Below, one piece after another: positions 1 through 34,056 of a stretch of DNA of 34,056 nucleotides. Source of the stretch: PVC group bacterium (GTDB lineage Bacteria > Verrucomicrobiota > Verrucomicrobiia > Chthoniobacterales > SZAS-18); assembly GCA_903642295.1 (NCBI GenBank), contig CAHJWO010000008.1, positions 1 through 34,056 of the forward strand, read 5' to 3'. Positions within the stretch are counted from its first letter, which is position 1. Each line of letters opens with the position of its first letter. The translations under genes were made by a program, and so were the position numbers. Below the pieces are notes generated by a model. That model ran no database searches, had not been told where the DNA came from, and saw only the letters and a list, made by a program, of their open reading frames with translations.

Positions 1-41
1 CGTCGCCCGGGCGGTGTCGCTCCAGGCGGCTACCTCGCCGT

Positions 42-713
42 ATGAATCTGAAGCTGATCCGGGAAATCGGACGCACGCAGCGTCTGGATATTCTCACCGC
101 GCTCAAGCGCCGGGGGCCGATGACCGTCCGGGAGTTGGCGGCCTGCTTTCAGATGAGCTACATGGGCATCAAGCAGCACTGCCTGGACCTGGAGAAAGAG
201 GGTTATCTGGATACCTGGCGGCGGCCCAGCCGGGCGGGTCGGCCCGAAATGCTCTATCGGCTGACGGACCGCGCGCTGGGTTTTTTTCCGGGTGGGCAGC
301 ACGCGCTGTCGCTGGAAGTGCTCGATGCCGTGCAGCAGATGTACGGTCCGGCGGCGCCGACGAAGATGCTGTTCGGGATTTTCGCGCACCGGACGGAGGC
401 CTGGCGGAAGAAAATGCCGGCGGCGGCGGTGGGTTTAGAGGAACGGGCCGAATGTCTGGTGGGGATGCGCGAGGAGGAAGGGTTTATGTCGGAGGTCCAG
501 CGCGAGGAAACGCCAGCGGACGGGCGGGAGGTAGCGGGAAGCAGGGCACTGCGGATCGTGGAATATCACTCGCCGATGGAGGAGCTGTTGCGGCGTTTTC
601 CCATCCTGGCGCGGCTGGAGCGGGAAATGTTCGAGCGGGTGCTGGGTTGTGCCGTGCGGCGCGAGGAAGAAACGCAGCCCGGATTTTATCGGTGCACTTT
701 TTATCTGGGTTAG
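42..713 (+). CDS. SufR-like winged-helix transcriptional regulator with incomplete cysteine set
   Basis: This 223-residue protein has an N-terminal winged-helix domain (about residues 12-78). Its core, MTVRELAACFQMSYMGIKQH, is followed by a wing with the R-A-G-R-P-E-M-L-Y-R-L-T pattern typical of the SufR/DeoR-like group. The C-terminal domain matches the SufR layout, where four cysteines spaced C-X12-C-X13-C-X14-C bind an Fe-S cluster (recalled from the family). Here the last two are present as GC-X14-C (GCAV to YRCT). The first two positions read S (in HSPMEE) and A (in PILARL). It may therefore no longer bind a cluster, or may bind one differently. No suf/isc genes are nearby, so the targets are unknown. 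The ATG at 42 is the first good start. Confidence 0.75.
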   Translation: MNLKLIREIGRTQRLDILTALKRRGPMTVRELAACFQMSYMGIKQHCLDLEKEGYLDTWRRPSRAGRPEMLYRLTDRALGFFPGGQHALSLEVLDAVQQMYGPAAPTKMLFGIFAHRTEAWRKKMPAAAVGLEERAECLVGMREEEGFMSEVQREETPADGREVAGSRALRIVEYHSPMEELLRRFPILARLEREMFERVLGCAVRREEETQPGFYRCTFYLG

Positions 714-755
714 AGAGCGTGTGAGAAGCGTCGCCGGCGGCTTCCACTTAGGTAG

Positions 756-776
756 GGACGGCTGTCCCAGCCGTCC
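756..776. repeat. Short palindromic repeat-like hairpin in the gap after the regulator
   Basis: Two 8-base arms, GGACGGCT and AGCCGTCC, flank a 5-base loop and form a perfect hairpin. The motif (GGGACGGCTGTCCCAGCCGT) looks like a dispersed intergenic palindrome, but no second copy was seen in this window. It lies in the 248-base gap 714-961, which has no other recognisable feature. It sits between convergent genes and could act as a weak bidirectional terminator, although no T-run follows. Confidence 0.4.
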
Positions 777-961
777 GTGTTGGGCCGCGGGCCCCTCCGG
801 TTTCTGGGAGCGAGGTCTTTTCTATCGGCGGTTAGCTGCCCATAGCAGAGAAGAGAGCCGAAGGTAGATCGGCGAATTCCAGACGGCGCGCGGAACGCTC
901 CCGGCACCATCCCAGGTAAGCTCCGCCTTCGTGGCATGAAAGCAAACGGCAGCGGGCCTGT

Positions 962-1495
962 TCAGGAGGCGTCGGGCCCTTGGCGCGCCTCGAGCGACGT
1001 GAGTTCCGCCTGAATGTCGGCGTGCCGCTCCTGAAGTTTTTTGAGGCGCAACTGGAGACGGTGCAGCTCCATCGTTGCGCGGTTGACGTGGCCGCGCATC
1101 TCGGTGTCCTGCGAGCGATTTTCCTTGAGTTGATGTTTCAACTCGCCGAGGCGACGGGTCAATTCCTCGGGGGAAAGACTGGCATGGTCGAACGTGCGTT
1201 GGCGGGTCGGCGGCGGGACCGCTTGCTCACTGCCCCTTGCCATCAGCGTGACCGCTGGCTGGTCGGGCGTGGCCCGGGGCTGGTACTGCGGCACTGTCAG
1301 AGGGTTGCCGCAATGCGAGCAGGTGACTTCCATCCCGGCACCGTCGCGGTCAACGACCAGTTCACCGTGGCAAGTGGGGCAATTAAAGACCACGTCGCGG
1401 TCCGTGACGACGAGAAGCAACTTCTTCCGGCCTTCCGCATCCGTATCTGGAACCGAATCGATAGACGACATACTCAAGGGAGGAAATTTATCCAT
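962..1495 (-). CDS. Zinc-ribbon protein with C-terminal coiled coil, function unknown
   Basis: The protein has about 177 residues. A zinc ribbon near the N-terminus is shown by two CxxC knuckles (NCPTCHGEL and TCSHCGNPL) about 20 residues apart. A variable Pro/Thr/Gln-rich linker follows. The last 70 residues are a charged, heptad-like segment (SPEELTRRLGELKHQLKENR, then HRLQLRLKKLQERHADIQAE) that should form a coiled coil. The start is uncertain: an ATG at 1495, a second ATG at 1471 and a GTG at 1513 are all in frame, and none has a clear ribosome binding site. The gene diverges from dnaK across about 240 bases. The fold suggests a nucleic-acid or protein-binding scaffold, but no specific role can be named. 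Confidence 0.65.
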   Translation of the reverse strand: MDKFPPLSMSSIDSVPDTDAEGRKKLLLVVTDRDVVFNCPTCHGELVVDRDGAGMEVTCSHCGNPLTVPQYQPRATPDQPAVTLMARGSEQAVPPPTRQRTFDHASLSPEELTRRLGELKHQLKENRSQDTEMRGHVNRATMELHRLQLRLKKLQERHADIQAELTSLEARQGPDAS

Positions 1496-1653
1496 GCTGA
1501 GGAAAAAAGACACGTGAAATCAGATGGGCACCGCGCGGATTCTTCGTGTGACACGTCGTGCCAAAATGTCCCATGTCATGCGCGTCCGTGCTGGCCACTG
1601 AGTCATGTTGGCAGGGATTGTATTGTTTTGATACACCGGACGATTGATCATAA

Positions 1654-3702
<2,049 letters not shown>

Positions 3703-3734
3703 GCGTCCGGCGGCCTCACACTTATCACACTTTG

Positions 3735-3769
3735 CCCGGTGGCCAGCGGCATCTCCGCCGATCACCGGG
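3735..3769 (+). other. Hairpin between dnaK and groES
   Basis: The arms CCCGGTG (3735-3741) and CACCGGG (3763-3769) enclose a second helix, GCGG (3746-3749) with CCGC (3755-3758). No U-run follows, so this is not a clean intrinsic terminator. It could attenuate transcription, protect an mRNA end or mark a processing site separating dnaK from groESL. Confidence 0.4.
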
Positions 3770-3813
3770 TTTCCAACCCCAACAATCTCCAACACAGAGA
3801 AACCACCAAAATC

Positions 3814-4107
3814 ATGGCTATTAAATTGCAACCACTCGGCGACCGGGTGCTCGTTCATCCCCTCGAAGAGAAAGAAACCCAACGCGGCGGCATCATCATC
3901 CCCGACACCGCCAAGGAAAAGCCCACGGAGGGCGAAGTCGTGGCCATCGGCACCGGCAAGAAGGATGACGACGGCAAGAAAATCGAGTTCACCGTGAAAG
4001 TCGGCGACCGTGTGCTCATCAGCAAATACGGCGGCACCGAAGTCAAACTCGAAGGCGAGACCTACCTCATCATGCGCGAGGACGACATCCTCGGCGTGCT
4101 CGCCTGA
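3814..4107 (+). CDS. groES: Co-chaperonin GroES
   Basis: This 97-residue protein is the 10-kDa lid of the GroEL folding chamber. The family features are all present: [18 protein letters not shown] at the N-terminus, the mobile loop around [19 protein letters not shown] that contacts Gro[21 protein letters not shown], and the C-terminal end [14 protein letters not shown]. The length is normal. The start is the ATG at 3814 because it gives MAIKLQPLG. An upstream in-frame ATG at 3739 would add 25 residues unlike any GroES. The gene lies 111 bases after dnaK and 54 bases before groEL, so groES-groEL is almost certainly one transcript. Confidence 0.97.
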
Positions 4108-4128
4108 TTCCCGGTCCACCCGTTTTAA

Positions 4129-5811
<1,683 letters not shown>

Positions 5812-5839
5812 GTCCTGCGTCCCAGGATCGTTGATCGTG

Positions 5840-5871
5840 AACCGCCGGATGGTGAAAGCCATCCGGCGGTT
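5840..5871 (+). terminator. Probable terminator of the groESL transcript
   Basis: A perfect 13-base-pair stem (AACCGCCGGATGG with CCATCCGGCGGTT) and a 6-base loop lie 28 bases after the groEL stop. The trailing T content (TTTGGCGTTTAA) is modest. It also lies just past the stop of the convergent parE gene, so it may serve both directions. Confidence 0.7.
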
Positions 5872-5877
5872 TGGCGT

Positions 5878-6210
5878 TTAATTCACCGGTGGTTCCAGTA
5901 GGCGCTGCGGCAAATCCCGCACGCCATGCATTATCCGTTCGATGGAAACCTCGCTGCCACCGACGCAGTAGAAAATAAGATGTACAGCAAAGTCCCCGCC
6001 AATCGACAGAGAACGAATCTCGGATAACTCCGATGCTCGAAAGCGCCTTGGACGCCCAAGGAAGGGATGCTGTGCCAACCGTCTTACACTCTGGTCGAAT
6101 CTCTGGAGAAAACGTTCTGCGACCTCGACCCCGGCCTGATCGGCATACCAACGGTATTGCTGAGCGAGATCCAACTCCGCGCGTTCAGCGATGCTAACCT
6201 GCACGCCCAT
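5878..6210 (-). CDS. parE: ParE/RelE-family toxin
   Basis: This 110-residue protein is of the ParE/RelE superfamily. It has the N-terminal helix pattern AELDLAQQYRWYADQAGVEV, a middle QSVRRLAQHPFLGRPRR segment, and the C-terminal strands IRSLSIGGDFAVHLIFYCVG ending in a conserved arginine helix. Family members poison either DNA gyrase (ParE) or translating ribosomes (RelE). The sequence fits ParE better because of the RxLxxHPxxGRP motif, but the target is an inference. The ATG is only 2 bases after the parD stop codon, the normal antitoxin-first operon order. Its 3' end meets the groESL terminator. Confidence 0.85.
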   Translation of the reverse strand: MGVQVSIAERAELDLAQQYRWYADQAGVEVAERFLQRFDQSVRRLAQHPFLGRPRRFRASELSEIRSLSIGGDFAVHLIFYCVGGSEVSIERIMHGVRDLPQRLLEPPVN

Positions 6211-6212
6211 TG

Positions 6213-6449
6213 CTAAAGTTTCTCCACCGACCGGCGTGCTCGCTCCAGCGTCTCTTCACCATATTCCCGATGGGGACTGCGCACTCCTTCGAGCAAAGCA
6301 GCTTCCAGTACCGGGGATTCTATCATCTCGGCGCGTTGCTCGAGCGCACGCAGGGCATCTCGTACGACATCACTGGCGTCGGTATAGCGCCCACTGCGGA
6401 CCTTTTCATTCACCAAGGCCTCCAGTTCGGGCGTGAGTATCAATTCCAT
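6213..6449 (-). CDS. parD: ParD-like antitoxin (ribbon-helix-helix)
   Basis: This 78-residue antitoxin partners the downstream ParE-like toxin. The N-terminal half is a ribbon-helix-helix DNA-binding unit: LILTPELEALVNEKVRSGRY followed by TDASDVVRDALRALEQR, the standard ParD/CopG pattern with the S/D-x-V-V-R-x-A-L-R core. The C-terminal half (EAALLEGVRSPHREYGEETL) would wrap the toxin. The family usually autoregulates its own promoter, but no clear operator was identified in the 49 bases before the start. The toxin starts 2 bases after this gene's stop. Confidence 0.85.
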   Translation of the reverse strand: MELILTPELEALVNEKVRSGRYTDASDVVRDALRALEQRAEMIESPVLEAALLEGVRSPHREYGEETLERARRSVEKL

Positions 6450-6498
6450 ATCAACAAGTTACCAAATGCCTTTGGCAGCGGCAATCCGAGGATCGCTC

Positions 6499-7107
6499 TC
6501 ACACGAAAAACGTGTCCACCGGCACGGGGCCGGCTATGACTCCGACACCTTCGATCACCTCGCCGCGTCCGTAAGTGCGCCGCTCCTGATAAACGCCGTC
6601 CAGGGGGCGACGGTACACTTCCACCTGTTCGGTTTCGCCGAGCACGATCCAGTATTGCGTGACGCCCGCTTCGGCGTAGAGCGAGGCGTTCTCGCGGTCC
6701 GGCGCGACGCTGCTCACCGCCACCTCCACGACGAGTTCCGCCGTGGACGGATGCCGCGTATCGAAGTCGGCCAGGGTGCCGTGCATCACCGAGATCTCCG
6801 GTTCCGGCATGGAATCCGCCAGCCGCAAAGGTTGTTCCTGACGGACGACAAACTCCGGGCGCATCGTTCGCACCAGAAAAACGTAGAAGCGCGTGGTGGC
6901 GTTTGAGTGCAGAGGCGACTTGGACAATTTGTTGACGATGATTCCCCGGATCAACTCCGTGCGCCGGAATGCCGGGTCGTCGCCGAGCTTCTCGTACTCC
7001 GCCACGGTCCAGCGGCGCACCCGTGCCCGCATTTCCGGTAGTTCCAGGATCGCGTCCATCACATCCAGAGCATACACCACCGATTTAGCGGCGGAAGCCA
7101 TTTCCAT
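6499..7107 (-). CDS. Uma2 family (DUF820) endonuclease-fold protein
   Basis: This 202-residue protein is of the Uma2 family, a PD-(D/E)xK-like restriction-endonuclease fold common in multicopy in cyanobacteria and Verrucomicrobiota. Visible family elements are RWTVAEYEKL near the N-terminus, ELIRGIIV, the MPEPEISVM strand, AELVVEVAVSS, and YAEAGVTQYWIVLGETEQVE. Two positions differ from the usual pattern. The aspartate of the 'PD' strand is glutamate (PEPE), and the lysine four residues before the Y of YAEAG is asparagine (DRENASLY). Catalytic activity is therefore doubtful. It lies directly upstream of parDE on the same strand, 49 bases away, but a functional link is not established. Confidence 0.85.
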   Translation of the reverse strand: MEMASAAKSVVYALDVMDAILELPEMRARVRRWTVAEYEKLGDDPAFRRTELIRGIIVNKLSKSPLHSNATTRFYVFLVRTMRPEFVVRQEQPLRLADSMPEPEISVMHGTLADFDTRHPSTAELVVEVAVSSVAPDRENASLYAEAGVTQYWIVLGETEQVEVYRRPLDGVYQERRTYGRGEVIEGVGVIAGPVPVDTFFV

Positions 7108-7206
7108 TGCGGTGATGGCCGGTTTCCCTCCGCTGGTGGAATCATGGCCACCCGGGCATCATTGCACGGTTGCAAAAGCCCGTGACGAGGTGTTTTTGTA
7201 AAGTCA

Positions 7207-7225
7207 GGCGCCGAAAATCGGCGCC
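7207..7225. other. Perfect hairpin in the Uma2-TPR divergent region
   Basis: The arms GGCGCCGA and TCGGCGCC flank an AAA loop. The hairpin lies in the 234-base gap between the divergent Uma2 and TPR genes (7108-7341). No T-run follows on either side. It may be a regulatory palindrome or leader hairpin of one of the two genes. Confidence 0.35.
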
Positions 7226-7341
7226 GAAGGGAACTTCGTTCGTGCCGCCCGTTTGACGAAGCAGCCTCTTCCGATGCAAAACGCTGGCATCCAAGCAAAC
7301 TCTTTGGTATTTTATCCCTTCTTCAATTTTCCCCCGGCTTT

Positions 7342-8775
7342 ATGGCAGTCATTTCCGAAAAAGAGCTTTCGCAGAATAATCGCAGCCTGTGGCTCAAAGC
7401 CACCAGCGCCATCGAAACCCGCAACTACGGCTACGCGATCACGTTGATCCAGGGCATCCTCAAGGAGTCGCCGGATTTCCTGACCGGTCGGCAATGGCTG
7501 CGACGCGCCGAGATTGCCCAGACCAAGGGAAAGAAGAGTTTCATGGGCGGCGGGGCGTCCCTGCAGGCGATGAAAAGCCAGGGTCTGGTCAAGAAGGACC
7601 CGAAGGCGGCGATCATCGCGGCGGAAGAGATGCTGGAGAAGGACCCCCTGAGCATCGCCGGGAACGGTTTGCTGAAGGACGCGGCGTTGGCGGCGAAAAT
7701 GGTCGAAACGGCGGGGTTTGCGTTGGAAACGATGCGTGATGCCGAACCGAAGAACGTCAAAATTTTGCACGAGTTGGCGCGGCATTACGCGAACAACGAC
7801 CAGGCAGAGAAAGCCATCGACGCTTACAACGCGATCACGGCGATCAACCCGGCGGACGGCGAGGCGATCAAGGGCGGCAAGGACGCGGCGGCGCGGGCCT
7901 CCATGCGTTCGGGCGGCTGGGAGCAGTTGGGCAAGGAAGGCACCAGCTACCGCGACGTGCTCAAGGACAAGGAAGGCGCGAAGGCGCTCGAACAGCAGAA
8001 CCGGCTCGTCAAGAGCGAGGACGTGATCGACGATCTGCTCGCGGAGCAGTACGCGCTGTACAACGAGAATCCAAACCATCTCGACGTGGTGTTGAAAATC
8101 GCCAAACTCAACGAGCAGAAGGACGATCTCGAAAGCGCGTTGCAGTATTACACCTGGGCCCTGGATTTGACCAAGGGCGGCGACCCCGGCGTGGTGCGCA
8201 AGGTCAGCGAGTTAAACCTCAAGAACCTCGATTCGCAGATCAGCACCCGCGAGAAGTGGCTGGCGGAATACGCGGAAAGCCTCAACGGCACCGAACCCGA
8301 CGACGAGGCCAAGGCGACGGTGCAGCAGGTCGAGCAGGACCTGGCGGGGTACCGGGCACAGAAGGCAGAGACGCAGATCGCCGTGGCGCGCGAGCGGGTG
8401 GAACGCAACCCGACGGACCTGACGTTCCGGTTCGAACTGGGCGAGCAACTGGTGAAGGCGGGGCACCACAGCGAAGCCGTGGCGGAACTTCAGAAAGCGC
8501 AGAACAGCCCGAGTCTCGGGGTGCGCGCCAAATATCTGCTCGGCCAATGCTTCGAGGCCAAGAATATCACCAATCTGGCGGTCAAGCAGTACGAGGATGC
8601 CAAGAGCAAGCTGCCCGGAATGGACGGCATGAAGAAGGACATCGTTTACCGGCTCGGGTTGCTCTACGAGCGCATGGGCGACAAGGAGAAGTACCTCGCC
8701 TGCATGACCGAGATTTACGAAGTCGATTCTGCGTATCAGGACGTGGCGCCGCGGGTCGAAGGTGGGTACGCGTAG
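7342..8775 (+). CDS. Tetratricopeptide-repeat protein, function unknown
   Basis: This 477-residue protein has no signal peptide and is predicted cytosolic. TPR-like helix pairs are visible at about residues 134-165 (ILHELARHYANNDQAEKAID), 235-270 (KIAKLNEQKDDLESALQYYT), 355-390 (LGEQLVKAGHHSEAVAELQK), 393-425 (KYLLGQCFEAKNITNLAVKQ) and 433-465 (YRLGLLYERMGDKEKYLACM). TPR arrays are protein-protein scaffolds, so this is probably an assembly factor or adaptor. The ATG at 7342 follows an AT-rich leader. Similar long TPR proteins are common in Verrucomicrobiota and Planctomycetota, but no specific role can be given. It converges on the unknown gene at 8901-9392. Confidence 0.75.
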   Translation: MAVISEKELSQNNRSLWLKATSAIETRNYGYAITLIQGILKESPDFLTGRQWLRRAEIAQTKGKKSFMGGGASLQAMKSQGLVKKDPKAAIIAAEEMLEKDPLSIAGNGLLKDAALAAKMVETAGFALETMRDAEPKNVKILHELARHYANNDQAEKAIDAYNAITAINPADGEAIKGGKDAAARASMRSGGWEQLGKEGTSYRDVLKDKEGAKALEQQNRLVKSEDVIDDLLAEQYALYNENPNHLDVVLKIAKLNEQKDDLESALQYYTWALDLTKGGDPGVVRKVSELNLKNLDSQISTREKWLAEYAESLNGTEPDDEAKATVQQVEQDLAGYRAQKAETQIAVARERVERNPTDLTFRFELGEQLVKAGHHSEAVAELQKAQNSPSLGVRAKYLLGQCFEAKNITNLAVKQYEDAKSKLPGMDGMKKDIVYRLGLLYERMGDKEKYLACMTEIYEVDSAYQDVAPRVEGGYA

Positions 8776-8857
8776 GCCGCTGGAGGCGGAAGGTTCAAGC
8801 TTCAAGAAACCAGCACCTGGCGCTTCACAAGTCGGGACAGTAGCCAAGGGTGCGGTG

Positions 8858-8897
8858 GAAGGTCCTTCGGCTCGCTACACTCGCTCAGGATGACAGA
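8858..8897. repeat. Partial copy of the GTCATCCTGAGCG repeat family
   Basis: This carries AAGGTCCTTCG and CTCGCTCAGGATGACAG, the two ends of the arm that forms the inverted repeats at 14,190-14,372 and 26,705-26,868, joined by a diverged middle. Only one arm is present, so it is a half-copy or relic. It sits between the convergent stops of the TPR gene and the 8901-9392 gene. Confidence 0.6.
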
Positions 8898-8900
8898 GTG

Positions 8901-9392
8901 TTATCCGGGCGGGGCGGGCGCTGACGGCGTTTGGAAAAGACGAGGCGGGCGGTAGGTGGTCAGCCATTCTGCGCGCTTCTTTTCCAGTTTTCGTCTCTGG
9001 CGTTCGTATTCCTGCTGGAACTGGAGACTCCGCGGGTCGGGTGCGGTTCGGAGATAGGCCGTGATTTGCGCGCCGTCGGCCCGGCGACGAAACTGGTAGT
9101 GGTGGTAATCCGCGTCGCCCGTCGAGGATAATTCCACCTCGTAAAGCCAATGGAAATACGCCAGGCCATCCGCCCCGAGGCGGTCGCAGGCAGCGTCCAT
9201 GCGGTCGCGGCCTTCCGGCATCATGGCACCGAGCAGGCTGCCGATGTCAACGGAGGTTCGTTGGTGGGCGAGGGCGGCTTGGATGGCCAAATATACCCGG
9301 CCTACGTCGTCGCGGCGGGAAGCCTTCTTTACCAGCATCCAAAAGATTTGGTGTTCGATGACGGCGTCGTCGGGGGAGGGGGATGTGGGCAT
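8901..9392 (-). CDS. Hypothetical protein with charged C-terminus
   Basis: The family was not recognised. From the ATG at 9392 the product has 163 residues (MPTSPSPDDAVIEHQIFWML at the start). An earlier in-frame start at 9533 would add 47 residues of low-complexity sequence and is less likely. The middle contains GSLLGAMMPEGRDRMDAACD and HWLYEVELSSTGDADYHHYQ. The C-terminal part (QQEYERQRRKLEKKRAEW) is a charged helix. There is no signal peptide or membrane segment. It diverges from the efflux operon by about 200 bases that hold an operator-like palindrome. Confidence 0.5.
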   Translation of the reverse strand: MPTSPSPDDAVIEHQIFWMLVKKASRRDDVGRVYLAIQAALAHQRTSVDIGSLLGAMMPEGRDRMDAACDRLGADGLAYFHWLYEVELSSTGDADYHHYQFRRRADGAQITAYLRTAPDPRSLQFQQEYERQRRKLEKKRAEWLTTYRPPRLFQTPSAPAPPG

Positions 9393-9516
9393 AAGCAGCG
9401 GCAGGACGGTGGCAGGGAACAATGAACCTCCGGCAAAAGTCGGAAATTGTCCGCCGATTGCGCAGATTTTCGCAGATGGAAGAGGAGCAGAAACGAAAGA
9501 TCTATTGGCCGATACG

Positions 9517-9534
9517 AATGAATGCGCGTTCATT
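9517..9534 (+). promoter_or_regulatory. Operator-like palindrome upstream of the RND efflux operon
   Basis: AATGAA and TTCATT arms flank TGCGCG, an 18-base dyad of the type bound by TetR/AcrR-family repressors. It lies 57-74 bases before the permease start. A possible -35 (TTGGCC, 9505-9510) is adjacent, so a bound dimer would block the promoter. No TetR-family gene is in the window, so the regulator, if any, is encoded elsewhere. Confidence 0.45.
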
Positions 9535-9590
9535 TACGAACAAGTCTCCGGTTATCCGCTACAGTGGAGTGAACCGGCAGCTTTTCTCTT

Positions 9591-12500
9591 ATGTGGATCG
9601 TCCAACTCGCTCTCCGGCGACCTTACACGTTCATCGTCGCCGCGCTGCTGCTGCTGATCGCCAGTCCGTTGGTGATCGTGAAGACGCCGATTGATATTTT
9701 TCCGAATATCAACATTCCGGTCGTTTCCATCGTGTTCCAGTACACCGGGATGCCGGCCAGCGAGTTCGGCGACCGCATTACCGGACCGTTCGAGCGGGTG
9801 CTGACCACGACGGTCAACGACATCGAGCACGTCGAGAGCACTTCGCTCAACGGCATCAGCGTCACGAAGGTTTTCTTTCAACCCACGGCCAAGCTGCCGG
9901 CGGCCATCGCGCAGGTGACGGCCATCTGCCAGACCGTGCTCAAACAATTGCCGACGGGCATCACGCCGCCGCTGATCATCTCGTACAACGCGAGCAGCGT
10001 GCCCATCGTGCAGTTGGGCATCTCCTCTTCCAAGCTGGGCGAGCCCGCGCTGTACGATCTGGCCGTCAACTATATCCGCGTGGCCTACGCCAACGTGCCC
10101 GGCGCGGCCATTCCGTATCCGTTCGGCGGCAAACAACGGTCGATCATGATCGACATCGACCTGGCCAAGCTGACGGCGCGCGGACTCTCGCCGACGGACG
10201 TGGTCAACGCGATCACCGCGCAGAATCTGGTGCTGCCCAGCGGTTCGGTGAAGTTGGGCGTCCTGGAAAGCGACGTGGAAATGAATGCCAGTCCGCAAAA
10301 CGTGGCGGGACTGGGTGATCTGCCCGTCAAATCTTCCAGCGGAGCCATCGTCTATGTGCGGGACGTGGCCAGCGTGCGCGACGGGTTCACGCCGCAGACC
10401 AACATCGTGCGCCAGGACGGAAACCGCGGCGTGCTGCTCTCGGTTTACAAGGCGGGGGTGGCCTCGACGCTGGACATCGTCAACACGATCCGCGCGCGGC
10501 TGCCGCAGGTGCTGACCACGCTGCCGCCGGATTTGAACGTCAAACCGCTGTTCGATCAGTCGATCTTCGTCAAGGCATCGGTGCGCGGCGTGTTGACGGA
10601 AGCGGCCATCGCGGGCGTACTGACCGCCGCCATGATCCTGCTGTTTCTGGGCAACTGGCGGCATACCATCGTCATCGCCATTTCCATCCCGCTGTCGATT
10701 CTGGCGTCCGTTTGCACGCTGAGTTTCCTGGGGGAAACGCTCAACATCATGACGCTGGGCGGGCTGGCGCTGGCGGTGGGCATCCTGGTGGACGACGCGA
10801 CGGTGACCATCGAGAACATCGACCGGATGCTGGAAACGGGAATGGAGTTGAACGAGGGCATTCTGGAGGGTGCGGCGCAGATCGCGTTACCCGCGCTGGT
10901 GTCCACGATGTGCATTTGCATCGTGTTTCTGCCGATGTTCTTCCTGGCCGGAGTGGCGCGTTATTTGTTCGTGCCGCTGGCAGAGGCGGTGGTGTTTGCG
11001 ATGATCGCGTCGTACATCCTTTCGCGGACGCTGGTGCCGACGCTGGTGATGTACTTCCTGCGCGGGCAACACCACGGCGCGCACGATCCACACGCACAGC
11101 CGAAAGGGTTCTTCGGGCGGTTTCAAGCCGGGTTTGAACGGCGGTTTACCGGTTTCCGCGATTGGTACGTGGGTAAGCTGGAAGGCGCGCTGAAAATGCG
11201 CTGGACGTTTATCTTCGGCTTCCTGGCAATTTGTCTGGTGTCGATGGGCTTGCTGCTGACCATCGGGCAGGACTTCTTCCCGACGGTGGACGCGGGGCAA
11301 TTTCGTCTGCACGTGCGCGCCCGGACCGGGACGCGCATCGAGGAAACCGCCAAGCTGGCCGACCAGGTGGAGCAGTTTATCCGCACGGTCGTGCCCAAGG
11401 ATGAACTGGAGAGCGTGCTGGACAACATCGGGTTGCCTTACAGCGGCATCAACACGTCGTATTCCAACAATGGCACCATCGGCACCGGCGACATCGAAAT
11501 CCTGTGCTCACTTAACGAGGAGAAGCATGGTCCGACGGCGGGTTACATCGCCAGATTACGCGCGGAACTGCCAAAGCATTTTTCGGGCGCGGAGTTTTTC
11601 TTCCAACCGGCGGATATCGTCAGCCAAATTCTGAATTTCGGGATTTCCGCGCCCATCGACATCCAGTTTGCGGGCAAGGATACGGTGGGAAATCTGGCGG
11701 TCGCCCAGGAGGTGCTGGGGAAGGTCAAGCAGGTGCCGGGGGCGGTGGACACGCACATTTATCAACTATTCAATCAGCCCAAGATGCACCTGACGGTGGA
11801 CCGCTCGAAGGCCAGTCAACTCGGCCTGACAGAGCGCGACGTGGCGAACAGCTTGCTCGTCGCTTTGAGCAATTCCTTCCAGGTTTCGCCCGCATTCTTC
11901 CTGAGCTTGCAGAATCACATCGTCTATAATGTCGCTTCGCAGGCGCCACAGTACCGGATCGAGAAGATCGAGAATTTGCTCGATCTGCCGATCACGAGTA
12001 ACACCGGCGCGCCCAACCAGATCCTGGCCAACCTGGCGACGTTCGAACGAACCACGGGTCCGGCGATTCGCACGACGTACGATCTGGTGCCGGTGGTGGA
12101 CATTCTCGTCAGCGTGCAGGGCCGCGATCTGGGCGGGGTATCCACGGACATCAACAAGATCGTCGAGGATGCGCGCAAGAAACTGCCGCGTGGCAGCCTG
12201 ATCGTCATCCGCGGACAGGTGCAGACGATGCGAGCATCCTTCATCGGGTTGGGGGCGGGACTCATCGGCGCGGTGGTGCTGGTGTACCTGTTGATCGTGG
12301 TGAATTTCCAATCGTGGACGGACCCGTTCATCATCCTGACCGGCCTGCCCGGCGCGCTGGCGGGGATTTCGTGGATGCTGTTCATCACGGGAACGACGCT
12401 GAGCGTGCCTGCGCTGATGGGGGCGATCATGTGCGTCGGTGTCGCCACGGCAAACTCCATCCTGGTCGTGACATTTGCGCGCGAACAGTTGGAGGAACAC

Positions 12501-12809
12501 GGCGACGCCGTCCAGGCCGCGCTGGAGGCGGGGAGAACGCGGTTGCGACCCGTCTTGATGACCGCGCTGGCGATGATCATCGGGATGGTCCCGATGAGCC
12601 TCGGGCTGGGCGAGGGCGGCGAGCAAAACGCGCCGCTGGGCCGGGCGGTGATCGGCGGGCTGCTGGTTTCCACGGTAGCGACGCTGATCTTTGTGCCGGT
12701 GGTGTTCGCGGTTTTGCGGGGGCGCCGGAAAAAGTCGAGCGACCCGTCGGAGGGTAGCGCCGTCCAGCGGCCAAAGAGCGAGCCACTGGTGTTAGCCGGG
12801 CAACACTGA
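9591..12809 (+). CDS. RND-superfamily efflux permease
   Basis: This 1,072-residue inner-membrane pump is of the AcrB-like (HAE/HME) type, expelling substrates with proton-motive force. It shows the RND duplication: an N-terminal membrane segment (ALRRPYTFIVAALLLLIASP), a long periplasmic porter domain, TM2-6, a second periplasmic loop and TM8-12. The TM4 proton-relay aspartates are present (GILVDDATVTIENI). The TM10 site that carries the relay lysine in AcrB (recalled as K940, AKNAILIV) reads GVATANSILVV with no lysine, a variation seen in some RND subgroups. The substrate cannot be told from sequence. The adaptor gene follows after 40 bases. The permease-then-adaptor order is opposite to acrAB, and no TolC-like gene is adjacent. 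Confidence 0.93.
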   Translation: MWIVQLALRRPYTFIVAALLLLIASPLVIVKTPIDIFPNINIPVVSIVFQYTGMPASEFGDRITGPFERVLTTTVNDIEHVESTSLNGISVTKVFFQPTAKLPAAIAQVTAICQTVLKQLPTGITPPLIISYNASSVPIVQLGISSSKLGEPALYDLAVNYIRVAYANVPGAAIPYPFGGKQRSIMIDIDLAKLTARGLSPTDVVNAITAQNLVLPSGSVKLGVLESDVEMNASPQNVAGLGDLPVKSSSGAIVYVRDVASVRDGFTPQTNIVRQDGNRGVLLSVYKAGVASTLDIVNTIRARLPQVLTTLPPDLNVKPLFDQSIFVKASVRGVLTEAAIAGVLTAAMILLFLGNWRHTIVIAISIPLSILASVCTLSFLGETLNIMTLGGLALAVGILVDDATVTIENIDRMLETGMELNEGILEGAAQIALPALVSTMCICIVFLPMFFLAGVARYLFVPLAEAVVFAMIASYILSRTLVPTLVMYFLRGQHHGAHDPHAQPKGFFGRFQAGFERRFTGFRDWYVGKLEGALKMRWTFIFGFLAICLVSMGLLLTIGQDFFPTVDAGQFRLHVRARTGTRIEETAKLADQVEQFIRTVVPKDELESVLDNIGLPYSGINTSYSNNGTIGTGDIEILCSLNEEKHGPTAGYIARLRAELPKHFSGAEFFFQPADIVSQILNFGISAPIDIQFAGKDTVGNLAVAQEVLGKVKQVPGAVDTHIYQLFNQPKMHLTVDRSKASQLGLTERDVANSLLVALSNSFQVSPAFFLSLQNHIVYNVASQAPQYRIEKIENLLDLPITSNTGAPNQILANLATFERTTGPAIRTTYDLVPVVDILVSVQGRDLGGVSTDINKIVEDARKKLPRGSLIVIRGQVQTMRASFIGLGAGLIGAVVLVYLLIVVNFQSWTDPFIILTGLPGALAGISWMLFITGTTLSVPALMGAIMCVGVATANSILVVTFAREQLEEHGDAVQAALEAGRTRLRPVLMTALAMIIGMVPMSLGLGEGGEQNAPLGRAVIGGLLVSTVATLIFVPVVFAVLRGRRKKSSDPSEGSAVQRPKSEPLVLAGQH

Positions 12810-12849
12810 TTTTCACGATGACGGTGTTTGGTTATCTTTTTCGCATCCC

Positions 12850-14154
12850 ATGAGTACCACCACGGAAAACATTCCCCGCGACAGCGAACGCGCTGTGCCT
12901 TCGGAACACGAGCACGCTTCCTCGCCCCTGCCGCCGGGAACAGCCGCCAAACCGTCCGCCGGGCCGGTGGATAACCGGCCCCCATTCGATCCGAACCCGC
13001 CGGTGCGCAAAGGCGGTGCCGGGATCTGGATCGTGTTGTTCGTTCTGTTGGCGGCCGCGATGGTCGGTTATCTGCTGTGGAAGCGTTCCAGTGAGCACGT
13101 CCGGCTGACGGAAAGCACCCATGATCTGGCGAAGGATTACGTCAACGTGGTCCATCCTTCCGCCGGCCCGACGGAGAACGAAATCGTCCTGCCCGGCAAC
13201 CTGATGGCCTACGCAGAGGCATCCATTTATGCACGCACGAGCGGCTATCTGAAGGCCTGGTCAACGGACATCGGCGCGAAGGTCGCGGAGGGACAGGTCA
13301 TGGCGGAAATCGAAGCGCCGGACGTGGACGCGCAACTGCGCCAGTCGCGGGCGGCGTTGGAACAGTCGAAAGCCAACCTGGAAATTGCGAACCTGAACTT
13401 TGACCGACAAAAGGATTTGCTGGCCAAGAAAGTGGCCAGCCAGCAGGAGTTCGACCAGAACCGCACGAACGTCGATGCCATGAAAAGCGCGGTGCAGGCC
13501 GCCGAAGCCAACGTGCAGAACCTGACCGTGCAGCAGAATTTTCAGAAGCTCGTGGCACCCTTTGCGGGGATCGTCACCAAACGCGGCACCGACGTGGGCG
13601 CATTGATCTCACCCGGCGGCAATCAGGAGCTTTTCCGAATTGCGCGCACGGATATTCTGCGAGTGTACGTTTACGTGCCGCAGGCTTATGCGGGGTTCGT
13701 GAAAGTGGACTCCAAAGCGTTCCTGGTCTTCGCGGAATATCCCGGCGAGAAGTTCGACGGCAAGGTGGCCAACATTGCCGGGGCGATTGATCCGGCGACG
13801 CGCACCTTGCAGACGGAGATTCAGATGGATAACAAGGAAAATCGGTTATTCCCGGGGGCGTTTGCGAATACTCACTTGCTCCTGCCGCTCAAGAAAGCGC
13901 CCACGGTGATTCCGGTGAACGCGTTGCTGTTCCGCAAGGAAGGCGCCCAGGTGGCCACCGTGGGTGCGGACGGGATCGTGCACCTCAAAAATGTGTCCAT
14001 CGGACAGGACTATGGCACGACCTTGGAGGTGACCAGTGGTGTCACCGAGCAGGAGCAAATCATCGTGAATCCGTCGGACTCGCTGGCGGAGGGGACGAAG
14101 GTGCAGGTTGCGACACCGAAGGCGGAGGCGGTCCCACAAGGAACCGCAAAATAG
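12850..14154 (+). CDS. RND efflux periplasmic adaptor (membrane-fusion protein)
   Basis: This 434-residue HlyD/AcrA-family adaptor links the inner-membrane pump to an outer-membrane channel. A cytosolic Pro-rich N-terminus (residues 1-55) is followed by one membrane anchor (GIWIVLFVLLAAAMVGYLLW). Next come the lipoyl half-motif (SIYARTSGYLKAWSTDIGAK), an alpha-helical hairpin (about residues 155-220, RQSRAALEQSKANLEIANLN), the second lipoyl half (LVAPFAGIVTKRGTDVGALI), a beta-barrel and a membrane-proximal domain. It is anchored by a transmembrane helix rather than a lipobox. It lies 40 bases after the permease, so the two form an operon that ends at the inverted-repeat element 14,190-14,372. 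Confidence 0.92.
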   Translation: MSTTTENIPRDSERAVPSEHEHASSPLPPGTAAKPSAGPVDNRPPFDPNPPVRKGGAGIWIVLFVLLAAAMVGYLLWKRSSEHVRLTESTHDLAKDYVNVVHPSAGPTENEIVLPGNLMAYAEASIYARTSGYLKAWSTDIGAKVAEGQVMAEIEAPDVDAQLRQSRAALEQSKANLEIANLNFDRQKDLLAKKVASQQEFDQNRTNVDAMKSAVQAAEANVQNLTVQQNFQKLVAPFAGIVTKRGTDVGALISPGGNQELFRIARTDILRVYVYVPQAYAGFVKVDSKAFLVFAEYPGEKFDGKVANIAGAIDPATRTLQTEIQMDNKENRLFPGAFANTHLLLPLKKAPTVIPVNALLFRKEGAQVATVGADGIVHLKNVSIGQDYGTTLEVTSGVTEQEQIIVNPSDSLAEGTKVQVATPKAEAVPQGTAK

Positions 14155-14189
14155 GCGAAGCACTTTCCGATAGAGGTTGTCTCGTCTGT

Positions 14190-14372
14190 TGTCATCCTGA
14201 GCGGAGTGAGGCACGAGCGCAGTCGAAGGACCTCTCCCAAGGTATTCAGTTGGCTTCCCTGTGACCAACACTCTCCGGAACTTCTTTCCTCGTACCAATC
14301 GTGCTAGGAGAGTGTGTACCCACCCGAAAGGTCCTTCGACTGCGCTCGTGCCTCGCTCCGCTCAGGATGACA
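14190..14372. repeat. Inverted-repeat element (family B), full copy 1
   Basis: Two 44-base arms lie at 14190-14233 and 14329-14372. The left starts TGTCATCCTGAGCGGAG and ends CGAAGGACCT, and the right is its near-exact inverse. Within the element a second inverted pair (ACACTCTCC and GGAGAGTGT) strengthens the cruciform. A second full copy lies at 26,705-26,868 and a half copy at 8,858-8,897. There is no coding capacity. It sits between the convergent adaptor and ligA genes, where its hairpin could end both transcripts. It resembles a MITE or long REP-type element, and no target duplication could be assigned. Confidence 0.85.
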
Positions 14373-14418
14373 GAAGTTTAGTGATCATCCGTTGCACCGT
14401 TCACGGCTCAGCACCATC

Positions 14419-16728
<2,310 letters not shown>

Positions 16729-16749
16729 TTAAAAATACCGAGCAAATCG

Positions 16750-16779
16750 TTGGAAGGTAGGAATTTATTATCGTGATAT
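16750..16779 (+). promoter_or_regulatory. Possible sigma-70-type promoter reading into the structured region
   Basis: TTGGAA (16750-16755) and TGATAT (16774-16779) are separated by 18 bases within an AT-rich stretch. Transcription would start near 16,786, just before the helix array at 16,801-17,149. The match to consensus is only moderate. Confidence 0.3.
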
Positions 16780-16800
16780 TTTTTAGGAATGGGCCGCCTC

Positions 16801-17149
16801 TGCCCGGAGAAAAATTCTCATTTTTACCGGTGGCACATGGGGTGCTAATACCCCAATCGTTCGTGAGTCACGAACAAGGGGGAAACATCCAAAGGCAGTT
16901 TGGTCGGAGGGAGAGAGTGGAAAATCCGGGGGGAATTTTCCGCAGGGCCGGCCAAACTGTTTTCCCCAGATTTCGGGATCAATCCGTGTGGACGAGGGCA
17001 GGGTGGAAAGAGACGGGTCTCTTTCGGGCGTTCACACGGGCTTGCCTCAGTTGGCGCGTGCGGGGAACGATGGGACGCGCCACTGGGTGAGCAGGGTCGC
17101 CGCTGTTCTTGGCGGTGTTGACGGGTTGTCGGATACCTGGCCCGACCGG
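16801..17149. ncRNA. Candidate structured non-coding RNA, multi-helix region of unknown family
   Basis: No convincing protein gene lies between 16,537 and 17,164, but this part is packed with strong helices. These are GGGGT/ACCCC (16839-16854), GTTCGTGA/TCACGAAC (16859-16875), a three-tier helix of GGGGAAA/TTTCCCC, CAGTTTGG/CCAAACTG and GGAAAAT/ATTTTCC (16879-16967), CCGTGTG/CACACGG (16984-17039) enclosing GAAAGAGAC/GTCTCTTTC (17006-17025), CAG-TGGCGCGT/ACGCGCCA-CTG (17048-17085), GCCGC/GCGGT (17099-17116) and GTCGG/CCGAC (17128-17146). GAGGGCA (16994-17000) can pair with TGCCTC (17043-17048) across the CACACGG strand, a possible pseudoknot. Conserved blocks of RNase P RNA, tmRNA, SRP RNA and common riboswitches were sought and not found. 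A promoter-like pair precedes it on the plus strand, but it could also be the 3' UTR of brnTA on the minus strand. The function is unknown. Confidence 0.4.
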
Positions 17150-17164
17150 AAACGAGCGCGCGAC

Positions 17165-17452
17165 TCAGATTTCCTTTTCCAGCCGCTCGCTCAGCCACTG
17201 CTTGACCATGCTCTGATAGTTGAGATAGCGCGAGCGGGCCAGCCGCTTGATCCTCGCAAGCATCCTGGGATCGAACCGCAGGGTCACCGTCGTCGATTCC
17301 CGGGTGTCGGCCTTGAGGATCGCCGTGTTCATCAGCCGGGCGTCGATGCGCGTCTGCGTCCAGAAGGCCGCCTCGTCTTCCTCGCTTTCAAAGGCCGGGA
17401 CCTCCGACCATTGGGTAATGACGCGGGTGGTTTTGGGCGTTGGTTCTTCCAC
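17165..17452 (-). CDS. brnA: BrnA-like antitoxin (CopG/ribbon-helix-helix)
   Basis: This 95-residue protein ends in a ribbon-helix-helix unit: TTVTLRFDPRMLARIKRLAR followed by SRYLNYQSMVKQWLSERLEK, the BrnA/CopG antitoxin pattern. The N-terminal part (ITQWSEVPAFESEEDEAAFW) is the flexible toxin-contacting region. It lies 42 bases after the BrnT-like toxin gene on the same strand. The toxin-first order is characteristic of brnTA and unlike most TA operons. BrnA proteins usually repress their own promoter, which here would be upstream of 17,776. The 3' end borders the structured region at 16,801-17,149. Confidence 0.8.
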   Translation of the reverse strand: MEEPTPKTTRVITQWSEVPAFESEEDEAAFWTQTRIDARLMNTAILKADTRESTTVTLRFDPRMLARIKRLARSRYLNYQSMVKQWLSERLEKEI

Positions 17453-17494
17453 GGTGGTAAAGATGGCGGCTAAGGGTGGAGGTGATGGGCGCGG

Positions 17495-17776
17495 CTACAG
17501 CACGTACTCGGAATTCTTGCGGTCGTAGAACGTCGCTTCCTCGGCGGTCATGTCGCGGGCGAGGATGACGCGGTAGCGCTTGCCGTCGGTCCAGAATACG
17601 CTGAAAAGCGCCCGGTTGTTGGTCGTGCGACCGAGGTTGAAGTAACGCGCCTCGCCGTCCGCCGAAGGAATTTCGGGCAGCAGGCGCAGGCTGAACGGGT
17701 CCTCGAAGGTTTCTTCGATTTCCTTGGGCGGCACCTTGCGCAGGTCAAACGCGACCTCCAGCCAGTCAAATTCCAT
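17495..17776 (-). CDS. brnT: BrnT-like ribonuclease toxin
   Basis: This 93-residue protein is of the BrnT family, RelE-fold RNase toxins that stop translation. The family pattern is visible: MEFDWLEVAFDLRK (usually W-D-x-x-K-A-x-x-N), EIEETFEDPFSL, ARYFNLGRTTNNRALFSVFW, and the active-site strand YRVILARDMTAEEATFYD. The usual 'HG' after the first helix is replaced by VPP, so the N-terminus is somewhat diverged. The ATG at 17776 gives the family-normal start. Longer upstream reading in this frame runs through the glyoxalase gene and is not real. It starts 35 bases after the glyoxalase stop and precedes brnA. Confidence 0.75.
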   Translation of the reverse strand: MEFDWLEVAFDLRKVPPKEIEETFEDPFSLRLLPEIPSADGEARYFNLGRTTNNRALFSVFWTDGKRYRVILARDMTAEEATFYDRKNSEYVL

Positions 17777-17811
17777 GAGGTTGGGTGCCGGGTGAGCCGG
17801 CGAAAATTTGG

Positions 17812-18195
17812 TTAGGATTTCGCCCGCTGGATCAATTCGATCTCGTAGCCCTCGGGTGCGTCGAGGAAGGCGATGACGCTGCCGCTGCCGCTCTTGTGCG
17901 GGCCGTCGCTGAGCGGGTAGCCCTTGGCAGCGGCAAGCCGGGCGAACTCCTCGATGTTGTCCACCTCGAAGGCCAGGTGCGTCAGGTCCGGGCCGACCTG
18001 CACGGGGCCGCTTTCGTCGAACTTGCAGATCTCGATTTCCTCTTCGCTGCCGGGGGCCTTGAAGAACACCAGTTGCGAGCCGCGCCCGCTGGTGGAGCGG
18101 CTGGTTTCCTCCAGGCCGAGGACATTTTTGTAAAAATCGACCGTTTTGTCCAAATCCTTCACGCGGTAGCGGGTGTGAAGCAGTTTCTTGATCAT
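17812..18195 (-). CDS. gloA: Glyoxalase I family protein (probable lactoylglutathione lyase)
   Basis: This 127-residue vicinal-oxygen-chelate protein is likely the enzyme that isomerises the methylglyoxal-thiol adduct to S-lactoylglutathione. The paired beta-alpha-beta-beta-beta modules are clear: LLHTRYRVKDLDKTVDFYKN and LTHLAFEVDNIEEFARLAAA. The metal ligands expected for glyoxalase I are all visible: H in LLHTRY, E in EIEICKF, H in DLTHLAF and E in GYEIELI. The phrases VLGLEETSR and FLDAPEGYEIELIQRAK are typical of GloA. It diverges from xylulokinase and is followed by brnTA on the same strand. Confidence 0.88.
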   Translation of the reverse strand: MIKKLLHTRYRVKDLDKTVDFYKNVLGLEETSRSTSGRGSQLVFFKAPGSEEEIEICKFDESGPVQVGPDLTHLAFEVDNIEEFARLAAAKGYPLSDGPHKSGSGSVIAFLDAPEGYEIELIQRAKS

Positions 18196-18217
18196 CGGGG
18201 GAAAATGGTGTGAGATA

Positions 18218-18262
18218 ACACCGCACCGGCGGTGTGGGCGCTAGTGTAAGGCGAAAATCGCC
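18218..18262. other. Two hairpins in the gloA-xylulokinase divergent region
   Basis: ACACCGC/GCGGTGT (18218-18235) and GGCGA/TCGCC (18250-18262) lie within the 89 bases separating the divergent starts. They may be regulatory palindromes for either gene. The second ends 22 bases before the xylulokinase ATG. No named operator was recognised. Confidence 0.35.
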
Positions 18263-18284
18263 AAAGCGGAAACCGAAAAACAAG

Positions 18285-19787
18285 ATGATTTGCCTCGGCC
18301 TCGACAGCGGCACGCAAAGCACCAAGTGCATCGCCCTCGACGTGGAGAGCGGGGTGGTCGTCGCCGCGGGGCAGCAGAGTTACGGGTTCATCGAGGGGTT
18401 GCCGCCGGGGCACTTCGAGCAAAACCCGGAAACGTGGGTGGATGCCTCCGACGCAGCGGTCCGCGAGTGTCTGGAAAAGTTGGGCGAGCGGCGCAACGAG
18501 GTCCGGGCGATTGGCGTGAGTGCCCAGCAGCACGGCCTGGTGGCGCTCAACGACGACAACGCGCCCGTGCGCCCGGCGAAGCTGTGGTGCGACACGTCCA
18601 CCGCCGCGCAGTGCGAGCAATTCGTCAAGGAATTCGGCGGCATGGACGAACTGATTGCCATGACCGGCAACGCCATGCTGCCGGGCTACACCGCGCCGAA
18701 AATCCTCTGGCTCAAGCAGAACGAACCGGCCAACTTCCGCGCGACAAAAACAATCCTCCTGCCGCATGATTACCTGAACTTCTGGCTGACGGGCGAGAAG
18801 CGCATGGAGTACGGCGACGCCTCGGGCACGGCAATGTTCGACGTACGCACGCGCAAATGGTGCGACCCGATTCTGGAGTTCATCGACCCCCGCTTGGCCG
18901 AGATGCTGCCGCCCGTGGAAAGTTCGCGCAAACCCTGCGGCCTGCTGCGGGAGACGCTGCGGGCGGAGTGGGGGTTGCCGGCCGCCGTCCTGGTGAGCGC
19001 GGGCGGGGGCGACAACATGATGGGGGCCATCGGCACGGGCAACATCGCGCCCGGCGGGGCCATTACGGCGAGCCTGGGCACCAGTGGCACACTCTACGGC
19101 TACAGTGCCGAGCCCGTGGTGGACGACGCGGGGGAAATCGCCGCGTTTTGCGACAGCACGGACGGCTGGCTGCCGCTGATGTGTACGATGAACGTGACGG
19201 TCGCCACCGAGCAGGCGCGCGCCATGTTTGGATGGGACAACGCGCACCTGGAAACCGCCGTCGCGGCGACCGAACCCGGCGCGGGCGGGTTGCTCTTCCT
19301 GCCGTATCTCAATGGCGAGCGCACGCCCAACCTGCCGCGCGGCAGCGGCGTGCTCCACGGCATGACCCCGCGCAACATGGACCCGGCGCACTTCGCCCGT
19401 GCGGTGACGGAGGGCGTGACACTCGGGCTGGCCTACGGTTTGGGCCGGTTCCGGGCGCTCGGCTGCAAGCCGACGGAAATCCGGGTGACGGGCGGCGGCA
19501 GCCAGAGCGCGGCCTGGCGGCAGATTTGTGCGGACGTGTTCGGCCTGCCGGTCTTCGGCTTGGAAACGAGTGAGGGCGCGGCGCTCGGAGCGGCCATCCA
19601 CGCCGCCTGGACGCACTACACGGTGCAAGGAAAGGTAGGCCGCCTGCGCGAGATGACTGGACGGATCGTGCGGCCTTCCCTCTCCACGCGCGCCGAACCT
19701 AACGCCAACCGCCGCCAGCTTTACAGCGACCTGCTGCACAAGCAGACGGACATGACGCGGCGGCTGCATAGTGGCGGGTTTTTGTGA
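18285..19787 (+). CDS. xylB: Xylulokinase (FGGY family)
   Basis: This 500-residue sugar kinase phosphorylates D-xylulose to xylulose-5-phosphate, feeding the pentose phosphate pathway. The FGGY motifs are complete: CLGLDSGTQSTKCIALD at the N-terminus, SAQQHGLVALND, KLWCDTST, GGGDNMMGAIGTG with the catalytic aspartate at residue 243, TASLGTSGTLYGYS for the phosphate loop, and EIRVTGGGSQSAAWRQI near the C-terminus. The ATG at 18285 is chosen over an in-frame GTG at 18234, which would add 17 basic residues. No xylose isomerase or sugar transporter gene is adjacent, so the source of xylulose cannot be told. Other pentulose kinases are possible, but the QQHG and D-T-S-T motifs favour XylB. Confidence 0.92.
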   Translation: MICLGLDSGTQSTKCIALDVESGVVVAAGQQSYGFIEGLPPGHFEQNPETWVDASDAAVRECLEKLGERRNEVRAIGVSAQQHGLVALNDDNAPVRPAKLWCDTSTAAQCEQFVKEFGGMDELIAMTGNAMLPGYTAPKILWLKQNEPANFRATKTILLPHDYLNFWLTGEKRMEYGDASGTAMFDVRTRKWCDPILEFIDPRLAEMLPPVESSRKPCGLLRETLRAEWGLPAAVLVSAGGGDNMMGAIGTGNIAPGGAITASLGTSGTLYGYSAEPVVDDAGEIAAFCDSTDGWLPLMCTMNVTVATEQARAMFGWDNAHLETAVAATEPGAGGLLFLPYLNGERTPNLPRGSGVLHGMTPRNMDPAHFARAVTEGVTLGLAYGLGRFRALGCKPTEIRVTGGGSQSAAWRQICADVFGLPVFGLETSEGAALGAAIHAAWTHYTVQGKVGRLREMTGRIVRPSLSTRAEPNANRRQLYSDLLHKQTDMTRRLHSGGFL

Positions 19788-20015
19788 GGGGAAGGAATGT
19801 AAACGGGCGAATATAAATCAGGTGCCGAAGACACGCGACATGGGAGAACGTACCTATCTCAAAAGCACGATCATCAAGTGCGCTTCTTGCGGTCATGCGA
19901 ACGTTTCAACCAGCCCTACCCGTACCACTACAGACAAACGATTTTGGAACATGCGTATCTCAAACTTAGCCGACTCTGCGTTGCTCTCCGCGATGCCTGG
20001 TGATAACCTCGAACC

Positions 20016-20237
20016 ATGAGCAAGGTTTTCGTCGAAGATGTGCTGGCACTCAGTGTTTCCGAACGCATCCAGCTCGTCGAGGATATCTGGGACAGTATTG
20101 CGGCCCAGCCGGAACCTTTGCCGCTCACGCAGGCACAACGTGATGAACTGGATCTCCGGTTGGAAGACCTTCAGCAGCATCCCGAGGACGGGTCTCCTTG
20201 GGAGGAAGTCAAAAGCAGAGTGCTGAACGCACCATGA
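20016..20237 (+). CDS. Addiction-module antitoxin (TIGR02574 type)
   Basis: This 73-residue protein matches the small 'putative addiction module component' family: VLALSVSERIQLVEDIWDSI, then PLTQAQRDELDLRLEDLQQH, and SPWEEVKSRVL near the end. These antitoxins precede RelE/ParE-like toxins. The stop codon overlaps the toxin start by four bases (ATGA), indicating translational coupling. The downstream toxin gene is broken, so this antitoxin may now be an orphan. The 228 bases before it (19,788-20,015) hold no gene or recognisable element. Confidence 0.85.
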   Translation: MSKVFVEDVLALSVSERIQLVEDIWDSIAAQPEPLPLTQAQRDELDLRLEDLQQHPEDGSPWEEVKSRVLNAP

Positions 20238-20691
20238 CGGCATCGGTCATTTTTCGACCGGCGGCGGAGTTTGAATTACAGGAATCATTCCGGTGGTACG
20301 AAGCACGCGAGCGTGGATTAGGCACTGAGTTTGTGCGGTGTGTGGATGCCTGCGTGCAAACGATTCGTCGTCATCCTGAGCTTTATCCTATCGCATACAG
20401 AGAGATTCGACAGGGAGTTTTAAGGCGTTTCCTTATTCGGTGCTCTACCTCAGCACTAAGTATGTATGAGAGGGTTTCCAGGTGGATGGCGAGCTCCGAG
20501 CGCCAGGTTTTCGTGACCGCGCCGCGGTCTAAAAGGCTTGGCAGCATGGCGGCTGCGCCGCCGGGAAAACAGGGCGCTCGGAGATCGCCATCCACCGAGA
20601 TCCTATTTCGCAGATGCTTGGAAATAGTATCATCGTCGTTTCAGTCTTCCACTCCTCGCGCAATCCGAAAGTTTGGAAACGGCGTTCCTAG
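20234..20691 (+). pseudogene. RelE/ParE-like toxin gene, frameshifted and split by a repeat element
   Basis: The first 65 codons encode a normal RelE/ParE N-terminus (VIFRPAAEFELQESFRWYEA, IRRHPELYPIAYREIRQGVL). At about 20,428 the frame slips. One extra T in the CGTTTCC run would give RRFPYSVLYLST, the expected family sequence. A 162-base element (20,458-20,619) follows. After it the missing C-terminus is intact: GNSIIVVSVFHSSRNPKVWK then RRS and a TAG stop at 20,689-20,691. Joining 20,457 to 20,620 reads in frame as LYLST-GNSIIVV. So the gene carries two lesions, a one-base deletion and an insertion. As it stands, a read-through product of 158 residues, open to 20,710, would lack the active C-terminal strands. 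The toxin is very probably inactive. Confidence 0.85.
20458..20619. mobile_element. MITE-like element (family A) inserted in the toxin gene
   Basis: This is a 162-base element without coding capacity. The core arms GGTGGATGGCGAGCTCCGAG-CGCC (20481-20504) and its inverse (20573-20596) match over 24 bases with one mismatch. Weaker inverted similarity extends outward to AAG(T/C)AT at both ends. Further hairpins (GACCGC/GCGGTC, GCAGC/GCTGC) fill the centre. Removing exactly these bases restores the toxin reading frame across the site, which defines the element's ends. A related copy lies at 23,449-23,548. No transposase is in the window, so it would be moved in trans. No clear target duplication was seen. 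Confidence 0.75.
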
Positions 20692-20706
20692 CCATCCATT
20701 CTTCTC

Positions 20707-21261
20707 ATGAAATTTGTCCTTGCCATGACCGGGGCCAGCGGGTCGATCTACATGCAGCGGCTCCTGGCGCGCCTGGATGCGCGGGCGCACGAAATCCATC
20801 TCGTCCTGAGCAATCACGCCCGGCAGGTGGCGGCGTCCGAGTTGCCCGACCACAAACTCAGCGTGCCCGAGGGCGTCCACCTGCACGATGAGCGCAGCAT
20901 GTACGTGCCGTTCACCAGCGGCTCGACCCACTTCGATGCGATGGCCGTCGTGCCGTGCTCGATGGGCACGCTGGCGCGGATCGCCGCCGGGACGAGCGAC
21001 AACAACATCCTGCGCGCCGCCGACGTGTTCCTCAAGGAACGCCGCAAGCTCATTCTCGTGCCCCGCGAGACGCCGTGGAATCTGATCCAAGCGCGCAACG
21101 TGGTGACCGTGATCGAGGCCGGGGCGCTGATCCTGCCAGCCGTGCCGTCGTTTTATGGCCGGCCCGATTCCGTGGAGGCCGTCGCGGACACGGTGGTGTT
21201 CCGCATCCTCGACCACCTCGGCCTGCCCGCGCCGGAAGCCCCTCGCTGGCAAGAGGATTGA
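20707..21261 (+). CDS. ubiX: Flavin prenyltransferase UbiX
   Basis: UbiX joins dimethylallyl phosphate to FMN, making the prenylated flavin that UbiD-type decarboxylases need. The 184-residue product shows the whole family pattern: FVLAMTGASGSIYMQRLLAR (the GASG FMN loop), HLVLSNHARQVAASE, the VVPCSMGTLARIAAGTSDNN core, and RRKLILVPRETPWNLIQARN. The length is normal. The ATG at 20707 lies 15 bases after the end of the broken toxin gene. The gene is alone here. No ubiD is in the window, so the decarboxylase partner, for example in menaquinone or ubiquinone synthesis, must be elsewhere. Confidence 0.95.
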   Translation: MKFVLAMTGASGSIYMQRLLARLDARAHEIHLVLSNHARQVAASELPDHKLSVPEGVHLHDERSMYVPFTSGSTHFDAMAVVPCSMGTLARIAAGTSDNNILRAADVFLKERRKLILVPRETPWNLIQARNVVTVIEAGALILPAVPSFYGRPDSVEAVADTVVFRILDHLGLPAPEAPRWQED

Positions 21262-21285
21262 TCGTCTCTCAGGGAACGCTGCCGC

Positions 21286-22110
21286 TCAGGACTTACGGCG
21301 GCGGCGCATGATCGTCAGAGCCGTGCCGCCGAGCGCCGCCAGGACGCAGATGGAAGGCTCCGGCACCACCTGCATGTTGTTGAAGAACAGGTTGTTCTGG
21401 CTGCTGCCGTCCCCCGTGTTGGAATTGTACAAGGTGAACGAAGAGAGGCCGCTGGTCGTGAGCGTTTCGGTGAACGAGTTCGTGGCAGCCGTGCCGCCCG
21501 TGGCGGACGTGCGCGTCAGGGTTAATTGCGCGGCGGTGGCCTTTTGTTGCAGATACGAAAGGAAGAAGACAGAGTCCGAGTAGTAGGCAAATCCTGTGTT
21601 GGTTGGCCCCCCGGCTCCATTCTGATAATAATATCCGTCCGTCCCGGTACCCGCTTGACCCACGTTGAAGTTGAATACCTGGGTGCCGCCGCTGAGCAAA
21701 TTGATCCCCTTGTCGCCATTACGGAAGTTGACCGCCAGCTGGATCGAAAAAGTTTGTCCCAAGGACAACGCGCCGCCGGCAAACGTCCGGGAGGCGTTGG
21801 CAAAGGCCGCGCCCGGGTTGGCATAAATGCCAAACGATTTTCCGACCGTATTGATGTTTCCCGTCCCGGCCGTCGAATCGCCCAGAAAATACCCGGCGAA
21901 GACCGTGGTGCCGTTATTGTTGTTGTTGGTCAGATCCCACGCGCCGAAGCCGGTCCCGCCGTTGGAGCCGTTGGTCCAGTTGGTGTAATTCGCGGCGTTG
22001 TCCACCCCGAGCATGGCGGCTTTCGCGGGCGTGGCGCAGGTGAGGGCGGCAAGGACGAACAGGCCCGATGCAACGCGCATCGCAAGCGAGCGGAATTTCA
22101 GAGTGGTCAT
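21286..22110 (-). CDS. PEP-CTERM sorting-domain surface protein
   Basis: This 274-residue exported protein has a Sec signal peptide (MRVASGLFVLAALTCATPAK, then AAM) and a long Gly/Asn/Thr-rich body that looks all-beta (NNNNNGTTVFAGYFLGDS, LSLGQTFSIQLAVNFRNGDK). It ends in a PEP-CTERM signal: the VPEP motif, a hydrophobic stretch (SICVLAALGGTALTIM) and a basic tail (RRRRKS). Such tails are recognised by exosortase, which cleaves near PEP and attaches the protein to the surface or extracellular polysaccharide. No exosortase gene is in the window. The function of the body is unknown. It faces ubiX tail-to-tail across 24 bases. Confidence 0.85.
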   Translation of the reverse strand: MTTLKFRSLAMRVASGLFVLAALTCATPAKAAMLGVDNAANYTNWTNGSNGGTGFGAWDLTNNNNNGTTVFAGYFLGDSTAGTGNINTVGKSFGIYANPGAAFANASRTFAGGALSLGQTFSIQLAVNFRNGDKGINLLSGGTQVFNFNVGQAGTGTDGYYYQNGAGGPTNTGFAYYSDSVFFLSYLQQKATAAQLTLTRTSATGGTAATNSFTETLTTSGLSSFTLYNSNTGDGSSQNNLFFNNMQVVPEPSICVLAALGGTALTIMRRRRKS

Positions 22111-22254
22111 TGGGGAGGGAATTATTGAAGCGCACCAGAGGGCGTCCGCTTGGGGGTAGGCGAGCGATGTTATCGAATTTCGGCAGGCGGGTCAACGGAA
22201 TTTCGCCCCGTCCCGGGCGTCCCGATAAATTCCCGCCGCGATCCCGGCTGCAAG

Positions 22255-23367
22255 TCAACCCAACAACGCCGAAATGGCTTCCCACGTCGCCTGGATCGGG
22301 GCGTCCAGCGGGGCGCCGCCCTTGAGCACGGTGTCGGCGTCCTTGAGGCCGTGGCCCGTGACAGTGCAGACGATCACGCCCTCGTCCGGGAACTGCCGCA
22401 GCGGGCACGGGGCGCAGACCTCGGACGCCGGTTGGCCGTGGCGGGTGCATTTGAGCAGTCCCGCGACGCTGGCCGCGCTGGCGGGCTCCACGAAGATGCC
22501 CTCGTTCGCGGCCAGCCAGCGTTGCGCGGAAAGGATTTCCTCGTCGGTGACGATGTCCACCGTGCCGTGCGAATCGCGGACGGCGGCGGTGGCCATTTCC
22601 CAGCTCGCCGGATTGCCGATGCGGATGGCGCTGGCGACGGTCTCCGGCTGCTCGACCACTTTTCCGTGAAAGATCGGGGCCGCGCCCGCCGCCTGAAATC
22701 CAACCATGCGGGGCAATTTGGTCGAACGGCCCAGCGCGTGAAACTCGTTGTACCCGCGCCAGTAGGCCGAGATGTTCCCGGCGTTGCCGACGGGCAGGAA
22801 GTGGGCGTCGGGCGCTTCGCCGAGGTCTTCGATGATCTCGAACGCCGCCGTCTTCTGGCCTTCGATGCGGTGCGGGTTGATCGAATTGACCACCGCCACG
22901 GGCGCGCCGGAATCGGCGGCCTGGCGCACGAGACGCAGGGCATCGTCGAAGTTGCCGTCGATGGTCACGCATCGTGCGCCGTGGACCATGCCTTGCACCA
23001 GCTTGCCCAGCGCAATCTTGCCCGCCGGGAGCAACACGTAGCAGGCGATTCCCGCCCGGGCGGCATAGGCCGCCGCCGAGGCCGACGTGTTGCCTGTGGA
23101 GGCGCAGATCACCGCCTTGGCACCTGCCTCGAGGGCTTTGGAAATGGCTACCGTCATCCCCCGGTCCTTGAACGAGCCGGTGGGGTTGAGCCCCTCATAT
23201 TTCAGGAACACCCGGCAGCCGCGCCCCACGATCTGGCTCAGGCGCGGGGAATGGATCAGCGGCGTGGAGCCTTCGTTGAGCGAGACGACGGGGGTGGCGT
23301 CCGTGACAGGCAGGAATGGCCGCCAGCGGGCGATCACGCCGCGGTCGTTGAGAAAGGAACGGTCCAT
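22255..23367 (-). CDS. thrC: Threonine synthase
   Basis: This 370-residue PLP enzyme converts O-phosphohomoserine to threonine. The PLP lysine lies in LNPTGSFKDRG (residue 67), preceded by LNEGSTPLIHSPRL and followed by ICASTGNTSASAAAYAARAG, which binds the cofactor ring. PVGNAGNISAYWRGYNEF is the phosphate-binding loop, and GIFVEPASAASVAGLLK completes the fold. The short length without an N-terminal extension matches the type I ThrC of many bacteria. The ATG at 23367 is preferred, with GGAG about 14 bases upstream. A TTG at 23388 is an alternative. The C-terminus has an extra CxxC (EVCAPCPLRQFPDE), possibly structural. No hom or thrB is adjacent. Confidence 0.95.
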   Translation of the reverse strand: MDRSFLNDRGVIARWRPFLPVTDATPVVSLNEGSTPLIHSPRLSQIVGRGCRVFLKYEGLNPTGSFKDRGMTVAISKALEAGAKAVICASTGNTSASAAAYAARAGIACYVLLPAGKIALGKLVQGMVHGARCVTIDGNFDDALRLVRQAADSGAPVAVVNSINPHRIEGQKTAAFEIIEDLGEAPDAHFLPVGNAGNISAYWRGYNEFHALGRSTKLPRMVGFQAAGAAPIFHGKVVEQPETVASAIRIGNPASWEMATAAVRDSHGTVDIVTDEEILSAQRWLAANEGIFVEPASAASVAGLLKCTRHGQPASEVCAPCPLRQFPDEGVIVCTVTGHGLKDADTVLKGGAPLDAPIQATWEAISALLG

Positions 23368-23448
23368 ACGGGCAGGGAAACGCTCCAAGGTACGGGCAAG
23401 GAGGGGCGATACTCAAGGCGATTGAGTGATCGTCCTGATTTCAGGCCC

Positions 23449-23548
23449 GGTGGATGGCGACCTCCGGACGCCGTAATCCACGGACAAAAAGGGCGAGCTT
23501 ACCCCGAAAATAGGCGGTTCCAACGGCGCCCGGAGGTCGCCATCCACC
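23449..23548. repeat. MITE-like element (family A), second copy
   Basis: The arms GGTGGATGGCGACCTCCGGA-CGCCG and their inverse (to 23,548) match over 25 bases with one mismatch. They are homologous to the core arms of the element at 20,458-20,619. The interior differs, with no similarity seen beyond the arms. It lies in the gap between thrC and the DUF2934 gene. Together the two copies show a dispersed family in this genome. Confidence 0.75.
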
Positions 23549-23556
23549 TTCGCCCT

Positions 23557-23589
23557 CCCTCGTTCCCAAGCACCACTTCGGAACGAGGG
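23557..23589 (-). terminator. Hairpin downstream of the DUF2934 gene
   Basis: A perfect 10-base-pair stem (CCCTCGTTCC with GGAACGAGGG) and a 13-base loop lie about 30 bases past the stop of the gene at 23,620-24,018. No T-run follows, so termination by this hairpin is plausible but unproven. Confidence 0.5.
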
Positions 23590-23619
23590 AAACGAGGGGA
23601 GGGAAACCGAAAAAATTAC

Positions 23620-24018
23620 TTACCTTTTGGCGGGAGCCTTGGGTGTTTTCGCGGCCACTGGCTTGGCCGTCGCTTTGGGAACCGGTTCGGCCTTGGCAGT
23701 GCGCGGTGAGCCTGTCTTTTTAGTCGCCGGTTTTGCGACCGCCGGAGCCTCCGGCGTCGGGAGAAGCCGGGCCGCCGGTTTCTTGGCCGGGACGACTTTC
23801 GGCGCGGGCTTTTTCGCCGGGACTATGGCGGCTGCCGGAGCTTTGGCGGTCTTTCCCACGGCCTTCTTCGGAGCCTTGGCGGCGAGGCGTTCCTTGACGA
23901 TGGCCTCGGCTTGCACCCAGAACTTTCTTTCCATGTGGGCCGGGTGCCCGGCTTTTTCGCTGAGCAAATACGCTTCGAGGCGAATCAATTCTTCGACGGT
24001 GTGTCCTGTTCCCTTCAT
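23620..24018 (-). CDS. DUF2934-type protein with histone-H1-like basic tail
   Basis: The first 45 residues of this 132-residue protein form a small folded domain resembling DUF2934 (EELIRLEAYLLSEKAGHPAH, FWVQAEAIVKERL). The remaining two thirds is a low-complexity Ala/Lys/Pro tail (KKPAPKVVPAKKPAARLLP, TAKAEPVPKATAKPVAAKT), like bacterial histone-H1 or AlgP-type proteins. A tail of this kind could bind DNA or other polyanions. The start is taken at the ATG 24018. The frame is open to 24,135, but the extra sequence contains a palindromic repeat. It is alone between thrC and the MMPL operon. The role in nucleoid organisation is an inference. Confidence 0.7.
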   Translation of the reverse strand: MKGTGHTVEELIRLEAYLLSEKAGHPAHMERKFWVQAEAIVKERLAAKAPKKAVGKTAKAPAAAIVPAKKPAPKVVPAKKPAARLLPTPEAPAVAKPATKKTGSPRTAKAEPVPKATAKPVAAKTPKAPAKR

Positions 24019-24047
24019 TTTTCGCACGGTAATTACGTTTTCCTGCT

Positions 24048-24089
24048 CTGGTGGACGAACGCCTGCGGCGTTCTGATAAAATCCACCAG
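24048..24089. repeat. Nested palindromic repeat (CTGGTGGA / GAACGCC type)
   Basis: CTGGTGGA (24048-24055) and TCCACCAG (24082-24089) enclose GAACGCC/GGCGTTC (24057-24073). This two-tier palindrome sits about 30 bases before the DUF2934 gene. It looks like a dispersed intergenic repeat unit, but no second copy is in the window. Confidence 0.5.
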
Positions 24090-24219
24090 TTTTTATGGCG
24101 GGAATCGTGAAAAGGGGCACGATCCGGCCAACCAAACGCGCTTATCCTCTACGGGTTACTCCCGTGTCCAGCGAAAAGTGTCCTCCCGGAGCCGGTCGAG
24201 AAATGTGCCCCGCCCCGCG

Positions 24220-26673
24220 CTACTCCCCCGACCGCACCCGACGCACGAAAATCCGGTAGCTTGCCTCGCACAGCACCAGCACGAAGCCGATGACCATCGT
24301 CACCGTCAGACAGATGTCCTTGAGCGCCTCCACCTTGCTAAAACTCAACACCGAGAAACTCAGCAGGGCCGTGGACGCCGCCAGCAAGACCGCCCGCCGC
24401 GTGGAATGCGGCAACTCGCCCGGACTGCCGAGAAAAATCGAGTAATCGCTCGCCAGACAGAAACCCAGCAGCAGCGCCACGACGTGCAGCAGGCCCAGCG
24501 GCTGGCCCAGGAAGCCCAGGATCGCCACGGCGAGCAGGATACTCACCGCCGGGATGACGAGCATGAACAACGCGCGCCGCCAACCATAAATCAGTAGGAC
24601 CGCCACCGCGATGATCCCGAGGCCGAGCCCACCCCGTTCGAGCGCGGTGACCCGGTATCGTTTCAGCGCGCCGTTGAGGGTTTCCACCTGGTCGATGGGC
24701 GCGTTCGGCGCGGCGAGCGTGCCCGGCGGCAATTTGCGGTAGAGCGAATCGGTGATGCGCGTGGCCACCCAGGCGGCACCGGGCTGCTCCTCGTTCCAGA
24801 GGTTTTGCAACGGCAGCGGCAGCACGTCGCGCAAGCCGGTGAGCAGCTGCGCCGGGGCGGGAGGGCGGTCCGGTGGTGCGCCGTTCGGCTCCTGCCACCG
24901 CGCGTAATCCTCGAAAAACGGGGCAAAGGCGTCGGCGTTGAAATCCTTGCCCAAGGCGGTTCGCAACGTGTCGGGAAACCCGGGATAAGCCCGGGTGAAA
25001 GCCCGGCACCGTTCGATCTGGACCGCCGTGGGCACGAGTTTGCCCAGATTGATGAATCGGTCGGCCGGAGCGGTGGACGCCGCCGACAGCTTCGCGTTGA
25101 GGGCGGCCACATTGGCCAGCGCATCGTCCAGCGTGCCGCCCGAGGTCAGGACGATGTGCTGGGTCTTCGACTGGCCGAACAACCCGCGCAGGAACGTCTG
25201 CTCGTCCTGCAATTCGGGGGACATCACGGCGAGCGAACTCACGTCGTCGCTCCACCGGACGTGGGCTGCCGCTACCAGGCCGCCCGCCGCCAGCAGCCCC
25301 GCCAACGCGAGCCCGGGGAATTTCGCGCCGCCGAGAAAAAGCCGGCGCCCGGAGGTCGGGCCGACGTAGGTCTCGGGTTTCGGAGCGGGAATCCACGGCA
25401 GGTAGAAAAAATCCAGACCCAGCGCGAAAAGGAGGCCGAGCGCCACGGCCACGCCCATCTGCTGGAGCATGGGCAGGTTCGTCAACGTCATGAAGACGAA
25501 ACCGCCGACGCTGGTCAGACACCCGGCGATCAGCGGCAGACGGATTTCCCGCAACGCCTGCCCCATCCCGCCGCCCGCGCTCTGCCGCGCATGGCTGAAC
25601 GCGTAAATGCCGTAGTCCAGCGCCACGCCGACCAGCACCGTCGTGAAAATGATGGCGACGCTGTGGACCCGGTCGAACAGCGCGAAGCACACCACCAGCG
25701 ACCAGATTGTCGCCGTCAGGATCGGCAGCAGCAGGTACACGAAGACGGACACCCGCCGGAACGCCACGAACAACAACACGCACGATAAAACGAGCGAGAT
25801 GTTCGTCAGCAGCCCGATCTCATGTTCCGAACGTTCGGTGACCTCGGCGGCCAGCTTGTTAGCGCCCGTGTAGCGCAACGCCAGCCCGCGCCCGAACCGG
25901 GTTCGCGCCGATTCCAGCGCGTGCTCCACCGCTGCGAAAACGGGTTTCTGCCCGGCGGCGGCCAGCGGCGATTCTTTGATTTCCGCCTGCATCAACGCAT
26001 AGCGCACGTGGTTGGGCCCGGTGGTGGCCAACCCGCCGCCCGCCGCGTCGCTCGCGGTGGTTTTGTCCTCGTCTCCGAATACCGTCAGCAGCGCGGGGAT
26101 GAGCAGGAGCGGATCGCTCGGCAACCGGTCCTGATAGGCCAGAGCTTCGGAGGTGTTCTGGAACGTCTGCAAATCCGCTGCCGCCGTGGTGGCCAGCCAC
26201 CCATCATCGGGGCCGCCGACTTGAACGCCCTTTTCCTTGCGCCAGCGTCCTTCCATCGTCTCGAACCAGACCGGCAGCCGCAACGACAGCCGCCGCTCGA
26301 AAAACCACGCCTGGAGCCGGTCCTTGTCGTTGCCCTTCATCCCGGTGAACACGCCGCTGAACGCCGGGCTCGCCGCCAACTCGGCGGCCATCAGCGCGGC
26401 GGCATCGGTCGGCGGTTTTTCGGGATGGTCCGGGTCGGACAGGGCGAACAGCAGCGTCTTGCCCAGCCGACCGCTGGCCGTCTGGCGCGCGAGCCGGATG
26501 GTGGGGTCCAGTTCGTCACGCGGCAGCAGTTCCAGCGGGTCCGTGCTGATGCGATTGCCCGCCCCCTGCACGCCGAACAGCACCGCCGCCCCCAAGAGCA
26601 GCAAGACGAGCAAAGCCAGGGTGGCCCGCCAGGGCGCGACGGGATGCGGCTTGGAAGTGGGAACGGAGGGCAT
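24220..26673 (-). CDS. MMPL/RND-superfamily exporter
   Basis: This inner-membrane transporter of about 817 residues is of the MMPL branch of the RND superfamily, which moves lipids and other hydrophobic acyl products. TM1 is ATLALLVLLLLGAAVLFGVQ, followed by a large periplasmic loop. TM2-6 contain the family motif GVALDYGIYAFSHA, a second loop follows, and TM8-12 contain the matching FCLASDYSIFLGSP. The duplicated D-Y pair in both halves is the usual proton-relay signature. The ATG at 26673 is chosen over a GTG at 26694, with AAAAGG just upstream. It follows a LolA-like carrier and a dehydratase on the same strand, the grouping seen in aryl-polyene clusters. A hopanoid-exporter (HpnN-like) role is the main alternative. 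The product is unknown. Confidence 0.88.
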   Translation of the reverse strand: MPSVPTSKPHPVAPWRATLALLVLLLLGAAVLFGVQGAGNRISTDPLELLPRDELDPTIRLARQTASGRLGKTLLFALSDPDHPEKPPTDAAALMAAELAASPAFSGVFTGMKGNDKDRLQAWFFERRLSLRLPVWFETMEGRWRKEKGVQVGGPDDGWLATTAAADLQTFQNTSEALAYQDRLPSDPLLLIPALLTVFGDEDKTTASDAAGGGLATTGPNHVRYALMQAEIKESPLAAAGQKPVFAAVEHALESARTRFGRGLALRYTGANKLAAEVTERSEHEIGLLTNISLVLSCVLLFVAFRRVSVFVYLLLPILTATIWSLVVCFALFDRVHSVAIIFTTVLVGVALDYGIYAFSHARQSAGGGMGQALREIRLPLIAGCLTSVGGFVFMTLTNLPMLQQMGVAVALGLLFALGLDFFYLPWIPAPKPETYVGPTSGRRLFLGGAKFPGLALAGLLAAGGLVAAAHVRWSDDVSSLAVMSPELQDEQTFLRGLFGQSKTQHIVLTSGGTLDDALANVAALNAKLSAASTAPADRFINLGKLVPTAVQIERCRAFTRAYPGFPDTLRTALGKDFNADAFAPFFEDYARWQEPNGAPPDRPPAPAQLLTGLRDVLPLPLQNLWNEEQPGAAWVATRITDSLYRKLPPGTLAAPNAPIDQVETLNGALKRYRVTALERGGLGLGIIAVAVLLIYGWRRALFMLVIPAVSILLAVAILGFLGQPLGLLHVVALLLGFCLASDYSIFLGSPGELPHSTRRAVLLAASTALLSFSVLSFSKVEALKDICLTVTMVIGFVLVLCEASYRIFVRRVRSGE

Positions 26674-26704
26674 TTGAATGTGAAACCTTTTCACTCTTCT
26701 ACTC

Positions 26705-26868
26705 TGTCATCCTGAGCGGAGCGAGGCACGAGCGCAGTCGAAGGACCTTCCGGCCCGCGGCAGCGGAACGTCGATGGTTTATCCCGTGCTGCTTCCCCGG
26801 GGCAGCCTTGCCTCCGGCGGCAGAAGGTTCTTCGACTGCGCTCGTGCCTCGCTCCGCTCAGGATGACA
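26705..26868. repeat. Inverted-repeat element (family B), full copy 2
   Basis: The arms at 26705-26749 and 26824-26868 (TGTCATCCTGAGCGGAGCG ... CGAAGGACCTT and its inverse) match over 45 bases with one mismatch. They are nearly identical to those of the copy at 14,190-14,372, although the 74-base interiors are unrelated. Conserved arms with a variable centre suggest that the arms are what is maintained or mobilised. The element lies in the leader of the MMPL gene, 31 bases before its start, inside what would otherwise be one operon. Confidence 0.85.
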
Positions 26869-26949
26869 GAAAGAGAAAACCGTCGACTCTTAGAGAAGCG
26901 GGGACGGCTTAAGTAGGACGGGAGATATTTCGGGGTAAGTAAAATGCTT

Positions 26950-27029
26950 TTCTGCCTTCTGCCTTCTGCCTTCTGCCTTCTGCCTTCTGCCTTCTGCCTT
27001 CTGCCTTCTGCCTTCCGCCTTCTGCCTTC
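26950..27029. repeat. Tandem repeat of a 7-base unit, 11 copies
   Basis: TTCTGCC is repeated eleven times (26950-27026, the tenth copy TTCCGCC), followed by a partial unit. It lies just past the stop of the LolA-like gene and 280-350 bases before the MMPL start. With family-B copy 2 it fills the 360-base gap 26,674-27,033, which has no gene. A 7-base unit near an operon junction is a candidate for slippage-driven length variation. Confidence 0.95.
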
Positions 27030-27033
27030 CTGC

Positions 27034-27747
27034 TTAGCCCTGCCCCCGGAAATATTTCTGCACTTCCTCGGGGGTATACTTCGGATGGCGCACCACCCGC
27101 CCGAACTCCAGCGCGCGCGACTCGCTGTTGGGCAGCAGGTTTTCGAGCTTGGAAATGTTCCGCCCGTTGCCGCTGACGACCACCCGGCCCACGCGTTTGG
27201 CGAGACCGGCGTCGTGGGACACCAGGCCCATCTGCCAGACCTGCGCTGTGCCGTTGAAGTAAACGTCGGCGTACTGGAAAAGCTTGTCCGCGTTGCCGCG
27301 CAGGAGGTTCAGGTAGAGGTCCGTCAGGGTGGCGACCTCCGGGTGGTCGGCGACCGTCACCTGCCGCTCGTGGCCGTCGGGTTGGCGGTCGATGAGGCCC
27401 TTATCGTCCACGATGATGACGTGCGGTTTGGCGCTTTCGTAGGACAGGCTCAGGCCGTGTTCCCGGCTGGAGCGCAGGCTGCCGGTCTGGCGCAGCGGAT
27501 TCTTGGAGATGGCAAAGGTGCGGACCTCCGTGAACGGCATCGACTCCGCCTCATCGTGTGCCAGCCGGTGGAAAACCTTCCGCAACGTGAACGGCAGCTT
27601 GCCGGGCGGCACCTGGTTGGCGGGAGCAAATAGCGCGTCGGTCGCAGCGGCGGTGGGGGCGGGGGCGGGGCTCTGGGCGTGGGCGGACGGGAGGCAGGCA
27701 CACGCGGCGCACAGGGCAAGCGCGAGGGCGTTTAACGGTTTGGTCAT
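27034..27747 (-). CDS. LolA-like outer-membrane lipoprotein carrier
   Basis: This 237-residue periplasmic protein has a Sec signal peptide ([20 protein letters not shown], cleaved near SAHAQ). The body resembles the LolA-related proteins that accompany MMPL exporters: [40 protein letters not shown], and a C-terminal beta region ([20 protein letters not shown]). LolA-type half-barrels ferry lipidated cargo across the periplasm. The ATG at 27747 is used, as a GTG at 27768 would only lengthen the signal peptide. It lies between a dehydratase gene (57 bases upstream) and the MMPL gene, the three forming a probable export set. Its stop codon borders the tandem repeat. Confidence 0.75.
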
Positions 27748-27804
27748 TTCGCTGATTCGTGGAAACACCCGCGCGAAGTCGGGGCATCGCGCGGTCCGGG
27801 ACAG

Positions 27805-28155
27805 TTACCCTTCCTGGCCGGGAATCAAGGCCGAAGCGTGGACGCCCGCCTCCGAGCGGAGGGTTCCCAGGAGCCGTCCGCCGCTCTTGGGCACCACCGA
27901 AAGTTCCACCCGCGCGCCCGGCAGGATGACCACGTGGAACTTGACGTTGAGCAGTGCCACCGCCCCGAGCGGACGCCCCAGAAATCGCTCCGCTCCGGCC
28001 AGCAGCCAACCCAGCGCCACCACGCCGGGCAGGATCGGATGCCCGGGGAAATGGCCCTCGAAAAAAGGGAGGTCCGTGGGCACCTCGAAGGTCCAGGTCA
28101 GGCCCTCGGCAGTGAGGACTTCGGATGCGAGGGGGGGGACCGGGGATGCGGGCAC
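27805..28155 (-). CDS. FabZ/ApeI-like hot-dog 3-hydroxyacyl-ACP dehydratase
   Basis: This 116-residue hot-dog-fold protein has the FabZ signature FFEGHFPGHPILPGVVALGW, including the catalytic histidine of GHFP. The partner acidic residue of FabZ, usually in a long central helix, is not obvious (LLAGAERFLGRPLG). This resembles the divergent dehydratase-like proteins of aryl-polyene and related clusters. A GTG at 28155 is the only reasonable start. It heads a run with the LolA-like and MMPL genes and diverges from the OsmC gene by 66 bases. The reaction would be dehydration of a 3-hydroxyacyl chain on a carrier protein, but no carrier, ketosynthase or ketoreductase is in the window. Confidence 0.78.
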   Translation of the reverse strand: MPASPVPPLASEVLTAEGLTWTFEVPTDLPFFEGHFPGHPILPGVVALGWLLAGAERFLGRPLGAVALLNVKFHVVILPGARVELSVVPKSGGRLLGTLRSEAGVHASALIPGQEG

Positions 28156-28221
28156 CGGGCAACGTTCTCAGAAAAATTTTCCCCGCGCACGGGAATTTGC
28201 TAGGCTGTGCGTACCCGCACC

Positions 28222-28719
28222 ATGCAACCGGACCCTGCCACCGTCGCCACCCCGCCCATCCACCGCTACCGCGCCCGGTGCTCCTGGCAAGGTTCGACGG
28301 GCGTCGGCTACGCGCACTATCGCCGCGAGCACACCGTCAGCGTGCCACCGGCGGTCGGGGAGCTGAATCTTTCCGCCGATCCGGCCTTCCGGGGTGACCC
28401 GTCGCGGATGAATCCCGAGCAACTGCTCGTGTTGGCGGCATCGTCGTGCCAACTGCTTTCCTTCCTGGCGGTGGCGGCGCGCGCCCGGCTGGACGTGGTG
28501 TCCTACGAGGACGATGCCGAAGCGGACATGCCCGAGGACGAGCGGCCCATTCGGATCAAGACGATCCGCCTGCGTCCGCGCATCGGGTTGGTTCCGGGCA
28601 AGGCCGACGAGGCGCGCGTCCGTCAGTTGGTCGAACTGGCGCACCACGAATGCTACGTCGCCAACAGCCTGAAAACGGAGGTCACCGTGGAGCCGACGAT
28701 TGAGTGGTCAGGGCGATGA
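28222..28719 (+). CDS. OsmC-family peroxiredoxin-like protein
   Basis: This 165-residue protein is of the OsmC/Ohr superfamily, thiol peroxidases that reduce organic hydroperoxides. The two conserved cysteines are in place: AASSCQLLSFLAVAARA and LAHHECYVANSLKTEV. The N-terminal strand region (YRARCSWQGSTGVGYAHYRR) and the E-Q-L-L-V-L-A-A-S-S-C helix are typical. It looks closer to OsmC than to Ohr because of the VANSLKTEV ending. The ATG at 28222 is preferred over a GTG at 28207. It diverges from the dehydratase gene. No OhrR-like regulator is adjacent. Confidence 0.88.
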   Translation: MQPDPATVATPPIHRYRARCSWQGSTGVGYAHYRREHTVSVPPAVGELNLSADPAFRGDPSRMNPEQLLVLAASSCQLLSFLAVAARARLDVVSYEDDAEADMPEDERPIRIKTIRLRPRIGLVPGKADEARVRQLVELAHHECYVANSLKTEVTVEPTIEWSGR

Positions 28720-28774
28720 CAGATTGGCTCGGTATGTTATCTTTTCGTCTGGATGCCGGAGCAAGGAATTGAAA

Positions 28775-28969
28775 ATGAGCGACCAAATCGAGACGGACCC
28801 GGACAAAATCGCGGCGCTTTTGGCGCAGGACCGGCGCTTGCGCCAAGCGTCCCGGCCAACATCGCGCGTGGCGCTGGTGCGACAAATTTTGGATCACGCC
28901 CCTTCGGACCCGGCCTCCTCAGAGAAAGTAGGCGGCAAAGCGTTCCCTTGTCCAAGCAGCAGAGCGTGA
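28775..28969 (+). CDS. Small protein paired with a kinase-like gene
   Basis: This 64-residue protein was not recognised. The start is supported by AAGGA eight bases before the ATG. The composition is hydrophilic, with a central Arg-rich helix (ALLAQDRRLRQASRP, then SRVALVRQILDHA). It ends 7 bases before the GTG of the kinase-like gene, so the two are probably co-translated. The small-gene-then-larger-enzyme arrangement resembles TA pairs, but no antitoxin fold is visible. Confidence 0.5.
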   Translation: MSDQIETDPDKIAALLAQDRRLRQASRPTSRVALVRQILDHAPSDPASSEKVGGKAFPCPSSRA

Positions 28970-28976
28970 AGGCCGG

Positions 28977-29543
28977 GTGATTCGTCTGGAGCAGCTTGCC
29001 AGTTTGGGAGAAACGGTTGCGAGAGGACAGGAACACTTCGTGTATGTCCCCGCTGCTTCGTTGCGGGTGGTCAAGGTGACTCGCCCGAACCGCCCTGGTT
29101 ATGGGTTGATGCCAGTCGTCGTGGCTGGACGCTTCGGCCGGAGCGAGGTGGATTTGCGTCCCTGCACCGTCTGGGAGTATTTCGAGCGCCTGCGGTTGCA
29201 CAACGATTGGTTCGCGGACGATATCCGGTACGCAGGGGTGATCCCACAGGCGAACGGCTCTTGGGGCTTCGTCACCAGCCAACCTGCCATCGAAGGAGCC
29301 GTCGGTGCCTCCAGACCCGCCGCGATTGACATCGAACGGTACTTTCGAGCCCGGGGTTTCCAGCCGGTCGCTGGTCACGAAGGCAAAACTTATTATCGAC
29401 CCTCTGATAACGCTGCTGTTTTCGACGCACACGCGGGTAACCTCGTGTGCACCGTTGGTGGTCTGTTACCGATTGATTTGGTGACCGTCCATCCCGACGA
29501 TCAGTTGCTCAGGGTGTTGGAGGAAGGTTTGGGTGCCGGTTGA
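28977..29543 (+). CDS. Kinase-like protein of the polyvalent-protein type
   Basis: This 188-residue protein looks like the stand-alone form of the Ser/Thr/Tyr-kinase-like domain first described in phage and plasmid polyvalent proteins (PF18762, by recall). The matching elements are GETVARGQEHFVYV at the N-terminus, VVKVTRPNRPGYG holding the ATP-site lysine, YFERLRLHNDWFADDIRYAG, TSQPAIEG, YYRPSD, and a degenerate catalytic loop AVFDAHAGNLVCTVGGLLPI with D-A-H-A-G-N and the later P-I-D-L. These mimic the HxDxxxxN and DFG positions of kinases. The start is a GTG with AAGG just upstream. Its 3' end lies 13 bases from the convergent lipid A gene. Activity and targets are unknown. Confidence 0.65.
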   Translation: MIRLEQLASLGETVARGQEHFVYVPAASLRVVKVTRPNRPGYGLMPVVVAGRFGRSEVDLRPCTVWEYFERLRLHNDWFADDIRYAGVIPQANGSWGFVTSQPAIEGAVGASRPAAIDIERYFRARGFQPVAGHEGKTYYRPSDNAAVFDAHAGNLVCTVGGLLPIDLVTVHPDDQLLRVLEEGLGAG

Positions 29544-29556
29544 AAGCTCATCCAGG

Positions 29557-31551
29557 TCAGACCAGGTTGGGACGACTTCGCTCGCCAACCAACGCCAGCA
29601 CCGCCGCCGCCGCTTCTTCCGCGCTGACTGCTTTCATGCACCGCAAATCCAGCGGGCACTGCTGGAGAAAACACGGGCTGCACTCCACCTGATGCCGCAG
29701 GATACGCACGCGCTCCGGCGGTGCCAGCGGGCCGGTCAATCCGGGGTCCGTCGAGCCGAACACTGCCGCCACCGGCACGCCCAGATACGCCGCGAGGTGC
29801 ATGGTGCCGGTGTCGTTGGTCAACAGGGCGTGACACGCCCGCAGCTCGGTCATCAACTCGCTCAGGTTGGTCTTGCCGATGCGGTTCTCGCAGCGGTCGC
29901 CGAGCGCGGCAGCGATGGTTTCGCCCAGCGCCCGGTCTTTTTCGACGCCGAACAGCACCCAATCCACCGGGCGTTCGCCGCTCACCAATTTGGCGGCTTC
30001 CGCGAAACGCTCCGGGAACCACCGCTTGGTCGGGCCGTATTCCGCGCCGGGACAAAGGCCGATGCGCAGGAACGCCCCGCGCGCCGGGAGTGCCGCCGGT
30101 CCGCCCGGCGGCGGTTCGCCAAACGCGGCGACCGCCTCCGCGCCGATCTCTTTCCCGAGATGGGCGTAGCGCAGGGCTTGGTGCGGCTTGTCAGGGGCAA
30201 GGCGGCGCACGACCTTTTCACCGCTTTCCAGTTCTTTCCTGTACAGGTCAACCGGCTCGGGAATCATCTGATTCAATAGCCACCGCCGCCGGTGGCCCGC
30301 GTAGCCGACCCGGCGCGGTACCCCGGCCAGCCAGGCCTCCAACGCCGAGCGCACCGAATTTGGCAGGATGACCGCCGCGTCGAACGGACCCGCGCGCCGG
30401 ATGATCGACGCCACCCCGAACACCCCCGCGCCCGCCGGGATCGGCAGCACGGCGGCCACCCCCGGAACGTCCGCGAACAATCCGGCGATTTTCTCGGGCG
30501 CGAGGACGGTGACCTGCGCGTCGGGCCGTCCGCGCGCGATGGCCTGGAGGGCCGGGATCGTCAGCACGGCGTCGCCCAGCCAGTTCGTCGAGCGCACCAG
30601 GATGCGGAACGGTTTCAATGTCTCCGTCGTCATCCCCGGCGGCAGCGCCATCCCGCGCCGGTAGGTCGCCAGCAGGAACTTGGGCCGGGGGGTTTTCCAA
30701 CGATTATGGACCCAGAACCAATCCGCCGGGGCGGTGTTGATCTGCGCTTCGAGCACCGCGTTGATGCGCGCCGTGAATGCCTCGGTGGTCACGGGCTTGC
30801 CGTCCGGTCCAACCGTCGACATCGGCGGCGAGATCACGACCCGCCACCGCGCGGTCCCGGCGGTATGCACCGCCATCGGCACGACCGTCGCCTCCGTGCG
30901 CAACGCCAGCAACGCCGCCAGCGGCGAGGTGGACGCCAGCCGCCCGAAGAACGGCGCCCAGATGCCGCCGTCGCCCGCGTGCTGATCGACCAACACGCCC
31001 AGCGCGCCGCCCGCGCGCAGGAAGGCCGTCGGCGCGCCGAAACCGCTCTTGCGGCTGAAAAGCTGCACCTTCTGGCGCATCCGCTGCATGTGCGCCTCGA
31101 TGTACCGGTTGCCGAGCGGTTGGTACACCGTGCCCCACTGGAATTCGGGCAGAAACTGGCACAACTGCGCGAAAAGCTCCCAGTTGCCGATGTGGCTGAT
31201 GATGAGCACCACGCCCTTGCCCCGTTCCAGCGCGGCGCGGATGGTCTCCATGCCCTCGACCTGGGCGATCTCGCGCATCCGGGCGGCGTCGAAGTTGGAT
31301 GCCTTGATCGAGCAGAGCAAATTCGCGCCGAGGGTCGTGAAATGCAGCCGTGCCAGCCGCCGGATTTCCGGGCGGGACAGACCATCGCCGTAGGCAATGG
31401 TCAGGTTGCTCACCGCCAGTCGGCGGTATGGCCAGCAGGTCAGGTAGCCGAGCCACCCGAGCGCCTGCCCGATTCGGTACACCGCGCTCAAAGGCAACGC
31501 GGCGATCAAGCCGGTGAACGCGCGGTAAATAAGATAAACGAAATAATCCAT
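29557..31551 (-). CDS. Fusion of LpxL/HtrB-type acyltransferase and family-9 heptosyltransferase
   Basis: This 664-residue protein has two enzymes in one chain. Residues 1-300 are a Kdo-lipid A acyltransferase (LpxL/HtrB family): an N-terminal membrane helix, the catalytic HIGNWE motif (H-x4-E), QPLGNRYIEAHMQRMRQK and VDQHAGDGGIWAPFFGR. Residues from about 320 are a GT9 heptosyltransferase (RfaF-like): FRILVRSTNWLGDAVLTIPA, GLCPGAEYGPTKRWF, NDTGTMHLAAYLGVPVAAVF with GSTDP, and a four-cysteine ending (CSPCFLQQCPLDLRCMKAV). It would acylate lipid A and add core heptose at the inner membrane. Separate genes are the rule elsewhere. The linker KTPRPKFLLATYRRGMALP is intact, so this is a true fusion. 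A lipoprotein and oppA lie upstream on the same strand. Confidence 0.9.
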   Translation of the reverse strand: MDYFVYLIYRAFTGLIAALPLSAVYRIGQALGWLGYLTCWPYRRLAVSNLTIAYGDGLSRPEIRRLARLHFTTLGANLLCSIKASNFDAARMREIAQVEGMETIRAALERGKGVVLIISHIGNWELFAQLCQFLPEFQWGTVYQPLGNRYIEAHMQRMRQKVQLFSRKSGFGAPTAFLRAGGALGVLVDQHAGDGGIWAPFFGRLASTSPLAALLALRTEATVVPMAVHTAGTARWRVVISPPMSTVGPDGKPVTTEAFTARINAVLEAQINTAPADWFWVHNRWKTPRPKFLLATYRRGMALPPGMTTETLKPFRILVRSTNWLGDAVLTIPALQAIARGRPDAQVTVLAPEKIAGLFADVPGVAAVLPIPAGAGVFGVASIIRRAGPFDAAVILPNSVRSALEAWLAGVPRRVGYAGHRRRWLLNQMIPEPVDLYRKELESGEKVVRRLAPDKPHQALRYAHLGKEIGAEAVAAFGEPPPGGPAALPARGAFLRIGLCPGAEYGPTKRWFPERFAEAAKLVSGERPVDWVLFGVEKDRALGETIAAALGDRCENRIGKTNLSELMTELRACHALLTNDTGTMHLAAYLGVPVAAVFGSTDPGLTGPLAPPERVRILRHQVECSPCFLQQCPLDLRCMKAVSAEEAAAAVLALVGERSRPNLV

Positions 31552-31587
31552 GCCGGGTGCCGCTGATCGCCGCCGCTCGATCCTGCG

Positions 31588-32211
31588 TCAATCAATCCTT
31601 TTCAGTACCTGCAACTCGTCAAAAACCACTTTGGTTGGTTGCGCCTCCATGAAATGGATGATTGCCTCCGGCGAATCTTGCAGAACCACGCCGTCCAGAG
31701 AGTCATCCCGCGTCCCATCCTTTTTCGGCGCAATTTCCGTCCTTTCGATCCGCCCCTTCAACTGGCCGGTGGCCACGGCCTGACGAAAAGCAGCCAGCTT
31801 TGGCGTCCAGAACGTGAGCTTCCGGTGGTCGGCGGAGACCTGGTATTTCATAAATTGAAAAGCCGGCTTCCTGCGAGTGGCAGGCTGCTGGCCGGTGGGG
31901 TCGGACGCGGTGAAATTGAGGTAAGTCGCATTCGCCGTCCGGGTCACGAAAAACTTGGCGTTGTCTTTCCCCACCGTCCAATGGCCGTCGGCGGCTCGTT
32001 CGTCCCAATGGCCGTAGCCGTGCCGGTCGAAGCGGATGCTGCCCGACGATTGATCCTTGCCCTGCGTGTTCTGCCACTTGCCGACGAGCAACGGGTCCGG
32101 CCGGGCGTGCTTCGGATCGCTCAGCGGCCGGTCGGAGATAACCGTACAGGCACCCGCCGTCAGCAGCAGGGCGATTGCGCCAAGGAAAGTACGGACACGG
32201 CGGGGATTCAT
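31588..32211 (-). CDS. Predicted lipoprotein, function unknown
   Basis: This 207-residue protein has a lipoprotein signal peptide: basic MNPRRVRTF, hydrophobic LGAIALLLTAGAC, and a lipobox ending in TAGAC with the acylated cysteine at residue 22. The mature part looks like a beta-rich small-molecule-binding domain (DPLLVGKWQNTQGKDQSSGS, GHWDERAADGHWTVGKDNAK). This suggests a lipocalin-like or 'lipid/carbohydrate sensor' fold, but no family was recognised. The ATG at 32211 is chosen because it gives a proper signal peptide. It lies 13 bases after the oppA-like stop and 36 bases before the lipid A fusion gene, so the three are probably one transcript. Confidence 0.7.
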   Translation of the reverse strand: MNPRRVRTFLGAIALLLTAGACTVISDRPLSDPKHARPDPLLVGKWQNTQGKDQSSGSIRFDRHGYGHWDERAADGHWTVGKDNAKFFVTRTANATYLNFTASDPTGQQPATRRKPAFQFMKYQVSADHRKLTFWTPKLAAFRQAVATGQLKGRIERTEIAPKKDGTRDDSLDGVVLQDSPEAIIHFMEAQPTKVVFDELQVLKRID

Positions 32212-32224
32212 CGGGTGAGGTCGT

Positions 32225-33886
32225 TTATCGGGCGGCCTTTCGGAACATCTCCCGGATCGGATGTTCGTCCAGCACGTTGGATTGCACGCCGCCGATCCTA
32301 GCACCGTCGTAAAGCTGGATGCCCACATAAAAATACAGCGGGCAAATCGGCGCGGCCTCGCGGACGAGCAGCGTCTCGGCGCGCCGGAAAATGTCGAACC
32401 GCCGGGCGTGGTCGGGCTCGCGGGCGGCGTCGGCGATGAGCCCGTCGTATTCCGCGTTCGACCAGCCGCAACGGTTGTTGCCGCCGCCCGTCACCCACAT
32501 GTCCAGGAACGTGTTCGGATCGTTGTAATCGCCGATCCAACTCGAACGGGCCACGTCGTAGTCCAGGCTGCTCATGGTGTTGAGATACACCTTGTTTTCC
32601 TGCGGGCGCAAACCCATCGAGACACCGAGTTCACGCTCGAACATGCTTTTCAATTCCACGCCGATGTACTGGTTTTGCTCGCCGTTGTTGTAAAGAAACG
32701 CGAACGGCGGAAATCCCCGGCCCCCGGGAAAACCCGCCTCCGCCAACAGCCGCCGGGCGCGCGCCGGGTCGCGGCCCAGACCCGGCTCGGGCGGTTGATA
32801 GCCGCCGGTGCCGGGCGGCACGAACGACGCGGCGGGAATCTCGCCCGCCCTGGTGATCTTCTCGACGAGGAGTCCCTTGTCCACCACCAGCGAAAATGCC
32901 TGCCGTACGCGCGCATCGTTGAACGGCGGACGCGAGCAGTTGAACCGCAGGAAAAAACTGCCCAGGAACGGCGCGGCATGGAAATACGGCTTCCGCTTGA
33001 GGTCGCCCACCAGCGTCACGGGCACGAGCCCCTTGTCCATGAGCAGGTCACAGGTGCCGCCCGCAAAAAAATTGAGCGCCACGTTTGCCTGGCTGATCGG
33101 CAGCGCGTCCACGGTTTCCAGCCGCACGGCGGCGTGGTTCCAGTAACCGGGGTTCCGGCGCAGCCGCAGCCGGTCGTTGAGCCGCCATTCGTTCAGGATG
33201 AATGCCCCGTTGGTGACGATGTGCGCGGGCGTGGTCCAGGTGTCGCCGTAGTGCTGGACGGTGGCCAGCGGGACCGGCAGTAGCGCGCTGGTGCAGCAGA
33301 GATCGAGGAAAAACGGCGTGGGATGTTCCAGTTCCACCTGGAGGGTCGAATCGTCGAGCGCGTGGACGCCCACCTGCGAGAAGTCCGTCAACCCGGCGGC
33401 CGGGTCGTTGAACCGTTGGCCGTTTTTGAGGTAATAAAGCTGGTAGGAGTTGCGCGCCGCCGTCGCGGGCGTGAGCATCCGCCGCCAGCTTCCGACGAAA
33501 TCCGGCGCGGTGACGCGCTCGCCGTTCGTCCAGAGCGCGTTCGGGCGCAGGTGGAAAGTGTACGTCAACCCGTCGGGCGAGATGTCCCAGCGCTCGGCGA
33601 CGCCGGGCCGGGGTTCACCGGCGGCATTGAAAGTGGTCAGCCCCTCGAACAGTGCGTAAGCGAGGCGCATGTCGAGTTGCGCGGTCATCAGCGCCGGGTC
33701 CAGCGTTTCCGCCTCGCCGCCGTTGGCGAAGGTAAGGTCCGCGCGGGACACACTCCGTCCGCAGCCTGCCAGCAGCAGCGGCAGGACCAAGGACAGCCAC
33801 GCGCCCGCGCAAAATAAAAAACCGCGCCCTCGGGGGAGGGCGCGGTCGAGGCAGGAACGTGGCAGGAGGTCCAGCGCAGCGCGCAT
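32225..33886 (-). CDS. oppA: Oligopeptide ABC transporter substrate-binding lipoprotein (OppA-like)
   Basis: This 553-residue protein is of the SBP_bac_5 family, which captures peptides for import. Diagnostic parts are ADLTFANGGEAETLDPALMT after the signal, LFEGLTTFNAAGEPRPGVAE, RWDISPDGLTYTFHLRPNA, VTAPDFVGSWRRMLTP, FNDARVRQAFSLVVDK, and SWIGDYNDPNTFLDMWVTGG with GNN. The signal peptide runs from an Arg-rich start to a lipobox LLAGC (cysteine at residue 42). No ABC permease or ATPase genes are adjacent. The start at 33886 (GGA five bases upstream) gives a long n-region, and a near-perfect intrinsic terminator lies inside codons 14-25. The real 5' end therefore needs checking, but no better start with a full signal peptide exists. 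Confidence 0.88.
   Translation of the reverse strand: MRAALDLLPRSCLDRALPRGRGFLFCAGAWLSLVLPLLLAGCGRSVSRADLTFANGGEAETLDPALMTAQLDMRLAYALFEGLTTFNAAGEPRPGVAERWDISPDGLTYTFHLRPNALWTNGERVTAPDFVGSWRRMLTPATAARNSYQLYYLKNGQRFNDPAAGLTDFSQVGVHALDDSTLQVELEHPTPFFLDLCCTSALLPVPLATVQHYGDTWTTPAHIVTNGAFILNEWRLNDRLRLRRNPGYWNHAAVRLETVDALPISQANVALNFFAGGTCDLLMDKGLVPVTLVGDLKRKPYFHAAPFLGSFFLRFNCSRPPFNDARVRQAFSLVVDKGLLVEKITRAGEIPAASFVPPGTGGYQPPEPGLGRDPARARRLLAEAGFPGGRGFPPFAFLYNNGEQNQYIGVELKSMFERELGVSMGLRPQENKVYLNTMSSLDYDVARSSWIGDYNDPNTFLDMWVTGGGNNRCGWSNAEYDGLIADAAREPDHARRFDIFRRAETLLVREAAPICPLYFYVGIQLYDGARIGGVQSNVLDEHPIREMFRKAAR
33811..33846 (-). terminator. Intrinsic terminator inside the 5' end of the oppA-like gene
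   Basis: On the minus strand CCGCGCCCTC and GAGGGCGCGG form a 10-base-pair GC stem (33822-33845) with a 4-base loop. The tract TTTTTTATTTT (33821-33811) follows at once. It has the form of a textbook Rho-independent terminator for the gene ending at 33,939. It overlaps the codons for the oppA signal peptide. Confidence 0.8.
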
Positions 33887-33938
33887 GTTCCGGGCAATCG
33901 CCGCCGACGAGAAACGGTCTGCCGTAGGAACCGCCGGT

Positions 33939-34056
33939 TCAGGGCACCGGAGAAACGGCCGGGCCAGGGGCCGGAACATCGCCGGGGGTCGCCACCGGGG
34001 CGGGGGGCGCAGCGACGGGCGTCGGCTCGGGCGCGACCGCCGCTGGCGTCGCGGTC
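33939..34056 (-). CDS. 3' end of an Ala/Pro-rich protein, truncated by the window edge
   Basis: Only the last 38 codons are inside the window. They read ATPAAVAPEPTPVAAPPAPV then ATPGDVPAPGPAVSPVP and a TGA stop at 33,941-33,939. Such Ala/Pro/Val tails are usual for periplasm-spanning or surface proteins and for cytosolic linker ends, so no function can be given. The stop lies 52 bases before the oppA-like start and about 95 bases before the terminator stem, suggesting this gene's transcript ends there. Confidence 0.6.
   Translation of the reverse strand, partial: TATPAAVAPEPTPVAAPPAPVATPGDVPAPGPAVSPVP

Follow-up and report, generated by a model that had tools for sequence, protein, structure and literature searches.

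A conserved small RNA with a predicted sigma-54 promoter in the bacterial order Chthoniobacterales

A compact structured RNA is encoded on the forward strand of a 34,056-nucleotide stretch of DNA (the window) from a member of the Chthoniobacterales (Verrucomicrobiota). The locus very likely represents a stand-alone gene, about 105 nt long and found in this order, for an activator-switched sRNA that acts in trans. Computational analysis has shown a covarying structure, a sigma-54 promoter at a fixed distance, a terminator-like end, an absence of coding potential and conservation at the level of the order. The gene and its promoter are well supported, and from the sequence we are highly confident that an sRNA gene is here coupled to sigma-54 control, while its target and mode of action are what we infer.

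A preliminary description of this DNA had proposed a large multi-helix RNA filling some 350 nt at 16801-17149. That region is indeed free of genes, being bounded by a divergent ligA gene for NAD-dependent DNA ligase (14419-16536, minus strand, likely start 16536) and a convergent gene for a CopG/BrnA-type antitoxin (17165-17452, minus strand, ending at 17165). The stems claimed within it are present in the sequence where they had been placed, and folding recovered the three-tier nested helix (16879-16967), the 9-bp hairpin (17006-17025) inside a helix at 16984-17039, and the bulged helix reported at 17048-17085, the last as 17052-17082. The extent needs revision: the conserved RNA occupies only the first third of the region (16857-16966, about 110 nt), and in place of a large multi-helix RNA we find a compact sRNA that has a promoter of its own and a terminator-like 3′ end. 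A pseudoknot suggested between 16994-17000 and 17043-17048 falls wholly in the unconserved part, where no support for it was found.

Promoter and architecture of the RNA

The first 56 bases of the region include a predicted sigma-54 (RpoN) promoter on the plus strand at 16831-16848, which reads TGGCAC (16831-16836)-N6-TGCTAA (16843-16848), the consensus of the -24/-12 element. Its -24 GG lies at 16832-16833 and its -12 GC at 16844-16845, and the predicted transcription start sits 12 nt past the latter, at about 16857. The same element (GG-N10-GC) with the same spacing was present, at scores of 9-11 of 11, in 64 of 64 homologous loci, which were aligned on this element in a scan that required GG and GC and only scored the other letters. 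TGCT and the A of TGGCA are found in 64/64 loci. As a control, 39 such scores occurred among 416,688 positions of the same loci, or 0.01 per 110 nt. Among the matches within the order that were examined and accepted, the only copy without a promoter is the second tandem copy at locus L050 of genome G001. RpoN itself was detected in 195 of the 213 genomes of the order, including the host, whose genome also encodes eight strong sigma-54 activator domains.

An activator site common to all loci was sought and rejected, since no single site is shared by every locus; only A-tracts and family-specific motifs were found. Several of these motifs are recorded here with the labels used for families (f1, f4, f8, f9, f10, f11 and f12), loci (L) and genomes (G). 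TTTAG(A/C)CA/TGGCTAAA sites occur in a subset of loci, mostly 97-174 nt upstream of the -24 element. An inverted repeat, TTTAGACA-N4-TGGCTAAA, is seen in L026, L027 and L033 (f4) about 103-117 nt upstream of -24, a usual distance for a sigma-54 activator site, and its half-sites appear in some f1, f9 and f10 loci; elsewhere it occurs at 0.005 per 300 nt, in a lenient control of mostly coding DNA. CTCTGTA, its complement TACAGAG or near matches lie ~20-40 nt upstream of -24 in many f4 members and in L037, L043 and L049 (f8). Finally, GGCGATCTTTGA(A/G)CA or GGCGATTTTTGCGCA words are common to f12 and f8 loci some 45-75 nt ahead of the promoter, on the ligA/vanZ side, and may constitute a second activator site or a control element of ligA/vanZ.

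Homologues of the same family share one order of elements, in which TGGCAC-N6-TGCTAA and a brief spacer precede a hairpin, a linker of purines leads on to the long stem enclosing an invariant AATCCGGGGGGAA, and TTTTCC closes the series. In the window, the RNA (16857-16966, plus strand) is identified by covariation and by covariance-model scores of 112.6 bits (R1) and 71.7 bits (R2), and its predicted ends, at about 16857 and 16963-16966, give a predicted length of about 105-110 nt. Directly 3′ of the predicted start lies hairpin H1, GTTCGTG-AGT-CACGAAC (16859-16875), which occurs in f1, f4 and f8, where in most members it begins 1-4 nt past the predicted start, but not in f10. The arms of H1 vary yet stay complementary, with 35 loci over the script threshold against 7.4 in shuffles, although the f12 hits within this count are a different hairpin. 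The single-stranded linker that follows, AAGGGGGAAACATCCAAAGG (16876-16895), has a shared CAAA(G) core that forms the 5′ end of the shorter f10 RNAs, which begin at CAAAG ahead of the main stem and are about 85 nt long.

The main stem, H2, is a 12-bp helix in which CAGTTTGGTCGG (16896-16907) pairs with CCGGCCAAACTG (16948-16959). It encloses a purine internal loop, with a conserved AGGG(A) on the 5′ side (16908-16916) and AGGG on the 3′ side (16944-16947), and an inner hairpin, H3 (16917-16943), formed by GTGGAAAAT (16917-16925) and ATTTTCCGC (16935-16943). The apical loop of H3 is an invariant GGGG (16928-16931) closed by CC/GG. Immediately after H2, a U-run (16960-16963) forms an end resembling an intrinsic terminator: at least four T among the 7 nt after H2 were found in 71% of 45 homologues, against 6% in background. 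The run is poor in most f4 members, and termination may therefore differ in that family. The RNA is non-coding, in that 26 of 45 RNAs lack an ATG and differences in length do not keep the frame; a small protein was ruled out, there being no conserved frame.

Homologues, distribution and genomic neighbours

A DNA search identified five more genomes of the family with a homologue, two from the host's genus and three from two other genera, so that the RNA is present in 6 of the family's 7 genomes. The sequence shared among these homologues is only 16831-16966. RNAalifold analysis of the six sequences revealed two-sided compensatory change at 15 of 35 pairs. In the three named helices, all 145 of 145 cells pair in the same six sequences and 14 of 25 pairs show two-sided changes, compared with an average of 4.3 in shuffles, and slid versions pair in 23-43% of cells. 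For the main stem in an alignment of 44 sequences, 98.5% of 527 cells are paired (slid controls, 11-42%) and two-sided changes affect 12 of 12 pairs; such counts of pair changes are not counts of independent events, as sequences within one genus are related.

Rfam 15, which includes GlmY, Qrr, tmRNA, RNase P, SRP, 6S and riboswitch families, gave no gathering-score hits in the window or in ten homologue loci, and the best sub-threshold hit was set aside as a chance-level match. The preliminary suggestion of a structured RNA belonging to no known family is thus upheld by the absence of Rfam hits and by covariation across 44 homologues.

Two covariance models were used to trace the RNA further, with E-values that are rough. 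R1 was built from the six same-family sequences, with the promoter outside the model, and matched 44 of the 213 genomes of the order Chthoniobacterales, a few of its weakest matches without a promoter being left out. R2, built from the 44-sequence alignment and excluding both the 5′ hairpin and the promoter, matched 66 of the 213 genomes, 43 of 112 good-quality genomes and 20 of 45 genera. The cultured Chthoniobacter flavus Ellin428 carries the RNA (L155, R2 71.7 bits). Family f11 has RpoN, yet no copy of the RNA was found in it. Extending the search to 388 genomes sampled across the phylum yielded just four further, weak hits outside the order: two plain terminators, one tandem stem-loop array and one weak match. 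None of them has the -24/-12 element, and all were rejected. Hits from a pattern scan in Treponema, Streptomyces, Brevibacillus, Rhodocyclales and others were likewise dismissed as chance, having no R2 match.

Copy number varies. The host genome contains no second copy of the RNA, and within the window R2 with filters off gave only 16888-16966 (plus strand) and its mirror. Three copies were counted in G001, and two each in G002 and G059; at L050 in G001, two copies lie in tandem at 2012-2122 and 2149-2249 (plus strand), 137 nt from start to start. In another order of the class, L102 of G581 carries three tandem stem-loop/U-run units (826-905, 1192-1271 and 1501-1578, plus strand) that have GGGGG at their centre and lack a sigma-54 promoter, possibly an unrelated sRNA array.

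Both genes flanking the RNA in the window are on the strand opposite to it. Across the order, ligA adjoins 34 of 64 RNA loci, and an ancestral linkage of the RNA to ligA is likely; VanZ-like genes are found near 23 of 64 loci, and a MurQ-like sugar gene lies beside 11 (f4, f10). On the other side, brnA-brnT and a glyoxalase gene are present in 12-14 loci, and they are downstream in f4 and f10. Because the structure and the promoter persist while these neighbours (ligA, vanZ and murQ; brnA-brnT-glyoxalase) change, the RNA is regarded as an independent gene. Elsewhere in the window, the frames at 20016-20237 and 20198-20710 (both plus strand) resemble by eye a RelE/ParE-type toxin-antitoxin pair, with a short antitoxin followed by a toxin-like frame.

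Alternative readings and mode of action

The plus strand of 16780-17170 folds at -174 kcal/mol (z = -4.66, equalled by 0 of 100 shuffles), and the opposite strand gives z = -3.45. The proposed excess of stems over chance stands for 16857-16966 (z = -4.09) and 16967-17100 (z = -4.62), and fails for 17048-17164 (z = -0.94, with 33 of 200 shuffles as good). Two further strong hairpins at 16984-17085, between the RNA and brnA, are lineage-specific and lie outside the conserved RNA; their z-scores are -4.6 on the plus strand and -4.1 on the minus strand, and they are possibly terminators for converging transcripts. Whereas the helices of 16857-16966 are kept in relatives, these have no counterpart there and were ruled out as part of the RNA. 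A single large RNA structure spanning all 350 nt, which the z-scores below -4 for both blocks might suggest, is accordingly very unlikely: seven same-family loci have nothing comparable 3′ of the RNA except the tandem second copy at L050, R2 sees no second copy in the window, and 17048-17164 folds no better than its shuffles. An RNA-free explanation, in which the element is a conserved terminator or inverted repeat of the neighbouring genes, would account for the stem with its U-run and for the folding of the other strand (z = -4.21). We consider it extremely improbable, given that three helices covary around invariant loops, that all 64 aligned loci have the sigma-54 promoter and a 5′ hairpin stands at the predicted start, and that the RNA persists beside different genes; moreover, since the upstream ligA is divergent, the window offers no ligA transcript to terminate. 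The terminator-like stem at the end could also fit an attenuator or riboswitch in the 5′ leader of a downstream gene, and a co-directional frame does follow in f12 and f9, but the next gene (brnA or glyoxalase) is convergent in the window and in many relatives and the downstream genes differ among families, so that such a leader is very improbable.

A rather different possibility is that the RNA serves as a decoy, scaffold or RNP component, its AGGG/GGG internal loop and GGGG loop forming a protein site that the stem only holds in place. In favour of this reading, conservation is higher in the apical G-run than at most positions of the stem, where the letters covary, and Hfq was not found in the 25 RNA-bearing genomes; in addition, GlmY, a sigma-54-driven sRNA, serves as a RapZ decoy and shows no binding to Hfq (PMC6075780). 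However, no candidate gene for an RNA-binding protein travels with the RNA, and CsrA turned up in just 4 of the 25 RNA-bearing genomes, and not in the host, so that it cannot be the general partner. CsrA is the best-known binder of GGA loops. Overall, we think a protein-binding role possible but somewhat doubtful.

Hfq was found in 0 of 25 RNA-bearing genomes, in a search in which the expected control genomes gave matches. Together with the CsrA count, this argues that the RNA is no CsrA sponge and does not belong to the Hfq-dependent sRNAs. The preferred reading, a trans-acting sRNA gene switched by an activator, would work as follows. RpoN-RNA polymerase would sit idle on the -24/-12 element, and an enhancer-binding protein at a more distant upstream site would, on sensing a signal, hydrolyse ATP and set transcription going. 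The 5′ hairpin may protect the start of the RNA, which would end at the main stem and U-run. The rigid stem would display the invariant GGGG loop, along with the purine internal loop, and this G-loop would engage target mRNAs first, at their C-rich stretches, altering their translation or stability without Hfq. Direct base-pairing of the G-loop with C-rich mRNA is, as we infer it, an evenly balanced proposition.

The loop complement, TTCCCCCCGG, is enriched, with 13-19 occurrences per genome where its reversed form has 1-2. These sites were rejected as a regulon, as they appear by eye to fall mostly within coding DNA; the enrichment yields no regulon because the word fits the codons TTC CCC CCG (Phe-Pro-Pro), and coding sequence best explains this misleading count. 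Outside the RNA, three tandem repeats of about 115-120 nt at L220 (G001:C260 3310-3554) contain TTCCCCCCGG beside GC-rich inverted repeats.

Relation to known sRNAs and biological meaning

Qrr RNAs depend on Hfq. The RNA described here differs from them in that Hfq was not found in the 25 RNA-bearing genomes and in having no Rfam match. It resembles the Qrr sRNAs of Vibrio (LuxO/sigma-54) as a stand-alone sRNA under sigma-54 control, the Qrr RNAs being activated by RpoN and an enhancer-binding protein (PMC10162802). It is also like GlmY/GlmZ of Enterobacteria (activator QseF), which are stand-alone genes for structured sRNAs with sigma-54 promoters (PMC6075780). Unlike GlmY/GlmZ, it has no Rfam match and no sequence or structural homology to them was seen; it belongs to another phylum and does not lie beside qseEGF. 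The GGA/GGG motifs in its loops recall the CsrA sponges of the CsrB/RsmZ type, but 21 of the 25 RNA-bearing genomes lack CsrA, the motifs are few and there is one conserved main stem. In Staphylococcus, C-rich-loop sRNAs carry a homopolymer-like invariant loop on a stem, presumed to be the seed. The present RNA likewise shows an invariant loop on a stem, but of opposite polarity, and as its loop is G-rich it would need C-rich targets.

The RNA is a new, previously uncatalogued family, although sigma-54-controlled sRNAs are as a kind already known. Neither a report of this RNA nor any described sRNA of the Chthoniobacterales was found in the open-licence literature, and three structured-RNA discovery papers there do not mention Verrucomicrobia, which is weak evidence of absence; a 2022 survey put the number of distinct sRNA families in the entire PVC group at just 8 (PMC9029176). 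With its promoter, predicted ends, structure, covariance model, neighbours and a cultured carrier defined, the RNA is directly testable. Rather tentatively, we propose an order-wide RNA regulon in Verrucomicrobiota that operates free of Hfq and CsrA, in which a sigma-54-switched RNA would use its invariant G-runs to pair with C-rich mRNA or to recruit an undescribed RNA-binding protein, by a mechanism not known from model bacteria. The RNA offers a handle on what sigma-54 controls in the poorly studied Chthoniobacterales of soil and freshwater, and on how an sRNA works where Hfq is missing.
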